A stretch of 64,000 bases of DNA, from assembly GCF_001571385.1 (NCBI RefSeq), contig NZ_BCNW01000001.1, forward strand, positions 1,984,001-2,048,000, given 5' to 3'. Of the stretch, positions 1 to 64,000 are shown piece by piece. This stretch comes from Methanofollis ethanolicus. Lineage in GTDB: Archaea; Halobacteriota; Methanomicrobia; Methanomicrobiales; Methanofollaceae. Under the pieces are notes generated by a model. That model had not been told where the DNA came from and did not search any database. It was given only the letters and a program-made list of their open reading frames with translations. The translations under genes were made by a program, and so were the position numbers. Each line of letters starts with the position of its first letter. Within the stretch, counting starts at the first letter, position 1.

Positions 1-1008
1 GCGGAAACCGATCAGTGAGCCCTTGTCGCTGGACCCGCTAATGGAACTGCCGTCGGGGTAGTCGCACATAAAGCCGACGATGTTGTCCTCGGAGATACAG
101 TTCTCAAGGGTCATGCCCTCCATGACGATGTACCCGGCACCGAAGTCGGGGCTGGGTGCGCCTGTCTTCTGCTTATAGCCGTTGTCACGGCTGACACAGT
201 CGATGAGCCTGACGTTCTTCAGCGTCGGGGGCGGTTCGGAGTGGAAACCGGACTCCCAGGTGCCCTCGGCGACGCACCTGGTATAGGTGACGTCCTGGAC
301 AGTGTCGATGTACTCGGCGATGTCGAAACCGACATCCCAGGCCTCGCCGTACTGGTGCCTCTCACCATAGTACTGGTCGTACCTGCCGCAGTTGATGGCC
401 TGGCAATCCGTGTACCTGATGTTCTTGACGACAGAGGGGGTACCCCAACCGGCACCGTTGTGGACAAAGCCCCAGCGGTCGCAGTCGATCGCCTTACAGT
501 TGATGAACTGGATGTCTTCGACTGTCTTGCTGTACGCGTAGATTATGAAGGCGGCCATGTACGAGTTGTCGACATTGTACACCTTCACATTTTCAATGAT
601 GTGGTGGGACGAACTGATGTAGACGCGTCCTTTCCCGTTGATCTGGAGATCGGACACTTTTACATTGCTCACGCTGGAGAGAGAGACTGCTGCGGATGAG
701 ACAAAATTCAGAAATGTCGCATCTTCGCCTTCCCCTTTGAGGGTCGTGGAACTTTTCGGGACGACATTTCCGTCCAGGGTGTAATGACCCTTGGAGAGAA
801 CGACCGTACCGCCTGCGGGGAGGGCAGCAAGTGCCTTGTTGATCTCAACCTGATCGCTCGTGCCGTCACAGACATAATCTGCCTGATTTTTTACTAAGTT
901 GCTGCTGTCGCTTGCTGCAACAACAAGGGATGCCGCGCCTGCTGCCTGAACAAGACAGGAAAGTAGGGCTAATCCCGCAACTAGTGTTAATAGTGATGCT
1001 AATCTCAT
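1..1008 (-). CDS. Parallel beta-helix surface protein, C-terminus cut by window edge
   Basis: The reading frame is open from an ATG at 1008 to the window edge, so at least 336 residues are present and the C-terminus is missing. Residues 1-24 form a typical signal peptide (MRLASLLTLVAG, hydrophobic, then an Ala-rich end). The mature part begins with a motif of the type ADYVCDGTSDQVEINKAL, which is common at the start of secreted pectate-lyase-like parallel beta-helix proteins, and then shows repeated short strands (NVKVSDLQI, ENVKVYNVDNSYMAAFIIYA). It is clearly a paralogue of the next protein on the same strand: both contain a DRWGFVHxGxG stretch and an AINCGRYDQYYG stretch. A secreted glycan-binding or glycan-cleaving role is inference; no catalytic residues can be assigned. 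Confidence 0.85.
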   Translation of the reverse strand, partial: MRLASLLTLVAGLALLSCLVQAAGAASLVVAASDSSNLVKNQADYVCDGTSDQVEINKALAALPAGGTVVLSKGHYTLDGNVVPKSSTTLKGEGEDATFLNFVSSAAVSLSSVSNVKVSDLQINGKGRVYISSSHHIIENVKVYNVDNSYMAAFIIYAYSKTVEDIQFINCKAIDCDRWGFVHNGAGWGTPSVVKNIRYTDCQAINCGRYDQYYGERHQYGEAWDVGFDIAEYIDTVQDVTYTRCVAEGTWESGFHSEPPPTLKNVRLIDCVSRDNGYKQKTGAPSPDFGAGYIVMEGMTLENCISEDNIVGFMCDYPDGSSISGSSDKGSLIGFR

Positions 1009-1425
1009 ATACTATCCTCTTAATCCGTTCGTTCTTCACCTTCTGCTCGTTTTTTGGTTTTTTGTATTACAAATAATTAGTTTCGAGTAGCCACATATAA
1101 ACAATTCTATTTTATAATATCCGCATAATTATCGAGTATTATTGGATAATATGGAGATAGATGACAATAAAAATATAAGGGCGCTCAGAAATGATATTGG
1201 ATTGAACAATTTATATATATAACAAAGAGCACATGACCGAAGAGCCAGGAAAATATCTCCCCCATCTTCAGAACATTGCTACAGGACAAATTGCTAAAAT
1301 AACTTCATTGTCGGGACTATTAAATATTTTTAATCGCAATATCATTTTCAGACAAAAGGAATCAAATGTCATTCACCAGGCACTTGTGGGCCGGTTATGC
1401 AATTAAAAAAAGAAATGGCCACGAA
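1009..1425. other. AT-rich intergenic region
   Basis: This gap is far richer in A+T than its neighbours. It has several TATA-like runs, including a minus-strand candidate near 1090-1101 (GTTTATATGTGG when read on the minus strand) that could drive the truncated beta-helix gene with a leader of roughly 60 nt. No coding frame or RNA family was recognised. Confidence 0.5.
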
Positions 1426-2841
1426 TTATATAGTGATCACATTGCAATTTATAAAATTTTTCTCTGACCCTATCACCGACACATTCGCGACCTTCACACG
1501 TCCCCGATTCTCCGCCAGGTTGACGATACCCGGATCATACCCCGAGATCACGCTGTCCCTGACAAAAATTCCGTCCGGGTTTCGTGCCAGTGCATTCACG
1601 GTAATCCCGGCAGCAGGGCGCAGGGTCTGGGAATGGATCGCCATATCCTCCAGGGTGACGTTCAGTGTCGGCCCGGTCCAGACATAGACCGGTTCAACGG
1701 TGTCCTCGGTGGCGCATGAGCGCAGGTGCAGACCTTTTTCTCCGATGGTCAGCATCAAAAAACCCTTCTCCGACCCCCTATCAAGACAATTGACAAGGTA
1801 ACTGTCATCGACCCTGGAACAGTGAAAGCCTGCGGTATTGTTTTCAGAGGTACAGTTTTCAAGGTACATCCCCTCATTCACCAGAAATCCTGCACCGAAG
1901 TCCACCTCTTCTCCACCAATCTTCTGTTTCTGGGCATTATCACTGCTGGTACAGTTTATGAGTCTTATATTGGTAAGAAGGACGTGAGATTCGGCATGAA
2001 ACCCTGACTCCCAGCATCCTTCGGCATGGCAGTCGATATATGAGATATTGTCCGCGCTCTGGAGAGACTCGGCGATATCGAAACCCACGTCCCAGGCCTC
2101 GCCGTACTGGTGGTCGACACCATAGTACTGGTCATACCGGCCGCAGTTGATCGCCTGACAGTTCGTATAGGTGCAGTCCCGCACAATGTTCGGTTTTCCC
2201 TCACCAGAGTGGACAAAACCCCATCGGTCGACGTCTACGGCCCTGCAATTGACGAAGGTGACATTTTCGATCACTTCATTGGCCGCGTAGATCATGAATG
2301 CCGCAATATAGGAGTTGTCCACATGGAAGACCTCCACGTCCTCGACATCAACATCTGACGTGCTGATATAGACACTGCCCTTGCCTGTGATCCCGAAGTT
2401 CGAGAGGCGTATGTCCTTCCCGGAGTTCATCCTGACCGAGCCTGCAGAGAGGAAGTTCAGGACTGTCATGTCCGGGCCCTGCCCCATGAGTGTGGAGTTA
2501 TTCGCGGGGTCGAACGAGTCAGTGCAGTAAAATGTGCCGTCCATCAGGACGACCGTGCCTCCTTTCGGAGGGAGAGCGCGGAATGCGGCAGCGATCTCTT
2601 TTTGATCGTCCTGGCCGTCGCAGACAAAGTCAGGGGGGTATGGCGTCTTCACCGCGCTTGTTTGTGAGGCAACAATAACGACCGGCCCAGCAGGCCATGG
2701 AGGACGTTCGGGTTCGGGGGTGACGTTCTCGTCGACGCGGGGAGGAACAGGAGCCTGAAAAATTATAACGGCAATACCTGTCAGAACAAGGATGAATGCC
2801 ACCGCCAGAATAATTATCCTTCGTTTATCCGCAGATATCAA
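1426..2841 (-). CDS. Membrane-anchored parallel beta-helix protein
   Basis: This 471-aa protein has a short basic N-terminus and a single hydrophobic segment at about residues 9-28, followed by a Pro-rich linker (residues ~30-50). It is therefore probably anchored with the bulk outside the cell. The PPDFVCDGQDDQKEI motif near residue 68 marks the start of the beta-helix fold, and the rest consists of short Asn/Val-rich strands separated by Cys-containing turns (IENVTFVNCRAVDVDRWGF). It closely resembles the truncated protein at 1-1008, which carries a cleavable signal instead of an anchor. It is divergent from the glycosyltransferase at 3125. A structural or carbohydrate-active role in the cell envelope is inferred from fold and context only. 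Confidence 0.85.
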   Translation of the reverse strand: MISADKRRIIILAVAFILVLTGIAVIIFQAPVPPRVDENVTPEPERPPWPAGPVVIVASQTSAVKTPYPPDFVCDGQDDQKEIAAAFRALPPKGGTVVLMDGTFYCTDSFDPANNSTLMGQGPDMTVLNFLSAGSVRMNSGKDIRLSNFGITGKGSVYISTSDVDVEDVEVFHVDNSYIAAFMIYAANEVIENVTFVNCRAVDVDRWGFVHSGEGKPNIVRDCTYTNCQAINCGRYDQYYGVDHQYGEAWDVGFDIAESLQSADNISYIDCHAEGCWESGFHAESHVLLTNIRLINCTSSDNAQKQKIGGEEVDFGAGFLVNEGMYLENCTSENNTAGFHCSRVDDSYLVNCLDRGSEKGFLMLTIGEKGLHLRSCATEDTVEPVYVWTGPTLNVTLEDMAIHSQTLRPAAGITVNALARNPDGIFVRDSVISGYDPGIVNLAENRGRVKVANVSVIGSEKNFINCNVITI

Positions 2842-3091
2842 CTGTTTTCACTCCTTTGAGAAGGACAAACGGTACGAACTGACAGACCCGGAAAAGTTTC
2901 CGATCCCCCATTACGACCGGGAGATCCTCCGACACTCTTGCCCCATTTCATCAGCAGGCAGACTCCACTATTATGCTGGTCAATTAAGAACCTTTCGTTC
3001 ATTTTTTTCGAGCCCCGGTGCAGTATACCAATCAATCGCCCTGTCGGAGATACGCAAAGGAGTCGACCCTGGCGCTCCCCCTCCGGAGGTA

Positions 3092-3099
3092 TCTTTATA
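3092..3099 (+). promoter_or_regulatory. TATA box for the glycosyltransferase gene
   Basis: CTTTATAT lies about 28-30 nt before the ATG at 3125. This spacing fits a leaderless or nearly leaderless archaeal transcript. It is the main reason for preferring the internal start over the longer open frame upstream, whose extra residues look non-coding. Confidence 0.6.
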
Positions 3100-3124
3100 T
3101 CCGGATGTGCACTTACAGCGTGTG

Positions 3125-4357
3125 ATGCCGGGAGATGGGAGCGGCCTGGATATTTTGTTCATAGAACCTTTGAAATCATTCGAAGGTGCCAACGGGAAAG
3201 TAACTCACAGTTGCGAACTCATCGACGGACTTGCAGCCCGACACAACAGGCTCCATATCTTTTCGACCGTCGACCGACCCTTTGTGCATACGGACAAAAT
3301 CATCTGCTCTCCCATACCTGACCGGGGCAATCTTCGACTGTACGGAAGTATTGTCAGGTCCCTTCTTCGCAAGGGTTCTTCCCGGAGATATGACGTCATC
3401 TATACCAGAAACTCGTTTTTCGGGGTTCTGGGAGACCTGTTTTTCGGAAGGATCCATGGCACGCCGATCATATGCGAGGTCAACGGCTTTTTCGGAGACG
3501 AGATCAGACTTATCGACGACAATCACTCTTCATCATTCATTGCCGCATGGATGAACCAGACCCTCTGTACCGTCTCCGAACTGTACCTGCTCAAGAGAGC
3601 CGATGCGATCATCGCCGTGACGGCGGGGATAAAGCGCCACCTGATCGAAGAGTACGGGGTGGACGAAAAAAAGATCACCGTCATCGAAAACGGGGCGAAC
3701 ACCGGGATCTTCAGGCCCGGCGACCAGGAAGAGGCGCGAAATAAGCTGGGCCTGGACATCTCGGCAAGATATGTCTGTTTCACCGGCAATTTTGCCCCCT
3801 GGCAGGGCCTGCCCGACCTGATCAGGTCCATTCCCCTGATCCGCGACACCTGCCCGGCAGCCCGCTTCCTGCTTGTCGGCGACGGCGTGATGAGAAAACA
3901 GTGTGTCGCCCTGGCAGACGAACTTGGAGTCGGCGATAGAATCTGCTTCACCGGGAGGGTGGCCTATGAGAGCGTACCCGACTATGTCACTGCCAGCGAT
4001 GTCTGCGTCGCACCGTTTATCAGGGATAGAAATGACAAAATCGGTCTTTCTCCCCTGAAAGTTTATGAATACATGGGGTGCGGAAAACCTGTCGTGGCAA
4101 GCGACATCGCAGGTGTCAGAGAACTGCTCGACCTTTCAGGAGGGGGCATCCCGGTCAGACCTGAGGACCCGCAGGCCATCGCTTCGGCTGTTACGATGCT
4201 CCTGGTCGACCGCGAGAAGCGGATGCAGATGGGGAGGGCCGGGTGCGAGTATGTCCGAAAAAACAACAGCTGGGAGGTCGTCGCCCGGAAGGTCGGAGAG
4301 GTCTGCTCGGAGGTCGCGTCACGTCAGTCTCAGAATGGCCGGGGACACCGACGATAA
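3125..4357 (+). CDS. Glycosyltransferase family 4
   Basis: The 410-aa product begins MPGDGSGLDILFIEPLKS. It has the two Rossmann-like halves of a GT-B enzyme. The C-terminal half contains the family signatures: ENGANTGIFRPG near residue 190, FTGNFAPWQGLPDLI, and the E-x7-E region SPLKVYEYMGCGKPVVASD at about 305-325, which binds the nucleotide sugar. The product should transfer a sugar from a nucleotide donor to a glycan or lipid acceptor on the cytoplasmic side. The frame is open for another 111 codons upstream, but those codons show no family resemblance and a TATA box sits just before this ATG. Neighbours (beta-helix proteins, AsnB-like proteins, deacetylase) suggest surface polysaccharide work. 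Confidence 0.9.
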   Translation: MPGDGSGLDILFIEPLKSFEGANGKVTHSCELIDGLAARHNRLHIFSTVDRPFVHTDKIICSPIPDRGNLRLYGSIVRSLLRKGSSRRYDVIYTRNSFFGVLGDLFFGRIHGTPIICEVNGFFGDEIRLIDDNHSSSFIAAWMNQTLCTVSELYLLKRADAIIAVTAGIKRHLIEEYGVDEKKITVIENGANTGIFRPGDQEEARNKLGLDISARYVCFTGNFAPWQGLPDLIRSIPLIRDTCPAARFLLVGDGVMRKQCVALADELGVGDRICFTGRVAYESVPDYVTASDVCVAPFIRDRNDKIGLSPLKVYEYMGCGKPVVASDIAGVRELLDLSGGGIPVRPEDPQAIASAVTMLLVDREKRMQMGRAGCEYVRKNNSWEVVARKVGEVCSEVASRQSQNGRGHRR

Positions 4358-4435
4358 TTTCAGGGAATTTCTGGACATTCTGATCTCGATGAGAAGTATG
4401 CCTGTTACCGGGATTGATTGAAAAAAGATATAATT

Positions 4436-4705
4436 GGCTTTGTAGAAATCCTCCTCCATCGGTTGATAGTGCGTGCCGATCCTCTGCCTTCCCGTTCGCC
4501 TGGGGACTTTTGCCCCCGGACCCCCGCGCGAGGATTGGTCCCGGGAAGAAAGGGTCGGAGTCCTGGAGGAGGAAGCCACCCCTGCCCCTATCGTAATGGC
4601 AGGGGGTATGGGGGGCGGCAGCCCCCCTGGACCAGGCACTTCTGAACAGAATTTTTTCCCCTATCACTTCAGGAAGTACTTTCCCGCAAGGGTTTCTACA
4701 GAGCC
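4436..4705. mobile_element. MITE-like element A with 17-bp inverted ends
   Basis: The element is bounded by GGCTTTGTAGAAATCCT at the left and AGGGTTTCTACAGAGCC at the right, which are inverted copies with two mismatches. The 270-bp interior has no open frame of its own. It has a core (GGGACTTTTGCCCCCGGACC) and a GGCAGGGGGTATGGGGGGCG stretch shared with the element at 19875-20142. No clear target duplication is visible. Non-autonomous transposition by an unseen transposase is inference. Confidence 0.7.
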
Positions 4706-4866
4706 ATATAAATAGAATGGTATTGTCAGTATGACGCCCGGTCGACATTGTCCGGATGAAACAGAATATATTCGGAAAATAGTGTCGTATACCGATTTTT
4801 TCAATACGGTGTTTCCCTAAAGATCGGGTAAAATAGTACACCTGAATCCCGACAACAAAGAAAAGG

Positions 4867-4885
4867 GGCGGCGAAAGGTGCCGCC
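4867..4885 (+). terminator. GC hairpin upstream of the asnB-like promoter
   Basis: GGCGGC (4867-4872) and GCCGCC (4880-4885) form a perfect 6-bp stem with a 7-nt loop. It lies just before a TATA-like CATAAATAA at about 4896-4904. It may end transcripts or serve as a regulatory palindrome; there is no strong T-run after it. Confidence 0.3.
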
Positions 4886-4895
4886 AGCGAAAGTC

Positions 4896-4904
4896 ATAAA
4901 TAAA
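4896..4904 (+). promoter_or_regulatory. Candidate TATA box of the first AsnB-like gene
   Basis: CATAAATAA is the best TATA-like sequence before the gene at 5150. Initiation about 25 nt downstream (near 4922-4928) would give a leader of more than 200 nt, which is unusually long for an archaeon. The leader would contain the structured segment at 4949-4997. Confidence 0.4.
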
Positions 4905-4948
4905 GCATTGCTATAGGCAGTACAAATCGGGGGAGACAGAAGAGGTAC

Positions 4949-4997
4949 ATGCCTGTTTGCGCGGATAGCGCGTCATGCCGATCAGGCGTACAGGCAT
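4949..4997 (+). ncRNA. Possible structured leader RNA (three-way junction)
   Basis: ATGCCTGT (4949-4956) pairs perfectly with ACAGGCAT (4990-4997). Inside are two more helices: GCGC/GCGC (4959-4962 with 4968-4971, loop GGATA) and ATGCC/GGCGT (4975-4979 with 4985-4989, loop GATCA). Together they form a compact three-way junction in the putative leader of the AsnB-like gene. I do not recognise a riboswitch family. A 21-codon frame also starts at 4949, so the region could alternatively encode a leader peptide. Confidence 0.35.
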
Positions 4998-5060
4998 CGG
5001 GGACTTATACCTGAGATTTTCACCGGCAGAGAGGGAAAACAGGCTTCATTGCCAGACCGC

Positions 5061-5072
5061 GTGCGTACGCAC
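5061..5072. promoter_or_regulatory. Perfect 12-bp palindrome
   Basis: GTGCGTACGCAC is a perfect 12-bp palindrome 78 nt before the AsnB-like start at 5150. It could be a repressor operator. No second copy was noticed elsewhere in the window. Confidence 0.3.
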
Positions 5073-5149
5073 CTTTACGGCACATACCTCCTGCTCGTGA
5101 TGTCGGGACCTTTGGGCAAGAATATGAATAATGGTCGTGGTGACTGCAC

Positions 5150-6916
5150 ATGCAGGTAAAAATTCGCCTATCCAATCGGTTTTCACCGTGGAGACGTATC
5201 GAGACGGATAACGCGGATTGCTATATCAAAGGCCACATATTCGTCGACAACATCCTGACAGACGACGAAGACCTGGCATCATATCTCTCGGGGGAGGTGT
5301 CTCTGTCTGTCAGAGACAGCGATGATATCGCAGGACTCTTCAGTCACCTGAACGGAGAATATGCGGTTGTCGTCGATGCACCTGACTGCGTGCTCTGCGC
5401 CGTCGACAGGGTCAGGAGCATCCCCCTCTTTTATTCCCGGACTCAGGGAGGCCTCCTCGTCGCCGACGAGGCGCAGGCCCTGAAACAGTCGGTGCATGCG
5501 GTGCCCGACGACATACGGGCGGCCGAATTTCTCGTGACCGGATTTGTCACCGGCAGAGACACTCTCCTTGACGGGATTGAACAGATACAGGCAGGAGAGT
5601 TTCTTCTGCATGATAAGATCACGGGAAAAACCGACCTCTCTCCCCATTACAGGTACGGACACGGGGACTTTTTTCCGGTCTCCGAAGAGGATATGATCGA
5701 GCGCCTGGACCAGGTCTGCACGAACGTCTTCGCCCGCCTCATCACGACCACCGTTGACCAGGGGAAACATATCGTCGTCCCCTTAAGCGGCGGACTCGAC
5801 TCACGAGTCCTTGTGACACTACTCAAACATCTTGGAGTTGAGGACGTGACCTGCTTTACGTACGGGATCAGGAACAATCGGGAGTCGCGGTTCAGCCGGG
5901 AGGTGGCCGCTGCACTGGGGTACCCCTGGCATTTCATCGAATATACCCCGGCAAAGTGGGCCGATCTGTACCGTTCGCCTGAGCTGGCAGAAGCGCTCAT
6001 GTACAGCGGAAACTTCACGTCTCTCCCTCATATCCAGGACATGCCCGCCGTCAGGGAACTGAAAGAACGTGGGATCGTACCTGACGGATCGGTCTTTGTC
6101 CCTGGTCACGGGGCCGACGTGCTCTCCGGGTGTAAATTACCCCGGTCCTACGATGTCAGGCAGGGGTGCACCCCCGAAGAGGCCGTGCGCTATGTCCTCG
6201 CCGACCACCATTCCTACTGGGACATAGGTAATGACGAACCCCTCAGGAAGATCTTTGAAGAGAGAGTCCGGTCTCTCTCCCCTGCGGTCCACAGGGACGA
6301 CAGGGAGTCGGGAGCCAACGCCATCGAATACTATGATTACAGGGAGAGACAGGCGAAATATATCATCAACTCAGTCAGGACGTACGAATATTACGGATAT
6401 GAGTGGCGGACCCCCTTCTGGGACAACGAATTCATGGAATTCTTCATGAAGGTCCCCCTGCAGTACAGGATGAAGCAGAGACTGTACATACGTTTCGCGC
6501 GGGAGAAGGTCTTCTCGGGCGACCTGAAAAAGTTAAAATCTATTGAGTGTACGACCCGAATCAGCGATTCCCTCTCTCAGAGGTGGATGTCGGCACAGAA
6601 CAAACTCAGACGGGTCTACGACCGTATCGCGGACAGGGGGATCTATGCTCTGTGGTACCGGGACCTCCGGCCCCTCCTGCTCAAAAAGAATGCTCTTATG
6701 ACAGATATCAGCGGCAGCAGGTACCCTCACGTCAGGACGATGGTGATGCAGAGCAGGTATGATCCGTCTGCATTAACAATCATCAGCCTTCTGAACCTTG
6801 AATATCTCCTGCAATATGGAGATATTCCGCGTCTTGACGAAGGAAACCTGAAAAGCAAAAAAGAATGTATCTGGGAAGTCGGCATTCCCGAATACTCCAG
6901 AGAGACCCCTCGATAA
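5150..6916 (+). CDS. Asparagine synthetase-like protein (AsnB family), first copy
   Basis: The 588-aa product has an N-terminal glutaminase-like (Ntn) domain of about 190 residues and a C-terminal ATP-pyrophosphatase domain. The P-loop is SGGLDSR at about residues 213-219. A VFVPGHGADVLSG stretch replaces the classical SGEGADE region. The catalytic Cys normally at position 2 is absent (the protein starts MQVKIR), so it probably does not use glutamine as classical AsnB does; free ammonia or an amine substrate is more likely. ATP-dependent amide or amidine formation through an acyl-adenylate is known for the family. The substrate here is unknown: an envelope sugar acid or a peptide are both possible. 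A paralogue lies at 8310, with a radical SAM gene between them. Confidence 0.85.
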   Translation: MQVKIRLSNRFSPWRRIETDNADCYIKGHIFVDNILTDDEDLASYLSGEVSLSVRDSDDIAGLFSHLNGEYAVVVDAPDCVLCAVDRVRSIPLFYSRTQGGLLVADEAQALKQSVHAVPDDIRAAEFLVTGFVTGRDTLLDGIEQIQAGEFLLHDKITGKTDLSPHYRYGHGDFFPVSEEDMIERLDQVCTNVFARLITTTVDQGKHIVVPLSGGLDSRVLVTLLKHLGVEDVTCFTYGIRNNRESRFSREVAAALGYPWHFIEYTPAKWADLYRSPELAEALMYSGNFTSLPHIQDMPAVRELKERGIVPDGSVFVPGHGADVLSGCKLPRSYDVRQGCTPEEAVRYVLADHHSYWDIGNDEPLRKIFEERVRSLSPAVHRDDRESGANAIEYYDYRERQAKYIINSVRTYEYYGYEWRTPFWDNEFMEFFMKVPLQYRMKQRLYIRFAREKVFSGDLKKLKSIECTTRISDSLSQRWMSAQNKLRRVYDRIADRGIYALWYRDLRPLLLKKNALMTDISGSRYPHVRTMVMQSRYDPSALTIISLLNLEYLLQYGDIPRLDEGNLKSKKECIWEVGIPEYSRETPR

Positions 6917-6924
6917 TTTCCCGT

Positions 6925-6932
6925 CTTTTTTT
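6925..6932 (+). terminator. T-rich terminator
   Basis: A C followed by seven T residues lies 9 nt after the stop codon at 6916. It fits the U-rich termination signals of archaea. The TATA box of the next gene follows directly. Confidence 0.45.
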
Positions 6933-6939
6933 CATCAAG

Positions 6940-6955
6940 GATAAATATATATATT
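6940..6955 (+). promoter_or_regulatory. Strong TATA box before the radical SAM gene
   Basis: An A/T-only run (AAATATATATATT) lies immediately before the first in-frame ATG at 6959. Initiation 25 nt downstream would leave that ATG outside the transcript, so an internal start near 7004 is favoured. Confidence 0.6.
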
Positions 6956-7003
6956 GTAATGGATATGGTATGGTCGGGGGGGCACGTGGCATACTTATCA
7001 GAC

Positions 7004-8143
7004 ATGATGCAGGTCCCGGATTCTTCAGGATATAACGAAGCACTCCGACGGGTTCAGGACCTGGCCAGGAAAGTACGGGGCCATGAGACGATTAAAACAG
7101 ATCATATTGATTACTCACTTCCGATCGGGACCGACGAGAGAGTCGGTCACATGGACGGGAAACCCTGCAGGCGCCTTGTGATTTTTCTTCGGTCGACAGG
7201 GTGCGAATGGGTCCGGGAAAGTGGCGGGTGCACGATGTGCGGTTTTTACTGCAGCACCAACCAGGGGGTCAAGGTCTCGGACGAGGACTATATCAACCAG
7301 ATCGAGCATGTCGCCGATACCGTGGACCTGAACGACTACCCGGTCGTCGCATTATACAATGACGGCAACTTCCTTGACGAGAGGGAGATCTCATTCGAAG
7401 CCCAGAAAAAGATTTCGTCCGTCCTCAACAGTTTTCCGGGCATCCGGAGAGTGGTCATTGAGTCCCGGATAAATGACGACTCCATTGAAATGGCACAGCG
7501 GATTAAAAAATATCTCCCGGATAAGGAACTGGAAATATTGTTCGGGTTCGAGTCGGCCAATCCCGAGGTCATGAACCTCTGCATCAACAAGGGCTTTACC
7601 GCCCGGAACTATGACCATTATCTTGCAAAGATGAAAGGTTCCGGTGTGTCCTTCAAACCGCTTCTCCTGCTGAAACCCCCCTTCTTAACCGAGCAGGAGG
7701 CCGTCTCCGATGTGGTCGCGACAGTCGGGTACCTGTATGCCCGAGGCATCCGCAGGGTGGACCTCGAAGTCACGACGGTCGAGAGGAACACGGTCGTTCA
7801 CGAACTCTGGAAGAAGGGCCTCTACTCCCCGCCCATGTTATGGAGCGTTCTCGAAGTGATACGGCAGTATAAGGGGATGTACGGGGAGGGGATGGACATG
7901 TACATCAGCCCGTCCCAGTATTCGGTTCAGTCGCTGGACGTCGCCAGAAATTGCGGGACATGCGACAGGGAGATCCTTGAACGGATCGACATGCATAATC
8001 TGGATTTCAACACGGAGGTCTTTGACGGTCTCGACTGTGATTGCAAACATACCAGGTGGGCGGATAGGATGGGTGAGCAGGACCCGCGTGGCATCCCGGA
8101 GAGGGTGATAGGCCAGTTAAATATGCTGGACACTCCGGATTAA
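7004..8143 (+). CDS. Radical SAM protein, RaSEA/Elp3-like
   Basis: About 379 aa from the ATG at 7004; the frame also allows 6959, but the TATA box abuts that codon. Cys67, Cys76 and Cys79 (GCEWVRESGGCTMCGFYC) form a C-X8-C-X2-C cluster ligand set as in RaSEA, the archaeosine synthase partner, and related TIGR01210-type proteins. FGFESANPEVM and SFKPLLLLKPPFLTE follow the RaSEA pattern. RaSEA is known to act with ArcS on preQ0-modified tRNA. However, this copy sits between two AsnB-like genes in a surface locus, so it could be a paralogue with another substrate. The C-terminus is Cys-rich (NCGTCDREIL, DCDCKHTRW), possibly a second metal site. Confidence 0.85.
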   Translation: MMQVPDSSGYNEALRRVQDLARKVRGHETIKTDHIDYSLPIGTDERVGHMDGKPCRRLVIFLRSTGCEWVRESGGCTMCGFYCSTNQGVKVSDEDYINQIEHVADTVDLNDYPVVALYNDGNFLDEREISFEAQKKISSVLNSFPGIRRVVIESRINDDSIEMAQRIKKYLPDKELEILFGFESANPEVMNLCINKGFTARNYDHYLAKMKGSGVSFKPLLLLKPPFLTEQEAVSDVVATVGYLYARGIRRVDLEVTTVERNTVVHELWKKGLYSPPMLWSVLEVIRQYKGMYGEGMDMYISPSQYSVQSLDVARNCGTCDREILERIDMHNLDFNTEVFDGLDCDCKHTRWADRMGEQDPRGIPERVIGQLNMLDTPD

Positions 8144-8180
8144 TATTTTAATGGTTTTACACCGCTTTCACTACGAAAAT

Positions 8181-8238
8181 CTGCCTTCCGAAGATGATTG
8201 TCGATGACACGACGGGAACACCAGTTCAGCGAAGGCAG
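8181..8238 (+). ncRNA. Second possible three-way-junction RNA
   Basis: CTGCCTTC (8181-8188) pairs perfectly with GAAGGCAG (8231-8238). Inside are GTCG/CGAC (8200-8203 with 8210-8213) and GAAC/GTTC (8216-8219 with 8224-8227). The layout resembles 4949-4997 but the primary sequence differs. It lies after the radical SAM stop codon and before the TATA box at 8248, so it may be a 3' UTR or terminator structure rather than a leader. Confidence 0.3.
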
Positions 8239-8247
8239 GAAGAAAAT

Positions 8248-8256
8248 ACATTTATA
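8248..8256 (+). promoter_or_regulatory. TATA box of the second AsnB-like gene
   Basis: CATTTATAG lies about 60 nt before the ATG at 8310. Initiation near 8280 gives a leader of about 30 nt with a GGAGAG ribosome-binding site at 8300-8305. Confidence 0.5.
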
Positions 8257-8309
8257 GCATCACGCGGACGTGACATCGATAGATCCGAGATTTCTAGGAC
8301 GGAGAGCGC

Positions 8310-10028
8310 ATGCATCTGGAACTATACCTGAATAATCCCTATTACCCATGGAAACAGGCAGAATCCTGGGGGTTCCATTGCTATTACAAGGGGACATTTT
8401 TTCGGGGGACCGATGTCCTGTCTGACCCTGAGGTGGTCGGGGAGGTCATGGGGCAGGGTTCCGGCGTCCCCGAAGTCGACCGCCTCAGGGAGATCGCGGC
8501 CAGAACCATCGGCGAGTTCTGCATCGTCATCGAAACGGACGACCGCCTCTTCTGTATATCTGACCGGATACGGAGTGTCCCTCTCTTCTATGCCATAGAC
8601 CAGGACCGCATCATCGTCTCGGACGATGCGAACATCATCAGGTCTGCCCTGCACCCGGCACTGGACCCGGAGAGTGCAGCGGAGTTTCTGGTAACAGGGT
8701 ACGTGACCGGCGAAGGCACGCTTTTTCAGGGCCTGAGGCAGACGAATGCAGGTGAGATCCTCGTCCTGAATAAGAGAACGGGATCGGTCCATACGACCCC
8801 CTACTATCGGTACCTTCATGGCGACTACTACCAGGAGGACGGGACAGCATTGATGCATGCCCTGGACACGATCCTGTACCGGGTCTTCACGAGGCTGATG
8901 GCATCCACTGCCGAAAGAGGGCAACAGATTGTCGTTCCTTTGAGCGGCGGACTCGATTCGCGGATCATCGCCGCAATGCTCCGAATGGTGGGGGCGAAAG
9001 ATGTTGTCTGCTATAATTACGGGCACCCCATCAACAGGGAGAGCAGAGCAAGCCAGAAAGTGGCGGAGGCACTGGGGTACCCCTGGCATTTCATCGAGTA
9101 CACGCAGGACGCCTGGGAAGAGTGCTACACATCCCCTGAGATGAGGACGTACCAGAAATATAGCGGAAACCTGGCGTCGCAACCTCATATTCAGGATTTT
9201 TTTGCCGTGCATACGCTGAAAAAAGAGGGCATTGTCCGGGACAATGCGGTCTTTGTGCCGGGGCACGCGGGAGATATGCTCAGCGGGTCGCATATCCCGG
9301 CATCGTACCGGAAAGACGGGGAATATTCGCAGGAAAAAGTCATAGACGATCTTCTCACAAAACATTACTCCCTGCTGGGCTGGAACCACAATGGTCTGCG
9401 ATCCCTCTATTCACAGAAGATTGCACGGGGGTGTGGGGATATCAGGGTCCACGACAATGACTCCTGTGCAAACGCCCTTGAATATTTTGATTTCTACGAA
9501 CGCCAGGCAAAGTTCATCGTAAACGCGGTTCGTGTGTACGAATTTTTCGGCTATTCCTGGAGTTTGCCCTTCTGGGATGCCGAGTTGATCGATTTTTACC
9601 TGCATGTGCCCCTGTACCACCGCATCGGACAGAAATTGTACAAGAGGTATGCCAGAGAGAGATTGTTTGTCGGAAAATATGAGGGACTTCGCAAGATAGA
9701 GTGCACAAGCAGATTTGAGACACCACTGAACAATTTTCTCTCAGATGCGAGGCGCGGGCCGTCCTTCCTCATGCACCTCCTCTCTACAGGGGGACAAAAA
9801 ACATCATGGTACAACAAAATCCTTGCCATGCTGGAAGAAAACCGCCTGCCCCTCCCGGAGGTGCTGATGCACTACCCCCCCCTTGTCTCACTGGTCGGCC
9901 AGGAAAGCGCTGTCCCCGAGATCAGACTGAACGGCCTTATCATACAAAATTATCTGAGTCTGATCATCCCTGACGACGGGATCCAGGGATCCTGCCCTGT
10001 GGCCGGAGAGGTTCGGATCGAGCAATAA
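8310..10028 (+). CDS. Asparagine synthetase-like protein (AsnB family), second copy
   Basis: The 572-aa product is a paralogue of the protein at 5150. The two share the N-terminal half (DRIRSVPLFY against DRVRSIPLFY; AAEFLVTGYVTG against AAEFLVTGFVTG), the P-loop SGGLDSR at 212-218, ALGYPWHFIEYT and VFVPGHAGDMLSG. Like the first copy it lacks Cys2 (MHLELY), so the glutaminase half should be inactive or only structural. The last ~100 residues diverge, which suggests different substrates or partners. It has its own promoter. Amide-bond formation on an unidentified acid is the family-based expectation. Confidence 0.85.
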   Translation: MHLELYLNNPYYPWKQAESWGFHCYYKGTFFRGTDVLSDPEVVGEVMGQGSGVPEVDRLREIAARTIGEFCIVIETDDRLFCISDRIRSVPLFYAIDQDRIIVSDDANIIRSALHPALDPESAAEFLVTGYVTGEGTLFQGLRQTNAGEILVLNKRTGSVHTTPYYRYLHGDYYQEDGTALMHALDTILYRVFTRLMASTAERGQQIVVPLSGGLDSRIIAAMLRMVGAKDVVCYNYGHPINRESRASQKVAEALGYPWHFIEYTQDAWEECYTSPEMRTYQKYSGNLASQPHIQDFFAVHTLKKEGIVRDNAVFVPGHAGDMLSGSHIPASYRKDGEYSQEKVIDDLLTKHYSLLGWNHNGLRSLYSQKIARGCGDIRVHDNDSCANALEYFDFYERQAKFIVNAVRVYEFFGYSWSLPFWDAELIDFYLHVPLYHRIGQKLYKRYARERLFVGKYEGLRKIECTSRFETPLNNFLSDARRGPSFLMHLLSTGGQKTSWYNKILAMLEENRLPLPEVLMHYPPLVSLVGQESAVPEIRLNGLIIQNYLSLIIPDDGIQGSCPVAGEVRIEQ

Positions 10029-10149
10029 ATAGTGCGGAGACTCACTCCAGAAACATTCTTTTCAGGTGGCTCCATGAAAATGCTGCAGGTGTACTTCCAT
10101 ACTCAAGTTCACGAGCGCTCGCGCCCCACACCCGGACAGAGGGGGAATA
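10029..10149. other. Short intergenic stretch before element C
   Basis: About 120 bases with no recognised gene. An ACGAGCGCTCGCG partial palindrome lies near 10110, and no T-run terminator is obvious. Confidence 0.3.
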
Positions 10150-10644
10150 GGCTTTGTAGAACCCCTCCCCTTTTCTGGGTACGAGCGTGACTCACCCGCC
10201 TTCCTGCATCTTCGCGCCGGTGGCTCTGCCCCCGGACCCCCAAAACTGCGATTGGGTCAGGAAGGCAAAATCAACGAACATGAAGGGGGAGTTGCTGTCC
10301 CGGGTTCTATCCTGATGTGGGGGGACCGGGAGGCGGCCAGCCCCCCGCAGAGATGGTCATCCAGAGGATTTGCCATGAAAATGATCCAGAAAATCAGTTC
10401 TCCGGGTTTTCATGAGGTTTTGACTCTCAACGAGCACCCCATGATGGAGATGGAGAGGACAAAATCACCTTCAGAAAAGGTGCGCCCTCTGCCTTCCCCG
10501 CCCTATCGTAATCCCGGGGGTCTGGGGGCAGCGCCCCCGGCGCAAGCGTGCGGGAAGGCACGTTGACCAGACAAACTCCTCAGAACAATGTTCATGCGGT
10601 ATGCCTGAGGCGTGCTCCCGACTCATGTCTGATTCTACAGAGCC
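10150..10644. mobile_element. MITE-like element C, longer or composite
   Basis: The left end GGCTTTGTAGAACCCCT and right end GATTCTACAGAGCC match the inverted ends of elements A and B. The 495-bp interior holds the family core twice in altered form: CTCTGCCCCCGGACCCCC near 10224, and CCCTATCGTAATCCCGGGGG at about 10501-10520. This suggests insertion of one copy into another or expansion. No credible coding frame is present. Confidence 0.5.
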
Positions 10645-10799
10645 GGGGAATAGCACCCCTCCTCATCAGGATCCCTGTCTTATCTTTCCGGGGCCAATCC
10701 AGAATGAGGGACGACCGAAGGGGGTCGAGAAAAACTCCAGACCGGCGGCGAGCAGAGGAACACTATCTCCCGAGCAAAAAAACAGGATGATGGGCCCAT
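10645..10799. repeat. Degenerate MITE-related sequence
   Basis: A segment around 10665-10705 (GGATCCCTGTC, then CCGGGGCCAATCC) resembles sequence at about 22108-22145 in another gap. The rest shows no recognised feature. Confidence 0.35.
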
Positions 10800-11798
10800 T
10801 CAGGTACCCATGATCGCAGAGGAGAGTTTCAGATACGCGGACTTTTTCGTCACCCCGTAATAGGGGACGAGGTTCGGACTGAAATTCTGGGTAAACTCGG
10901 CGAGATAGGGAATATTTGCCGTCATCAGGTTCATCTCGCGGTATCCCCTCTCCTTGAACTCCCGAATGGCCTCGGAGAGAAGGAGGAAGGAGGCTCCGGA
11001 AGCCTTGGACTCGTGACTGGTTGCAGCAGCCCAGCGGTAGACCCTCCGGTTGTCGAAGAGATAGAAATCCCCGCTGATCACGTCGCCGTCCGGGTTCTGC
11101 GCGGTGACCAGTTCGCAGTTCCCGCGTGCGTGGAAGGTCTCGAATATGCTGTGGAACAGGGGTTTCTGAAGGGGTGGCGCCATACCCCTGTTCTGGAAAG
11201 TACGTTCGAAGAGTTCATAGAATGTGTCGATATCTTCTGATTTTCGGATTACAATCCCAGTTTCTGTTCCTTTTTTCACATTCCTCTTTGCATTTCTCGA
11301 CAAACTGACCGCGGCCGGGTCGATATAGTACGTATACAACACATTGGTCTGCCACCCTTCCCAGATGAAGCACCTGATATCTCTCCACTCCGGAGCATTC
11401 ACAATATGAAGGCTGTCAAAATCCTCCGCATTCATATACCCGATCAGGGACCGTATCGCATCCTGCCGCTTCTGCTCGCGGGCACGGCCACTGCCCCCCT
11501 CCTGAGACAGAAAAACGATCCCGCCGTAGGGATTCATCGGCGGGATCGATGTTCCGATATGGAGGAGACCTCCGATCTGATAGAAAAAAAGAGGACAGCC
11601 TCCGATAAGTTTTCCCCCATCGAAACACCCGTAGATATTATAGTCCATCCCCCGTACACGGCTCATGACAGATAGCCACGGACTGGAATGGAATATCGAA
11701 CCCTCAGGCGCAGATCTCACGACCGCGTCCCATGCAGGGAGTTCGTCCATGCCAAGACGCCGGACCGAGATGTCAGAGATACCTGGACCACCAATCAT
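10800..11798 (-). CDS. FemAB-like / GNAT-fold acyltransferase
   Basis: The 332-aa product has the double GNAT-like layout of FemAB-family and LPG-synthase-like proteins. The N-terminal domain contains SSPWLSVMSRVRGMDYNIYG and a PMNPYGGIVF motif. The second domain contains LSRNAKRNVKKGTETGIVIR, where basic residues follow the conserved serine, and RWAAATSHESKASGASFLLL, a typical substrate-site sequence. Bacterial homologues add amino acids to peptidoglycan bridges. Methanogens of this group have no murein, so aminoacylation or acylation of a surface glycan is likelier. It overlaps the deacetylase gene upstream by 26 nt, which indicates co-translation. Confidence 0.8.
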   Translation of the reverse strand: MIGGPGISDISVRRLGMDELPAWDAVVRSAPEGSIFHSSPWLSVMSRVRGMDYNIYGCFDGGKLIGGCPLFFYQIGGLLHIGTSIPPMNPYGGIVFLSQEGGSGRAREQKRQDAIRSLIGYMNAEDFDSLHIVNAPEWRDIRCFIWEGWQTNVLYTYYIDPAAVSLSRNAKRNVKKGTETGIVIRKSEDIDTFYELFERTFQNRGMAPPLQKPLFHSIFETFHARGNCELVTAQNPDGDVISGDFYLFDNRRVYRWAAATSHESKASGASFLLLSEAIREFKERGYREMNLMTANIPYLAEFTQNFSPNLVPYYGVTKKSAYLKLSSAIMGT

Positions 11799-12798
11799 AA
11801 AGCTCCTTGCCAGATGTCATCCACGCACCTTCCTTTGAACAATAATCCAGCATTCTTTTATACAGTTTCAGATAGTCCCCTGACATGCAGTTGTTATGCC
11901 AGAGGACATTGAGAACGCCGTGGCACTGCTTCACATTCTCAATAATCTGCCGGGTCAGCTCCCACGAGAGGTCCAGGTCAAGATGCATGTAGTAAAAGAG
12001 CGTCTTGTCCATGATCGCGAGAGGGATCTCGACGATGTCCATCGGCCGGTTATTCCTGAGGTCAAACGGTTTGTACGGATAACACATCCCATTTCTGAAA
12101 CCAGCGCAATCAGCAAATCCCATCGTCGAATCATACTGAAAACCGGCCTTTGAGAGATATTCCCAGGTCTCAGGCACTTTAATCTTGAGATAGTGGTTCC
12201 GATAACCAACCACCGGTTCGTTCAGCAATTTTTCCAGCCGTCTTTTTTTCTCCCTGATATCGTCGGGATTATTATAGGTCTGGTGGCCCCCATGGAGGCC
12301 GACCTCATGTCCCTGGTCCACGATCATGCCCAGATCCGGCCCCAGGTCTTCGATGTCATAGGCATAATCCTCGCTGTCAGGATCCAGAACAAGAAAGAAA
12401 AAGGTTGATCTGGCACCATAGTCCTGTTCCATCGCGATAATGTCCTGAAAATTGCACCAGGGTAACCTCTTCGTCTTCATCTGCACCAGGGACCGTTTCG
12501 CATCAGAGAAACGACCGTCGCGGAGGGCATTGAATGCTTTCACCCCTTTGCCATGGAGAGAACTGTACACAGTATCGATATCATGTGTCAGGCAGAGCGC
12601 GAACTGCCTGCCGTCAGGGTACTCGGGACAGAAGCCCCGGTCGAACAGATACCGTGAGGCGACCGGTTCGAAAATATTCCGGTTCTTGCTGAGATAGAAA
12701 GGAAAACGATCGTACCGGTCGCGGAAGCCGGGAGTATATTCTTCACTCCGTGTATAGAGGGCCCAGACTTCAGGATCTTCTCTGAGTATTCCCAGCAT
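11773..12798 (-). CDS. Polysaccharide deacetylase-like protein (NodB fold)
   Basis: The 341-aa product contains the NodB signature LTHDIDTV (Asp73 and Asp75 with His72). It also has a His cluster in GHEVGLHGGH (His164, His169, His172), which should bind the catalytic divalent metal. ALCLTHD, STFFFLVLD and a C-terminal VLNVLWHNNCMSG strand complete the (beta/alpha)-barrel pattern of the carbohydrate esterase 4 family. It lacks a signal peptide, so it may act on intracellular glycan precursors or a non-glycan amide. The reading frame runs into the FemAB-like gene with 26-nt overlap. Deacetylation of a surface glycan is inferred from fold and context. Confidence 0.85.
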   Translation of the reverse strand: MLGILREDPEVWALYTRSEEYTPGFRDRYDRFPFYLSKNRNIFEPVASRYLFDRGFCPEYPDGRQFALCLTHDIDTVYSSLHGKGVKAFNALRDGRFSDAKRSLVQMKTKRLPWCNFQDIIAMEQDYGARSTFFFLVLDPDSEDYAYDIEDLGPDLGMIVDQGHEVGLHGGHQTYNNPDDIREKKRRLEKLLNEPVVGYRNHYLKIKVPETWEYLSKAGFQYDSTMGFADCAGFRNGMCYPYKPFDLRNNRPMDIVEIPLAIMDKTLFYYMHLDLDLSWELTRQIIENVKQCHGVLNVLWHNNCMSGDYLKLYKRMLDYCSKEGAWMTSGKELYDWWSRYL

Positions 12799-12877
12799 GA
12801 ATCAGATATCCCTCGCATTATCCCCAAAATATGACACTACCTTTTCCAGGGAACAGTTTGAGACGTAGGTATTCGGA

Positions 12878-12891
12878 TCTGATATATATAA
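12878..12891 (-). promoter_or_regulatory. TATA box for the deacetylase-FemAB operon
   Basis: On the minus strand the sequence reads AACTTATATATATC. It lies about 80-90 nt before the start codon at 12798, which implies a leader of about 55-60 nt. Confidence 0.5.
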
Positions 12892-12969
12892 GTTTTCCAG
12901 CCATCTTGTCGATTCCCTGACGAGTGTGCCCGGATCCGGTGTGCACTCCATAATGGCGATTCACAGGCT

Positions 12970-13024
12970 ATTCTCTCTGGAATGAGAGAATTTCTCACCT
13001 TTCCCTGCCCTCTGGATGGGCAGG
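12970..13024 (-). terminator. Two adjacent hairpins after the GDPD gene
   Basis: ATTCTCTC/GAGAGAAT (12970-12977 with 12984-12991) and CCTGCCC/GGGCAGG (13004-13010 with 13018-13024) are two perfect stems. They lie between the end of the phosphodiesterase gene and the deacetylase promoter. Transcription stop or mRNA 3' protection is plausible. Confidence 0.35.
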
Positions 13025-13073
13025 CTGGACAGCCACACTGACCTCATTCCCGCGACGTTTCCATGGCCAGCAA

Positions 13074-13775
13074 TCATGATTCATGTCTCCGGGTCTTCTC
13101 CGTGTCCCTGAGAAACGCTCTCATCCTGCAGGGGTCGTCCGATGCACAGCCGTCGGCACCGATGTCCTGTGCCGCCAGGGCCTCGTCTCCTGTATTCAGC
13201 ACCCAGGGGATCACGATGAGGCCCAGCCGATGTGCCTGATCGATCAGGGAAGACGTGAGGAGGTCTTTCCTGGGGAGGATCGCATCAGCACGGACAGAAA
13301 CGGCGAGCGAGAGGGTATCCCCCCCGCATCGCGAGAAGATGAACCCTGTCCGGACACCGGGCAGGAGGCCCTTCACTTTTCTAATGCTCTCTTCGTGGAA
13401 TGATACGACAAAGAGTTTTTCAGGATCATATCCGCTCAGCACGCGGCAGACCGTCTCCTCACTCCCTTTCTCCTTGATCTCGACAAAAAGGCCACAACGC
13501 CCGGTGACCAGAGAGACGACCTCCTGAAGAGTCGGAATGTGTTCTCCGTCTCCAGCGTCGAGTGCCTTCAGTTCGGAGAGCAGGTACGTGCATACGGCCC
13601 CGCTGCCATCGGTCGTACGGTCGAGAGTGGCGTCGTGCATGACAACGGGTACGTTGTCACGGCTCAGACGGGCATCGACCTCGACATAATCGGCGCATGC
13701 CATCCCAATCTCCAGTGCACGCAGGGTGTTCTCCGGGGCCGCCGCCCGTGCACCCCGGTGACCGACGATGAACAT
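13074..13775 (-). CDS. Glycerophosphodiester phosphodiesterase
   Basis: The 233-aa product starts MFIVGHRGARAAAPENT. It shows the full GDPD signature: His6-Arg7 in GHRG, the PENT motif, Glu32 and Asp34 (VEVDARLS) as metal ligands, and His47 in VMHDATLDRTTDG as the second catalytic His. The (beta/alpha)8 barrel ends with PWVLNTGDEALAAQDIGADG. It should hydrolyse glycerophosphodiesters to glycerol phosphate plus an alcohol. There is no signal peptide, so action is cytoplasmic. The frame is open further upstream, but that extension overlaps the divergent flavoprotein gene and lacks family resemblance. The length is normal for short GDPDs. Confidence 0.9.
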   Translation of the reverse strand: MFIVGHRGARAAAPENTLRALEIGMACADYVEVDARLSRDNVPVVMHDATLDRTTDGSGAVCTYLLSELKALDAGDGEHIPTLQEVVSLVTGRCGLFVEIKEKGSEETVCRVLSGYDPEKLFVVSFHEESIRKVKGLLPGVRTGFIFSRCGGDTLSLAVSVRADAILPRKDLLTSSLIDQAHRLGLIVIPWVLNTGDEALAAQDIGADGCASDDPCRMRAFLRDTEKTRRHES

Positions 13776-13872
13776 GGCGCAGAATGAGGTTGTGGCCAGA
13801 TACATATGCCGCGGGACTGTCCGGCACCTATTTATTGCCGGCGGCTTTGATGGAGGGGGAGGGGGATGGTGC

Positions 13873-15306
13873 ATGAAGGAGTACGACCTCATCGTTATCG
13901 GCACAGGTTCGGCGATGCCCATCGTGGACGCAGTCCTTGAGGAGAACCCGGACACTCGCATTGCGGTCATCGACAGGGACGAACCCGGCGGGATCTGCCT
14001 GACGCGGGGGTGCATCCCCTCGAAGATGCTGGTGTACCCGGCAGAACTGGTCAGGGAGATCGAGAGGGCGCCCGCCTTCGGCATCGACGCGAGTCTGAAG
14101 GGCATCGACTTTCGGCGGGTCATGGAGAGAATGCGGGAGACAGTCGACCGCGATGTCGCGGGGATCAGGAGGGCGCTCGAAGAGTCGCCGGGTGTCGATT
14201 ATTATCGTGCGATCGCTTCTTTCACCGCCCCGTACACCCTCTCTGTGGACGGGACCGGGATCCATGCGGAAAAGATCCTCCTCTGCACCGGCTCGAAGCC
14301 CGGCGTCCCTCCGGTGGCGGGGCTTGAACGGGTGCCCTACCTGACGAGCGACACCCTCCTCGGACTGGACACACTCCCGCCGACGGTGGCGGTCATCGGC
14401 GGCGGGTACATCGCCGCGGAGTACGGCCACTTCCTCGCCGCCATGGGTTCAAAGGTCACGGTCATCGGGAGAAACCCGCAGTTCATCCCAGAGGAAGAAC
14501 CCGAGGTCTCGGCGCTGGCACGCAAAGTGCTCGGGGAGCACCTCACCATCGTCACCGACCAGGAGGTCAGGAGCGCAGAGAACCGCCCCGGCGGGACGGT
14601 CGGGCTTGTCGCCCGTGACCGGGGCACCGGAGAAGAGACCGAGTACGTCGCCGACACCGTGCTCGTGGCCTCAGGGCGGATCCCGAACACCGACATCCTC
14701 CACCCGGAGAGAGGGGGCGTCAGAACCGACGCCCGCGGCTGGATCGAGGTCGACGACTATCTCCAGACGTCGCAGACCGGCGTCTGGGCGCTCGGCGACG
14801 CAAACGGGAAGTACCTCTTCAAACACGTGGCAAACTACGAGGCGCGGATCGTGTACGTCAATGCCTTTCTCGGCGAGCGCGTCAGGGCCGACTACAGGGT
14901 CGTCCCGCATGCGGTCTTCACTTGGCCGGAGATCGCCGCGGTCGGCATGAGAGAGAGGGAGGCCGTCGAGGCGTACGGGGCCGACAGAGTCTCCATCGGT
15001 TTCCAGCGGTATCAGGACACGGCGAAGGGGGAGGCGATGGGAGTCCGCGACGGCTTCGTCAAGGTGATCGTCGAGAACAGAAGCGGCCATGTCCTCGGCG
15101 CCCACATCGTCGGACCTTCGGCGTCGGTCCTCATCCAGGAGGTCGTCACCCTGATGTACACCGACCTGCATGCCAGAAGGCTGGTCCTCGCGAGCATGCA
15201 CATCCATCCGGCCCTCGGTGAGGTCGTCCAGAGAGCATTTTCCTCTCTCATGAGTCCTGCGGAGTATCGTCGGCTTCTGGACGATTACGGGCTTTCGGCA
15301 CAATAA
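13873..15306 (+). CDS. Dihydrolipoamide dehydrogenase-like FAD disulfide reductase
   Basis: The 477-aa product begins MKEYDLIVIGTGSAMPIVDA, with a GxGxxx dinucleotide motif for FAD. The redox pair is Cys42 and Cys47 in GGICLTRGCIPSK. The NAD(P) site is VAVIGGGYIAAEYGHFLAAMG, and a second FAD contact is GVWALGDANG. The C-terminal MHIHPALGEVVQRAF supplies the His-Glu pair of the partner subunit. It belongs to the Lpd/mercuric reductase/mycothione reductase family. Hydrogenotrophic methanogens lack 2-oxoacid dehydrogenase complexes and no lipoyl genes lie nearby, so the disulfide substrate is unknown. The start was chosen at the ATG next to the flavin fold, 97 nt from the divergent GDPD start. 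Confidence 0.85.
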   Translation: MKEYDLIVIGTGSAMPIVDAVLEENPDTRIAVIDRDEPGGICLTRGCIPSKMLVYPAELVREIERAPAFGIDASLKGIDFRRVMERMRETVDRDVAGIRRALEESPGVDYYRAIASFTAPYTLSVDGTGIHAEKILLCTGSKPGVPPVAGLERVPYLTSDTLLGLDTLPPTVAVIGGGYIAAEYGHFLAAMGSKVTVIGRNPQFIPEEEPEVSALARKVLGEHLTIVTDQEVRSAENRPGGTVGLVARDRGTGEETEYVADTVLVASGRIPNTDILHPERGGVRTDARGWIEVDDYLQTSQTGVWALGDANGKYLFKHVANYEARIVYVNAFLGERVRADYRVVPHAVFTWPEIAAVGMREREAVEAYGADRVSIGFQRYQDTAKGEAMGVRDGFVKVIVENRSGHVLGAHIVGPSASVLIQEVVTLMYTDLHARRLVLASMHIHPALGEVVQRAFSSLMSPAEYRRLLDDYGLSAQ

Positions 15307-15332
15307 AAGGATAGAAAAAAGGGGGAGGGGAA

Positions 15333-16127
15333 TCACTCCATCTTATACTTCTGGATGAGTTCCTGCCTGTAGGGGTCGTTCATGAACTTCTCAAGGCCGT
15401 CGTTGATCGTGGCGAGGAGTTCGTTGTCGCCTTTCCGGACCGCAATCCCGAACTGTTCGCCGGTGTCGACGGACCCGATCTTCTGGAGTTTCTTGCCGGC
15501 GATGACGTCGTTGATCACGGTGCTGTCGAACATAACCGCATCGATGTTGCCGTTCTGAAGGTCGGTCACCGCATTGGCGATGTTGTCATGATGTTTGAGG
15601 TTCTTCTTGTCCATGAGGCCCTTCTGAACGAGGTTCTCGTCGATCCAGATCTCGGCGGTGGTGCCGCGCTGGGTGCCGATGGTCGCCTTTCCGGCAAGGA
15701 CGTCGTCCATTGTCAGGGCCGACCCCTCGCGCGCGATAACGGTCTGGTTGACGGTCCAGTACGGGATGGAGAAGTTCACCTGTTCCAGCCTCTCCGGCGT
15801 GATGGTCATGCTCGAGTGGACCAGGTCGATGTTTTTGCCTTTCAGGGCAGGGACAAGGCTTTCAAAGGCGATCTGCTTGAATTCGACATTGAAACCCTCT
15901 TTTTCCGCGATCCAGAGCATGGTCTCGGTGTCGAAACCGGTCGGCTTGCCGTCCTTGCCCATGATGGAGAACGGCGGATAGGGGGCGTCAATTCCCACGA
16001 CATAGGTTGGTTTTTCCTCTGCACCGGACTGTGCAGGGGTCTTGGAGTCGCTTCCGGTGCAACCCGCAAATGCCACACAGCACACTGCAAGGCAGAGCAC
16101 GAGTGCCGTCAGAATTTTTTGAGACAT
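15333..16127 (-). CDS. Amino-acid ABC transporter substrate-binding lipoprotein
   Basis: The 264-aa product carries a lipoprotein signal with a lipobox ending VAFAGC (Cys23), followed by a Ser/Lys/Glu linker. The mature part is a type 3 periplasmic-binding fold: TYVVGIDAPYPPFSIMGKDG, GFDTETMLWIAEKEG, LVPALKGKNIDLVHSSMTIT and GTQRGTTAEIW are the usual contacts for polar amino acids. It should capture an amino acid outside the membrane. No permease or ATPase gene lies next to it, so it is an orphan here and must use partners elsewhere. It is convergent with the flavoprotein gene, with only 26 nt between the stop codons. Confidence 0.9.
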   Translation of the reverse strand: MSQKILTALVLCLAVCCVAFAGCTGSDSKTPAQSGAEEKPTYVVGIDAPYPPFSIMGKDGKPTGFDTETMLWIAEKEGFNVEFKQIAFESLVPALKGKNIDLVHSSMTITPERLEQVNFSIPYWTVNQTVIAREGSALTMDDVLAGKATIGTQRGTTAEIWIDENLVQKGLMDKKNLKHHDNIANAVTDLQNGNIDAVMFDSTVINDVIAGKKLQKIGSVDTGEQFGIAVRKGDNELLATINDGLEKFMNDPYRQELIQKYKME

Positions 16128-16291
16128 CAGAATGGTGTTTGAATGTAAAGGTAATATCTATTATTAATTGTACCAGATGCATACAATGTAGGGCATGCCT
16201 TGATAGCTGAAAATAGGGCCTGAAAATATCTGGCCCCCGATGCTGGTGCGAGGGGTGGATATATAGGGAGAGACTGCCACCTCCTCCATCG

Positions 16292-16549
16292 ATGCGGACA
16301 AGCCACCGGATCCTCCTCAGACTCCTCCATGATCCTGCCTGCGACTTTGCGGCGGTCGCGGTCGTCTTCATCGATCGCGGTGCCCCGGGCGACTGCTCAC
16401 AGATCGAAGGCAGGGAAATCGCGGCGATCGAAGGGGCACATATGGTGGTCGAAACAGATCGGGGGCCGAAGTACATCCCCATCCACCGGGTGCTCAGGAT
16501 CCTCTATCAGGGGGAGGTGATCTGGGAAAGGGAGGAGGCCGGCCCCTGA
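16292..16549 (+). CDS. DUF504 domain protein
   Basis: The 85-aa product matches the DUF504/UPF0248 pattern: MRTSHRILLRLLHDP at the start, a central VVFIDRG strand, and YIPIHRVLRILYQGEVIWER near the end. The family occurs across archaea and is sometimes fused to or adjacent to RNA-repair enzymes; its biochemical role is not settled. A TATA-like GGATATATAGG lies near 16256-16266, giving a nearly leaderless message. It is divergent from the binding-protein gene. Confidence 0.8.
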   Translation: MRTSHRILLRLLHDPACDFAAVAVVFIDRGAPGDCSQIEGREIAAIEGAHMVVETDRGPKYIPIHRVLRILYQGEVIWEREEAGP

Positions 16550-16647
16550 GGAGAAGAAGCATAATTTCGATCCTATTTCCTTTCAGGATTTGATCGGCAC
16601 ATGCAGCATTAAAAATCTATATATTCACCAGAATCCAGGTACCGACG

Positions 16648-17865
16648 ATGCAAACCCTCATCGCGTTCGTGCTTGTCCTCATTTTCATCTCCCTTGCGAC
16701 GGTGAGGTACCGCCTCAACCCCTTTGTCACACTCTTCTCGGCGGCCGTTGTGTACGGCGTCCTTGCCGGCGTCCCGGTAGAGTCGGTCGTCGGCATTGCG
16801 GCCGAAGGGGCCGGAAAGATTTTTGCCCTCCTCGGTGTGGTCGTCTTTGCCGGTTCGGTCATCGCGAAGGTGCTCGAAAAGGGGAGGTTCCAGGAGCGTA
16901 TCTTCAGCGACCTCAGGTCCTTTACCCATCGACCCGCGCTGACCGGCGGATTCGCCGGGTTCATCCTCGCGGTGCCGTTCATGTGCTGCATCACCGCCTT
17001 CATCGTGATCTCTCCCCTCCTCTCCTGTTTCTCCGATAAGAAGAAGGCCATCTACGGCGCAGCCATCGGGAGCACCCTCTCCTTCTCCCTCATCTACCCG
17101 ACGCCGGTAACGATCGCCGCCGCGTCGGCAGCCCAGGGTTTTTCGGCAGGGGAGTACATGACCGTCGCCCTCCCCCTCTCCATCGTCCTCCTGCTTGCGG
17201 TCGGCATCGGGATCGGGCGGCAGAAGAGCACTGCAGAGGGCGGGGACATGGTCTGCGCCCCTGAGACAGGGCGGCGGGCATGGATACCCCTCCTCCTCCC
17301 CCTCGCCCTGACCGCGGCGGCGGTCGTCTGGCCAGTCTTCGGGAAAGGGTCGATCTCGGCCGCGCTACTCGTCGGGATGGCCGGCGCTCTCCTCGTCCTC
17401 GCGCCCGACCTGCGGTACGCCGCCCTCAAAGACGGGACAAAACACGCCGGCGTGATCATCTACGACCTCTGCGGGGCCGGCGCCCTCGGGGCGACGATCA
17501 TGGCGAGCACCTTCGCCACCGACGCCTTCGCCCTCTTCGGAGACGCGGTCCCGCCGGTGCTGGTGCCTTTCCTCCTCGGCATCCTCCTCCAGGCGGCCCA
17601 GGGGTCGCGGGTGGTGACTGCCGTGATCACCGCGACCATGGTCCTCTCGTCGGATTATGCAACGGCGATCGGCCAGGTCCCCCTCATGCTGATGATCGCG
17701 GCGGGAACCCTCTCGGTCTCGGCCTTCAGCGATCCCTTCTTCTGGGTGGTCAGGAACGCAAGCGGTGATTCCGTCCCCGCGGTGCTCTGGCGGTACGCCC
17801 TCCCCCTCTCGGCAGCAAGTCTTGTCATTGCCGCAGTCGCCGTGATCATCGAGATGGCGGTCTGA
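16648..17865 (+). CDS. GntP-family organic acid permease
   Basis: The 405-aa, very hydrophobic product has about 12 membrane segments. MQTLIAFVLVLIFISLATVRY, followed by RLNPFVTLFSAAVVYGVLAG, is characteristic of GntP-type gluconate/hydroxyacid:proton symporters. VPFMCCITAFIVISPLL, the PTPVTIAAASAA loop and LQAAQGSRVVTAVITA also fit that family. It should move a small carboxylate such as gluconate, glycerate or lactate across the membrane. A TATA box (CTATATATTC, 16615-16624) lies 24-33 nt before the start. No sugar-acid kinase or dehydrogenase is nearby to fix the substrate. Confidence 0.85.
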   Translation: MQTLIAFVLVLIFISLATVRYRLNPFVTLFSAAVVYGVLAGVPVESVVGIAAEGAGKIFALLGVVVFAGSVIAKVLEKGRFQERIFSDLRSFTHRPALTGGFAGFILAVPFMCCITAFIVISPLLSCFSDKKKAIYGAAIGSTLSFSLIYPTPVTIAAASAAQGFSAGEYMTVALPLSIVLLLAVGIGIGRQKSTAEGGDMVCAPETGRRAWIPLLLPLALTAAAVVWPVFGKGSISAALLVGMAGALLVLAPDLRYAALKDGTKHAGVIIYDLCGAGALGATIMASTFATDAFALFGDAVPPVLVPFLLGILLQAAQGSRVVTAVITATMVLSSDYATAIGQVPLMLMIAAGTLSVSAFSDPFFWVVRNASGDSVPAVLWRYALPLSAASLVIAAVAVIIEMAV

Positions 17866-17884
17866 AGAGAGAAGAAAAAAGAGT

Positions 17885-18409
17885 TCAGGGGGTGGCCGGG
17901 ACCTGGTGAGTGCAGGAGGGGATCTCCGCAACGTCCCTGAGGGTCTCGTTCCTCCCGTCGACAAAGGTGATCTCGGTCACTGCAGGGGAGAAGTCTGCCT
18001 GCACCAGCGGCGCAAACCAGTAATCGTTCAGTGCCTTCTCAGCCTCTTCGAGATGGAGCGCCGGTGTCGTATAGACTGTTGCATTGTCGACCCGGGAGAC
18101 GCGGGCAAATTTCTCTGCCCTGAAGGAGGCGGACCGATCGCTTATGGCGACAGATTCGACCTCAGATCCGGAGTACTTTTCCAGTGCCTTTCTAAACTCT
18201 TCATTCGGGTCTGCGATCTTCAGGAAGACCGCGATATTTTCGAGCCAGGTGAGGGAATAGTCGAAGGTGACCGTTGCGGCACCGTCTTCTTCAACATCTA
18301 TCGTGAGTTTTTCGGCGGTAAAGGCACCGGCAGGCATCACGAGTGCTCCGATGAGGAGAAGGGAGAGAATGCCGCCAAGCATCCTTTTTTTACTGATAAA
18401 CATGTTCAT
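17885..18409 (-). CDS. Secreted protein of unknown function
   Basis: The 174-aa product starts MNMFISKKRMLGGILSLLLIG and has a clear signal peptide ending near AGAFTA (about residue 30). The mature part is acidic, with no Cys cluster or catalytic motif apart from a single Cys near the end (PSCTHQVPATP). The pattern LTIDVEEDGAATVTFDYSLTWLENIAVFL predicts a beta-rich domain. The frame is open for 41 more codons upstream, but the signal peptide fixes the start. I do not recognise a named family. It is convergent with the GntP gene, 19 nt between stop codons, and divergent from Mmp10. Confidence 0.7.
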   Translation of the reverse strand: MNMFISKKRMLGGILSLLLIGALVMPAGAFTAEKLTIDVEEDGAATVTFDYSLTWLENIAVFLKIADPNEEFRKALEKYSGSEVESVAISDRSASFRAEKFARVSRVDNATVYTTPALHLEEAEKALNDYWFAPLVQADFSPAVTEITFVDGRNETLRDVAEIPSCTHQVPATP

Positions 18410-18513
18410 GGTTCGCCACCAGCACACAATTATATTTGTCAAGTGATGAAGATATCGGCTTCTATCCTCCCGGGGGAGGACAGAGAGATGCTGGTACCGG
18501 TTCGGATGCCATA

Positions 18514-18521
18514 CCATATAA
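18514..18521 (+). promoter_or_regulatory. TATA box for the Mmp10 gene
   Basis: CATATAAC lies about 30 nt before the ATG at 18547, implying a leaderless or almost leaderless transcript. Confidence 0.55.
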
Positions 18522-18546
18522 CCCTTCAGCACAGACAGAGTAGCAG

Positions 18547-19770
18547 ATGGCTCATCTGACCGTGGACATTGGCGGGCGCCCGGGCGTTGACTGCCGGGGC
18601 TTCTGCGAGTACTGCTATTTCAAGCATGTCGGGAAGGTCGAACCCTTCGGGTGCAGGTACTGCCTGCCCTTCAAAGTGGGCTGCGATTACTGCACACGAG
18701 GCGTGAAAGAGCAGTACAGCGGGTTCAAACCTCTCTCCGCGGTCGCCGACGACACCCTTGCCCAGCTCCAGATGATCGGGGACGATCTCTCCCGGATCAC
18801 CATCAGCGGCGGGGGAGACCCGAGTTGTTACCCCGAATTCCGCGACCTTGTCGAGATCCTGGGAAGCATGGGCGTGCCCCTCCATATCGGATATACCAGT
18901 GGGAAGGGTTTTGACGACCCGGAGATCGCCGACTTCCTCATCGACAACGGGCTCTCAGAGGTATCGTACACGATCTTCTCGGCCGACCCCGAACGTCGGC
19001 GGCGGTACATGCACGACCCCACGCCCGAGGCCTCCCTTGCGGTGATGCGCCGCCTCTGCGAAAAGATCGACGTCTATGCCGCCGCGGTGGTCATCCCTGG
19101 CGTCAATGACGGCGAAGACCTCGAAAAGACCTGCGAGTGGCTCGACGGTGCGGGGGCGAAGGGCCTGATCCTGATGAGATTTGCAAACACGACCGACCAG
19201 GGCCTGATCCTTGGCAATGCGCCGATAATCCCGGGCCAGCGGGTCGAGAGCGTCGAGGCGTTCAGGGACCGCGTCACCGACCTGAATGCCCGGTTCTCCC
19301 TCAAGATCAGTGGCACGCCTCTCTGGGACCCGGAGATCGGGTCGCCCTTCGCCATCCTCCAGGAACCCGACCTCCTTGCGAGACTCCCCCGCGTGCGGGG
19401 GAAGGTCTCGGTGGTCACCGGAAGTGTCGCCGCACCCTTCATCCAGCAGGTCCTGGACGCCTGCGGCGGTGGGTGCAGGGTCGTGCCCGTGCAGAAGGAG
19501 ATCGCCTGCCTGATCACCATCGACGACCTTGCGGCCCTCGACCTGGCAGACCTTGAGGAGACCGTGATCCTGCCAGGCCGCGCCTTTGTTCATGACCGCC
19601 AGGCGGCGGAGGTGCTTGGCCGTGACGGGACGGTGCGGACGGTGCTCCGCGGCCCTGAGATGCTCACCGCCGACGCCGAGACCTCGATGGGGATGCGGAA
19701 AGAAGAAGTACTCCAGATGGAACTCGACGGCTTTGCCGCCCTCATCCACTTGATAAACCAGAATGGGTGA
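18547..19770 (+). CDS. mmp10: Methanogenesis marker 10: radical SAM McrA arginine C-methyltransferase
   Basis: The 407-aa product carries the radical SAM triad Cys16, Cys20 and Cys23 (DCRGFCEYC). A further Cys set follows at 36, 39, 46 and 49 (GCRYCLPFKVGCDYC), typical of Mmp10. ITISGGGDPSCYPEFRDL is the SAM-binding GGE-like region. In known methanogens Mmp10 is a cobalamin-dependent radical SAM enzyme that C-methylates a conserved Arg in McrA, the alpha subunit of methyl-coenzyme M reductase. Its presence is the strongest single sign that this DNA comes from a methanogen. The gene is monocistronic here, between a secreted protein and a MITE-like element. Confidence 0.92.
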   Translation: MAHLTVDIGGRPGVDCRGFCEYCYFKHVGKVEPFGCRYCLPFKVGCDYCTRGVKEQYSGFKPLSAVADDTLAQLQMIGDDLSRITISGGGDPSCYPEFRDLVEILGSMGVPLHIGYTSGKGFDDPEIADFLIDNGLSEVSYTIFSADPERRRRYMHDPTPEASLAVMRRLCEKIDVYAAAVVIPGVNDGEDLEKTCEWLDGAGAKGLILMRFANTTDQGLILGNAPIIPGQRVESVEAFRDRVTDLNARFSLKISGTPLWDPEIGSPFAILQEPDLLARLPRVRGKVSVVTGSVAAPFIQQVLDACGGGCRVVPVQKEIACLITIDDLAALDLADLEETVILPGRAFVHDRQAAEVLGRDGTVRTVLRGPEMLTADAETSMGMRKEEVLQMELDGFAALIHLINQNG

Positions 19771-19874
19771 CGGGGCGAGACCCCGGAACCGACCCAAAAA
19801 TAGCGCTTCAGGCTATTCTGTACGGGGAAATCAGGGTGTAGGTGTTCCCCCGATTCTCCAGAGCAAGAAAAAAG

Positions 19875-20142
19875 GGGTTTTGTAGAAACCCTCATCCTTG
19901 GATCGATTATCCCCTGATCCCATGAAGAGGTACGCGGGTCCACCGCCTTCCTCACGATCTGGCCCGGGGACTACGCCCCGTCCTCGAAGACCTCGTCTTC
20001 TCAAGCTCGGGATTAGACCTCGAACGGGTAAATCTTGTATTTTGAAGGGGAAACGACCCTCTACCCCCTTATCCTAAGGCAGGGGGATTGGGGGGCGGCA
20101 GCCTCCCATCACCTATCTCAAGAATAGGATTTCTACAGAGTC
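19875..20142. mobile_element. MITE-like element B with 17-bp inverted ends
   Basis: Ends are GGTTTTGTAGAAACCCT and AGGATTTCTACAGAGTC, inverted with a few mismatches. The 268-bp length almost equals element A, and the interior shares GGGACTACGCCCC and GGCAGGGGGATTGGGGGGCG with it. An A-run plus G (AAAAAAG) lies near both ends and might be a target duplication. It ends 11 nt before the stop codon of the acyl-CoA synthetase, so it may also act as a 3' transcript end. Confidence 0.7.
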
Positions 20143-20152
20143 AAAAAAGATT

Positions 20153-21829
20153 TTATTCTGTCCCGTGATTGGAGTTGTGCCGCTCAAGTTCGAGGTCACG
20201 CAGCACGTTCCTCCGGATCTTTCCTGAGATCGTCTTCGGGAGTTCGTCCACGAACTCGATGGCCCGCGGGTACTTGTACGGGGCGGTCGTCCGCTTCACG
20301 TACTTCTGGATGTCCTTGACAAGTGCCTCGGAAGGCTCGAAGCCGGGCGCGAGGATGACAAAGGCCTTGACAATCATGCCCCTGATGACGTCAGGCGACC
20401 CGACGACCGCGCATTCCTGAACGGCCGGGTGCTCCATCAGGGCCGACTCCACCTCGAAGGGGCCTATCCGATATCCCGAACTCTTGATCACGTCGTCGGC
20501 GCGGCCCACAAACCAGAAGTAGCCGTCTTCATCCATGTAGGCCTTGTCGCCGGTATAGTACCAGCCGTCCTGGAACGCTTCTCTGTTGGCGTCAGGGTTG
20601 CCGACGTACTCCAGGAACAGGCCTGGCGGCTTGGGTTTGCTCCAGATAGCGATCCGGCCCTCTTCGCCGACCGAGACTGGCTTGCCGTCATCATCATGGA
20701 GTTCGATCTTCCATCCGGGTACCGGTTTGCCCATGGACCCGAGCTTCGGCTCCATGTCGCTGAGCGTGCCGATGCAGAGCACCGTCTCGGTCTGGCCGTA
20801 GCCCTCATAGATCGTCAGTCCTGTCCCCTTCTCCCACACCCTGATCACCTCGGGATTCAGGGGTTCGCCGGCACTCGAACAGTGGCGCAGCTGGGAGAGG
20901 TCGAACTTGTCGAGGTCGGCGAGGATGAGCATGCGGTACACCGTCGGTGGTGCGCAGAAGGTGGTGACCTCGTACTTCTCCAAAACCGGGAGGAGTGCGG
21001 TCGCCTTGAACTTTCCGCGGATGTCATAGACAAGCGTGCAGGCCCCCTGCATCCAGGGGCCGAAGAGCTTGCCCCAGGCGCACTTGCCCCAGCCCGTATC
21101 CGCCAGGGTGAAATGGAGGTCGTTCGGCTTGATATCGAGCCAGTACTTCCCGGTGAGGACATGGCCGATCGCGTGTGCCTCGCTGTGCAGGACCATCTTC
21201 GGCTCGCCGCTCGTGCCCGAGGAGAAGAAGATGAGCATCGGGTCAGACGACTTTGTCCTCTTCATGCCCGGTAACTGGACGAGATTGGTGGAGGCCGGGG
21301 CAGGGTAGGTGAGTTCGATGGGGTAACTGAGCCATCCCGGGATCTCTCCGTCCACCACAAAGCGGGAGACAAGAGTGGGGCATTCGCTGCAGATCTCATC
21401 GACCTTCCCGGAGTTCTCGACGTCAGTGACGATCATCTTGAACTTCCCGACATTCACGCGGTACTTGAGGTCCTTCGGGGTCAGCATCGTGGGGGTGGGG
21501 CAGAAAATGGCGCCGAGCTTAATGGCTGCAATAGCAAAGATCCACCACTCAGGCACGCGGTGGAGCATAATCATGACCCGGTCCCCCTTGTTAATCCCGT
21601 ACTTCAGGAGCATGTTCGCTGCCTGGTTCGAGAGGTTCATCAGGTGGCGGAAGGTGAAGTCCTTCTCGTGCCCTTCCTGATCGGTCCAGATCATCGCAAG
21701 ACGGTTGCGATCTTTCTTTGCCCACATATCGACGACGTCAAAGCCGAAGTTGAAATACTCCGGCACCTCCTCCAGATAGGAGGAGAGGACGTCCTCGGGT
21801 TCCATTTTTGTATGCTCGGCGTCGTGCAT
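20153..21829 (-). CDS. AMP-forming acyl-CoA synthetase (medium-chain/branched type), copy 1
   Basis: The 558-aa product is an ANL-superfamily adenylating enzyme. The P-loop-like motif FFSSGTSGEPKMVLH, the A5 motif IYEGYGQTETVLCIG, and YTGDKAYMDEDGYFWFVGRADD with the hinge after it are all intact. The C-terminal LPKTISGKIRRNVLR contains the catalytic Lys. The N-terminus (EYFNFGFDVVDMWAKKDRNRLAMIW) resembles the Methanosarcina medium-chain acyl-CoA synthetase, which prefers branched short acids such as 2-methylbutyrate. It should convert such an acid, ATP and CoA to acyl-CoA, AMP and PPi. A close paralogue lies upstream on the same strand, with a repeat-bearing gap between them. Confidence 0.9.
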   Translation of the reverse strand: MHDAEHTKMEPEDVLSSYLEEVPEYFNFGFDVVDMWAKKDRNRLAMIWTDQEGHEKDFTFRHLMNLSNQAANMLLKYGINKGDRVMIMLHRVPEWWIFAIAAIKLGAIFCPTPTMLTPKDLKYRVNVGKFKMIVTDVENSGKVDEICSECPTLVSRFVVDGEIPGWLSYPIELTYPAPASTNLVQLPGMKRTKSSDPMLIFFSSGTSGEPKMVLHSEAHAIGHVLTGKYWLDIKPNDLHFTLADTGWGKCAWGKLFGPWMQGACTLVYDIRGKFKATALLPVLEKYEVTTFCAPPTVYRMLILADLDKFDLSQLRHCSSAGEPLNPEVIRVWEKGTGLTIYEGYGQTETVLCIGTLSDMEPKLGSMGKPVPGWKIELHDDDGKPVSVGEEGRIAIWSKPKPPGLFLEYVGNPDANREAFQDGWYYTGDKAYMDEDGYFWFVGRADDVIKSSGYRIGPFEVESALMEHPAVQECAVVGSPDVIRGMIVKAFVILAPGFEPSEALVKDIQKYVKRTTAPYKYPRAIEFVDELPKTISGKIRRNVLRDLELERHNSNHGTE

Positions 21830-22207
21830 AACGATATATCAATGGGGTTACGGGGTAGATATAGTGCACGATACTTTCTGGACGGTGGTGGAAGTCAGAT
21901 TCAGGGGTCGGGCAGACCTGGGGGGCCATCGTGCCAGAAGCCTTCATCGTGGCACATATGCCAGAATCTGCGCGGAAAACTTGAAACGGGACTATGGAGA
22001 GATCCTCCTGTGCGGGTCCACGATCGTATCATTATAGTTCGCTGGCGGACTACGCCCCCGAAACCCCCGCTCGGGATAGGCAGGGATAGGGCAATCTCCC
22101 GCCTCAGGATATCTGTTCTGTCTTCTCCGGGCCAATCGCAAGCCGGTGCCCGGGGTTTTCCCGGGAACCCAATAAAACTAAAAAAAGAGGACGAGAGACC
22201 GGGGCCG
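21830..22207. repeat. Intergenic gap with degenerate MITE-family core (D)
   Basis: The segment at about 22046-22080 reads CGGACTACGCCCCCGAAACC and then CCCGCTCGGGATAGG. It matches the cores of elements B and E. The stretch at 22108-22145 resembles 10665-10705. Clear inverted ends were not found, so this may be an eroded copy. The promoter of the copy 1 synthetase gene probably lies in 21840-21870. Confidence 0.5.
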
Positions 22208-23890
22208 TCAGGCCTGAGGGCCTTCATCCGTGTGGTTATTCTCGTATCTCTTCATTTCGAGCATCTTCAGTTCTTTCCGCTTGATCTTCCCGGAGATCGT
22301 CTTCGGGAGATCGTCCACGAACTCGATGGCCCGCGGGTACTTGTACGGTGCGGTCGTCCTCTTCACATACCTCTGAATGTCCTTGACCAGCGCCTCTGAA
22401 GGCTTGTATCCGGCTTTCAGCACCACGAACGCCTTGACAAGGAGGCCGCGGATGAGGTCCGGGGACCCGACGACCGCGCATTCCTGCACAGCGGGGTGCT
22501 CCATCAGGGCCGACTCCACCTCGAAGGGGCCGATCCTGTAACCCGAACTCTTGATCACGTCGTCGTCGCGGCCCACAAACCAGAAGTAACCGTCCTCGTC
22601 ATAGTAGGCACGGTCGCCGGTGTAATAAAAGCCGTTCTGGAAGGACTCCGCGTTCGCTTCCTTGTTGTCGAGGTATTCGACGATCAGGCCGGGCGGCCGC
22701 GGCTTGAGAGAGATGGCGATCCGGCCCTCCTCAAATGCTTCACAGGGCGTGCCGTTCTCGTCATGGATCTCCACATGCCAGCCGGGCGAGGGTTTGCCCA
22801 TCGAACCGAGTTTCGGTTCCAGGCATGGGAAAGTGGCGATCGCGCAGACCGTCTCGGTCTGGCCGTAGCCCTCCCTGATGGTGAGGCCTGTCCCTTCCTG
22901 CCAGATCCGGATCACTTCCGGGTTGAGGGGTTCGCCCGCGCTCGTGCAGTGACGGAGTTCACGGAGGTCGTACTTCTTGAGGTCTGCCAGGATCAGCATC
23001 CTGTAGATCGTCGGCGGGGCGCAGAACGTGGTGACCTCGTACTTCTCCAGAAGAGGCAGGATCTCGGTCGCCGAGAACTTGCCGCGGATATCGTAGACGA
23101 AGATAGCGGCACCGCAGATCCACTGCCCGAAGATCTTGCCCCACCCGCACTTCGCCCACCCGGTGTCGGAGAGGGTGAGGTGAAGGTCGTGCTCGGTGAG
23201 GTCGTGCCAGAACTTTGCGGTGACGATGTGGCCGAGGGGATGGGCGTTGTTGTGCAGCACCATCTTCGGCTCGCCGGTCGTGCCCGACGTGAAGTAGATG
23301 AGCATCGGGTCGGTGGCCCGTGTCTTCTTCGCAACCGGCATCGAGACCGTGCGGTGCGAGACCGGGGCCGGGTATATCAGTTCGTACGGGAAGTTGGCCC
23401 AGCCCTCGAGTTCGCCGTCCACCAGGAAGCGGACCTGGAGAGAGGGACACTCCCTGCAGATCTCATCGATCTTCCAGGAATTTTCGAGATCGGTGATGAC
23501 CATCTTGAAGTTCCCGGCATTGATCCGGTACTCGAGGTCCTTCGGCGTGAGGAGGGAGGGGCATGGACAGTATACGGCGCCGAGTTTGATCAGAGCAATG
23601 ACAAAGATCCACCACTCGGGGATCCGCGGGAGGAGGATGAGTACACGGTCACCCTTGTTAATCCCGTATTTGAGAAGGATATTCGCCGCCTGGTTCGAGA
23701 GGTTCATCATGTCGCGATAGGTGAACTTCCTCTCGTTGCCTTTCTGGTCAACCCAGATCATGGCCAGGCGGTTGCGGTCTTTTTTAGCCCATGCGTCAAT
23801 GACGTCGTAGCCGAAATTGAAGAATTCCGGAACGTCGATTTTAAAATTCGCATAGGTTTCTTCGTAGTTCTCCATGTTATGCTCTGCCAT
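22208..23890 (-). CDS. AMP-forming acyl-CoA synthetase (medium-chain/branched type), copy 2
   Basis: The 560-aa product shares most of its sequence with the synthetase at 20153: YFTSGTTGEPKMVLH, TIREGYGQTETVCAIA, YTGDRAYYDEDGYFWFVGRDDD, and LPKTISGKIKRKELK with the catalytic Lys. The two have similar substrate-pocket surroundings but differ in several places, including the acyl pocket region, so different chain preferences are possible. Together they suggest uptake and activation of short fatty acids for biosynthesis, for example making isoleucine or leucine from branched acids. The start ATG at 23890 lies 195 nt from the divergent small gene at 24085. Confidence 0.9.
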   Translation of the reverse strand: MAEHNMENYEETYANFKIDVPEFFNFGYDVIDAWAKKDRNRLAMIWVDQKGNERKFTYRDMMNLSNQAANILLKYGINKGDRVLILLPRIPEWWIFVIALIKLGAVYCPCPSLLTPKDLEYRINAGNFKMVITDLENSWKIDEICRECPSLQVRFLVDGELEGWANFPYELIYPAPVSHRTVSMPVAKKTRATDPMLIYFTSGTTGEPKMVLHNNAHPLGHIVTAKFWHDLTEHDLHLTLSDTGWAKCGWGKIFGQWICGAAIFVYDIRGKFSATEILPLLEKYEVTTFCAPPTIYRMLILADLKKYDLRELRHCTSAGEPLNPEVIRIWQEGTGLTIREGYGQTETVCAIATFPCLEPKLGSMGKPSPGWHVEIHDENGTPCEAFEEGRIAISLKPRPPGLIVEYLDNKEANAESFQNGFYYTGDRAYYDEDGYFWFVGRDDDVIKSSGYRIGPFEVESALMEHPAVQECAVVGSPDLIRGLLVKAFVVLKAGYKPSEALVKDIQRYVKRTTAPYKYPRAIEFVDDLPKTISGKIKRKELKMLEMKRYENNHTDEGPQA

Positions 23891-24039
23891 GGGATCTGTC
23901 CGTATAGGTATGGTGCGTCACGGTTTTTTAATCTGTCCGGTACCTCTGCCCACCCCTATGCCACCTCCGGAAACCGCATGTCTCCCGGCCCCTGCCGACA
24001 GGTCAGGGAACGGGGGATCCGGAAGGATCCGCGCAACGC

Positions 24040-24047
24040 ATAAATAG
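24040..24047 (+). promoter_or_regulatory. TATA box of the 72-aa gene
   Basis: CATAAATA lies about 40 nt before the ATG at 24085. A GGGAGGGAGAG ribosome-binding stretch is directly before the start codon. Confidence 0.5.
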
Positions 24048-24084
24048 AGGCGCTGGGAGATAGCGCGGTACGGGAGGGAGAGCC

Positions 24085-24303
24085 ATGCCGTACAGGTGGA
24101 GAAGCAGGAAAGATGTTGATGAAGCGATCGTCGTCATCATGAACACAATGGAGGAAGAAGAAGTCTTCCCAGAATGGCTCCGGAGAACGATACAGGCGGC
24201 ACTTGACGACTCCGACCCGGAGTACGTCAGGTACTTCTACGACGAGGTGAAGAGGTTCGCTCCTGTGTCCCTCAAACTCTTCGGGGAGACGCCGGTGGTG
24301 TGA
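24085..24303 (+). CDS. Small acidic protein of unknown function
   Basis: The 72-aa product (MPYRWRSRKDVDEAIVVIMN...) is mostly predicted helix. It has an acidic middle (MEEEEVFPEWL), a DDSDPEYVRYFYDEVKRF helix, and no Cys or membrane segment. A good TATA box and a strong Shine-Dalgarno sequence support it as a real gene. I recognise no family. It stands alone between the synthetase operon and a minus-strand unknown gene. Confidence 0.6.
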   Translation: MPYRWRSRKDVDEAIVVIMNTMEEEEVFPEWLRRTIQAALDDSDPEYVRYFYDEVKRFAPVSLKLFGETPVV

Positions 24304-24377
24304 GGGGCGCACGGTCGGGGCCGGATCATCCCGACCTCAGCCGTTATCGCCCTGCACGATGGAAATATCAGGGCTTG

Positions 24378-25562
24378 CTATTTTTTCCCCCGGGGTGAAG
24401 GAGGATGCTCGACAAAATACCGGAGAAGCGTCTTTGTCATCTGCGTCCCGAGAGACGGCTTTGTCCCTTCAAGCCAGAGGAAGAAACCGGCCATATGCGG
24501 CGTGCGCCTGCTCTCGTACTTGAAACCGCCGTTTTTCGAGGGGACCATCTTGTAATATTCCTTCTTCTTTTTTGACCTGAAGTAGAGGATCGGCCGGCAG
24601 TCGGGGAGGTTGACCGCAAGGATCACCTTGGAGAAGTCCTTCATGATGTCCTCGAAGGTGAGCACCTCGCCCTTCATCGTGACCTCGGTGCGCTGACAGA
24701 GCAGACGGATCGACGGGGGATAGAGCGCACCGAAGACGATCTTTTTGACGATCGGCGGGATCTCGTCGGGTCCGGTCAGTGCTTCGAGAGGCACGCCCGC
24801 GGCCATCTGTTCAAGGAGCCGGTCTTTCCTCTCGTCATGGAGTTGACGGTAGTCGAAGGGTCTTTTCTGCCTGATGTCGGCGAGGTGGAGGAGTTTCGGG
24901 TGGGCGATCGGTTTTCTCGGCCGATAACGGATCTCACGCGGGTTGAGCACACTTTTGATCTCCTCACAGGACGCGGTCGTGATCAGGACCGAGTCAGGTT
25001 CCTTCATCAACCTCTGGATGATGGAGTTCCGCGAGATGTCCACCGACGAAACCAGGATGAAAGGGACGATGGGCTGGCCGAAAAGATAGCCTATGAGCCG
25101 TTTTTTAAAGATGATCTCCTGTTCGAATTCCTTCAGGTCGGTGGGGGAGGTGACGATCTCGCCGAAGGCGACGGTGTTCTCCCGGTCGACAAGAAGGAAA
25201 TCGACTTCAGCGAGGTCCTGGCCGTTGCCCCTGACCTTGATGTCGCCATAGTTCGAGTAGAAAGTGCCGTTCTGGTCCTGTGAGATCTTCTGCCTGACAT
25301 AGGGGGCATCGGCCCCTTTCCGCACGACGCCCTTGATCAGGTCGCAGTCGGAGGCCACCTCGATCATCATCTCGTAGATGAGCCCCTCGTACCACCGTCC
25401 TTCGGCGGTCCGCATCATGGATATGTCTTCAGAAAACAGGTTTTTTTTCTCAGATTTGCGGAGATGACGCGTTGCTTTGAGGGCAAGTGTCCGTGTCGGC
25501 TTGACCGTATTGAAATGTGTCCGCAGCCACTCGATCATCTCCAGCCCGTTATTCAATGCCAT
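24378..25562 (-). CDS. Unknown 394-aa protein with nuclease-like core
   Basis: I do not recognise a named family. The middle contains AEVDFLLVDRENTVAFGEIVTS at about residues 118-139. This has the D-(strand)-E-x-V spacing seen in PD-(D/E)XK nuclease cores, although the usual catalytic Lys is absent. The N-terminus is basic and helical (KPTRTLALKATRHLRKSEKK). The C-terminal half is rich in KKKKEYYKMVPSKNGGFKY-type basic stretches that could bind nucleic acid. There are no membrane segments. The gene lies 47 nt downstream of the tRNA G10 methyltransferase gene on the same strand, with its own likely promoter. A nucleic-acid role is a guess from the core and charge. Confidence 0.65.
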   Translation of the reverse strand: MALNNGLEMIEWLRTHFNTVKPTRTLALKATRHLRKSEKKNLFSEDISMMRTAEGRWYEGLIYEMMIEVASDCDLIKGVVRKGADAPYVRQKISQDQNGTFYSNYGDIKVRGNGQDLAEVDFLLVDRENTVAFGEIVTSPTDLKEFEQEIIFKKRLIGYLFGQPIVPFILVSSVDISRNSIIQRLMKEPDSVLITTASCEEIKSVLNPREIRYRPRKPIAHPKLLHLADIRQKRPFDYRQLHDERKDRLLEQMAAGVPLEALTGPDEIPPIVKKIVFGALYPPSIRLLCQRTEVTMKGEVLTFEDIMKDFSKVILAVNLPDCRPILYFRSKKKKEYYKMVPSKNGGFKYESRRTPHMAGFFLWLEGTKPSLGTQMTKTLLRYFVEHPPSPRGKK

Positions 25563-25609
25563 TGGATGTCCTGTCTTTCGTTGTTTTGATCGTTCGGAGA
25601 GTAAATACG

Positions 25610-26587
25610 TTATGAATGGTCAGCGAGTTTTTCTTTTTCAAGGACCATAACCCTGCGGGTAAGGCTCTTGTGGACCCTCTGTTCATGGAACTGCAGTACG
25701 GTGAAATATTGTCCGGCGATCGGCCTGATGTCGCGGTGGGTGATGACGACGGCCCTCTTCCCGTCCTTGAGTACCCGCCTGACCTCCGTAAGGGCTCCCT
25801 CGTAGAGTTTGTTGAGGGTTTCGGCTTTGATGCAGACAGACTGGCCGTACGGGAAATCTGTCACGACGGCATCGACCGACGACGACCTGAGGGGGAGGGC
25901 GGTGGCGTCCGCAAGCATGAGGGCGGCGGCAGGGACGTTCAGGCGCGAGCCGCGGATCATGAGGGGGTCGAAGTCACTCCCGACGGCCCGCACGCCGATC
26001 ATCTCCCCTTCGAGGAGCATGCCGCCTGTGCCGCAGAAGGGGTCGCACATCACCTCACCGGGAGAGAGGAGGGAGAGGTTCACCATCGTGCGCGCCATTC
26101 TCGGCATCATGACGCCGGGGTGGAAGAAGGGCCGTGTTGCCGGGCCCCTGCTCTCGTAGGTACTCCGGAGGCCGCCCAGAATGATGCGGCCGAAGTAGCA
26201 CCTGTCCCCCGAGATCACGGCCCGGTAAATCACTTCAGGGGACCGGAGGGATACCGGGCCCTTGATGTGGCTCCCGATGAGCCTTTCCAGGTCGAGCTGG
26301 GAGGGATACTCACCGGGGCCGGGGATGACCTTCACCCGAGCCGCAAAGGGGCGGTCGGTGGAGAGAGCGAGGTCGTCGAGGAGGGCCGCCAGCGCCGGGG
26401 CGGTGGGAGCGCACTCGCCGAGATATTCCATGACCGTATGGGTGAGGGCGAGGCGGGCCGTGGCCGCCGGGTCGGGGCACTCAGCCACCGCGATCTGGGG
26501 GTGCCTGTCGGTGATCCGGCCCACGCATTCCAGTTCGGCAAAGGGGAGGGTTGGATGCTCTCCGGAGAGTTCAAAGAGCAGTTTCAT
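25610..26587 (-). CDS. tRNA (guanine-10-N2) dimethyltransferase, TrmG10 type
   Basis: The 325-aa product has an N-terminal THUMP-like RNA-binding domain (to about residue 150) and a Rossmann methyltransferase domain. Motif I is VMCDPFCGTGGMLLEGEMIG. The catalytic motif IV is DAVVTDFPYGQS at about residues 236-247, of the (D/N)PPY class used for exocyclic N2 methylation. Archaeal homologues methylate G10 of tRNA to m2G/m22G. The gene starts at an ATG just after a minus-strand CTATATATC box (about 26613-26621), so the message is nearly leaderless. It is divergent from an ArcS-like gene, another tRNA-modification candidate. Confidence 0.88.
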   Translation of the reverse strand: MKLLFELSGEHPTLPFAELECVGRITDRHPQIAVAECPDPAATARLALTHTVMEYLGECAPTAPALAALLDDLALSTDRPFAARVKVIPGPGEYPSQLDLERLIGSHIKGPVSLRSPEVIYRAVISGDRCYFGRIILGGLRSTYESRGPATRPFFHPGVMMPRMARTMVNLSLLSPGEVMCDPFCGTGGMLLEGEMIGVRAVGSDFDPLMIRGSRLNVPAAALMLADATALPLRSSSVDAVVTDFPYGQSVCIKAETLNKLYEGALTEVRRVLKDGKRAVVITHRDIRPIAGQYFTVLQFHEQRVHKSLTRRVMVLEKEKLADHS

Positions 26588-26720
26588 GACTACCCATTAA
26601 TAGGGGATTCTCAGATATATAGGGGCGTGCGAGGGCATATGACCACATCACGAAAGCAGAGGCACACGATTCGGTCAAAATCGGCATCCGCAAAGAATAT
26701 GGATTTTTTTTCGGAGCCCC

Positions 26721-27317
26721 ATGGTATCTGAGGAGAGAGAGCCGATCTGGGCCGGGACGCCTCCTTTCTTTCGCCCCGAGTTCGAGGAGGCCTTCCAGTT
26801 CATCATCAGGGACTATGTTGTCCGCGGGCGTGATGTCGCCATCTTCCTCCCCTGCTCTGTCCACAAGCCGTACAGCACGAGCCCGAGCCACCGTCTCTTC
26901 GACCGCGTGATCGCCGCCTCTATCTCCGCGGAAAGGGTCCATAAGGTCGTCTTCGGCACCTGCGGGGTGGTGCCGCGGGAACTGGAGAGGATGTATCCCT
27001 ATGCCTCGTACAGGTACATGCTCGGCCGCTCTCCCGACCCGGCGGTCCACCGGTCGTTCCTGCGGATCGAGACCGTCCGCGTCGCGGCGTACCTGGAGAA
27101 GACCCGCAGCACATACAGGCACCGGGTGGCCTACTGCCTGGGCGAGTTTCGGGAGGCGATGAAGGAGGCGTCGGCCCGCACGGGCGTGCCTGTCACTCTC
27201 GTGCCATCGGACGAGACGATCGCACGGTGCAGGGATCCGGACGCGAGATTCGCCGACGGCAGTCTGAGCACGCAGGAGTACCTGGACGAGTTCGGGGCGG
27301 TGCTCAGGGGTCTGTGA
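26721..27317 (+). CDS. Stand-alone DUF5591 (ArcS-like) protein
   Basis: The 198-aa product contains PCSVHKPYSTSPSH at residues 44-57. This is the hallmark of the DUF5591 domain found in the centre of archaeosine synthase ArcS. VVFGTCGVVPRELERMYPY follows, also as in ArcS. Full ArcS adds a TGT-like part and a PUA domain, both missing here, so this is either a separate subunit or a paralogue. ArcS attaches lysine to preQ0 on tRNA; RaSEA then completes archaeosine. The RaSEA-like gene at 7004 and the divergent TrmG10 gene make a tRNA-modification role credible, but it is inferred. Confidence 0.8.
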   Translation: MVSEEREPIWAGTPPFFRPEFEEAFQFIIRDYVVRGRDVAIFLPCSVHKPYSTSPSHRLFDRVIAASISAERVHKVVFGTCGVVPRELERMYPYASYRYMLGRSPDPAVHRSFLRIETVRVAAYLEKTRSTYRHRVAYCLGEFREAMKEASARTGVPVTLVPSDETIARCRDPDARFADGSLSTQEYLDEFGAVLRGL

Positions 27318-27322
27318 GGGGG

Positions 27323-27577
27323 TCAGACTAGGTCTCCCGCACACTGCCGCACGTAGGCGAGGAGTTCCCTGTCCTCGTCAGACGCCATCCTGAAGGACGA
27401 AAACGCGACCCTGAGGTTGTTCAGGTATTGAAGCACCAGTCTGTCCCGGCCGCCGGGCAAACGCTCTCTCAACGTCCGACCATCCATAGATCCGGCGAAG
27501 CATTTCTTCGTGGGGTGCGGCAGGTAGAACGTTTCGGTCGGGGACGACAACGGCGGGGCAAAGTACCCCTCACTCAC
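27323..27577 (-). CDS. Possible 84-aa protein overlapping the QueG-like gene
   Basis: The frame begins with ATGAGTGA, where the stop codon of the upstream QueG-like gene is embedded, so the two could be translationally coupled. The C-terminal part (RLVLQYLNNLRVAFSSFRM, then ASDEDRELLAYVRQCAGDLV) has the composition of a real helical protein, whereas the N-terminal 30 residues are less convincing. No family is recognised. It ends 5 nt from the convergent DUF5591 stop codon. Confidence 0.45.
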   Translation of the reverse strand: MSEGYFAPPLSSPTETFYLPHPTKKCFAGSMDGRTLRERLPGGRDRLVLQYLNNLRVAFSSFRMASDEDRELLAYVRQCAGDLV

Positions 27578-28265
27578 TTCTCTTCAGGTACTTCCTGGTC
27601 CACGGACATGCGACGATACACATCCCGCACACCAGGTCAAGTCCCCGTTCGTCGGCCATCTTACGGCAGTACATATAACACGCCCGACTGTCCCAGAAGG
27701 CATCCCGCTCGATTCCCGGTTCCCATTGCCTGCCTGAGGGGGCGGCGACCGGGCACGCGGTCCGGCACTCCTCGCACGTCCCGCAATATGAACGCTCGAC
27801 CGGTGCGTCCGGCGTGAGAGGCGCATCGGTGAGGACGGACGTAAACCTGATCGCAGAGCCGTAATCTCTGGTGACGAGCAGGGCGCACTTCCCCACCCAG
27901 CCGAGGCCGGCGCGGGTGGCGGCGGTCTTGTGCGGAAATTCGGCGGAAAGAGTCGTTGTATCGAAGTCGCCGGTCGTGGGAGAGATCCCGACGGCCCGGC
28001 AGCCCATCTTTTCGAGGTAAGCGACCACGCGTTCCTCCTGTGCCGCAAGCCTCGCGTTGACGGCGGTGTACTCCCGGCTATAGGCGACCGACGGGCCGGT
28101 TGCAAGCGTCCGCACAATTGTTGGGTCCAGAGCAAGACCCCAGACCACGGCGGTCCCGAGATCGGGGATGGGACTGAGGCCTTCAGGCGAGAGGTCGGCG
28201 ATCCCGGCAAGGGACGCACCGGCATCTGAGAGGAGGTCTCTGATACTGACGGTACAATCCTCCAT
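27570..28265 (-). CDS. QueG-like double 4Fe-4S cluster protein
   Basis: The 231-aa product starts MEDCTVSIRDLLSDAG. It has GISPTTGDFDTTTLSAEFPH and GLGWVGKCALLVTRDYGSAI, which mirror the cobalamin/substrate region of epoxyqueuosine reductase-like proteins. Two ferredoxin-like Cys sets follow: CGTCEECRTACPVAAP, then a CYMYC plus VCGMCIVACPW group. At 231 residues it is shorter than bacterial QueG (about 350), so it is a reduced member; archaea do not make queuosine, and its electron-transfer role is unknown. The start was chosen because a minus-strand ATATTTTATTG box lies about 27 nt upstream; the open frame extends further but overlaps the pseudogene region. Confidence 0.8.
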   Translation of the reverse strand: MEDCTVSIRDLLSDAGASLAGIADLSPEGLSPIPDLGTAVVWGLALDPTIVRTLATGPSVAYSREYTAVNARLAAQEERVVAYLEKMGCRAVGISPTTGDFDTTTLSAEFPHKTAATRAGLGWVGKCALLVTRDYGSAIRFTSVLTDAPLTPDAPVERSYCGTCEECRTACPVAAPSGRQWEPGIERDAFWDSRACYMYCRKMADERGLDLVCGMCIVACPWTRKYLKRSE

Positions 28266-28423
28266 CGTTCTGATTATAGAGGGCATCAATAAAATATGTG
28301 ATTGCTTCATTTTCCCGACACTGATGAGAGCGCAAATCCACCATCTCTCCTCATATTCTCCTGTCACCAAACCCCAGAACAGGTCTTCCAAAGCGCCCCT
28401 CTCTCCATGTAAGAATCCATGCA

Positions 28424-28460
28424 TTCGGGTGATGACGTCCGTTGTCAACCGCCCCCGTTA
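28424..28460 (+). pseudogene. Decayed fluoride riboswitch (5' half only)
   Basis: GGTGATGACGTCCGTTGTCA, followed by ACCGCC, matches the first half of the intact riboswitches at 33231 and 34210. The partner strand of the main helix (GACGTC or GACTTC) and the CTGATG element are missing; the sequence continues CCGTTACAGGATTCCTGG instead. It should not fold as a working switch. Confidence 0.6.
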
Positions 28461-28489
28461 CAGGATTCCTGGCGCCTTTTTTCGATTGG

Positions 28490-28648
28490 ACCTGCACTGC
28501 CATGAGACACCGTGCCGTCTCTCCTTCTCATGCAGTTGCAGGTTCACCCATGGACAGCCCATTCGCCACAGGAGGGCCAGGAGAAATGCAGATATGGACC
28601 CTTGTGGACACCGGTAGATTATCGGTTCCGTGCTTAGATGGTTCTTGA
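28490..28648 (+). pseudogene. Remnant of a crcB fluoride channel gene and leader
   Basis: The leader at 28490-28550 (GACCTGCACTGCCATGAGAC) resembles the crcB leader at 34273 (GACGTGCAATGCCATGGGAC). The coding start at 28586 (ATGCAGATATGGACCCTTGT) resembles the intact crcB start at 34420 (ATGCAAGCATGGATCATTGT). Similarity continues for about 60 nt, with a one-base deletion that breaks the frame and gives a stop at 28646-28648. Only about 20 codons remain. Confidence 0.65.
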
Positions 28649-28712
28649 TCTTCTGTTCTGTCCCGAAAACGGCGTCTTTGAGACGTACCCGGAGGCGGTT
28701 GAGGGCTCTTTT
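28648..28712 (-). pseudogene. Fragment resembling dnaJ
   Basis: Read on the minus strand this segment encodes [19 protein letters not shown]. The dnaJ gene at 43568-44704 encodes [20 protein letters not shown]. The nucleotide match includes TCTGTCCCGAA and GGAGGCGGT stretches. The segment starts where the crcB remnant stops. No larger part of dnaJ is present. Confidence 0.45.
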
Positions 28713-28761
28713 TTTGTATCGGGGAGTGCGGCGTTGTGCCGCGAAAAAAGTGTGGGTCTGT

Positions 28762-31700
28762 CTATCTCCTCTTCCTGAGCACGACCGCCGCGATGATGAG
28801 GGCGGCCGCCGCACCGCAGACGAGGACGAGCACGGAGGGGAACGGCTGGGAGGTCTCCGTCGGAGGAGAGGTCGTTTCGACCGTCGTCACCGGGGGGATG
28901 GGTTCGGTCGTCCCTGCCTGTGCGCCGGCGTCAGGGGTTTCGACCGCGACCGGTGCCGGGTCTCCGCCGATCGCAAAGAGGGAGAAGCCCGGACTCCTGG
29001 CCGAGAAGTACCAGAAGGTTGCGTCCTCCCCGATGACCTCGGTGGGGAGGGCCTGCCACGCGCCGTCGTGGTACCGGTACAGCACCACGTCTGCCGGGTC
29101 GAGGCTGTTCTCCTCCAGCCACGCCTTCGGGATGCTGAAGAAGATCAGGGTGCCTTCGATGGCGTCGTCGGTCGTGTGGTAGATCGTCACCTCGTCGTAC
29201 TCAAAGACCAGGCCAGCAGGGGCGTCGACGCCGGAGAGGAGGCCTGTCCGCCCGATCGTGACCAGCAGATTCGGGATCTCGGTTGCGGCCGTCACCCTGA
29301 TCTCGTAGATGGCCGGGCCCGAGAACGTGAGGGAGGCGTTGCCACCGGGCGGGATCTTCCCTGCCGACGCGGCGGATATGTCAGAGTGGCCGCCTCCGGA
29401 ACCGGAGGGGGATGACACAGGTTCGAGGGCGAAGGCGACGGGCACCGTCTCCCCCGGCACGACTGTCACCACCCTCTGTGCCGGCGTCACGTAGCCGTCG
29501 AGGGTGATGGTGACCATATGATCGCCGACAGGGAGGTAGAGGGAGGTGTCGGTTGTGCGGCCGATCATCACGCCGTCCAGGTGGACGGACGCCCCCGCGG
29601 GCGTCGAGGCGATCCCCACCGTCCCGCCGTACACCAGCGGGAGATAGTCGGTGCCGAGGTTCGGGATCTCCAGTGATTCGTCGCAGATGCCGTCGAAGTC
29701 AGCGTCCGTGCCGCTTTCTGAGATGTTCTGTGCGGGGTCATTCAGCCAGAGGTTGCCGCCGAGGTACGGGCCGCCCGCGATGTTCGTGCCGATGGTGCGA
29801 GCGGCATTGAGGACGCCGGTGGAGTTCTCAGCGTGGATGTTGGTGGGGTTCTCGAAGCGGCAGTCGGCGACGAAGGTGTCATTGCACCACGAGACGTACG
29901 TCCCGCCGCCGTCGGGTGCGTCGTTCCCGGTGAACGTCGTCCTCTCCACCGAGAGATTGTCGACCGCTCTGGCAGAGAGCGCACCGCCGGATACGTCTGC
30001 CGCGTTCCCGGCAAAGGTGCAGTCGGCGATGGTGAAGTGCTGTATGGGCACCCGGTATGAACGTAAGAACCCGCTGACATTGACCGCACCGCCTGCATGG
30101 GCGGCGCGGTTGCCGGCGAAGGCGGAGGTGTTGAGCGTGACGTCATCGCACTGATAGAAGTCTGCCCCGCCGCCGTAGTCCGCGCTGTTCCCGGTGAAGG
30201 AGAGGTCGGTGAGCATGGCTTCATCGCAGTCCACGAAGTATGCCCCGCCGCCGCCCCTCTCCGCGGTGTTGTTGGTGAAGGTGGAGCCGGCGAGCACGGC
30301 CGTGGGGAGCATGACGCGATTGGGTCCCTGGAAATATGCCCCGCCGCCTAAGAATGCGGAGTTGCCGGTGAGAGTGGTGTTGGTGAGCGTGGCGCAGGAG
30401 CCATCGGCAATGTAGAAGCGTGAGCCGCCGCCCTGGCTGGCGGCGGCGTTGTCGTTGAAGGTGGAGTCGGTGATCGTGACAGGCCCGCGTGAATACAAGA
30501 AGTCCGCGCCGCCGCCGCAACTGGAGGCACGGTTGCCGGTGACGGTGGTGTCGGTGAGCGCGGAGCCGTTGCAGAAGAGGAACTGTACCCCGCCGCCGAA
30601 TCGTGCGGCGTTGTCGGTGAAGGTGGTGTCGGTGAGCACGGAGTCGTTGCAGTACATGAACTGTGCCCCGCCGCCGTACCTGGTGGCGTTGTTGCCGGTG
30701 AACGCGGTTCTCTCGACCAGGAGGTCATTGACGTACGTGGCAGAGAGCGCACCGCCGGCTGCATCGGTCCCGTTCACCTTATTCCCGGAGAATGTGCAGT
30801 CGGCGATGGTGAGGTGCTTCAGGCGGTCTGTTTCACTCCCGGTAGCATTGATCCCGGCGCCGCTGCTTGTATCATTATTCAACCTGTTCCCGGAAATATT
30901 GAGGCCGCGGAAGGTGGCGTTGTCGGCAACAACGGTGAACGCGGGGGCGGTGTGCGAGGTGTTGGTGACGAGCGGTTGTGCGGGTGAGCCTTCCCAGCGT
31001 TTGACCATCACGTGGGGTTTGTCAATGACGACCCCGCCTTCGTACGCATGGCCTTCGACGCCCCAGATGTGGATGGTGTCGCCCGCGCCGAGATCGGGGA
31101 TTGCGGAGATGTTCGTGAAGTTGCCGTTACCCGGCATCGGCGAAACGTACCAGTCCATCGGGTGTTTGATCTCAATGAGGGCGAAGGCGAGGGGGGCGTT
31201 CGCACCGGGGGTGACGGAGATCCGCTTCTCGCCGGGGAGGTAGCCGTCCTTCCGCACCGAGACGGTGCGGTCGCCGACCGGGAGATAGAAGGCGTCGTTC
31301 GCGGTGCGGGTGGTGTTCGCGCCGTCAATGTAGACGAAGGCGTCGTCGGTGGGGGTGGCGGCGACTTGCACCGTGCCGCCGCCGTGTATCAGCGGGAGGG
31401 AGTCGGTGCCGAAGAGGTAGTCTGGGTCTTCTCTGTTGGTGATGTTCAGCGGTTGGTCGCAGATGCCGTCGAAGTCGTCGTCCGTCCCCCACCCGGAGAT
31501 GTTCTGGGCGGGGTCATTCAGCCAGACGTTGCCGCCGAGGTACGGCCCGCCGGCGATGTTCGTGCCGCGGGTGCGGGCGGCATTGAGGGTGGCGCCGAAG
31601 GACATCTCTGCATAGATGTTGGTGGGGTTGTCGAAGCGGCAGTTGGTAAGCGTGGCGGCACGGCAGGTCTCAAAATATACCCCCCCGCCGTGATCGGTTG

Positions 31701-32931
31701 CGGTGTTGCGGGCGAAGGTGGTGCTGGTTATGGTGGCGGCATTGGAATCATAGAACCATGCTCCGCCACCGTGCTCAGTTGCGGAGTTGCCGGTGAATTC
31801 GGTGTCGGTGAGCGTGGCGCGACGGCTGGAATAGAAGTATACTCCGCCGCCGTTGGTTGCGGAATTGCCGGTGAAGGTGGTGGCGGTGATCGTGGCGTCG
31901 GATGAAAGGGCGAAGTATGCCCCGCCGCCTCCGAATCGTGCGCTGTTGCCGATGAAGGAGGTTTTGGTGAGCGTGGCGGCATCGCAGAACTCGAAGTATG
32001 CCCCGCCGCCGTAGGGTGCGTCGTTCCCGACAAAGGTGCAGTCGATGATGGAGAGGCGCTCCAGGGGGGTGCCGGGACCTGTCCCTGTGGCGTAGATCCC
32101 GGCGCCGTCCTTATCGTTCAACTGGTTGTCCGAGATGTTGAGGCCGCGGAAGGTGGCGTTGTCGGCAACGACGGTGAAGGCCGACATGCCGGAGCGATTG
32201 GTGACGAGCGGTTGCACGGGAGACCCTTCCCACCGTTTGACCGTCACGTCGGGGACGTCGATGACGACGCCGCCCTCGTAGGTGTAGCCCTCGACACCCC
32301 AGATGTGGATGGTGTCGCCCGCGCCGATATCGGTGATATTCAGGAGACCGGTGACATTCTCATACGCGTGGGGGTTGCCGGTGCCCGGCACCGGGGAGAC
32401 GTACCAGTCCCTCGGGTGAGTGCCCGGCAGGGGGTCGGCCAGGACGACCACCGGGGCGGTCATCATGAGGGGGGGTATCTCCTCTGCAACGGCCTCGATC
32501 GCAGCGGTTTTCGCGAGGGGGACGGTGGTGTTTCTTGCAGTGAGGGCGACTGTGTGGGTGCCGGGTTGAAGGAACGTGTGGGTGAAGTCCGACCCGTTCC
32601 CGATCGCCGCGACGCCGTCGACCGTCCAGTTCCAGAGGTCGACCGTGAGGCCCGTCGCCGCCCCGGTGAACCGCACGGTGAGCGGCACCGGGCCGCCGGG
32701 GGGATCGGCAGTAATCGAGAGGACAAGCGCCGCGTCCGGGGGCGTCTCCATTTCCAGCGGGAGTGTGGTGTTCGCGACCATTTCGGCGGGCGCCAGAGTT
32801 TCAGGCGGGCTTGCGCCCTCTCCATCGCCGGAGACCGTGCCGATGATACAGGCCATGGCCACCAGCAGGACTGCGAAAAAAGGTATTTTTTTCGGGAAGG
32901 GGGGTATATTTCTCATTTCAGACCTCCGCAC
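28762..32931 (-). CDS. Large duplicated beta-helix surface protein with PEGA and PGF-pre-PGF domains
   Basis: The 1389-aa product has a signal peptide (about residues 1-36), a PKD-like domain (70-135) and a polymorphic-protein-type beta-helix with many FTGNSATNGGG repeats (175-510). A PEGA domain (about 535-600) follows, then a second, longer beta-helix (600-1080) and a second PEGA domain (1085-1150). The protein ends with a PGF-pre-PGF domain with SARSPGFSLFAIGG, a Thr/Pro linker and a membrane anchor (VLVCGAAAALIIAAVVL, then RKRR). The beta-helix/PEGA unit is plainly duplicated: AGDTIHIWGVEG and EGSPxQPLVTN occur in both halves. It is probably exposed on the S-layer and involved in adhesion. 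An alternative start is Met6. It has no operon partner. Confidence 0.88.
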   Translation of the reverse strand: MRRSEMRNIPPFPKKIPFFAVLLVAMACIIGTVSGDGEGASPPETLAPAEMVANTTLPLEMETPPDAALVLSITADPPGGPVPLTVRFTGAATGLTVDLWNWTVDGVAAIGNGSDFTHTFLQPGTHTVALTARNTTVPLAKTAAIEAVAEEIPPLMMTAPVVVLADPLPGTHPRDWYVSPVPGTGNPHAYENVTGLLNITDIGAGDTIHIWGVEGYTYEGGVVIDVPDVTVKRWEGSPVQPLVTNRSGMSAFTVVADNATFRGLNISDNQLNDKDGAGIYATGTGPGTPLERLSIIDCTFVGNDAPYGGGAYFEFCDAATLTKTSFIGNSARFGGGGAYFALSSDATITATTFTGNSATNGGGVYFYSSRRATLTDTEFTGNSATEHGGGAWFYDSNAATITSTTFARNTATDHGGGVYFETCRAATLTNCRFDNPTNIYAEMSFGATLNAARTRGTNIAGGPYLGGNVWLNDPAQNISGWGTDDDFDGICDQPLNITNREDPDYLFGTDSLPLIHGGGTVQVAATPTDDAFVYIDGANTTRTANDAFYLPVGDRTVSVRKDGYLPGEKRISVTPGANAPLAFALIEIKHPMDWYVSPMPGNGNFTNISAIPDLGAGDTIHIWGVEGHAYEGGVVIDKPHVMVKRWEGSPAQPLVTNTSHTAPAFTVVADNATFRGLNISGNRLNNDTSSGAGINATGSETDRLKHLTIADCTFSGNKVNGTDAAGGALSATYVNDLLVERTAFTGNNATRYGGGAQFMYCNDSVLTDTTFTDNAARFGGGVQFLFCNGSALTDTTVTGNRASSCGGGADFLYSRGPVTITDSTFNDNAAASQGGGSRFYIADGSCATLTNTTLTGNSAFLGGGAYFQGPNRVMLPTAVLAGSTFTNNTAERGGGGAYFVDCDEAMLTDLSFTGNSADYGGGADFYQCDDVTLNTSAFAGNRAAHAGGAVNVSGFLRSYRVPIQHFTIADCTFAGNAADVSGGALSARAVDNLSVERTTFTGNDAPDGGGTYVSWCNDTFVADCRFENPTNIHAENSTGVLNAARTIGTNIAGGPYLGGNLWLNDPAQNISESGTDADFDGICDESLEIPNLGTDYLPLVYGGTVGIASTPAGASVHLDGVMIGRTTDTSLYLPVGDHMVTITLDGYVTPAQRVVTVVPGETVPVAFALEPVSSPSGSGGGHSDISAASAGKIPPGGNASLTFSGPAIYEIRVTAATEIPNLLVTIGRTGLLSGVDAPAGLVFEYDEVTIYHTTDDAIEGTLIFFSIPKAWLEENSLDPADVVLYRYHDGAWQALPTEVIGEDATFWYFSARSPGFSLFAIGGDPAPVAVETPDAGAQAGTTEPIPPVTTVETTSPPTETSQPFPSVLVLVCGAAAALIIAAVVLRKRR

Positions 32932-33182
32932 AAACTGAAAACCAGCCCCCCGGCATGTGGGGTGATATCATGCCTTATGGGGGGCCGAGATTCGCGGAAT
33001 ATAATTTTCCGTGCTATATACGTTTTTATTTCAATCTCCGGGGGCCGCTTCTGATCGAAAAAAGTGCCATATGGCGACTAATTGTGTCTGCACGCCCATC
33101 GCTGTTCTCGATATATATTTCAGGGCGATTGAAATGACCGAAGAACTCTTTTCAGCATCCCGGCGCACCGGGCGCTGAATGG
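32932..33182. other. Intergenic stretch before the fluoride riboswitch
   Basis: No gene is visible. TATA-like runs occur near 33014-33020 (GCTATATACG) and 33108-33116 (GATATATATT). The first of these may belong to the surface protein's regulation. Confidence 0.35.
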
Positions 33183-33190
33183 CTTATATC
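33183..33190 (+). promoter_or_regulatory. TATA box of the riboswitch-controlled alpha-toroid gene
   Basis: CTTATATC lies about 40 nt before the riboswitch. An almost identical CTTATATCCG lies before the crcB riboswitch at 34181. Confidence 0.55.
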
Positions 33191-33228
33191 CGGTGCGTGC
33201 GAAGGAAACCCTGACCGATACACGGATG

Positions 33229-33276
33229 CAGGCGATGAAGTCCGCCGTCAACCGCCCTCCGGGCTGATGACTTCTG
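33229..33276 (+). promoter_or_regulatory. Fluoride riboswitch 1
   Basis: GGCGATGAAGTCCGCCGTCA, followed by ACCGCCCTCCGGGCTGATGA and CTTC, follows the crcB motif. P2 is GGCG/CGCC, the pseudoknot stem is GCCC/GGGC, and P1 is GAAGTC/GACTTC. Compared with the second switch, P1 has changed on both sides (GACGTC/GACGTC), which is compensatory. It ends 16 nt before the ATG at 33292, so it may mask the ribosome-binding site. Confidence 0.85.
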
Positions 33277-33291
33277 CATGGACTCAGTCGT

Positions 33292-34146
33292 ATGACCGGA
33301 CGTGAACTCAGGGAATCCTGCATCGCATACATCGCCGACCGGCGCTGTCCGGACGGCGGCTACTGTTTCTACCGCCTGAACGAACCGAACGCCGCGGACA
33401 CCTTCTTCGCCCTCGACATCCTCCGCCTCTTCGGGGCGGTGGACGCCGATCCGGCGACCGCCCGCTGGCTGCTCTCCCGCCAGCAGGACGACGGACGGTA
33501 CCCGGTCTTCGAGACCGGGTATTATGCCCTCCTCGCCCTCGGTATCCTCAGGACCCCGCCCCGTTATGACCCCGCCCCCTGGGTCAGGTCGGTCGTGCCC
33601 CCGGCGCCGGGGGCGGAGAGGCCGGTCGAGTCGGAGAGCGCTCTCCACCGCCCGTACCTCTATGCACGCCTCTGCCGCCACACCGGCATCAGGATCGCTC
33701 CTGCCGTCAGGGTAGGCCTGCTCGCCGCGGTCCATGCCTCCCGCACGCCAGAAGGCGGTCACGCCACCCTCGTCGAGGCCTCTCAGGCCCTTGCCATCCG
33801 CGCCGCAGTCGGTGCCCCTGTCTGCGGAGACGGTGCGGCGGCGTTCCTCCAGAGGTGCACGCACCCGGAGTACGGCTACGTGAACGTGCCCGGCACCTCG
33901 CCCGCCTACCTGGAGCACGTCGCCGCCGGCGTCGCCGCGGCGCGGCTTCTGGAGGTCACACCCTCGCCGGCGGCCGGGCCCTTTGTCCTCAAGTGCCTGA
34001 CACCCGCGGGGGGTTTTGCCCGCTCGGTCTTTGGCGGCACGGCGACCCTGGAGACGACATGGACGGCGGTCAGGATCCTTCGACTCATCGACACCGGCCA
34101 CGATTCCTTGCGCGTCTCCGATGAAAAACGGATGGGTGTCCTGTAA
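33292..34146 (+). CDS. Alpha-toroid (prenyltransferase/terpene cyclase-like) protein under fluoride control
   Basis: The 284-aa product consists of helical-hairpin repeats with GG-F/Y turns: CPDGGYCFYRLNEPNAADTF, DDGRYPVFETGYYALLALGI, PEGGHATLVEASQALAIRA, EYGYVNVPGTSPAYLEHV and GGFARSVFGGTATLETTW. This is the pattern of prenyltransferase-beta and squalene-cyclase-like alpha/alpha toroids. The DxDD motif of cyclases and the complete zinc ligands of protein prenyltransferases are not evident, so catalysis is unproven. It stands directly behind a fluoride riboswitch and upstream of the crcB operon, so its expression should rise with fluoride. A role in membrane lipid or protein modification during fluoride stress is conjecture. 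Confidence 0.75.
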   Translation: MTGRELRESCIAYIADRRCPDGGYCFYRLNEPNAADTFFALDILRLFGAVDADPATARWLLSRQQDDGRYPVFETGYYALLALGILRTPPRYDPAPWVRSVVPPAPGAERPVESESALHRPYLYARLCRHTGIRIAPAVRVGLLAAVHASRTPEGGHATLVEASQALAIRAAVGAPVCGDGAAAFLQRCTHPEYGYVNVPGTSPAYLEHVAAGVAAARLLEVTPSPAAGPFVLKCLTPAGGFARSVFGGTATLETTWTAVRILRLIDTGHDSLRVSDEKRMGVL

Positions 34147-34180
34147 CATCCCGGGAGATGCTCCAAACAGCACATATTCC

Positions 34181-34190
34181 CTTATATCCG
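34181..34190 (+). promoter_or_regulatory. TATA box of the crcB operon
   Basis: CTTATATCCG lies about 25 nt before the riboswitch, placing the transcription start close to its first helix. Confidence 0.55.
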
Positions 34191-34208
34191 CGAGAAGTAC
34201 AGTTATTC

Positions 34209-34258
34209 AGGCGATGACGTCCGCCATCAACCGCCCCGTTCGGGACTGATGACGTCTA
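34209..34258 (+). promoter_or_regulatory. Fluoride riboswitch 2
   Basis: GGCGATGACGTCCGCCATCA, followed by ACCGCCCCGTTCGGGACTGA and TGACGTC, matches the fluoride-sensing crcB motif. P1 is GACGTC/GACGTC, P2 GGCG/CGCC, with a C-rich/G-rich pseudoknot stem. Some 160 nt separate it from the crcB start, enough for a termination-type expression platform. Confidence 0.9.
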
Positions 34259-34419
34259 TTTTCCGCCGGACGGACGTGCAATGCCATGGGACACCATTAC
34301 ACCTCTAGCTCTTCATGTAGCTGTGGGTCCGTCCGGCAGAGGGCGAAGGGATTCGCCCGGGTTTTAACATGACCGATCCTCATGCGGGCTGAATCTCTCC
34401 GCCCGGAGGACCACGAGAG
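34259..34419 (+). promoter_or_regulatory. Leader/expression platform of crcB
   Basis: This leader contains a CCGCCGGACGGAC segment that can pair with GTCCGTCCGGC near 34326-34336. It also contains GGGCGAAGGGATTCGCCC (34340-34357), a stable hairpin followed by GGGTTTTAAC. Such a structure could terminate transcription when fluoride is absent. Confidence 0.45.
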
Positions 34420-34803
34420 ATGCAAGCATGGATCATTGTGGGCATCGGCGGATTTGTCGGTGCCGTACTCAGATATTTCACCAGCGGGTGGCTGCAGGGG
34501 AGCGTCAGCACTTTCCCCATCGGCACCCTGGGGGTGAATGTGATCGGTAGTTTTCTTCTCGGTTTGGTCATGTACCTCTCCGAGTATGGGGGCGTCTTTG
34601 ACGGCGAAACCAGGATTTTCCTGACTCTCGGCGTTCTCGGGGCGTTCACGACAATGTCGACGTTCGGCTATGAATCGTTCCGCCTCCTGGAAAACCACGA
34701 GTTCGGGTTCTTCGCTCTGAACGTGTTCGCCACCTCGGTCCTGGTCGTTCTGGCCGTCTTTGCAGGGAAAGTGACGGCGGGCTACCTGGAGGCATCGCTA
34801 TGA
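34420..34803 (+). CDS. crcB: Fluoride ion channel CrcB/FluC
   Basis: The 127-aa product has four membrane segments and the Fluc signature residues: GGFVGAVLRYF near the start, GTLGVNVIGSFLLGL (the conserved Asn), and LGVLGAFTTMSTFGYESF (the conserved Phe and Thr residues around the central sodium). Fluc channels are dual-topology dimers that let F- leave the cell. A fluoride riboswitch upstream fixes its job in fluoride resistance. The DUF190 gene begins inside its stop codon (ATGA). Confidence 0.93.
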   Translation: MQAWIIVGIGGFVGAVLRYFTSGWLQGSVSTFPIGTLGVNVIGSFLLGLVMYLSEYGGVFDGETRIFLTLGVLGAFTTMSTFGYESFRLLENHEFGFFALNVFATSVLVVLAVFAGKVTAGYLEASL

Positions 34804-35153
34804 AACTGGGAAAAAATGCACAGGCCGTGCTTCTCCGGATCTATATCGGGGAATCTGACCGGTATGAGGGAAAACTCCTCTATCGTTATCTCGTTGAATT
34901 GCTCAGAAAAGAAGGATTTTATGGCGTGACCGTGCTGCGCGGGATCACGGGATTTGGCAAGACGAGCCTGATCCATACGGCCTCGATCCTCCGGCTTTCC
35001 ACTGACCTCCCGGTCGTCGTGGAGGTCGTGGACTCGAGAGAGAAGATCGAGGAGATCAAACCGGTCCTGGAAAAGATCATCGATGGCGGTCTGGTCACCG
35101 AGGAAGAGGTGACGGTCTGTTTCTACCACGGTGATGACGAGGAAAAAGAGTGA
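34800..35153 (+). CDS. DUF190 protein, crcB partner
   Basis: The 117-aa product has the DUF190 pattern: LLRIYIGESDRYEGKLLYRY, GFYGVTVLRGITGFG, and DLPVVVEVVDSREKIEEIKP. DUF190 proteins have a PII-like ferredoxin fold and often accompany CrcB channels. They may regulate or sense for the channel, but their function is not established. The ATGA overlap with crcB shows the two are co-translated and under the same riboswitch. Confidence 0.88.
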   Translation: MKLGKNAQAVLLRIYIGESDRYEGKLLYRYLVELLRKEGFYGVTVLRGITGFGKTSLIHTASILRLSTDLPVVVEVVDSREKIEEIKPVLEKIIDGGLVTEEEVTVCFYHGDDEEKE

Positions 35154-35534
35154 TCTTCAGGTACGGGAAAAGATCCTGCTCCCGCAGACTCTTCCCGGAT
35201 CCTATCTCCCTGAAAGGCTGCCGACCGTGCGAAACGGCACTCGCCGGCGTGTCTGTTCCGGGACCTGAAGAGATTCTTTTCTCATCTCTGATGCAGTGGG
35301 TGTGCCTGCCGATTCCGTATCCCCCTATCGCTGTGGAGAGCAGGGGGCAGCAGTCCCTGTAAATCCCACCAGGGAATTGATCTTTACAGAGATGGGGATA
35401 CAGAATATATCCCTCCCATCACCAGATGGTTGTCCGACCCGTGTACTGCACTGCTGGCAGAGGGTGTCGCCAGCACCGTACTTCTGGGAATAAATATTGT
35501 TTTGATCTCTTGGGGTCATAGGAGAGGTTTGACA
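35154..35534. other. Intergenic region after DUF190
   Basis: About 380 bases with no recognised gene or repeat. A TATA-like AATAAATATTG lies near 35489-35499 and should drive the ABC transporter with a short leader. Confidence 0.4.
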
Positions 35535-35582
35535 ATGGACAGGATAGACGCACGGGACGACGCGTCAGGGGTGCGACGATGA
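35535..35582 (+). CDS. 15-codon upstream frame coupled to the ABC ATPase
   Basis: ATGGACAGGATAGACGCACG begins a 15-codon frame (MDRIDARDDASGVRR) after GGAGAGGTTTGACA. Its stop codon overlaps the ATPase start codon (ATGA at 35579). It may couple translation or act as a leader peptide. A chance frame is also possible. Confidence 0.35.
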   Translation: MDRIDARDDASGVRR

Positions 35583-36505
35583 CCGGCGCCATCGAGGCGG
35601 TGGACCTGCAAAAGACCTTCGGGGATATCAAGGCGGTCGATGGCGTCTCTTTTTTCGTCCGTGAAGGAGAAATCTTTGGTTTCCTCGGCCCGAACGGCGC
35701 CGGCAAGACGACGACGGTCAGGATGCTCACCGGGGTGATCAGGCCGGACGGCGGGTCGGCCCGGGTCCTGGGGCACGATATCGTCAGGGCGCCGGTGCGG
35801 GCGAAACAGGGGTTCGGCGTCGTGCCCGAGACCGCAAACGCCTATGCCGACCTCACCGCCCGGCAGAACCTGATGCTCATGGCCGAACTCTACGGCCTCG
35901 ACCGCCCGGTCGCCGAAGAGCGGGCGGCGGCGCTGCTCGCCGACCTCGGCCTCTTCGAGCGGCGGGACTCGAAGGTGCAGGGGTTCTCGAAGGGGATGAA
36001 ACAGCGGCTCATCCTGGCGATGGCCCTCCTGCACGAGCCCGACCTCCTCTTCCTCGACGAACCGACGAGCGGCCTCGACGTCCAGAGCACGCACCTGATC
36101 CTCTCGATGCTGCGCGACCTCAACGCTGCCGGGACGACGATCTTCCTCACCACCCACAACATGGACGAGGCGAACCGCCTCTGCGACCGGGTGGCGATCA
36201 TGCGCACGGGCCGGATCGTCGCCCTCGACGCCCCGGACCGCCTGAAGATGGCGATCGAGCGTCTCCACACCGTCGAGGTGAGTTTTGACGGTCGGGTGGA
36301 GGCGGGCGCCCTTGCCGCCCTGGCCGGGATCGTCTCTGCCGACCGGGAAGGGGACCGGTGGATGGTCTCCACCGCGGACGTGGACGCCGCCGTGCGCGCC
36401 CTCGTCGAGTTCGCCGGGGCAGAGGGCCTGCGGATCCAGCGCCTGAACACCCCGGCGCCGACCCTGGACGAGGCATTCCTCAGGCTGACGGAGGGGACGG
36501 GATGA
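35579..36505 (+). CDS. ABC transporter ATP-binding protein (ABC-2 exporter type)
   Basis: The 308-aa product has Walker A GPNGAGKTTTVRML, the signature GFSKGMKQRL, Walker B DLLFLDEPTSGLD and the switch His in LTTHNMD. A C-terminal extension of about 80 residues (VEVSFDGRVEAGALAAL...) is typical of drug- and lipid-exporter ATPases. It pairs with the permease that overlaps its stop codon. The substrate is unknown. The gene pair runs convergent to the arsR gene, and codon use is strikingly GC-rich, like the ars operon. Confidence 0.9.
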   Translation: MTGAIEAVDLQKTFGDIKAVDGVSFFVREGEIFGFLGPNGAGKTTTVRMLTGVIRPDGGSARVLGHDIVRAPVRAKQGFGVVPETANAYADLTARQNLMLMAELYGLDRPVAEERAAALLADLGLFERRDSKVQGFSKGMKQRLILAMALLHEPDLLFLDEPTSGLDVQSTHLILSMLRDLNAAGTTIFLTTHNMDEANRLCDRVAIMRTGRIVALDAPDRLKMAIERLHTVEVSFDGRVEAGALAALAGIVSADREGDRWMVSTADVDAAVRALVEFAGAEGLRIQRLNTPAPTLDEAFLRLTEGTG

Positions 36506-37257
36506 ACCCGGAGCACCCGTTCGAGCAGATGCGCCGCGCCCTTGCGATCACAAAAAAGGACATCAGGATCTACTACGCGAAGGGACCGGTGATGATCTAT
36601 GGCCTCATCATGCCGCTCTTCCTCTTCCTCGCGTTCGCCGTCGGCAACCGGGGGTTCTCGGTGCCGTTTCTCGTCTCGGGTCTCCTTGCGATGACCCTCT
36701 TCTTCACCGCCACCGCCGTCTCGCCGGTGATCCAGCCCTGGGAGGCGCAGGCCCGGACGCTGGAGCGACTGATCGTCTGTCCGGTCACGATGGGGACGCT
36801 CATCGCCGGGGACATGCTGGCGTCGCTCATCTTCACCCTCGGCATCGCCGCCGTCACGGTCGGGATCGGGTGCGCCGCCGGGGCGGTGCCGGTCCACGCA
36901 GCGGTGCTCCTCGCCGGGATCGTCCTCGGGGGCGTCTGCTTCTCGGCGCTTGGCCTCCTCCTCTCGACGCCGCCGACGAACGTCCCGTCGAACATCATGA
37001 TGCTCTCGTCCCTGGTGAAGTTCCCGCTCATCTTCATCAGCGGTGTTTTCATCCCGGTGGAGGAACTCCCGCTCTGGGGGCAGGCGCTGGCCGTCTGCTC
37101 GCCGCTCACCTATTTCACCGATATCGCCCGCTACGCCCTGATGGGCACCCACACCTTCCCGGTGTTCGCCGATCTCGCCGCCCTTGCCGGGTTCGCCCTC
37201 CTCTTCGGCGGGGTCGCCATGGCCCTGCACGAGCGCACGGTCCAGGGGCGGATCTGA
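36502..37257 (+). CDS. ABC-2 type permease
   Basis: The 251-aa product has six membrane segments and the ABC-2 motif region: QARTLERLIVCPVTMGTLIA and LVKFPLIFISGVFIPVEELP, followed by SPLTYFTDIARYALMG. The start ATG overlaps the ATPase stop codon (ATGA), so the frame open further upstream is not used. Together with the ATPase it should form an exporter for a drug, lipid or glycan. Its stop codon lies 1 nt from that of the convergent arsR gene. Confidence 0.9.
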   Translation: MNPEHPFEQMRRALAITKKDIRIYYAKGPVMIYGLIMPLFLFLAFAVGNRGFSVPFLVSGLLAMTLFFTATAVSPVIQPWEAQARTLERLIVCPVTMGTLIAGDMLASLIFTLGIAAVTVGIGCAAGAVPVHAAVLLAGIVLGGVCFSALGLLLSTPPTNVPSNIMMLSSLVKFPLIFISGVFIPVEELPLWGQALAVCSPLTYFTDIARYALMGTHTFPVFADLAALAGFALLFGGVAMALHERTVQGRI

Positions 37258-37258
37258 T

Positions 37259-37627
37259 TCAGGTGCGGGGCGGCGCCCACCGCTCGCCCTCGCCGGTGAG
37301 GCGGTAGATGATCCAGTTGCCCTGCTGATCGCCCTGGATCAGTCCGGCTTTTTTGAGCACCGAGAGGTGGTAGGAGAGTTTGGAGTCGGCGATCTCGAGC
37401 ACCGCCTTGATCACGCAGACGCAGAGGGGCTGGACGGCGAGCATGGCGAGGATCTTCTGGCGGAAGGGGTCGGCGAGCGCCCGGTGGACGGCGCACCTCG
37501 CCGCGATCGCGGCGTGGTCGGGCAGACGTTCGATCAGCCCTTCGATGCCGCCGCACCGGCAGAGCGACGCTTCGATCTCCGAGGGGATGCCGCGGTATCC
37601 CTCTCCACAACACTTCTTCTCGTCCAC
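37259..37627 (-). CDS. arsR: ArsR-family transcriptional repressor
   Basis: The 122-aa product is a winged-helix protein with FRQKILAMLAVQPLCVCVIK and LEIADSKLSYHLSVLKKAGL, the recognition helix of ArsR/SmtB proteins, and a wing GNWIIYRL. CVC in the helix after the first strand corresponds to the Cys pair that binds As(III) in classical ArsR. Extra Cys pairs near the N-terminus (KKCCGEG, LCRCGG) may add to metal binding. It is divergent from the large arsenic-type operon. Operators of the form TTCA-N8-TGAA lie in the intergenic gap at 37649, 37718 and 37771, so autoregulation and operon control are likely. Confidence 0.9.
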   Translation of the reverse strand: MDEKKCCGEGYRGIPSEIEASLCRCGGIEGLIERLPDHAAIAARCAVHRALADPFRQKILAMLAVQPLCVCVIKAVLEIADSKLSYHLSVLKKAGLIQGDQQGNWIIYRLTGEGERWAPPRT

Positions 37628-37648
37628 GCTTGTTTCTCCTCCGATAGT

Positions 37649-37664
37649 TCAAACGATTATGAAA
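37649..37664. promoter_or_regulatory. ArsR operator candidate 1
   Basis: TTCAAACGATTATGAA has the TTCA-N8-TGAA form and sits 22 nt before the arsR start codon. It could mediate autorepression. Confidence 0.6.
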
Positions 37665-37717
37665 TGATGCCAGATATAGGGTTCGGTCAGGCGCGGGTCC
37701 TGCGCCGCCCTGCCTAT

Positions 37718-37733
37718 TTCAAAAATTAGTGAA
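37718..37733. promoter_or_regulatory. ArsR operator candidate 2
   Basis: TTCAAAAATTAGTGAA is in the same TTCA-N8-TGAA form, in the middle of the arsR/operon gap next to a CTATATAC TATA-like box (37742-37749). Confidence 0.55.
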
Positions 37734-37770
37734 ACCGCAACCTATATACACCGGCGCAGCCAATCGAAGA

Positions 37771-37786
37771 TTCAAACAAATTTGAA
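37771..37786. promoter_or_regulatory. ArsR operator candidate 3
   Basis: TTCAAACAAATTTGAA is an almost perfect palindrome placed just downstream of the TATA-like box and 11 nt before the first operon gene. Bound repressor should block initiation. Confidence 0.65.
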
Positions 37787-37796
37787 ACACTGCTAC

Positions 37797-37949
37797 ATGG
37801 TGATGAAATTGACTGAAAAAGATACGGTAAAGAAAGAAGGCGGGTTCCTCTCCCGCCTGCGCTCGATGGGCGGACAGGACTGCGGATGCGGCTGCTGCGG
37901 CGGCGTGAAGATCGTACCGAAAGAGAAGAAGGCCGAAGAGAAGGAGTAA
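37797..37949 (+). CDS. Small Cys-rich protein heading the arsenic-type operon
   Basis: The 50-aa product (MVMKLTEKDTVKKEGGFLSR...) contains a tight cluster DCGCGCCGG at residues 29-37 with four Cys, then a Lys/Glu-rich tail. The cluster could bind As(III) or a soft metal. It follows the ArsR operator directly. Internal ATG choices (residue 1 or 3) are both possible. I know no named family, but the context suggests a metalloid chaperone or buffer. Confidence 0.7.
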   Translation: MVMKLTEKDTVKKEGGFLSRLRSMGGQDCGCGCCGGVKIVPKEKKAEEKE

Positions 37950-37989
37950 GTGAGAGGGATGGGTCCGGGAACGGGACGGAGGGAGAGCG

Positions 37990-38916
37990 ACGGCGCTCAC
38001 TGAGACGCTTCTTGAAGCGGGCGGGTTCTTCGTCGTGATCGCCGGCGAACTGGTCATCCTCTTTGTCGGGGTCAGTTTCCTGGTCGGTCTGCTCCAGGCC
38101 TACATCCCGGAGGAGCGGATCAGGCGGACCCTGGCCGGACGGGGCGAAGGTGCCTCCACCGTCCTCGGCGGCGTCTTCGGGGCGCTCACGCCCTTCTGCT
38201 CCTGCTCCACGATCCCGATCCTGGTCGGTCTGCTCAACGCCGGGATCCCGTTCGCCGCCTGCATGGCCTTCCTGCTCGCCTCGCCCCTCTTAAACCCGGT
38301 GATCCTCTCCCTCCTGGCCGCCCTCATCGGCCCGGTGCCGACGGCGATGTACGCCGTCATCACCTTCTGCGCCGCCCTCGTGCTCGCCACCCTCCTGGGG
38401 CGGCTCGGGTTTGCGCGATACGTGAAGGAGGTGACCGTCGAGGGGATGGCGGCGGCGCCGGCGTGCGGGTGCGAGGGGGGCACCTTTGCGGAGCGTCACG
38501 GCCCGCGGTTCTCCGCCGCCCTGCACTTCGCCGTCTCGCTCTTCCGCCAGGTCTTCCCGTACCTCGTCCTCGGCGCCGCCATCGGGGCCTTCATCTACGG
38601 TTTCGTCCCGGCCGACCTCATCGTCTCGGTCGCCGGGCCTGACAACCCCCTCGCCATCCCGGCCGCCGCCCTGATCGGCATACCAATGTATATCAGGGCT
38701 GAGACGATCATCCCGATCAGCGCCGTCCTCCTCCAGAAGGGGATGGGCGCCGGGGCGGTGATGGCCCTGATCATCGGCGGCGCCGGGGCGAGCATCCCGG
38801 AGATCACGCTGCTCTCGGCGATCTTCGAGCGGCGCCTGGTGGCGGCCTTCGTCGTCACCGTGCTCGGGATCGCCGTCCTTGCCGGGTTTGCCTTCGGCGT
38901 CATGCTCCCGGCATAA
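37990..38916 (+). CDS. ArsP-like permease (PF03773 type), first copy, probable ACG start
   Basis: About 308 aa with eight or so membrane segments. ALTPFCSCSTIPILVGL (near residues 66-82) matches the Cys-rich motif of ArsP/YraQ permeases; ArsP exports trivalent organoarsenicals. The coding sequence clearly continues upstream of the first GTG at 38035: TALTETLLEAGGFFVVIAGE reads as the missing N-terminus. No ATG, GTG or TTG occurs between the upstream stop at 37951 and that GTG. An ACG at 37990 sits 7 nt after GGAGGG (37978-37983), an ideal Shine-Dalgarno spacing. If ACG is not used, the protein begins at 38035 and loses 15 residues. Confidence 0.8.
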   Translation, partial: TALTETLLEAGGFFVVIAGELVILFVGVSFLVGLLQAYIPEERIRRTLAGRGEGASTVLGGVFGALTPFCSCSTIPILVGLLNAGIPFAACMAFLLASPLLNPVILSLLAALIGPVPTAMYAVITFCAALVLATLLGRLGFARYVKEVTVEGMAAAPACGCEGGTFAERHGPRFSAALHFAVSLFRQVFPYLVLGAAIGAFIYGFVPADLIVSVAGPDNPLAIPAAALIGIPMYIRAETIIPISAVLLQKGMGAGAVMALIIGGAGASIPEITLLSAIFERRLVAAFVVTVLGIAVLAGFAFGVMLPA

Positions 38917-38968
38917 ATGAGAAGGAACACACCACACCTCAAACACCAACAGCACAAGAGAGAAGATC

Positions 38969-40042
38969 ATGATAGACATCCTCATTGGCTCGCTCCTCAT
39001 GGGCTGGGAGACCCTGCTCGGCTACCTGGCCGAGCACGTCATCACCTGCCTGGTCCCGGCGTTCTTCATCGCCGGCGCCATTGCGGCGTTCATCAAGAAG
39101 GAGGCGATCCTCAAATACTTCAGCCCGGACGCGAAGAAGAGCGTCGCCTACGGCCTCGCCTCGGTCTCAGGGACGGTGCTCGCCGTCTGCTCCTGCACGA
39201 TCCTGCCGATGTTCGCCGGGCTCTTCAAGCGGGGCAGCGGCATCGGGCCGGCGACGACCTTCCTGTACGCCGGACCGGCGATCAACATCCTGGCGATCGT
39301 CTATACGGCAAAGGTGCTCGGCTTCGACCTGGGGCTGGCGCGGGCGGTCTTTGCAATTATCCTGGCGATCGTCATCGGTCTTGTCATGGCCACCCTCTTC
39401 CGCTCCCACGATGTCGAGACGCGGAAGAAGATGGCGGCGACGCCGCAGGTGCCCGCCGGCGGCGGGGAGGAGCGCCCCCGCTGGGTCGTCCCGGCGTTCT
39501 TCGTCATGCTGGTCGGGATCCTGATCGCCGGCACCGCCCAGGCCGACTGGATGATCAAGTTCCCGGTCATCTACGCCCTCACCCTGGGCACGGCCTACCT
39601 CCTCATCTACTTCTTCGAGCGTGACGAGGTGACCGAGTGGGGCTGGGAGACCTGGGACCTGACGAAGAAGATCTTCCCGATCCTGATCATCGGCACCTTC
39701 GCCCTCGGCATGCTCGCCTACTTCCTCCCGCCCGAGACCTTCGGCCCCTTCTTCGGGACGAACTCCCTCCAGTCGACCCTGCTCGCCTCGATCGTCGGGA
39801 CGATCCTGTACATGCCCACGCTCCTCGAGGTGCCGGTGATCGGCACCACCTTCGGCTACACCTCGGGCGTGATGGCCGGCGGCCCGGCGCTCGCCCTCCT
39901 CCTCTCCGGACCGAGCGTGAGTCTGCCCTCGCTCCTGGTGATCTCCCGGATCATGGGGCCGAAGAAGACCATCGTCTATGCAGTGCTCGTGATCGTCTTC
40001 TCGGCCCTCGCTGGGTTCGCGTACGGCCTGATCCTGGGGTGA
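38969..40042 (+). CDS. ArsP-like permease (PF03773 type), second copy
   Basis: The 357-aa product has about ten membrane segments, and VLAVCSCTILPMFAGLFKRG carries the CSC motif of the family. YAGPAINILAIVYTAKV and LLEVPVIGTTFGYTSGVMAG are the pore-lining repeat halves. It is a more distant paralogue of the permease upstream; the two may form a complex or handle different arsenic species. The ribosome-binding site (GAGAGAAGATC) precedes the ATG well. It lies 52 nt after the first permease. Confidence 0.85.
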   Translation: MIDILIGSLLMGWETLLGYLAEHVITCLVPAFFIAGAIAAFIKKEAILKYFSPDAKKSVAYGLASVSGTVLAVCSCTILPMFAGLFKRGSGIGPATTFLYAGPAINILAIVYTAKVLGFDLGLARAVFAIILAIVIGLVMATLFRSHDVETRKKMAATPQVPAGGGEERPRWVVPAFFVMLVGILIAGTAQADWMIKFPVIYALTLGTAYLLIYFFERDEVTEWGWETWDLTKKIFPILIIGTFALGMLAYFLPPETFGPFFGTNSLQSTLLASIVGTILYMPTLLEVPVIGTTFGYTSGVMAGGPALALLLSGPSVSLPSLLVISRIMGPKKTIVYAVLVIVFSALAGFAYGLILG

Positions 40043-40049
40043 ACAATAC

Positions 40050-40310
40050 ATGGCAGAACGAACAAAACCGTGCTGCGCCGCCGAGGCGATGCGGCGGATC
40101 AGGCAGATCGAGGTCGGCGGGATCGTCGTCGGCCTGGCCATGCTCGACGACGCCATCGACGAGGTGCGGGATATGCACCTCGCCGGCGCCGACGCCATCG
40201 CCGACGAACTCATGAAACAGATCACGATCTACAACTACGTACCCCGCGCGGCCGAAGCGGCCTACCGGACGGCCCTGCTCAGGGAGTACGAGAAAAAGGT
40301 GAAACCATGA
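40050..40310 (+). CDS. Conserved-looking 86-aa protein of the arsenic-type operon
   Basis: The product has a CC pair near its start (TKPCCAAEAMRRI) followed by predicted helices, and the end KQITIYNYVPRAAEAAYRTA resembles small proteins I recall beside permease/thioredoxin genes in other methanogens. It overlaps the thioredoxin-like start by 4 nt (ATGA), so it is co-translated. The function is unknown. A role in delivering metalloid or electrons between permease and thioredoxin would fit the CC pair. Confidence 0.75.
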   Translation: MAERTKPCCAAEAMRRIRQIEVGGIVVGLAMLDDAIDEVRDMHLAGADAIADELMKQITIYNYVPRAAEAAYRTALLREYEKKVKP

Positions 40311-40546
40311 AGATTGAAATCCTTGGAACCGGATGCATGAAATGCAAACGCCTGGCAAAGAACGTCGAATCTGCGGTCGCGGAACTCGGGATCTCCGCCG
40401 AGATCGAGAAGGTGGAGGATATCACCGCCATCATGGATAAGGGCGTGATGCTGACCCCGGCACTGATTGTCGACGGCGAACTGCGGGTCTCTGGCCGGGT
40501 GGCCGACGTGAAAGAGATCAAGGAGATCCTGCAGGGGGTGATCTGA
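40307..40546 (+). CDS. Thioredoxin-like small redox protein
   Basis: The 79-aa product contains the redox-active GCMKCKRLAKN pair (CxxC) and a typical short glutaredoxin/thioredoxin fold with TPALIVDGELRVSGR. It belongs to the redox-active disulfide protein 2 type frequently found with PF03773 permeases. It probably passes electrons to arsenic or sulfur chemistry in this operon. The gene ends with a stop codon TGA that lies within the ribosome-binding region of the next gene, in the same frame. Confidence 0.85.
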   Translation: MKIEILGTGCMKCKRLAKNVESAVAELGISAEIEKVEDITAIMDKGVMLTPALIVDGELRVSGRVADVKEIKEILQGVI

Positions 40547-41011
40547 ACGGCAGATCAACCCACCTGCACCTGCGGCGGCGGCGAGGCGACCGGGCGGAAG
40601 CGGATCATCTTCGCCTGCTCGGGCGCCTCGAACGTCGGTGAACTCTCGAATGCGGCGTCGGTCGCCCTCACGAGTGAGGGTTTCGGGAACAAGGCCTGCA
40701 CCGCTTCCCTGGCGATCAGGACGCCCTCGGTGATGAAGAAGGTCGAGGACGCCGACGAGATCGTCGTCATCGACGGATGTCCGGTCGAATGCGCCGGGAA
40801 GATCGCCGCAGCGGCGGGCATCGAGCCCGACCAGCACATCGTGGTCACCGAACTGGGGATCAAGAAGATCGGCGATATGACGGTTCATGAAGACGACCTT
40901 GAGACGGTCGTCTCGGCGGCCTGGGAGGGGAAGGGAGGGAAAAAGCCCGCCCCTGAAGAGAAAAAGCCCGGGAACGGCGGCTGCGGGTGCGGCTGCGGCG
41001 GGGGCTGTTAG
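40547..41011 (+). CDS. DGC-domain zinc-binding protein, probable ACG start
   Basis: The 154-aa product has an N-terminal CTCGG cluster, FACSGASNVGELSNAAS, FGNKACTASLAIRT, and VVIDGCPVECAGKIA, the motif that names the DGC family of putative metal-binding proteins. Its end is GGCGCGCGGGC, a metal-chelating tail. The conserved first 60 residues lie before any ATG, GTG or TTG. The codon directly after the thioredoxin-like stop is ACG, preceded by GGGGGTGATC (40534-40543), a near-perfect Shine-Dalgarno sequence. So translation probably starts at ACG 40547. A readthrough fusion of the two proteins at TGA is the alternative. Confidence 0.8.
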   Translation, partial: TADQPTCTCGGGEATGRKRIIFACSGASNVGELSNAASVALTSEGFGNKACTASLAIRTPSVMKKVEDADEIVVIDGCPVECAGKIAAAAGIEPDQHIVVTELGIKKIGDMTVHEDDLETVVSAAWEGKGGKKPAPEEKKPGNGGCGCGCGGGC

Positions 41012-41022
41012 AGGGGGGGAAA

Positions 41023-41409
41023 ATGGCCGGCACCCTTCTCGTGGAATGGCGGCACATCGGCGAGAGCGTGGATGCGACCTGCGAACGGTGTGCGGCGACC
41101 GGGCGCACCCTCGCTGAGGTCTTCGCCGCCATCCGCCCGGCGCTCTCGGCCCGGCGGATCAGGGTGCGGGTGACCGAGACGGTCCTCCCGCCGGAGCGGA
41201 TCGCCGAGTCCAACACGATCCTCTTCAACGGCATCCCCATCGAGGACCTCCTCGACGAGGTGCGGGTGGAGATGACCCCCTGCGCCTCCTGCTCCTGCAT
41301 CACCGGGACCGATGCCTCGTGCCGGGCGATCGTCTGCGGGGACGAGACCCACGAGGCCCTCCCCGCCGACCTGATCCTGAAAGCGGCACTGCGGGCGGTG
41401 GAGCCATGA
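41023..41409 (+). CDS. DUF2703 protein
   Basis: The 128-aa product begins [20 protein letters not shown] and contains [11 protein letters not shown] and [16 protein letters not shown], features of DUF2703. Near the end [15 protein letters not shown] adds a Cys cluster for metal or metalloid binding. DUF2703 genes are regularly found beside arsenic permeases in anaerobes, but the reaction is unknown; a thioredoxin-like fold is likely. The gene overlaps acr3 by 4 nt (ATGA). Confidence 0.8.
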
Positions 41410-42485
41410 CCGAACGCCGCCTCTCCACCTTCGAGAAATATCTCACGGTCTGGGTGGCGCTCTGCATCGTCGCCGGGATCGCCATCGGCCGCGCCGCCCC
41501 GGGCGTCGCCGTCGCCCTCGACTCCTTTTCCGTCTACCAGGTCTCGATCCCGATCGCGATCGCCCTTTTCTTCATGATGTACCCGATCATGGTGAAGATC
41601 GACTTCGCCGAGGTGCTCAGGGCGGCCCGGACCCCGAGACCCGTCGCCCTCACCCTCTTCGTGAACTGGGCGGTCAAGCCCTTCACGATGTACCTCCTCG
41701 CCACCTTCTTCCTGGGATATGTCTTTGTCGGGTTCATCCCGGGGACCGAGGTGCTCGCCGACGGGAGCACCGTCGAACTCTGGCGGAGCTACGTCGCCGG
41801 GTGCATCCTCCTCGGGATCGCCCCGTGCACGGCGATGGTGCTGATGTGGAGCTACCTGGCGAAGGGCAACGACGGCCTCACCCTGATCATGGTGGCGATC
41901 AACTCCCTCACGATGCTGGTGCTCTACGCCCCGCTCGGCGGGTTCCTCCTTGGCGTGAACGCCATGCCGATCCCCTGGGAGACGATCCTCCTCTCGGTCT
42001 CGGTGTACGTCGCCCTCCCGCTCGTCGCAGGCTACGTCACCAGGAAGTGGATCATCGCAAAGAAAGGGATGGCGTGGTTTGAGACGCGGTTTTTGAACCT
42101 GCTCACCCCGGTCTCGATCGTCGCCCTGCTCGGCACCCTGGTCCTCCTCTTCACCTTCAAGGGCGAGGTCATCGTCGAGAACCCCCTGACGATCCTCTGG
42201 ATCGCCGTCCCGCTCTTCATCCAGACGGTGCTCATCTTTACCCTGGGGTATTTCGTCCTGGCCCCGAGGATCGGCCTCCCCTACCGGGACGCCGCCCCGG
42301 CCGGGATGATCGGCGCCTCGAACCACTTCGAGGTGGCGATCGCAACGGCGACGATCCTCTTCGGCCTGGGGTCGGGGGCGGCGCTTGCGACGGTCGTCGG
42401 CGTCCTGATCGAGGTGCCGGTGATGCTGATGCTCGTAAAAATCTGCCTGCGCACGCAGGGAATGTTCAGGAGTGAACCGACATGA
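41406..42485 (+). CDS. acr3: Arsenite efflux permease Acr3
   Basis: The 359-aa product has ten membrane segments and the Acr3 signature [19 protein letters not shown], with the Cys (about residue 141) needed for As(III) transport. [20 protein letters not shown] and a conserved late motif [13 protein letters not shown] also match. It exports arsenite. The start is the ATG that overlaps the DUF2703 stop codon. It is the best-defined component of the operon and fixes its arsenic theme. Confidence 0.93.
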
Positions 42486-43348
42486 AGATGGATTCAATGC
42501 TTGTCCCGCTGGAGATCCACGGTGCGGCCGCCGCGATGGCGCCGGCCGTGGAGGAGATCGCCCGTCTCGGTGTGGAGCGGGTGGAACTGCTGTACGTGAT
42601 CAACATCCGCGAGACGGCGGGCGATCCCGGCATTCATGCGCACGACCGCGAGGTGATGGCCGGGTGGACAAAACGCCTGGAGACCTGCGGCGTCCCCGAT
42701 GTCGGGGCCGAGGTCGTCGCCGGCATCCCCTGGATCGAGATCCTGGAGCGGGCCGAGGCGGCGCTGCCGTCCCTCATCGTGATGGGCTCGCACGGCCGTT
42801 CTCTGATCCCCCGCATGCTCCTGGGGAGCCAGACCGAGAACGTCCTCGCCCATGCGACGGTGCCGCTCCTGATCCTCCGCCTGACCGTGATGAAGGAGGG
42901 GGACCCGACCGCCTGCACCCTCACGACCGATCGGATCTTCCGCCGGGTCCTCTACCTGACCGACTTCTCCGGGGATGCGGACCGGTGCATCCCCTTCATC
43001 GAGTGGATGGCCGGGGCCCGGCCCGAGCGCCTGGTGATCATGCATGTCCAGGACACCCGACGCCTCTGGACAGCCTCGCAGGAGCAGATCTCTGAGTTCA
43101 ACCGGAAGGACGCCGCACGCCTCGCCGACCTGAAGCAGCGGTTCGAACCCCTGGGGATCCCGCAGGTCGTCACGATGCTTGTGACCGGCAACGCCATCGA
43201 CGAGATCCTGGGGGTCGAGGAGACGTTTGAGCCGACGCTGATTGTCATGGGGGCGAAAGGGCGGCACAGCGCGATTCGGTCCCTTCTTGGCGGGGTGACC
43301 GGGGCGGTGGTCCACGGCGCACGGGCGCATGTGCTCGTCGTCAGATGA
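42482..43348 (+). CDS. Tandem universal stress protein
   Basis: The 288-aa product contains two UspA domains. The first ends with [20 protein letters not shown], and the second has [19 protein letters not shown], the ATP-binding G-2x-G-9x-G type motifs, each followed by a short strand. It overlaps acr3 by 4 nt (ATGA), so it is the last gene of the arsenic-type operon. Its contribution, perhaps ATP-dependent sensing, is not known. Confidence 0.88.
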
Positions 43349-43353
43349 CGGGT

Positions 43354-43369
43354 TTCAAATATTTTTGAA
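43354..43369. promoter_or_regulatory. ArsR operator candidate 4
   Basis: TTCAAATATTTTTGAA shares the TTCA-N8-TGAA form with the three sites near arsR. It lies 11 nt before the small membrane-protein start, the same spacing as site 3 to its gene, which suggests a second ArsR-controlled promoter. Confidence 0.6.
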
Positions 43370-43380
43370 TCACTGTGCGT

Positions 43381-43479
43381 ATGATGAAGACCATCGATGA
43401 GATCAGGTCCGCAGGGATCGTCGCCGTGGTTTTCGTTGTGTTCGGCCTCTATTCCATCGGGAACGTGTGGTTGTGGTAA
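43381..43479 (+). CDS. 32-aa single-pass membrane protein in the ArsR regulon
   Basis: The product (MMKTIDEIRSAGIVAVVFVV...) has a short polar N-terminus and one hydrophobic segment (AGIVAVVFVVFGLYSIG) ending in NVWLW. It follows operator candidate 4. Such small membrane proteins often help transporters; an interaction with Acr3 or the ArsP-like permeases is conjecture. Confidence 0.55.
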   Translation: MMKTIDEIRSAGIVAVVFVVFGLYSIGNVWLW

Positions 43480-43567
43480 GACGGTGAAGGGTCTGCCCTC
43501 ACCATATCATCCCCACGGAGACCGGCACTCCACGGAAAAAGAGCGTGAAAAGATGACGGGGAGCAGC

Positions 43568-44704
43568 CTACTTCTCAGGTTCGCCCCGCATCTTGTCGAC
43601 GAAGTCCTTGAAGAAGCCCTTCTTCTCGGGGCCCTTCTTGTTCTCGATCTCAAGCAGTTTCTGGTAGAGTTCCTTCTCCTCGTCGGAGAGACTCTTCGGG
43701 ACGACGATCTTCACGCGCACGAGCAGGTCGCCGGGCCGGCCGCGGTGGCGCACGCCCTCGCCCGGAATGCGCAGCGCAGTGCCGTGCTGGATGCCGGCCG
43801 GGATCTTCAGCTCGACGGTCCGGCCGTCGATCGTCTTTACCTCGACCTTTGAACCGACCGCCGCCATCGCCGGGGTGACCTTCACCGTGGTTTCGAGGTT
43901 TTCGCCGTTGCGGACAAAGTCCTGGCTCTCCTCAACGATGATCTCGACGTACAGGTCGCCTACCGGGGCGCCATAGTCCCCGGCCTCGCCATATCCTTCC
44001 ATCCTCAGGCGGAGCCCGCTGTAGGCGCCGGGCGGGATGCGGACAGAGACCTTCCTCTTCACCCGGGCATGGCCGCTGCCCTTACAGCGTTTGCAGGGTT
44101 CTTCCGGAATCTTCCCCCTGCCACCACAGTCGGGGCAGGCGCTCATCCGCACAAACTGCCCGAAGAGCGACTGGCTCACCTGCCTGATCTGGCCGCTGCC
44201 TCCGCACTTCGGACAGACCCGGAACTTCTTGTTCTTGCTCCCGCTCCCGTCGCACTCAGGACAGGACTCGGTGTGCATGACCTCGATCTCCCGGTCTGTC
44301 CCGAAGACCGCATCCTTCAGGCTGATCGAGAGGCGGTACAGGAGGTCGGCGCCGGGCCGCGGGCCTCTCGGCCCGCCGCCGCCACCAAAGAAGGTGTCGA
44401 AGATGTCTCCAAAGCCGCTGAAGTCAGCCTGGAACCCGCCGCCGTATCCGCCGCCACCGGTGTACGAACCCTTCGAGGCGTTCTTGAAAGCCTCGTGCCC
44501 GATATTGTCGTACTGGGCGCGTTTCTCCGGGTCCGAGAGCACCGAGTAGGCCTCGTTGATATCCTTAAACTTTTCTTCCGCGTCAGGCTCCTTGCAGACA
44601 TCAGGGTGATATTTCCGTGCAAGGTTGCGGTATGCCTTCTTGATCTCCTGCTCGCCGGCGTCCCGGGCGACGCCGAGGACATCATAGTAGCTTCCCGCAC
44701 TCAT
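43568..44704 (-). CDS. dnaJ: Co-chaperone DnaJ
   Basis: The 378-aa product has the J domain with the HPD motif ([15 protein letters not shown]), a Gly-rich linker, four CxxCxGxG zinc repeats ([32 protein letters not shown]) and the C-terminal substrate-binding domains. It stimulates DnaK ATPase and holds unfolded proteins. It lies 6 nt downstream of dnaK in a grpE-dnaK-dnaJ operon, which many mesophilic archaea are thought to have gained from bacteria. Confidence 0.95.
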
Positions 44705-44710
44705 CTATGC

Positions 44711-46558
44711 TCACTCTTTCTTCTCGTCCTTGACATCGAAGTCGGCATCGACGACATTGTCGTCCTGCTTCTTCTGTGCACCCTCGGCACCGGCGGCCTT
44801 CTGGGCCTCCTGTGCCTTCTGCGCTTCCTGGTAGATCTTGGCGGTGACCGCGTACACGGCCTCGGTGAGTTCTTCCAGTTTCTTCTTGATATCCTCGGTG
44901 TCGTCACCTTCGAGGGCCGTCTTCAGGGCGGCGGAAGTCTCCTCGATCTTCTTCTTATCGTCCTCGCCGATCTTGTCGCCGGACTCCTTGAGGGTCTTTT
45001 CGGCGGTGTAGACCGCGGTGTCGGCGGTGTTCCGCACCTCGATCTCCTCGCGCTTCTTCTTGTCGTCTTCCTCGAAATTCTTGGAGTCGTTGACCATGCG
45101 GTTGATCTCGTCCTCGGAGATCCCCTTGCCGCCCTTGATGGTGATGGTCTGCTCCTTGCCTGTCCCGAGGTCCTTTGCCGAGACATGGACGATACCGTTG
45201 GCGTCGATGTCGAAGGTGACCTCGATCTGGGGGATGCCGCGGGGTGCGGGCGGGATGCCGGTGAGCTGGAACTTGCCGAGGGTGAAGTTGTCCTTGGCAA
45301 GGGCGCGCTCGCCCTGGATCACGTGGATCTCGACGCTCGTCTGGCCATCCGCAGCCGTCGAGAAGATCTGGCTCTTCCGGGTCGGGATGGTGGTGTTCCT
45401 GTCGATCAGCTTCGTGTCGATGCCGCCGAGGGTCTCGATGCCGAGGGAGAGGGGCGTGACATCGAGGAGGAGCACGTCCTTTGCCTCGCCGGTGAGGACG
45501 CCGCCCTGGATCGCGGCGCCGACGGCCACGCACTCGTCAGGGTTGATCCCCTTGTCGGGTTCCTTGCCCAGGAGTTTCCTGACCGTCTCGACAACGAGGG
45601 GCACGCGGGTCGAACCGCCCACAAGGAGGACGTGGTCGATATCGGACGCTGTGAGTTTCGCGTCGGAGAGGGCCTGCTTCACCGGCTCGACGGTCTTCTC
45701 GACCAGGTCGCCGATGAGCTGCTCGAACTTCGCACGGGTGAGGTCCATGTCCAGGAACTTCGGGCCGCTGGCGTCGGTGGTGATGTAGGGGAGGTTGATG
45801 TTCGTCTTCTGGACGGTCGATAGCTCCTTCTTGGCGTTCTCGGCTGCGTCCCTGATCCGCTGCAGTGCCATCGGGTCCTTCGAGAGGTCGAGGCCTTCCT
45901 TTGCCCTGAACTCGGCGACGACCCAGTCCATGACACGCTGGTCGAAGTCGTCGCCGCCGAGGCGGTTGTTCCCGGCAGTCGCCTTCACTTCGAAGACGCC
46001 GTCGCCGAGCTGGAGGATGGAGACATCGAAGGTGCCGCCGCCGAGGTCGTAGACGAGGATGGTCGACTCCTCTTCCTTGTCGATGCCGTAGGCGAGGGCG
46101 CTCGCGGTCGGTTCGTTGATGATCCGCATGACGTCAAGACCGGCGATCTTGCCGGCGTCCTTCGTCGCCTGCCTCTGGGCGTCGTTGAAGTAGGCCGGGA
46201 CGGTGATGACGGCCTTCTCGATCTTCTCGCCGAGATATGCCTCGGCATCGAGCTTCATCTTCTGGAGGATCATCGCGGAGATCTCCTGCGGGGTGTACTT
46301 CCTGTCGTCGATGTCGACGGTCTCGCTCGTCCCCATCTTGCGCTTGATCGAGATGATCGTCCTCTTCGGGTTGGTGATCGCCTGCCTCTTCGCGACGCTG
46401 CCGACAAGCCGCTCGCCTTCCTTGCTGAACGCCACGATCGACGGCGTTGTCCTGCCGCCTTCTGCATTCGCGATCACGACAGGCTGACCGCCCTCCATGA
46501 TGGCCATGCAGGAGTTCGTCGTGCCAAGGTCAATACCAAGAACCTTTTCTGTTGCCAT
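44711..46558 (-). CDS. dnaK: Hsp70 chaperone DnaK
   Basis: The 615-aa product begins [20 protein letters not shown] with the first phosphate-binding loop. It has [34 protein letters not shown], and the substrate-binding domain start [14 protein letters not shown]. The C-terminal helical lid ends [17 protein letters not shown]. The frame is open upstream of the chosen ATG, but the family start is at 46558, preceded by GAGGAA. It folds and protects proteins with DnaJ and GrpE, which are adjacent. Confidence 0.95.
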
Positions 46559-46568
46559 AATATTCCTC

Positions 46569-47126
46569 TTATTCGTTGTTTCCTTTTGACACCGCGACTT
46601 TCGCATGCCTGATTATCCTGTCGTGCATGCGGTAGCCGGGGATGAATTCTTCGACAACTGTGCCTTCCGGGTGCTCTGACGGGATGCAGGCAACCGCTTC
46701 GTGCTCCTCGGGGTTGAATGCCGCGTGGAGACATGAAAGAGGTTCGATCCCGTGTTTTTCCAGGATCCCGGAGAACTGTTTCTGTATGCTTTCAAGGCCC
46801 TCGCGGAGGGAGGCATCGTCAGACTTCCGTGCCCGCTCGAAGTTGTCGACAACGTCGAGCAGTTCCGCGGCGAACGTCTGGAGGGCGTACTCCCTGATCT
46901 CCTCGTTCTGCCGGGCAGTACGCTTCCTGAAGTTATCGAAATCCGCAGCAAGGCGGAGATACCGTTCGTTCAGGTCGTCACAGGATCTCTTGAGGTCGGC
47001 GTTCGCCGCCCTGAGATCGTCACAGGCCTTCCCGAGGGACTCGATATCTTTGCCCTCTCCCGGGGGGCCGGGCTGTTCCAGGGCCGGTTGCTTCTCCGGC
47101 GCCTGATTATCTCTATCCGCCTCCAT
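46569..47126 (-). CDS. grpE: Nucleotide exchange factor GrpE
   Basis: The 185-aa product has a long coiled coil ([20 protein letters not shown] and [19 protein letters not shown]) followed by the beta domain ([20 protein letters not shown], then [21 protein letters not shown]). It exchanges ADP on DnaK. It is the first gene of the chaperone operon; the next gene, dnaK, begins 10 nt after its stop codon. Confidence 0.93.
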
Positions 47127-47163
47127 GGAAATCCTCTGTATGCAATATCAATTGCAATGTAGT

Positions 47164-47175
47164 TCTATATATAAT
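47164..47175 (-). promoter_or_regulatory. TATA box of the grpE-dnaK-dnaJ operon
   Basis: On the minus strand the sequence reads AATTATATATAG. It lies about 40-50 nt before the grpE start codon. A nearby ATTGCAATTGATATTGCAT stretch contains inverted half sites that may bind a heat-shock regulator. Confidence 0.55.
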
Positions 47176-47246
47176 TTTGTGTCAGAGATACGGAGAGGGA
47201 CACAGATTGACACCTGATTATCATTTCAAGAAAAGATTCGTGGTTT

Positions 47247-48620
47247 TTAAGATTTCTGTCTCTTTTTCGAGACTGAGACCCCGCACCGCCCGGCAAGTTC
47301 GCACATCTTCGGGGGCGGGTTCTCCCACCGCCAGAGACCGAGATCGATATAGCGCCGGGAGAGGCCCTTCTTCTTTGCCCACGACACCAGATAATCATCC
47401 CAGTGGCCGGCGAGGTCGGGGTGGACCTCCCGCGTCCGTGCGGCCTCGCTCTCCAGCATCGCCGGGCAGAGATAGCACCCCACCCTCTCATAGCCCATCT
47501 CATAGAGGGGGTTGTACGGCACCTTCCGCCACCAGAGGTAGAGGAAGACTTCGAGGGCCCGCCAGTTCCTGATGGGCGAGATATTCAGCTGCAGCGGGTT
47601 GAAGGGATTGACTACGACACCCGGCAGAGTGGAGCGGGAGAAGGACTCGTACCACCTGTTCCCCTGCACGGTGACACAGGGACCCTTATGGGAGAGATAG
47701 TCTTTGACAGGCTGGAGTTTGAGTCTTTCGCAGCACCAGCGGTTGTCCTTTCTCGGGAGGCCGAATTTTTCCACCTCTTTCCAGAAATTGTTCCCGTGGA
47801 TGACGGCCTGAACCCCCGACTGCCTGACAAACTCCACTGTCTCGGGAAACTCCAGGCCCGTATCGACAGAGAAGACGTCTTTGACCCCGGCCCGTCGCGC
47901 GAGTTCGAGGCAGACCGTGCTGTCCTTGCCGCCCGAGAAGGAGACGTTCGCCGCGGGCCGGTCGTCCATGTGCTGCCTGATGAACCTGACAGCCGTGCGT
48001 TCGAGGTCCTTGAGGAGGGGGACGTTCACGCGGACTGCCTCGCCCCACGAGGGGTCTGGCGGCGACTCGGGCTGAACCTTCCCGATCTGCCGCACCCTGA
48101 CGCCCCCGTCGTGGAGCTGGCCGACGCCGAGGAGGTCTTTCATCCTGACGACCACCGGGCCGTCGGAAAGGTTGGTCCTGACCATCACCTTCTTCCCGCC
48201 GAGACGGCGGTTGCCGAACCCCTGCTCTTCGGCCTCGGCGGTGATGTCCACGATGCCCTTCGTGATAAAGGGGGCGAGGAAGCGGAGAGCGTCCTGCGAG
48301 AGGTCCAGGGTATAGGCGTGCTCTGCCGGGCCATAGGAGAGGCGCCCAAACTCGACGCCGTTTGCTATGACGACCTCGGTCCTGTCGACGCCGCTGCTCT
48401 TGTTGAAGAGGACCACCTGAGGGAGGCGGTCGGTGCCGTAGCGTTCGAGGAGGAGGGACCGCAACAGCTCGTGGTCGTGGGCGAGGGCCGGGCGGAGATC
48501 GTAGGGTTTCTGGATCGGGATCTCCACGCCGGCCGCGCCGCACCGGCAGGTCTTCCCGATCAGAGGAAGGTTACACTCCCTGCACCAGTACAGCGTCTTC
48601 TTGACGGCAGGTTCCCGCAT
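47247..48620 (-). CDS. PAPS reductase-family protein with zinc ribbon and PUA domain
   Basis: The 457-aa product has an N-terminal zinc ribbon (YWCRECNLPLIGKTCRCG). A PUA-like region follows (ITAEAEEQGFGNRRLGGKKV, about residues 95-180). The third part is a PP-loop ATPase domain with VSFSGGKDSTVCLELA near residue 227. After it come CCERLKL and GCYLCPAMLESEAARTREV, a Cys set that may hold an Fe-S cluster. The family is widespread in methanogens and is usually called phosphoadenosine phosphosulfate reductase-like. The RNA-binding PUA domain suggests thiolation or another RNA-linked reaction, but no function is established here. It is divergent from purH. Confidence 0.85.
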   Translation of the reverse strand: MREPAVKKTLYWCRECNLPLIGKTCRCGAAGVEIPIQKPYDLRPALAHDHELLRSLLLERYGTDRLPQVVLFNKSSGVDRTEVVIANGVEFGRLSYGPAEHAYTLDLSQDALRFLAPFITKGIVDITAEAEEQGFGNRRLGGKKVMVRTNLSDGPVVVRMKDLLGVGQLHDGGVRVRQIGKVQPESPPDPSWGEAVRVNVPLLKDLERTAVRFIRQHMDDRPAANVSFSGGKDSTVCLELARRAGVKDVFSVDTGLEFPETVEFVRQSGVQAVIHGNNFWKEVEKFGLPRKDNRWCCERLKLQPVKDYLSHKGPCVTVQGNRWYESFSRSTLPGVVVNPFNPLQLNISPIRNWRALEVFLYLWWRKVPYNPLYEMGYERVGCYLCPAMLESEAARTREVHPDLAGHWDDYLVSWAKKKGLSRRYIDLGLWRWENPPPKMCELAGRCGVSVSKKRQKS

Positions 48621-48670
48621 AGAATAACGTGTACCGGGCAGGGGGATAAGAGATTGCATCCTGCCCTTGA

Positions 48671-48680
48671 AAGATATAAG
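48671..48680 (+). promoter_or_regulatory. TATA box of purH
   Basis: AAGATATAAG lies about 25-34 nt before the ATG at 48705, giving a leaderless message. Confidence 0.55.
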
Positions 48681-48704
48681 AGATCTGAGGCCCATATCTT
48701 CAGT

Positions 48705-50189
48705 ATGAAATGGGCACTTCTCTCTGTCTGGGACAAGTCCGGTATCGTGGACCTTGCGCAGACGCTTGTTGAGAACAAATACCGTATCATCAGTTCCGGG
48801 GGGACTGGAAAGGCCCTGAAAGAAGCAGGGATCGACTTTATCGAAGTCTCCGAGTACACGGGCTCGCCCGAGATCATGGACGGCAGGGTGAAGACCCTTC
48901 ACCCGCGCATCCACGGCGGCCTCCTCGGCCGGCGCGACGTCGACGCCAAGGTGATGCAGGACCTCGACATCAACCCGATCGACATCGTCGTCGTGAACCT
49001 CTATCCCTTCGAGAAGATGGCGGGCGAGAACCTCGACCTCGACAAACTCATCGAGTTCATCGACATCGGCGGCCCCGCGATGATCAGGGCGGCGGCGAAG
49101 AACTTCGCGTTCGTCTCTGTCGTCGTCGACCCGGCCGACTACCCGAAGGTGAAGGAGGCCGTCGCGAAGGGCGGGTTCGATTACGAGGAGAGGCTTGCCC
49201 TTGCAAAGAAGGTCTTTGCACGGACGGCCGCGTACGACGCCGCGATCTCGAACTATCTCTCCGGCCTCGACGGCGGTTTCCCGGAGACCTACTCCTTCCA
49301 GTTCAGGAACGGCCGGTCTCTCCGGTACGGCGAGAACCCGCACCAGAAGGCGGCCGTCTACGGCGACCACGGCATCGCCGGCCAGGTGCCCCTGCAGGGG
49401 AAGGAGATGTCGTACAACAACTACCTCGACGTCGATGCGGCCGTCTCCCTTCTCCGTGAGTTCGACGAACCGACGTCGGTGATTGTGAAGCACAACAACC
49501 CCTGCGGCGTCGCCGTCGGGAAGAACGGTCTCGAAGCCTACCTCGCCGCCCGCGAGGTCGACCCGGTCTCCGCCTATGGCTCGATCGTCGCCCTCAACAC
49601 CCCGGTGGACACGGCGATCGCGGCAGAACTCTGCGGCACTTTCGTCGAGGTGATCGTCGCCCCGTCGTACTCGCCCGAGGCCGTCGAGATGATGAAGAAG
49701 AAGCCGAACATGCGTGTTCTCGTGCTGCCCGAGAAGACGGAGGCCGACGAGGTCAGGAGCATCGACGGCGGCATCCTGGTCCAGAGGACTCCCGCCCCGA
49801 AGGAGGAGTGGAAGGTCGTCTCAGAGCGCGAACCGACCGAGCAGGAACTCGCGGCGATGCGCTTCGCGATGAAGATCTGCAAGCACACGAAGAGCAACGC
49901 GATCATCTATGCCAACGACCATGCCGCCCTCGGCATCGGCGCCGGCCAGATGAACCGCGTCGACTCGGCGAAGATCGCCGTCGAGAAGGCGCGCTCCTCA
50001 CTGAAGGGCTCGGTCGTGGCGTCCGACGCCTTCCTGCCCTTCGCCGATACGATGGAAGTCGCGGCGGCGGCCGGCGCGACGGCCCTCGTGCAGCCGGGCG
50101 GATCGATCCGGGACCAGGAGGTCATCGAGGCGGCGAACAAGCTCAATGTCGCGATGGTCTTCACGGGCGTGCGCTATTTCAGGCACTGA
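48705..50189 (+). CDS. purH: Bifunctional AICAR transformylase / IMP cyclohydrolase
   Basis: The 494-aa product has the N-terminal MGS-like IMP cyclohydrolase domain (LLSVWDKSGIVDLAQTL, SSGGTGKALKEAG, DGRVKTLHPRIHGGLL). The C-terminal transformylase has RYGENPHQKAAVYGD, VIVKHNNPCGVAVG (the catalytic Lys-His pair), and SDAFLPFADTMEVAA. It carries out the last two steps of purine synthesis. Many archaea use PurP/PurO instead, so a full PurH suggests bacterial ancestry in this lineage. A T-run (50198-50208) closes the gene. Confidence 0.95.
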   Translation: MKWALLSVWDKSGIVDLAQTLVENKYRIISSGGTGKALKEAGIDFIEVSEYTGSPEIMDGRVKTLHPRIHGGLLGRRDVDAKVMQDLDINPIDIVVVNLYPFEKMAGENLDLDKLIEFIDIGGPAMIRAAAKNFAFVSVVVDPADYPKVKEAVAKGGFDYEERLALAKKVFARTAAYDAAISNYLSGLDGGFPETYSFQFRNGRSLRYGENPHQKAAVYGDHGIAGQVPLQGKEMSYNNYLDVDAAVSLLREFDEPTSVIVKHNNPCGVAVGKNGLEAYLAAREVDPVSAYGSIVALNTPVDTAIAAELCGTFVEVIVAPSYSPEAVEMMKKKPNMRVLVLPEKTEADEVRSIDGGILVQRTPAPKEEWKVVSEREPTEQELAAMRFAMKICKHTKSNAIIYANDHAALGIGAGQMNRVDSAKIAVEKARSSLKGSVVASDAFLPFADTMEVAAAAGATALVQPGGSIRDQEVIEAANKLNVAMVFTGVRYFRH

Positions 50190-50197
50190 ATACTTCC

Positions 50198-50208
50198 TTT
50201 CTTTTTTT
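50198..50208 (+). terminator. T-rich terminator after purH
   Basis: TTTCTTTTTTT follows the stop codon by less than 10 nt and fits an archaeal U-rich stop signal. Confidence 0.5.
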
Positions 50209-50442
50209 CCCGCTCGCTCGAGGACGCTCTCTCCGGTTGGCCCGGAGAATGTGCCATCTTTGCTGTGTCCGAAAGAGAGGCCGCACTATCATACGGGGCC
50301 GGGAACGATACAACCGACAGGTTAGTATCCGGGAGACAATGTTTTTTTTGAAGTGACGAGCCGATTCATCATATCCTATTTACGAAATAAATAAATACAA
50401 ACACCTTAGAGTCTCGTATGCACACCCCCAAGGTGATTTGTT

Positions 50443-51102
50443 ATGGATTACGGTTCTATGCTTGGAAACTCCTTCGAGTATGCGAAGGAAGCGGTCTGGG
50501 GAAAATGGATGAAGTGGATCTTCCTCGTCATCTCCACCATCATCTTCCCCCTCCTCTACGGCTATGTGATGGAGATCTATCGGGGCAAGACCCCGGCACC
50601 CGAATTCGAAGACTGGGTCAAACTCTTCATCGACGGTATCAAACTCCTCATCGTCGGGATCATCTACAGCATCCCCGCGCTTATCGTCATGGCGATCTTC
50701 CTCGGCGGTTCCTTCGCCCTCATGGCAAGCGGATCTGACGCTGCGGTTGCTGCCGGAGCCGGCGGGATGCTCCTCGGGATGCTCATCACGTTCGTGGTCG
50801 CCTTCATCATCGGCCTGATCGCCGCCTTCGGCGTCATCAGGTTCGCACGGACGGACAGTTTCGGTGAGGCCTTCAACATCTCGGCGATCCTGGCGCACAT
50901 CGGTGCGGTCGGCTGGGGCAGTTACATCATCGCCCTGATCGTCCTCTGGGTGGCGGTCATCGTGATCGGCGTGGTCCTCGGCATCCTCATGATGATCCCG
51001 ATCATCGGCTGGCTCATCGCCATCTTCATCGAACCGGTGCTCGCGATCTTCGTGGCCCGGTACATGACCCACATCTACGAGAGCGCGGCGGCCCCCGCCT
51101 GA
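50443..51102 (+). CDS. DUF4013 membrane protein
   Basis: The 219-aa product starts MDYGSMLGNSFEYAKEAVWG, the standard opening of DUF4013 proteins. It has about five membrane segments (ISTIIFPLLYGYVM, LLIVGIIYSIPALIVMAIFL, and others). The family is common in methanogens and unassigned. The gene is monocistronic with an AT-rich promoter region (AATAAATAAATAC near 50387-50399). It is followed by a T-rich stop signal. Confidence 0.82.
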   Translation: MDYGSMLGNSFEYAKEAVWGKWMKWIFLVISTIIFPLLYGYVMEIYRGKTPAPEFEDWVKLFIDGIKLLIVGIIYSIPALIVMAIFLGGSFALMASGSDAAVAAGAGGMLLGMLITFVVAFIIGLIAAFGVIRFARTDSFGEAFNISAILAHIGAVGWGSYIIALIVLWVAVIVIGVVLGILMMIPIIGWLIAIFIEPVLAIFVARYMTHIYESAAAPA

Positions 51103-51118
51103 AACTCCCTTTCTCCCC

Positions 51119-51130
51119 TTTTTTCTTTTC
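51119..51130 (+). terminator. T-rich terminator after the DUF4013 gene
   Basis: TTTTTTCTTTTC starts 17 nt after the stop codon, consistent with archaeal termination. Confidence 0.5.
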
Positions 51131-51611
51131 CGAACCCGTTCTGAATTGAAACATCGCATGATTCCCCATACCGTTTACCGGGGGACTCTAGAACAGGGAT
51201 TATCATGAAAATCACCGGGGTAGTTTCAAAAAACCGCCAGAAACTTCTTATCATGCCTGATTCTACAAAACCAGGCCCCGGAGAAATCCCCCTGACCCTA
51301 TCCCTGTGGCACCCGCATGTCAGAGCGTGAGGGGGTGGCCCCGCGGGAGACGGTACGGGCCAGATACGCCCGTATCGACCTCCGATTGAGGGATCCCACC
51401 CCATATTCAGGGCCATATCGGGGAGATCCGGCGATCCGGGCATACCGGGGGCTGTGGGCAGAACAGAATGAAATCCGACAGGACTCAACGCCCCCAGGCC
51501 GCCGGTATGATTGCAGGTAATGTCCTCCTTCTCCAGGCTCCCCCTGGTGCCGGGGAGGGGGAGAGAGAGGGCCTGGAAAATGTCCCGATCGGGCTCTGGA
51601 GATCAGAAAAG
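51131..51611. repeat. Intergenic gap with a solo MITE-type end
   Basis: CTGATTCTACAAAACC (51257-51272) is the reverse complement of the left-end type GGTTTTGTAGAA seen in element B. The rest is GC-rich, with CCGGGCATACCGGG and other short palindromes, but no matching second end. It may be an eroded element. No credible gene is seen. Confidence 0.4.
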
Positions 51612-51623
51612 CCAAAATATAAA
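51612..51623 (+). promoter_or_regulatory. TATA box of the cimA-ilvBN operon
   Basis: AAATATAAATAT lies about 42-53 nt before the GTG at 51665, leaving a leader of about 15-25 nt. Confidence 0.5.
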
Positions 51624-51664
51624 TATCGTCGTCGTTCCATACTGGCCCATGGCAAGCACCATGA

Positions 51665-53152
51665 GTGATTGTTTTATTGGCCGCTAAATGCCGCTTTTTT
51701 GATACCACCTTACGGGACGGCGAACAGACGCCGGGCGTCTCGCTGAAACCCGCGCAGAAACTTTCGATCGCAACCATGCTCGCAGAGATCGGCATCGACA
51801 CCGTCGAGGCCGGTTCAGCCGCCGCATCGGAGGGGGAGAGGGAGGCGATCCGGCTGATCGCGGGTGCCGGACTCTCCGCCGAGGTCGCGACCTTTGTCCG
51901 CGCCCTGCAGTTGGACATCGACTATGCTGCGGAGTGCGGCGTCGACTGCGTCCACCTGGTCGTGCCGGCAAGCGACCTCCATATCAGGGCGAAGATGCGA
52001 AAGACCCGCGAGGAGGTCTGCACGATGGCATGGGACGCCGTGGAATACGCAAAGGAGCGGGGCCTCGTCGTCGAACTCTCCGGGGAGGACGCCTCCCGCG
52101 CCGACCCGGCCTTCCTCGCCCACCTCTTCAGGGGCGGCGTGGAGCGCGGCGCCGACCGCCTCTGCTTCTGCGACACCGTCGGGATCATGACGCCGGAGAA
52201 GATCGCGGAGGTGGTCCCGGGCCTCCTCTTCGCGCCCCTGAGCATCCACTGCCACGACGACCTCGGCTTCGCCCTCGCAAACACCTTCGCCGCCCTGAAG
52301 GCCGGGGCGTCGGCCGCGCATGTCACCGTGAACGGCCTTGGCGAACGCGCCGGGAACACCCCTCTCGAAGAACTCGTGATGGCCATGGAGGTGCTGTACG
52401 GCACGAAGACAGGGATCAGGACAGAAGGGCTCTACCACCTCGCGACCGAGGTCTCGAAGATGACAGGCGTGCCCCTGCCCGTGAACAAGGCGATCGTCGG
52501 CGAGATGGCCTTCACCCACGAGAGCGGGATCCACGCCCACGGCGTGCTCCGCGAGGCGAGCACCTACGAACCGATCGGCCCGGAACGCGTCGGCCGGACG
52601 CGGCGGATCCTCCTTGGCAAACACTCGGGATCGGCCTCGGTCAGGGCCGCCCTCAAGGAACTCGGCTATGCCTGCGACGAGGTGCAGCTCGCGGAGATCG
52701 TCGCCAGAGTTAAAAGCCTCGGAGACGAAGGTCGAAGGATCACCGATGCGGACCTGATGGCCATCGCCGACTCGGTGCTCAACCTCGTGCGCGAGCCGGT
52801 GATCCGGCTCAGACAGGTGACGGTCGTCTCGGGGAGCAATGTTGTCCCCACCGCATCGGTCACGGTCACCGTCAACGGGGAAGAGGTGACCTGCGCCGCT
52901 ACCGGCAACGGCCCGGTGGACGCCGCGGTCGAGGCCCTGCGCCGGTCCATCACCGGCCTTGGCGAGATCAGGCTCGAAGACTACCGGGTGGACGCGATCA
53001 GCGGGGGGACAGACGCTCTCGTCGATGTCACCGTCTGCCTGAGCAGGGACGGGCGCATGCTCACCTCGCGGGGGGCGCGGACCGACATCATCATGGGAAG
53101 CGTCGAGGCGATGGTTGCCGGGATGAACAGACTTCTCGAGGAGCAAAGATGA
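51665..53152 (+). CDS. cimA: (R)-citramalate synthase
   Basis: The 495-aa product is a DRE-TIM aldolase: [20 protein letters not shown] with the catalytic Arg-Asp, [20 protein letters not shown] with metal-binding His, and [14 protein letters not shown]. It also has a C-terminal LeuA-type regulatory domain ([19 protein letters not shown]). [15 protein letters not shown] and [12 protein letters not shown] favour the methanogen citramalate synthase over isopropylmalate or homocitrate synthases. It joins pyruvate and acetyl-CoA to open the threonine-independent isoleucine route. The next two genes, acetolactate synthase subunits, continue that pathway. The start is uncertain: GTG at 51665 or a TTG four codons later. 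Confidence 0.85.
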
Positions 53153-54819
53153 AGACAGGAGCAAAACTGCTGGTTGAAAGCCTGCAGCGCGAGGGGGTCG
53201 AGACGATCTTCGGCTACCCCGGCGGGGCAGTCCTGCCGATCTACGACGAACTCTATGACGCACCTATCAGGCACATCCTGGTACGCCACGAGCAGGCGGC
53301 GGCCCACGCGGCCGACGGCTATGCCCGCGCGTCCGGGCGCGTAGGGGTATGTCTTGCCACCTCGGGACCGGGCGCCTGCAACCTTGTCACCGGCATCGCC
53401 ACCGCCTACATGGACTCGGTGCCCCTTGTCGCCATCACCGGCCAGGTCCCGACCTTCATGCTCGGGAACGACGCCTTCCAGGAGTCTGACATCACCGGGA
53501 TCACAATGCCGGTCACGAAGCACAGTTACCTCGTCAAGAGGGCCGCCGACCTCGGGCAGGTGGTGAAGGACGCGTTCTATATCGCGGGCACCGGACGGCA
53601 GGGCCCTGTCCTGGTCGACATCCCGAAGGACGTGATGACCGCCCAGATCGACATTGAGCTGCCGATCGGCCGGGCAAAACTGCGGGGCTACCAGCCGACC
53701 TATGAGGGCCACGCCCTCCAGATCGAGAAGGCGGTCGCCCTCATCGGCGAGGCCGAGAGGCCCCTCCTGTACGTGGGCGGGGGCGTGATCGCCTCGGGGG
53801 CGTCTGAGGAGGTTCTGAGACTCGCCGAACTGATGCTCATCCCTGTCGCGACGACCCTGATGGGCCTCGGCGCCGTCCCCTGCGACCACCCCCTCAACCT
53901 CGGCATGATAGGGATGCACGGGACGGAGGCGGCGAACTACGCGGTCACCGAGTGCGACCTGCTCATCGCCGTCGGTGTCCGTTTCGACGACCGGGTCACG
54001 GGGAAGATCGACGCCTTCGCTCCCAATGCCCGCATCATCCACATCGACATCGACCCGGCCGAGATCGGGAAGAACAAACCGGTGGATGTCCCGATCGTCG
54101 GGGACGCCGGAAAAGTGCTCCAGAGCATCATCAGGCGGTTGGCCCGGACGGAGGGGCGGGAGATGTGGCTCGCCCGCGTCGGCCACTGGAAGGAGAAACA
54201 GACGGTGAAGGACGGGGAAGATGGCCTTTCCCCGGCCTATATCATCGGGGAGATGAGCGACCTCCTTGGCGACCGCGGCATCGTCGTCTCCGAGGTGGGG
54301 CAGAACCAGATGTGGGCGGCCCAGCACTACTGCTTCAGGCGGCCGCGGACCTGGATCTCCTCGGGAGGGCTCGGGACGATGGGCTACGGCTTTCCGGCGG
54401 CGATCGGGGCGCACTTCGCCAGGCCCGACGAGACGGTCGTCGACGTGGCCGGGGACGGGAGTTTCCAGATGAACATCCAGGAACTCGGCACCGTCGTCCA
54501 GTATAATGTGCCGGTGAAGGTGGTCGTCCTGAACAACATGTACCTCGGCATGGTGCGGCAGTGGCAGGAACTCTTCTACGACCGCCGGTACTCGTACACC
54601 GAACTCCCGGCCGTGGACTTCGTCGGCATCGCTCGCGCCTACGGCGTCGACGGGATCAGGGTCGAGGAGAAGGAGGACGTCAGGCCGGCACTCGAGGCGG
54701 CCTTTGCCACCGCTGGTCCCTTCGTGCTCGACTTCAGGATCGAGAGGGAGGCGAACGTCTTCCCTATGGTCCCGGCCGGGGCGGCGATCAACGAGATGAT
54801 CGGGAGGAGGCAGAGATGA
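53149..54819 (+). CDS. ilvB: Acetolactate synthase, large subunit
   Basis: The 556-aa product has the thiamine-diphosphate enzyme layout. [19 protein letters not shown] and [20 protein letters not shown] carry the catalytic Glu. [20 protein letters not shown] and the ThDP/Mg site [12 protein letters not shown] are also clear. It makes 2-acetolactate or 2-aceto-2-hydroxybutyrate for valine, leucine and isoleucine. The start codon overlaps the cimA stop codon (ATGA) and its own stop overlaps ilvN, so the three proteins are made together. Confidence 0.95.
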
Positions 54820-55319
54820 AGTTCCACACCCTCCACGTCCTCGTCGAGAACAGGGCGGGCGTCCTCTCCCGGATCGCCGGACTCTTCTCCAGGCGGGGAT
54901 TCAACATCGAGAGTCTCGCCGTCGGAACCTGCGAGGAGGCCGGGATGAGCAGGATGACCATTGTCGTCCTGGGGGACGACGCCCAGATCGAGCAGGTCAA
55001 GAAACAGTTGAACAAGCTCATCGACGTGATCAAGGTCTCCGACATCACCGAGCAGAGCACGGTCGCCCGCGAACTCGCCCTGATCAAGGTGGCGGCCGAG
55101 CCCGGCGAGACCAGGGCCGAGGTGATGCAGGTCGCAAACATCTTCAGGGCCCAGATCATCGACGTCGGCGCGAAGACGGTCATCCTCGAGGTCACCGGCG
55201 ACTCGGAGAAAATCGACGCCCTCGAAACCCTTCTGCGGCAGTACGGGATCAAGGAGTTCGTGCGGACCGGGAAGATCGCCCTCCTCCGGGGGCAGAAGGC
55301 GATCAGGAGTATGAAGTAG
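54816..55319 (+). CDS. ilvN: Acetolactate synthase, small (regulatory) subunit
   Basis: The 167-aa product starts with an ACT domain ([20 protein letters not shown] and [16 protein letters not shown]) that binds valine for feedback inhibition. The ALS_ss_C domain follows ([18 protein letters not shown], then [16 protein letters not shown]). It regulates and stabilises IlvB. It ends the operon; a T-run lies at about 55366-55372. Confidence 0.95.
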
Positions 55320-55914
55320 GGGTTCTGGAGGGGGGGTACTCTTCTTCCCCCGGGATATCTCTGTTCTTTTTTACCGGAACTGATCCAGAGGTGGGATGAC
55401 CGGATAAATTCGAGAAAATTTTTGCAGAACATGTGTTCTGGAGTACCTGTGCTTGGGGACTACGCCCCCAGACCCCCGCTCAAGATAGGGGCTGGGAAGA
55501 TAGAACAGGATAATCCAAAGGTAGGAATGCCGGTTATGCCCTTGTCCTGCACGGGGGGACCGGGAGTGGGGGCAATAGCGACCTTGAGAGAATCTTCGAT
55601 TTTCGAGCGGTAGTCCCCCGGCACAAGACAACGATTCACTGCCTTCCCCCCACGCACGTTGCAGGCATGTCGATAACCGGGAGTGAAGGTCTTCAACACC
55701 CCTCATCACAAAAAAACCGCCCCCCCTTCCAACCCCCATACTACGTATCCCCCGGATCGAAACGTCCTCCCCCGCGGATCTTCCCTCTCTCCCTCCTCCT
55801 GCGTGCGCCCGCCCCGTCCCACGCGAATAAGGTCTGATTTCCCGTATCACGGACAGCACCCCCGTCAGGCACCGATTGTGTTATATGTTAGCATGCCACA
55901 CGCTAGCACAGCAT
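55320..55914. repeat. Intergenic gap with degenerate MITE-family core (E)
   Basis: A CTTGGGGACTACGCCCCCAG core at 55453-55472, followed by ACCCCCGCTCAAGATAGG, matches the shared core of elements B and D. TTTTGCAGAACATG (55417-55430) resembles a worn left end. The rest includes a long C-rich run (55720-55830). No gene is seen before 55915. Confidence 0.45.
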
Positions 55915-56022
55915 ATGATCGGACTTCCTTTTGAGACTCTGGCACTCGTCGGAACAGCATTCATCTCAGTCACCGCCCTCCTCCTGGTCTGGGCCTTCCT
56001 CTTCAAAGAGGTAGGAGAATGA
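55915..56022 (+). CDS. Small symporter accessory protein
   Basis: The 35-aa product (MIGLPFETLALVGTAFISVT...) is a single hydrophobic helix with a short KEVGE tail. Its stop codon overlaps the start of the sodium:solute symporter (ATGA), so the two are co-translated. Small one-helix partners of SSS transporters are known in other families of the superfamily. I infer that it stabilises or regulates the symporter. Confidence 0.7.
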   Translation: MIGLPFETLALVGTAFISVTALLLVWAFLFKEVGE

Positions 56023-57521
56023 TCGAACCGATCACCGCGGGGATCATCGGGCTTTACTTTGTCGTCCTCCTGGCTATCGGAGCATGGGCATCGAAGAAGA
56101 TCCACAACACCGAGGACTACATCGTCGCTGGCAGGTCGCTCGGCTTCTGGGTCTTCACCATCCTGATGATCTCCTCGATCTGCTCGGGCATGACCCTCCT
56201 CGGCGTCAGCGGACTCGGGTTCACCACAGGGTGGCCGTCGATCTGGGAGCAACTCTTCGTCCCTCTTGCGGCGTCCTTCTGTATCATCGTCTTCGGGGTC
56301 AAACTCCACAGGATCGGGAAGCAGAACGGCTACCTGACGGTCGAGGACTACTTCGCCCACCGTTTCGAGAGCCCGAAAGCGATGCGGGGCCTCTCGGCCC
56401 TTGCCGGTATTATCGTCTCCCTCATCTACCTTGTCGGCCAGTACACCGCCATCTCGATCGTCCTGGTCTGGCTCTTCGGCCTGCCCCACTGGGAGGCGCT
56501 GATCATCTCCGGCGTTATCATCACGGCCTACACCGTCGTCGGCGGTCTGTACGCCGTCTCCTGGACAACGGTGATCCAGGGCGGCCTCCTGATCGTCGGC
56601 GTGATCGCCATCGCTCCTGTCCTGATCATGAAGGCCGGCGGGATGGCGCACATCAATGAAGTGATGGCCAGCGTCGACCCCGCCCTTGTCCAGCCGTACC
56701 TCACCGAAGGCATGACCTTCACGCCGGCGTTCCTCTTCTCCTTCGGGCTGATGCTCGTCGTGGGCCTCGCCTGCGCCCCGCACGTCATCAACAATGTCCT
56801 CGCCGCAAAGGAGGAGAGGTACTTCAAGTGGTCGCCCCTCATCGCCTTTGCCGTCTACGCGGTGGTCATGCTCCTCGTCAAGTTCGCAGGCTTTGCCGGG
56901 CGCGTCCTCGTCGAGGAGGGGCAGATCGCCCTGCCGGCCGTCCCGAACGCCCAGGACTACATCTTCATATCAGGGCTCGAATATGCCATGCCCAACATCT
57001 GGGTCTGGTCGTTCTTCGCCGTCATCGTGCTCGCGGCTGTGATGTCGACGACCGACCGCCTGATGCTCACCGTGGGCACGATGTTTGCCTGGGACATCTG
57101 GAAGAACCTCTTCAGGCCACAGGCGAGTGACCGCGAGACCCTCCTCGTTTCCCGGGTTGCGGTCGTGGTGGCGGCCGGCGGGACGCTCCTCCTCGCGGTC
57201 AACCCCCCCGAAATGCTCGCCTGGCTGATCTGGTCGGGTATCGGGATCATGCTCTCCACTTTCGCGGTGCCCCTCCTCGCCGGTCTGTACTGGCGGGGCG
57301 CGACTCGTGAAGGCGCCCTCGCCTCGATGGCGGCAGGTCTCGTCTCGGGCGGTGTGCTCGGTTACTGGTACTATGTGGTCGACAAACTCCCCGTCCACTT
57401 CAGCCTCTACGCCGTCGTCATCTCGGCGGTCGCCATGATCGTCGTCAGCCTCATGACCCGGAAGACCGATGCGAAGGTGCTGGACACCACCCTCACCGGT
57501 GGCTTCATCCAGCCCAGATAA
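56019..57521 (+). CDS. Sodium:solute symporter (SSS family), first copy
   Basis: The 500-aa product has 13 or so membrane segments. WASKKIHNTEDYIVAGRSLG, ISSICSGMTLLGVSGLGF and VGGLYAVSWTTVIQGGLLIV are SSS-family features around the sodium site. MSTTDRLMLTVGTMFAWDIW matches the PutP/PanF group. The substrate could be a carboxylate, an amino acid or pantothenate and is not determinable here. It pairs with the 35-aa protein upstream and is followed by a T-rich stop signal. Confidence 0.9.
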   Translation: MIEPITAGIIGLYFVVLLAIGAWASKKIHNTEDYIVAGRSLGFWVFTILMISSICSGMTLLGVSGLGFTTGWPSIWEQLFVPLAASFCIIVFGVKLHRIGKQNGYLTVEDYFAHRFESPKAMRGLSALAGIIVSLIYLVGQYTAISIVLVWLFGLPHWEALIISGVIITAYTVVGGLYAVSWTTVIQGGLLIVGVIAIAPVLIMKAGGMAHINEVMASVDPALVQPYLTEGMTFTPAFLFSFGLMLVVGLACAPHVINNVLAAKEERYFKWSPLIAFAVYAVVMLLVKFAGFAGRVLVEEGQIALPAVPNAQDYIFISGLEYAMPNIWVWSFFAVIVLAAVMSTTDRLMLTVGTMFAWDIWKNLFRPQASDRETLLVSRVAVVVAAGGTLLLAVNPPEMLAWLIWSGIGIMLSTFAVPLLAGLYWRGATREGALASMAAGLVSGGVLGYWYYVVDKLPVHFSLYAVVISAVAMIVVSLMTRKTDAKVLDTTLTGGFIQPR

Positions 57522-57524
57522 TAC

Positions 57525-57532
57525 TCTTTTTT
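57525..57532 (+). terminator. T-rich terminator after the symporter
   Basis: CTTTTTTC lies directly after the stop codon of the symporter gene. Confidence 0.45.
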
Positions 57533-57775
57533 CAGTTCCGGGGAACCGCTTGCCAGACGGTTCTCAAAAAATACCGCAGCCGTTTTTCCTGGCAACCCCC
57601 CTCTTCTCTCTACCAGGTCCGAAGATGGGCGCGGTCCATTCCAGAGCCCTATCCTGACAGGAGAAAAGACCGAAAAGATCAGGAGAAAGCCATCGGTCTT
57701 CAAAAGGTGGCTCCCGTCACAGGCAGACCGTAAAGATTCTACTATTTATGATTGGCATTCCCATAGAGAGATCAT

Positions 57776-58648
57776 ATGACAAGCCTCGCTGTGATCGGAA
57801 CCGGCAGAGTCGGTGGCGAAGTCGCATTTCTTGCCGCAGCGCAGGGGCTCGTCGACGACCTCATCCTCTGCGACGCCGTCAAGCCCCTCGAACGCGCGCA
57901 GGTCCTTGATATCGGACACGCCGCCTTCGACGTCTCTATCGGGACCGACCCCGCCCTCATCAGGGACGCGGACATCTGCGTGTTTACCGCAGGCAGTCCA
58001 AGGACCCCCGATGTCAGGACGCGGGCAGACCTCCTCTCCGCCAACCTCCCCGTTCTCGGTGACTGCTGCAGCCACCTCGGTTCCTTCGGCGGCGTGCTCA
58101 TCACCGTCACCAACCCCATGGACGTGAACAACTACTACCTCAGCCACTGCCTCGACCTCGAACCCTCCCGGTGCATCGGTTTCGGCGGGCAACTCGACAG
58201 CGCCCGCTTCGTGTACAGGCTGGCAGACGACGGCGTGCACGCCCCTGACGCCCTTGTCCTCGGCGAACACGGAGAACATCAGGTCCCGGTCTTCTCCCGC
58301 CTCGGCGTCCCTGTCCCCGAGGCACAGCGCGACGCGGTGCTCGCTCACCTCAGGGGAGCGAGCATGGAGGTGATCAGGGGGAAGGGCGGCACGGTCTTCG
58401 GACCCGCCGCGCATATCGTCAGGTTGGTCGAAGCGGCGCTCGGCAGACGGTCGGACGAGGTGATCCCGTGCTCGTGCATCGTCGACGGCGAATACGACCT
58501 CTCCGGCCTTTCCATAGGCCTCCCGGCCAGGATCGGCAGGGAAGGGATCAGGAAGGTCGTCGAATGGGACCTCGACTCATGGGAGAGGCAGAAACTCGAC
58601 GAAGCGGCATCATTCATCGGGAAACTCTGCGGGGATCTCCATGTCTGA
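57776..58648 (+). CDS. mdh: Malate/lactate dehydrogenase family protein
   Basis: The 290-aa product has the NAD(P) motif VIGTGRVGGEVAFLAAAQG, DICVFTAGSPRTPDVRTRADLL with the substrate Arg residues, VTNPMDVNNYYLSH, and the catalytic His in LGEHGEHQVPVFSRL. MDH is preferred over LDH in methanogens, where it supplies malate in the incomplete reductive citrate branch, but the substrate cannot be fixed by eye. The length is slightly short of the usual 310. It overlaps the DNA polymerase gene by 8 nt. Confidence 0.85.
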   Translation: MTSLAVIGTGRVGGEVAFLAAAQGLVDDLILCDAVKPLERAQVLDIGHAAFDVSIGTDPALIRDADICVFTAGSPRTPDVRTRADLLSANLPVLGDCCSHLGSFGGVLITVTNPMDVNNYYLSHCLDLEPSRCIGFGGQLDSARFVYRLADDGVHAPDALVLGEHGEHQVPVFSRLGVPVPEAQRDAVLAHLRGASMEVIRGKGGTVFGPAAHIVRLVEAALGRRSDEVIPCSCIVDGEYDLSGLSIGLPARIGREGIRKVVEWDLDSWERQKLDEAASFIGKLCGDLHV

Positions 58649-61091
58649 GAAACAGGCGACCCTCTTTGAGGGCGCACAGCCCGGCATCAGGATCGCGATC
58701 AACCAGGTGGAGTACACCGTCGCGGGCACCGGCCCGATCGTCCACATCTTCGGCCGCGAACCTGACGGCAGGGCCGTGCACCTCCAGGTGACAGGCGTGC
58801 GGCCGTACTTCTATGCGCCTGTCGACGAGGTCGCACAGATGGTGGCAGAAAAGACCCTCCCCTCTCAGGTCACCGCAGTGGACGGCCCCCTCTACCACTC
58901 GATCAAGGGCGAGGACCTGAAGCGCCTGTACACCTTCAGGCCGACAGACGTGCGCGACATCCGTGACCTCTACACGCACCACTTCGAGGCCGACATCCCC
59001 TTTGCGACGCGCTATATGATCGACGCCGGCCTCACCGGCGGGGCCGAGGCGCCCGCGGAGATCGCCGACCAGACCGAGGTCTCCCCCGCGGAGGTCGAAG
59101 CGCCGGCACGCCTCTGCTTCATCGATATCGAGTGCGAGGACGTGCGGGGCTTCCCCGAACCCGGACGGGACGCCATCATCTGCATCACCGCCTGGGACTC
59201 CTTTGACGACGAGTACTCCACCTTCCTGTACGCCTCGCCCGGCACCTCTCCCTCCTTTTCCGAGGAATGGACCGCAAAGAACGGGTGCCTCTGGAAGGGG
59301 AAGAGCAGGCACACCGTCTGCTCGTACGCCACCGAAGTGGAGATGCTCAAGGCCTTCGTCGCCTATATCAGGGAGAAAGACCCCGACATCCTCTCCGGCT
59401 GGAACTTCACCGACTTCGACTTCCCCTACATCACCGGCAGGATGCAGGCCCTCCGTCTCAACCCCGCCGATCTCTCCCGCCTCCCCGGCATGACCGAGAG
59501 GGCCGCGGTGCGTGGCCGGGCCCTCTTCGACCTCCTCACCGCCTACAAAAAACTCCAGCCCTCGCAGAAAGAGTCATACCGCCTCGACGCCGTCGCCGAG
59601 GATGAAGTCGGCGAGAGGAAGGTGCGCTACACCGGCACGGTCAGCGGCCTCTGGGCCGACGACCCGGAGAAACTCGTCGAGTACAACTGCACAGACGTCG
59701 AACTCTGCGTCCGGATCAACGAGAAGAACAACATCGTGGACTTCTACCGCATGATCGCACGCTACGTCGGCGTTCCCCTCGACCGCACCCTCAACTCCTC
59801 CAATGTCATCGACATCTACATCCTGAGAAAGGCGCACGGCAAGTTCGTCCTCCCGTCCAAGGGAAACGTCGTCGCCGACGAGTTCGAGGGCGCCACCGTC
59901 TTCGAACCCTCCCTCGGCGTGAAGGAGAACGTCGTCGTCCTCGACCTCAAGTCCCTGTACCCGATGGCGATGATGACCATCAACGCCTCGCCCGAGACCA
60001 AGGACCCGGCAGGCGAACTCACGGCGCCAAACGGCATCAGGTTCAGGAAGGAACCTGACGGCCTGACCCGGAGCATCCTTGCGGAGTTGATGGCCGAGCG
60101 CGACGCCCTGAAGAAGCGCCGAAACGAATACCCGTACGGCTCGCCCGGGTACACCCTCCTCGACCTCCAGCAGGGCGTGATCAAGGTGATCATGAACACC
60201 TACTACGGCGTCTCCGGTTACTCCCGGTTCAGGTTGTACGACCGGGAGATCGGCGCCGCGGTCACCTCGGTCGGCCGCGCGATCATCGGGCACACGCGGC
60301 AGGTGATCACCGGCATGGGCTACTCCGTGCTGTACGGGGACACAGACTCGTGCATGGTCGAACTTCCGAATGCACCTCTGGAGGAGACGATCGCGATGGC
60401 CCGCGCGATCGAGGCGCGCCTCAATGAGAGTTACTCGGTCTTTGCCCGGGAAACCCTCCATGCCGACCGTCACTACTTCTCCATCAAGTTCGAGAAGATC
60501 TATGCCCGTTTCTTCCAGGCAGGCAAGAAAAAGCGGTACGCAGGTCACCTGGTCTGGAAGGAGGGAGTCGAGGCCGACAAGATCGACATCGTCGGTTTCG
60601 AGATGAGGAGGAGCGATTCGCCCCAGATCACGCGCGAGGTGCAGGAGCAGGTCCTTTCCCTCATCCTGAAGGGGGCCCCGCTTTCCGAGGTGAAGGCCTT
60701 CCTCGGCAACGTGATCCGGACGTACCGCCGCGGCGGTTATTCCCTCGACGAGGCCGGGATCCCGGGCGGCATCGGGAAAGCGCTGGAAGATTACGAGACG
60801 AAAGACGCGCATATCAGGGGTGCGGTCTACTCGAACACCTATCTCGGCACCGACTTTAAGAGAGGGAGCAAGCCAAAGAGGATCTATATCAGGTCGGTGA
60901 CGGCGAAGTACCCCCAGACCGACGTGATGGACTTCGAGTACGCCGATCAGGTGCCGCCCGAGTTTGTGGTGGACTGGGAGACGATGCTCGAGAAGACGAT
61001 CAAGCAACCGATCGAACGGATCATCGAACCCCTGGGATGGACCTGGACGGACGTCGACCCTTCCAGGACAACCCTCTTCGACTTTGCGTGA
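58641..61091 (+). CDS. polB: Family B DNA polymerase
   Basis: The 816-aa product has the 3'-5' exonuclease motifs (CFIDIECEDVRGFP near residue 161; ILSGWNFTDFDFPYITGR; YNCTDVELCVRI). It also has the polymerase motifs VVLDLKSLYPMAMMTIN (motif A, near 436), KVIMNTYYGVSGYSRF (motif B) and VLYGDTDSCMVE (motif C, near 565). It is a replicative or repair polymerase of the archaeal PolB type with full proofreading residues and no intein. Its first codons overlap the end of the mdh gene, so translation may be coupled. Confidence 0.95.
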   Translation: MSEKQATLFEGAQPGIRIAINQVEYTVAGTGPIVHIFGREPDGRAVHLQVTGVRPYFYAPVDEVAQMVAEKTLPSQVTAVDGPLYHSIKGEDLKRLYTFRPTDVRDIRDLYTHHFEADIPFATRYMIDAGLTGGAEAPAEIADQTEVSPAEVEAPARLCFIDIECEDVRGFPEPGRDAIICITAWDSFDDEYSTFLYASPGTSPSFSEEWTAKNGCLWKGKSRHTVCSYATEVEMLKAFVAYIREKDPDILSGWNFTDFDFPYITGRMQALRLNPADLSRLPGMTERAAVRGRALFDLLTAYKKLQPSQKESYRLDAVAEDEVGERKVRYTGTVSGLWADDPEKLVEYNCTDVELCVRINEKNNIVDFYRMIARYVGVPLDRTLNSSNVIDIYILRKAHGKFVLPSKGNVVADEFEGATVFEPSLGVKENVVVLDLKSLYPMAMMTINASPETKDPAGELTAPNGIRFRKEPDGLTRSILAELMAERDALKKRRNEYPYGSPGYTLLDLQQGVIKVIMNTYYGVSGYSRFRLYDREIGAAVTSVGRAIIGHTRQVITGMGYSVLYGDTDSCMVELPNAPLEETIAMARAIEARLNESYSVFARETLHADRHYFSIKFEKIYARFFQAGKKKRYAGHLVWKEGVEADKIDIVGFEMRRSDSPQITREVQEQVLSLILKGAPLSEVKAFLGNVIRTYRRGGYSLDEAGIPGGIGKALEDYETKDAHIRGAVYSNTYLGTDFKRGSKPKRIYIRSVTAKYPQTDVMDFEYADQVPPEFVVDWETMLEKTIKQPIERIIEPLGWTWTDVDPSRTTLFDFA

Positions 61092-61269
61092 AGTGCCGAC
61101 CGCCGGGAATCTGAAGTGCGACCTATAGGCGGTTTACAGTGGGGGTGCGGCGCCATCATGGAAACCAGGGATGGCACGCCCCCACAAAACGAGGGGAGAC
61201 GGGACGGACACACAATGAAAAGGTTCAGACTTTCAGGGCGGACGATGCCCTGCAACCCACTATAATCGC
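61092..61269. other. Intergenic stretch after polB
   Basis: About 180 bases between convergent genes. No gene, repeat or structured RNA was recognised. Confidence 0.35.
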
Positions 61270-61431
61270 TTAATTCCGTCTTTTATTCTTTTTGTTGGCT
61301 GCGATCTTCTCTTTTGACGTCAGGGGAGCGTTCTTGACCACGGGTTCTGTCTTTTCGGCTCCTGCCGGTGATTTTACATCCGTACTTTCCGTTTTGGGAC
61401 TCTTACCCTTTGGACTGCTCTGACCTTTCAT
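61270..61431 (-). CDS. Tiny Lys-rich protein, copy 1
   Basis: The 53-aa product (MKGQSSPKGKSPKTESTDVK...) has a low-complexity Lys/Ser/Glu-rich start and a basic tail LTSKEKIAANKKNKRRN. It has no Cys and no membrane segment. A minus-strand AATATATAC box near 61453-61461 is about 25-30 nt before the start and supports real expression. It looks related to the next small protein. Basic tails like this can bind nucleic acid or ribosomes, but no function is known to me. Confidence 0.6.
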   Translation of the reverse strand: MKGQSSPKGKSPKTESTDVKSPAGAEKTEPVVKNAPLTSKEKIAANKKNKRRN

Positions 61432-61661
61432 AATGTGTCCAATGGTGTTGAAGTGTATATATTCTCCTGTCGGATACGTAATCAAGCGCCGAAAAAAGAT
61501 CTATTTAAAAAAATACGCGACGAGATCCGGATACGCCCCGAACCTTCTTCGGCCAGGCATCGGCCCTGCCCCGAGACGGGATATGTGCAGTGCCGTCTCC
61601 TGGAGCAGGAGGAGATTTATCCCGGGATTAGCCCGAACATTTGGTACGGTTCAGATAAATG

Positions 61662-61826
61662 TCAGTGCTTTTTTCCTTTCTTCATTTTTGCGGCGTATTT
61701 GTCCTTGAGCGAGTCGATCTTCTCCTTTGAGAGGGTCTCTTCGGCCTTTGACTTTGCCGGTGATGAGGCGTCCTGACCTTCCGTTGCCTTGTGCCCTTTT
61801 GTCTTCTGTTCGCCCTGTTTTTTCAT
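61662..61826 (-). CDS. Tiny Lys-rich protein, copy 2
   Basis: The 54-aa product (MKKQGEQKTKGHKATEGQDA...) resembles copy 1: disordered, Lys-rich start and a helical basic end LSKEKIDSLKDKYAAKMKKG. A minus-strand AATATATACG box near 61848-61857 lies about 25-30 nt before the start. Tandem presence of two such genes with separate promoters suggests duplication. No family is recognised. Confidence 0.6.
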   Translation of the reverse strand: MKKQGEQKTKGHKATEGQDASSPAKSKAEETLSKEKIDSLKDKYAAKMKKGKKH

Positions 61827-61857
61827 AATGGTAGACTGTGACCTCGGGGCGTATATA

Positions 61858-62352
61858 TTTGCCCGATATTTCGCTGCTTTTTTCATTGGACAGGGCATCG
61901 GGTACATCGAGCGCACACCCGGGCCTTCTTTCTGAGTCCGTCCTGACGTTCCCGGCCACCGTCCCGCGGCACACACCCGCCACTTCTGTTCGGAGAGCAG
62001 ATGCACCGTACCTTTCCGGATGACGCCATCCGCCACAACCCGACGACGAGGCGGGCGGTCACATGACCATTCCCATCGGCCGGTTTTATCCTGCCGGAGG
62101 CCCCATCGGAGTGCGGGCACCCCCCTCCATACCCGGATCCTCGGGACCGCAGGGGCCGCGAGGGAGTACCTTTTGTGCGCCAGTCGGCACTCACCTGCCC
62201 ATTTACCTCATCATGCCCGATCACTCTTTGCGGGTCTCTCGGCCCCTCTTCTGCCCAAAAAATCCTGATTTTTCTTGCGATTAGAGAAAATCCCTCTCTT
62301 GTTCATTCCGAAATTCTCAAAACACCTGAGGAAAACCTATGATAGTTACCAG
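61858..62352. other. Intergenic region before the second symporter
   Basis: Roughly 500 bases with no convincing gene. A very short frame (MIVTR, 62339-62356) ends in ATGA over the symporter start and may be a coupling mini-frame. No MITE core is seen. Confidence 0.35.
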
Positions 62353-63963
62353 ATGACCATAGAAGTCCTGATTATTCTGCTGTACCTCGCCTCGATGCTT
62401 GCCATCGGCTTTATTGTCCAGCGCCGGGGAGGCGTCGAGACGTCCAAGGGGTACCTGGTCGCCAACAGAAACGTGGGCCCTGTTCTTATCGGGGGGACAC
62501 TTTTTGCCACGTTCTGGGGCGGCGGCACCCTCCTCGGGGGTGCCGGTGCGGCCTATGGGGGTCACATGCTTGCCACCATCGCGGACCCGTGGGCCTCGGG
62601 CATCACGCTCCTGCTGATGGCGATATTCTTCGTGACGATCCTGCGGAAGATGAAGATCGCGTCCCTCGGTGAGATGTATTACCTGCGGTACGGGTCGAAA
62701 GGGGCACTTGTCGCCTCCATCCTCTCCCTTCCCACCCTCATCTTCTGGACCTCGGTGCAGATCCTCGCCATCAGCAAGATCCTCAACGTCCTTGTCGGCA
62801 TTCCCGGCGTCGAGAGTGCCATCATCGCGGGGCTGATCGTGATTGTCTATACCTACCTCGGGGGCATGCTCGCCGTCATCATCACCGACAATATCCAGAT
62901 GGTCCTCATCCTGCTCGGTCTCGCCGTCCTCATACCGACAGGGATCACGTACGTCGGCGGCTTCGATGTCATCGCCGCCAACACGCCGACGGACTTCTGG
63001 TCGATCCTCCCGAGCGACAACTCCCCGAGCGGGATCGGGTGGACGGTCACCGGTATCATGGCCTGGTTTGCGGCATGGTGCGGCATGGGTCTTGGCAGCC
63101 TTGCGTCCCTGGACATCTCACAGCGTGTCTTCTGTGCCCGTGACGACCAGGCCGCACGGCAGGGCCTTCTCCTCGGCACCGGACTGTACTGGGTCGCCGG
63201 CCTCGGCCCGATCTTCCTCGGCCTTCTTGGCATCGTGATGATCAACACCGGCATGATCGACAGCGCCATCCTTGCCGAAGACCCCGAACTGATCGTGCCC
63301 TTCCTGGCAAAGACCCTCCTCTCCCCCTGGATGATGGCCCTCTTCATCGGTTCCCTGATGGCGGCGATCATGTCAACGGCGAGTTCCGCAATCTTCGCGT
63401 CCGCGGCCGTGATCTCGACCAACTTCGTCCACGGTGCGGTCTCCGACCACATCAGGGACGAAAAGGCGGTGCTGCGCTTCACCCGTTTCCTCGTCGTCGC
63501 CATCGGTATCTTCTGCATCGGGATCAGTTTCTGTGCGCCCGGCCTCTACGACCTGATGATCTTCGGGTTCACCCTGCTCTTCGCCTGCCTCTTCTGGGCC
63601 GTCGTCTGCGGTCTCTTCTGGAAGAGAGCGAACGCACCCGGCGCCATCGCCTCGATGCTTGGCGGCCTTGTCACGACGGTCCTCGGGATCGTCGTCCTCT
63701 CGATACAGCAGGGGGCGCCGACTGTTGTCCCGCCCGACAACGAGTGGACGGTCTTCTTCACCTTCGGGCCAACGGTCGTCGCCGGCATCGCCATGTATGT
63801 CGTATCCATGCTGACGCAGGAGACGTACCCGCCTGTCCCGCTGAAGGACACGGACGGGAATGTTCTCAAGTGGCCTGACCTGGAGACAGGATCCGGAGGA
63901 ATAGTAAAAGAACAGGGGCATCCTGCCGTGCTCGCCTCGCCGGTGAGCACCGAGGACGATTGA
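62353..63963 (+). CDS. Sodium:solute symporter (SSS family), second copy
   Basis: The 536-aa product begins MTIEVLIILLYLASMLAIGF. It has ETSKGYLVANRNVGPVLIGG and FATFWGGGTLLGGAGAAYGG, the SSS helix region that lines the substrate path, and about 13 membrane segments. IGSLMAAIMSTASSAIFASA corresponds to the sodium-binding helix. It differs clearly from the symporter at 56019, with a longer hydrophilic tail and no 35-aa partner gene, and so probably carries a different solute. The start was chosen at 62353; the frame is open 26 codons further but those look non-coding. Confidence 0.88.
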   Translation: MTIEVLIILLYLASMLAIGFIVQRRGGVETSKGYLVANRNVGPVLIGGTLFATFWGGGTLLGGAGAAYGGHMLATIADPWASGITLLLMAIFFVTILRKMKIASLGEMYYLRYGSKGALVASILSLPTLIFWTSVQILAISKILNVLVGIPGVESAIIAGLIVIVYTYLGGMLAVIITDNIQMVLILLGLAVLIPTGITYVGGFDVIAANTPTDFWSILPSDNSPSGIGWTVTGIMAWFAAWCGMGLGSLASLDISQRVFCARDDQAARQGLLLGTGLYWVAGLGPIFLGLLGIVMINTGMIDSAILAEDPELIVPFLAKTLLSPWMMALFIGSLMAAIMSTASSAIFASAAVISTNFVHGAVSDHIRDEKAVLRFTRFLVVAIGIFCIGISFCAPGLYDLMIFGFTLLFACLFWAVVCGLFWKRANAPGAIASMLGGLVTTVLGIVVLSIQQGAPTVVPPDNEWTVFFTFGPTVVAGIAMYVVSMLTQETYPPVPLKDTDGNVLKWPDLETGSGGIVKEQGHPAVLASPVSTEDD

Positions 63964-64000
63964 GGGGGGTTTCCCTCCTTCTTTATCTCTTCTTTTTCTG

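Follow-up and report, generated by a model that had tools for sequence, protein, structure and literature searches.

Organization of the locus

The window analysed here is a stretch of 64,000 nucleotides from the archaeon Methanofollis ethanolicus (contig NZ_BCNW01000001.1, positions 1,984,001 to 2,048,000). Three plus-strand open reading frames, which we call A1, R and A2, span positions 5150-10028 of the window and are separated by gaps of 42 and 166 bases. The features of the locus are the following:

2792..4357, plus strand: GT4 glycosyltransferase, 5' of A1; top NCBIfam match TIGR04063 (PEP-CTERM/XrtA-type glycosyltransferase), 158.8 bits, below the cut-off of 442
4882..4955, plus strand: putative promoter region of 74 bp, 5' of A1, with the TATA-like CATAAATAAAG; 86% conserved in genome G094
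5150..6916, plus strand: A1, AsnB-type adenylating amide synthetase without glutaminase, 588 aa
6959..8143, plus strand: R, radical SAM paralogue from the RaSEA family, active-site motifs remodelled, 394 aa from an uncertain start codon
8310..10028, plus strand: A2, second AsnB-type synthetase without glutaminase, in a clade of its own, 572 aa
10800..11798, minus strand: FemAB-like/GNAT transferase (PF13480), VimA-like
11773..12798, minus strand: NodB/CE4-type deacetylase; top NCBIfam match VimE

We infer that the 74-bp segment is probably the promoter region. The FemAB-like and NodB-like genes, which a preliminary description of this DNA had reported near the trio, are both present and overlap by 26 bases. 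The window also encodes a stand-alone ArcS-core-like protein, 18 kb from R.

A1 and A2 are AsnB-type synthetases that have lost the glutaminase

Both proteins exceeded the Asn_synthase gathering score of 21 (A1, 73.5 bits; A2, 47.4 bits), and both carry PLSGGLDSR. The SGGLDS pyrophosphate loop is kept in all 15 A-family members, while alignment with E. coli AsnB revealed that Cys1, Arg49, Asn74 and Glu76 are missing from every one of the 15, with Lys at the position of Asn74 throughout. All four residues are retained in L010, an ordinary AsnB that this genome also encodes. Since the A-family proteins begin at approximately AsnB residue 50, the first ~49 residues being gone in nearly all members, most of the glutaminase N-terminus has disappeared and not the Cys alone. 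Structure comparison with solved AsnB-type enzymes recovered the same two-domain synthetase fold, with Z scores of 18.7-23.1. The preliminary description, which had proposed a comparison of this kind and had recognized an AsnB-like pair without the glutaminase Cys but with an intact P-loop, was thus right about both genes.

R is a paralogue of RaSEA with altered active-site motifs

The gene between the two synthetases had been described as RaSEA-like, and R indeed matches TIGR01210 (RaSEA), at 210 bits, slightly below the curated cut-off of 212.15; a Methanoculleus orthologue reaches 235 bits on the same model, above that cut-off. Elsewhere in the same genome we found a canonical RaSEA (322.3 bits) and an ArcS (199 bits). 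R is therefore a paralogue, and the idea that it might be the sole RaSEA of the genome, which the preliminary description had held against its own proposal, is ruled out. A canonical-level RaSEA match accompanies R in every carrier genome of at least 90% completeness. In the tree, a single branch of length 2.67 (support 100/100) splits R from canonical RaSEA, and in the phylum sample members of the R clade scored at least 683 bits, compared with at most 212 for all other proteins.

The CX8CX2C motif of R (C82, C91, C94) is invariant, and cysteines C332, C335 and C362 are retained, C360 nearly so. RaSEA is the enzyme that turns preQ0-lysine into G+ (PMC11298593), and its motifs KIFTSGSF, SMN.C, VQ and DPVG..RGPHNC are replaced in R. 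At eighteen alignment columns R has a fixed residue where canonical RaSEA has a different, nearly fixed one. Twelve of these lie at the C-terminal ends of predicted barrel strands, where chance would place 3.2 (p 2.7e-6), or 5.5 when the R-invariant columns serve as background (p 7e-4), the strand ends being taken from a predicted model and the windows being our own choice. Residues 83-102 and 319-330, which lie near the cluster and the pocket, are predicted with low confidence in this model. The altered pocket could equally reflect another substrate or another reaction.

By structure comparison R has the fold of radical SAM enzymes, with Z scores of up to 14.4 and with lysine 2,3-aminomutase and Elp3 in the first Foldseek rows; Z scores across radical SAM enzymes lie close together, and the fold does not tell the reaction. 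A sequence search of the PDB returned no relative of R at E values up to 1.

R is kept in surface-polysaccharide clusters in two lineages

Carriers of R were limited to two groups, Methanofollis (4 of 12 genomes) and Methanoculleaceae (31 of 40). A one-genome-per-species scan of 84,980 species, run with two exact peptide patterns that distant relatives may escape, gave R matches in Methanofollis and Methanoculleus-type records alone; the other proteins returned were two canonical RaSEAs. The preliminary description treated the three genes as a unit. A1 and R are adjacent in all four R-bearing Methanofollis genomes, which are close relatives, and the adjacency is confined to this genus. A2 is absent beside R in genome G094, genome G090 has an A1 orthologue in a similar locus without R, and Methanoculleaceae R has no A-family gene alongside; a strict three-gene unit is thus rejected. 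The G090 locus also indicates that R is not required for A1.

In both lineages R sits in surface-polysaccharide clusters, and the neighbour common to the two is the FemAB-like gene, not A1. This gene lies at most 4 kb from R in 15 of the 17 scored loci, the exceptions being L078, at a contig end, and L080. A uronic-sugar dehydrogenase and a UDP-GlcNAc 2-epimerase adjoin R in Methanoculleaceae, as do CapK-like adenylating enzymes in Methanoculleus; CapK-like genes occur in 31/31 Methanoculleaceae with R versus 4/9 without it. The domain identities, the loss of glutaminase residues, the separate clade and altered motifs of R and these glycan neighbourhoods are read directly from the sequences.

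About 1.57 Mb from the locus, at C1:408000-426000, lies a cluster that carries Wbp-like dehydrogenase, UDP-GlcNAc 3-dehydrogenase-like, aminotransferase and acetyltransferase genes together with AglB. By family assignment, these would be WbpA/B/E/D-type genes for a 2,3-diacetamido-uronic acid. The genome has no match to the exosortase family PF09721 but does have an archaeosortase A (TIGR04125), through which a sortase link is conceivable.

A model for the locus

We hypothesize that the locus is a glycan-tailoring cassette in which R probably acts on an aminoacyl or amide adduct, not on tRNA; the best reading is a cassette that parallels the Wbp/Vim linking-sugar pathway of bacteria (VimE, VimA, WbpS). 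In our model, the Wbp-like enzymes, whose genes lie elsewhere, would supply an N-acetylated uronic sugar. The NodB/VimE-like enzyme would expose its amine, to which the FemAB/VimA-like enzyme would add an amino acid. A1 and A2 would then use ATP to activate the sugar carboxylate and couple it to an amine, because ammonia from glutamine is not available to enzymes that lack a glutaminase. Finally, R, with its changed pocket, would work on the aminoacyl adduct of the glycan instead of on tRNA. In Methanoculleaceae, the CapK-like adenylating enzymes could stand in for A1 and A2. All substrates and reactions of this scheme are those that we infer for the genes in question.

A more specific version takes the amine to be a lysine side chain. 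RaSEA is thought to cleave the lysine C-N bond of preQ0-lysine, and by analogy R might cut the corresponding bond and leave a primary amide, lysine serving as nitrogen donor for the glycan. We put this version forward tentatively. Still inside the broader glycan proposal, a different course is conceivable, though we would not count on it: A1 and A2 may build a stable amino-acid amide on the uronic acid, while R alters the amino acid delivered by the FemAB-like enzyme through rearrangement, epimerisation or some other modification, without C-N cleavage or nitrogen donation by lysine. That the two lineages share the FemAB-like neighbour of R rather than A1, and that A1 occurs without R in G090, would fit such radical tailoring, for which the amino-acid-modified uronic sugars of archaea (threonine on ManNAcA in Methanococcus N-glycans) and of Wbp/Vim offer precedent. 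The first Foldseek row of R, lysine 2,3-aminomutase, points the same way, but the mutually close scores of radical SAM folds do not reveal the reaction, and a lysine adduct is the substrate in the only known reaction of R's family.

The preliminary description had left open whether the presumed amide-forming pathway serves a surface glycan, tRNA or a peptide. The surface-glycan setting with its FemAB/NodB pair was borne out, and of the three options the glycan has much the strongest support; the other two roles are unlikely. If R were a second archaeosine enzyme, its siting in glycan clusters would be accidental. Database models do name the Methanoculleus orthologues RaSEA (235 bits against 212.15), and the genome has ArcS as well as the ArcS-core-like protein in the window. 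We nevertheless consider this improbable: carrier genomes that are at least 90% complete all have a canonical-level RaSEA, other residues stand in place of the invariant RaSEA motifs at the active-site ends, and the glycan neighbours of R are kept in two families. More improbable still is a RiPP cluster, in which A1 and A2 would be macrolactam cyclases of the lasso type and R would modify a peptide by radical chemistry. A1 and A2 do match albusnodin/ikarugamycin and lasso cyclase models weakly, at 20-32 bits, and the glutaminase is likewise absent, but these scores are far below the cut-offs of 300 and 525 and the neighbours are glycan genes. A RiPP precursor was rejected, as no small open reading frame is common to the intergenic DNA of the four loci.

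Implications

Together, these observations suggest that tRNA-modification chemistry has been redirected to surface-sugar decoration in this methanogen. If so, this would be, to our knowledge, the first non-RNA role of the RaSEA family, and a glutamine-free route to glycan amides or aminoacyl-sugars. The Methanoculleus R orthologues that exceed the curated RaSEA equivalog cut-off are probably mis-annotated, since a canonical RaSEA lies elsewhere in those genomes. Methanococcus N-glycans carry threonine on a uronic acid (PMC2952790). The enzyme that adds this threonine was unidentified as of a 2010 review; A-family or CapK-like enzymes are a candidate type for comparable amide-forming steps.

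Comparison with known systems

R is homologous to RaSEA (TIGR01210; PMC11298593) across ~300 residues and retains the cysteines of the radical SAM motif and of the C-terminal part, as well as several invariant positions. It differs in forming a separate clade with replaced motifs, as a second copy beside the canonical one, sited in glycan clusters.

Beta-lactam synthetase, carbapenam synthetase and lasso cyclases lack glutaminase activity. A1 and A2 resemble these enzymes and TsnB9 in the SGGLDS loop and have the two-domain fold of those whose structures are solved, whereas their N-domain is ~50 residues shorter, their neighbours differ and a peptide precursor is absent.

In the Wbp/Vim pathway of P. 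gingivalis and T. forsythia, as in Methanofollis, a NodB/CE4 deacetylase adjoins a FemAB/GNAT transferase, and an AsnB-type enzyme, a glycan cluster and Wbp-like sugar genes in the genome are common to both (PMC7468200). VimA matches TIGR03019, and AsnB-type genes beside VimA relatives match TIGR03108 (PMC7468200); genes of the window match both models as well. The window scores, 113.8 bits for the NodB-like gene on the VimE model (cut-off 440), 57.2 for the FemAB-like gene on TIGR03019 (cut-off 260) and 40-41 for the AsnB-type proteins on TIGR03108 (cut-off 817), are far below the curated cut-offs and denote superfamily and best match only. In contrast to Wbp/Vim, the Methanofollis system is archaeal, its AsnB-type enzymes lack the glutaminase, it includes a radical SAM enzyme of the RaSEA family and the Wbp-like genes lie outside the cluster. 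WbpS is necessary for the uronic acid amide in Wbp/Vim (PMC7468200). Like the WbpS-type uronamide synthetases (PGN_1234; XrtA/PEP-CTERM TIGR03108), A1 and A2 are AsnB-type enzymes in polysaccharide clusters; unlike them, they have no glutaminase and hence no glutamine-derived ammonia.

A radical SAM gene between two AsnB-type genes

The gene for R, a RaSEA-like radical SAM protein, lies between those for two AsnB-type synthetases, A1 and A2. The window features discussed in this section are the following:

5150-10028, + strand: three genes, for A1 (588 aa), R (394 aa) and A2 (572 aa)
20153-21829 and 22208-23890, - strand: two similar, adjoining acyl-CoA-synthetase-like genes, as read from the sequence
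33222-33283 and 34201-34265, + strand: a fluoride riboswitch match at each, scoring 54.8 and 46.9 bits respectively (gathering cut-off 34)

A1, R and A2 likely form one operon; the spacers measure 42 bases between A1 and R and 166 bases between R and A2, and both R and A2 are also preceded by a TATA-like stretch. A GT4 glycosyltransferase gene lies upstream of the three, while a FemAB-like gene (for a VimA-like transferase) and a NodB-like gene (for a VimE-like deacetylase), which overlap each other by 26 bases, follow downstream on the opposite strand. From the glycosyltransferase gene to the NodB-like gene the GC content is 0.50-0.55, against 0.60 for the window. Upstream of the window, locus L007 carries further GT4 glycosyltransferases, a phosphodiesterase and a DUF2206 membrane protein.

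A1 and A2 have lost the glutaminase residues

Pfam, NCBIfam, fold search and alignment agreed in identifying A1 and A2 as AsnB-type synthetases. When the A family, consisting of A1, A2 and their relatives, was aligned with E. coli AsnB, Cys1, Arg49, Asn74 and Glu76 were missing in all 15 members, and in nearly all of them the N-domain begins near residue 50 of the E. coli reference; the SGGLDS motif is retained. Because both the glutaminase residues and the start of the N-domain are lost, A1 and A2 cannot draw nitrogen from glutamine by the usual route, and they could possibly use free ammonia or an amine.

The family is rare, being found in 8 of the 232 genomes of the class. A third copy is present in the genome of the window, at C1:2443667 (C1 is the contig that carries the window), and this copy, A1 and A2 fall into separate clades. 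Its neighbours are a flippase, CapA, an epimerase and a gene labelled ATP-grasp-like from its sequence, for which the family models gave no match.

R is distinct from the canonical RaSEA

The genome encodes a canonical RaSEA, the archaeosine radical SAM enzyme, at C1:1526021 (322 bits), and ArcS at C1:2169705. The R of the window scored 210 bits with the RaSEA model TIGR01210, just below its cut-off of 212.15. Its Methanoculleus orthologue (L086:9107-10312, - strand) reached 235 bits, above this curated equivalog cut-off, and would thus receive the RaSEA name. Since these genomes also possess a canonical RaSEA, this naming is probably an over-annotation.

Across the phylum sample, R proteins scored at least 683 bits and all others at most 212, and in the tree one branch (support 100/100) parts R from the canonical RaSEA. 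Eighteen alignment columns are fixed in R, and different and nearly fixed in the canonical enzyme. The C-terminal strand ends of the radical SAM barrel are the place where the substrate binds. Twelve of these 18 columns fall at the C-terminal ends of predicted barrel strands, compared with 3.2 expected (p 2.7e-6), or 5.5 expected among R-invariant columns (p 7e-4), p values that are only indicative because we set the windows ourselves and the columns cannot be treated as independent. Confidence in the structure model of R was low around the iron-sulfur loop.

A stand-alone ArcS-core-like protein of about 197 aa (DUF5591; full ArcS lies elsewhere) is encoded at window 26721-27311 (+ strand). 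It scored 64 bits with PF17884 and 72.7 bits with the ArcS model, under the cut-off of 440, and its gene adjoins one for a probable THUMP/G10-type methyltransferase.

Distribution and gene neighbourhoods of R

In the order survey, R was found in 4 of the 12 members of the Methanofollis genus group, to which the window's genome belongs, and in 31 of 40 Methanoculleaceae, and canonical-level RaSEA matches in nearly all genomes. A scan of all species with two exact patterns gave, by named matches, Methanofollis and Methanoculleus as carriers.

We called ORFs and clustered the proteins in 25 regional loci and the window, mostly R loci, the rest being A-family loci without R. Seventeen R loci, the window among them, were scored for FemAB proximity; L081 and L084 fell outside this set because ORF calling did not place R there. 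In 15 of the 17, R has a FemAB-like gene no more than 4 kb away, the exceptions being L078, which stops at a contig end, and L080, where no FemAB cluster member was called.

In Methanoculleaceae, R is preceded by genes for a glycosyltransferase, a UDP-GlcNAc 2-epimerase, a UDP-sugar dehydrogenase, a GT4 enzyme and a two-domain oxidoreductase, and followed by CapK-like adenylating enzymes. CapK-like genes occur in 31/31 genomes with R and in 4/9 without it, counts from related genomes that are not independent; two of these four are drafts, 80-84% complete. Within Methanofollis, A1 orthologues and FemAB-like genes of at least 47% identity occur in the same five genomes, four of which also have R. 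The lineage-specific pairing of A1 with R was seen in four related genomes.

Proposed role of R and likeness to the Wbp/Vim pathway

We propose that R would act on an aminoacyl adduct of the glycan, most specifically a lysyl amide, and, by analogy with RaSEA, that it may cleave the lysine C-N bond. The main rival explanation is that R alters the amino acid itself. Action on a glycan-bound adduct is suggested by the combination of RaSEA chemistry, the Wbp-like genes of this genome and the likeness to Vim and WbpS. RaSEA has been described as turning preQ0-lysine into archaeosine (PMC11298593). As Wbp-like genes adjoin AglB at C1:408000-426000, a di-N-acetylated uronic sugar is plausible in this organism. 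The same contig encodes archaeosortase A at 1235861-1236625 (TIGR04125, 283.8 bits), and a link with the glycan system is possible.

In P. gingivalis, formation of a uronamide needs WbpS, an AsnB-type enzyme; the roles proposed for VimE and VimA are deacetylation and the addition of serine, respectively (PMC7468200). According to the same authors, VimA matches TIGR03019, and the AsnB-type genes adjoining VimA relatives match TIGR03108 (PMC7468200). Among NCBIfam models, the NodB-like protein of the window best matches VimE and the FemAB-like protein TIGR03019, each with a score far below the cut-off, and TIGR03108 is among the several NCBIfam families matched by A1 and A2.

Follow-up and report, generated by a model that had tools for sequence, protein, structure and literature searches.

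We analyzed a window of 64,000 nt from Methanofollis ethanolicus (NZ_BCNW01000001.1, positions 1,984,001 to 2,048,000, forward strand), to whose numbering all coordinates given here refer. Only two Rfam matches are recovered within it by cmscan, both full-length, both on the + strand, and both to the fluoride riboswitch RF01734 (gathering cut-off 34 bits). The first (33222..33283, +; 54.8 bits, E 1.9e-12, model positions 1-64) is upstream of a gene at 33292..34146 (+) coding for a 284-aa α/α-toroid protein (PF00432, 38.4 bits, E 1.3e-9; gathering score 26.5 bits), whose ATG begins about 16 nt 3' of the last conserved base of the aptamer. The second (34201..34265, +; 46.9 bits, E 7.4e-10) is upstream of crcB, which codes for a CrcB/Fluc fluoride channel (34420..34803, +; PF02537, E 2.2e-24; TIGR00494, 84.6 bits vs a cut-off of 80.45). 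The stop codon of crcB is overlapped by a DUF190 gene (34800..35153, +; PF02641, E 4.1e-37), and the two are probably co-transcribed. A TATA-like element, TTATATCC (33184..33191, +), read from the sequence as a likely archaeal promoter, places the expected transcript start at about 33210, which is likely 5' of the first aptamer; the identical octamer recurs at 34182-34189, ahead of the second aptamer. A preliminary description of this DNA had announced a complete crcB-type riboswitch ending 16 nt before a gene, and both its completeness and its spacing are borne out by the significant covariance-model match, the Infernal search that had been proposed as the check. Divergent from the riboswitch lies a gene for a 1389-aa surface-type protein with NosD/β-helix, PKD, and PEGA domains (28762-32931, -), and farther downstream (37259-42485) an ArsR-family regulator (37259-37627, -) faces two permease genes along with genes for a small thioredoxin-like protein and for one resembling arsenite exporters, all but the regulator being called by sequence reading. 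No plasmid match was found that would indicate plasmid-borne spread.

The first aptamer comprises the helices P1 (33226-33230/33275-33279), P2 (33231-33234/33243-33246), and P3 (33254-33257/33261-33264), together with a pseudoknot joining the P2 loop to the 3' strand (33237-33242/33269-33274, from G33237-C33274 to C33242-G33269). The pair A33239-U33272 of this copy is C-G in the second; hence the compensatory change between the two copies that had been reported earlier is real, but it falls in the pseudoknot helix and not in P1, which is weak in the second copy. Across a set of 24 aptamers, of which 23 precede toroid genes and one is the crcB-associated copy of the window, the pseudoknot is paired in 100% and shows double changes at four of its six pairs, far above slid controls, with P1 being variable (43% paired). 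By its sequence, the segment 33222-33283 is a member of the RF01734 class, and fluoride binding would be expected of it from its family.

The AlphaFold2 model of the toroid protein (pLDDT 92.2, pTM 0.90) has as its top VIA-align match the β subunit of RabGGTase (3pz2_B; Z 23.5, rmsd 3.0 over 263 residues, 16% identity), followed by those of GGTase-I and FTase (Z 20-23.5 across the best β-subunit matches). Foldseek agrees on the protein-prenyltransferase β subunits and adds squalene-hopene cyclases; both groups are again recovered in a PDB profile search, and a PDB sequence search with the single protein gave no direct match. PF00432 is matched by all 22 members of toroid group A1. The earlier reading of the gene as one with terpene-cyclase/prenyltransferase-like repeats is therefore upheld with respect to fold, by the above-gathering PF00432 match and the toroid model; the structural comparison proposed alongside it returned the GGTase-β fold but neither of the catalytic signatures. 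The DxC zinc motif is not conserved: in an alignment of 41 sequences, [DE]xC reaches 40% at none of the column pairs (best 39%, at 226), and in a profile alignment an E and a variable residue stand at the places of the zinc Cys and His, the site having been mapped from sequence profiles and by scanning the whole alignment for the motif. The DXDD cyclase motif occurs in none of the 41, and no NCBIfam family matches the window protein at E 0.01, the best cyclase models scoring 11-13 bits vs cut-offs of 500-851. The prenyltransferase α-subunit family (PF01239) is represented in the M. ethanolicus genome solely by sub-threshold, TPR-like matches, which lie in one 464-aa ORF. Prenylation at a CaaX box of the dynamin-like GTPases encoded beside many toroid genes was considered and rejected, none of their listed C-termini ending in CaaX or CC. 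Given the missing DxC, DXDD, CaaX, and convincing α subunit, "prenyltransferase" and "cyclase" would name the fold of this protein without implying the activity.

Residues conserved in the toroid alignments include C19, G22-G23, C25, Y27, R28, E31, D36-T37, E208, C235, R244, and E254. In the model, D36, E162, E208, and E254 lie at the starts of what the toroid pattern suggests are the inner helices, and in related transferases the active site is the region at the N-termini of these helices. We read the toroid as a protein with a site of its own, probably neither a prenyltransferase nor a cyclase, our best guess being a soluble enzyme or binding protein that uses D36, E113, E162, E208, and E254, together with R28 and R244.

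The pairing of aptamer and toroid recurs well beyond the window. A third RF01734 site in the M. ethanolicus genome has a 73%-identical toroid paralog directly 3' of it, adjoining GroES-GroEL; the other PF00432 protein of this genome, serving as a negative control, is 680 kb from any aptamer. Toroid relatives are present in 26 of 150 genomes of the order Methanomicrobiales, and the riboswitch occurs in 25 of these 26 carriers vs 44 of the 150 overall (Fisher p=1.6e-15). A wider search of 84,980 genomes of named species yielded 47 toroid loci, of which 24 have an aptamer directly upstream (within 160 nt) and 13 more have one farther upstream, mostly with a gene for a dynamin-like GTPase in between; in L138 an enolase gene also intervenes, and L166 (aptamer ~3.4 kb upstream) and L169 (~1.7 kb) are looser cases. 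Eight of the 47 loci have no aptamer above threshold, one of which (L158) shows a 26.5-bit match upstream of its dynamin gene. The aptamer-linked loci include those from Methanomicrobiales, Thermodesulfobacteriota, Myxococcota, Pseudomonadota, and unassigned metagenome-assembled genomes, and relatives without any nearby aptamer are found in Hodarchaeota, Thermoplasmata, and Methylacidiphilaceae, so that a wider role of the family is possible. In the Hodarchaeota (L155, L157, L160), these riboswitch-less relatives have a small Arf-like GTPase as a conserved neighbor (PF00025, E 3.1e-22 for L155), an Asgard toroid/GTPase pairing that recalls eukaryotic GTPase prenylation.

In a phylogenetic tree, the euryarchaeal toroids group together (94/90), separate from the bacterial and Hodarchaeal ones. 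Distant toroids (23-33% identity) from other families of the archaeal phylum retain the aptamer link: L124 has a single operon of aptamer, toroid, CrcB, and DUF190; L119 has the order aptamer-Nudix-toroid-enolase with a glutamine synthetase upstream; and in L115 and L127 the aptamer is immediately 5' of the toroid. Together, these linkages rule out a chance neighborhood. In independent genomes, the toroid gene is thus consistently placed 3' of fluoride aptamers, as would be expected of a fluoride-regulon gene, and its control by a fluoride riboswitch, as the preliminary description had it, is supported by a linkage that extends across several phyla. Toroid and dynamin gene calls were rechecked by homology; toroid genes with a frameshift or stop, for which sequencing error is possible, are found at L047/L073 (G005), L066 (G141), L068 (G145), L069 (G023), and L071 (G008), and in G005 the aptamer pseudoknot is mismatched too (GACCUC against GAAGUC). 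Such broken genes in several relatives suggest that the toroid is dispensable in some lineages.

Besides the toroid, the first genes behind aptamers in Methanomicrobiales code for the dynamin-like GTPase (PF00350), CrcB, enolase, a Na/H exchanger, F420-0 γ-glutamyl ligase, a glutamine-synthetase-like protein, an MFS permease, a MutS-like ATPase, a thermosome-like subunit, and an ABC protein (enolase, glutamine synthetase, thermosome, and ABC calls by sequence reading, the remainder by Pfam). All 24 dynamin carriers in this order have the riboswitch, and toroid and dynamin occur together in 20 genomes (p=5.6e-16; p=1e-4 within riboswitch-bearing genomes). CrcB is absent from 16 of the 26 toroid carriers; a riboswitch-controlled CLC antiporter was considered as the exporter of crcB-less genomes and set aside: CLC proteins are common, but no aptamer target in our set was assigned to one. 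The M. ethanolicus genome has no PF00350 match, and dependence of its toroids on dynamin is accordingly rejected; presumably, the toroid can act alone. An anti-phage function was also discarded, the toroid having no PADLOC match and the dynamin partners resembling LeoA over short stretches only. Methanoregula-type genomes contain fluoride islands with seven to eight RF01734 matches per ~13 kb (L088, G096:C16:70-82 kb; L091, G142:C3:201-215 kb), where the aptamers mostly precede different genes, such as those for the Na/H exchanger, F420-0 γ-glutamyl ligase, and glutamine-synthetase-like, MFS permease, and thermosome-like proteins. Tandem aptamers, two per ~200 nt ahead of one gene, occur in L088 (10960-11223), L110 (5668-5917), and L090 (9825-10014), and an overlapping pair precedes a single gene in L096 (7087-7198). 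In bacterial fluoride operons, a HIT-domain protein is encoded 3' of the toroid in L138 (PF01230), L167, and L169, the latter two by sequence reading.

Partition-function calculations on the window leader identify a candidate expression platform, GGACUCAGUCGUAUG (33280..33294, +), that includes the start codon. In the predicted ligand-free fold, this segment forms a helix with the aptamer's 5' half (~33229-33244), leaving 33287-33294 mostly paired; when the aptamer is enforced, 33290-33293 are mostly free. Complementarity of this extent is equaled in 10 of 1000 shuffles for the window, and in 30 and 44 of 1000 for its two closest relatives. Leaders of the Methanoregula and Methanocalculus types are instead predicted to pair their Shine-Dalgarno sequence with the 3' strand of the aptamer (UCUACC), clearly beating shuffles in two of five. 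These folds point to fluoride-ON translation of the toroid gene. Control by premature transcription termination seems unlikely to us: bacterial fluoride riboswitches often overlap terminators (PMC2864571), the sequestering helix of the window leader is not shared by other Methanofollis leaders, and its complementarity is modest, but the gap of ~16 nt between aptamer and ATG has no terminator-like site in the window, and relatives possess hairpins that would sequester the Shine-Dalgarno sequence (L064, z -4.8; L060, z -3.2).

Given these observations, we propose, with a probability of roughly three in four, that a fluoride-ON riboswitch governs a dedicated fluoride-response protein. Intracellular fluoride would bind the aptamer, as in other members of its family, and lock the pseudoknot; the alternative helix between 33280-33294 and the 5' half of the aptamer would then break and translation start, with release of the Shine-Dalgarno sequence from the 3' aptamer strand as the likely variant in Methanoregula-type relatives. 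The product would be a cytosolic, single-subunit α/α-toroid with the predicted prenyltransferase-β fold, devoid of the zinc and cyclase motifs, and the conserved operons suggest that it supports growth in fluoride beside CrcB and, in most relatives, the dynamin-like GTPase and enolase. The best reading of the toroid is hence as an accessory, probably cytosolic, fluoride-tolerance protein. We more tentatively suggest, at somewhat less than even odds, that toroid and dynamin-like GTPase, often with enolase, form a riboswitch-induced archaeal and bacterial fluoride-tolerance module, as yet undescribed, that protects independently of fluoride export; many toroid carriers lack any CrcB.

The preliminary description had further supposed that the toroid acts in membrane lipid modification. 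An enzyme that modifies an isoprenoid or membrane lipid, thereby lowering HF entry or repairing membranes, possibly with the dynamin-like GTPase, appears improbable. The fold, shared with isoprenoid-using enzymes, is what favors it, and the frequent co-occurrence with dynamin-like GTPases, which are a membrane-remodeling family, would be in keeping with it. The sequences nonetheless show neither DXDD nor a conserved DxC, the window protein matches no NCBIfam cyclase closely, the family is common to archaea and bacteria despite their differing membrane lipids (the bacterial carriers having ordinary ones), and the M. ethanolicus genome lacks dynamin; the supposition is accordingly not borne out. 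A true protein-prenyltransferase β subunit, with the partner GTPase or some other protein as its prenylation target under fluoride stress, would explain both the best structural matches (RabGGTase and FTase β over ~263 residues) and the association with dynamin-like or, in Hodarchaeota, Arf-like GTPases; yet no alignment column conserves the zinc-ligand motif, the dynamin-like proteins lack CaaX/CC ends, and the α-subunit matches in the genome are sub-threshold and TPR-like, so that we hold it to be very improbable. That the aptamer serves the crcB cluster, with the toroid a bystander between two riboswitches, is scarcely credible, even with the adjacency of toroid and crcB in the window and the broken toroid genes of some relatives: CrcB is missing altogether from 16 of 26 toroid-bearing genomes, and toroids have an aptamer of their own at crcB-less loci, including the second copy in the M. 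ethanolicus genome near GroES-GroEL. These loci refute the bystander explanation for the toroid family.

Known fluoride defense consists of export and the overproduction of fluoride-sensitive enzymes, and the toroid and its partner GTPase offer concrete genes toward a further mode of tolerance. Within its order, the toroid family is nearly confined to riboswitch-bearing genomes, and it recurs in fluoride operons of several phyla, a pattern more in line with a dedicated factor than with a housekeeping gene that happens to be a target; going by these genomic patterns, the toroid family is very probably a dedicated yet undescribed factor in microbial fluoride coping. The idea that the locus represents an undescribed part of fluoride resistance gains support from its linkage, across several bacterial and archaeal phyla, with crcB-DUF190, enolase, and the dynamin-like GTPase.

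With the RabGGTase and FTase β subunits, the window protein shares the α/α-toroid fold along the whole chain, but it differs in lacking DxC, in having only sub-threshold α-subunit matches in its genome, and in length (284 vs ~330 aa). It resembles squalene-hopene and other class II terpene cyclases in its toroid repeats, remnants of QW-like repeats, and weak profile matches; unlike them, it is single-domain, lacks DXDD, and scores far below the NCBIfam cyclase cut-offs. The window riboswitch is typical of RF01734: its aptamer is complete, P2, P3, and the pseudoknot all being present, and a further copy lies upstream of crcB at the same locus. Described targets of this class include exporters, antiporters, enolase, pyrophosphatase, haloacid-dehalogenase-like proteins, formate hydrogenlyase, mutS, and chorismate mutase, among others (PMC2864571; PMC11139923), whereas the toroid gene governed by the window copy is absent from the targets in these two papers. 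In the literature searched, no paper connects fluoride riboswitches with genes for prenyltransferase-like proteins or dynamins, an entry in a table of the 2012 discovery paper being possible. In both archaea and bacteria, the toroid sits in fluoride-resistance operons with crcB-DUF190, enolase, and other stress genes, but neither it nor the dynamin-like GTPase is named as a component of such operons in the literature searched. The riboswitch class is already known; the novelty lies in the gene family and in its breadth.
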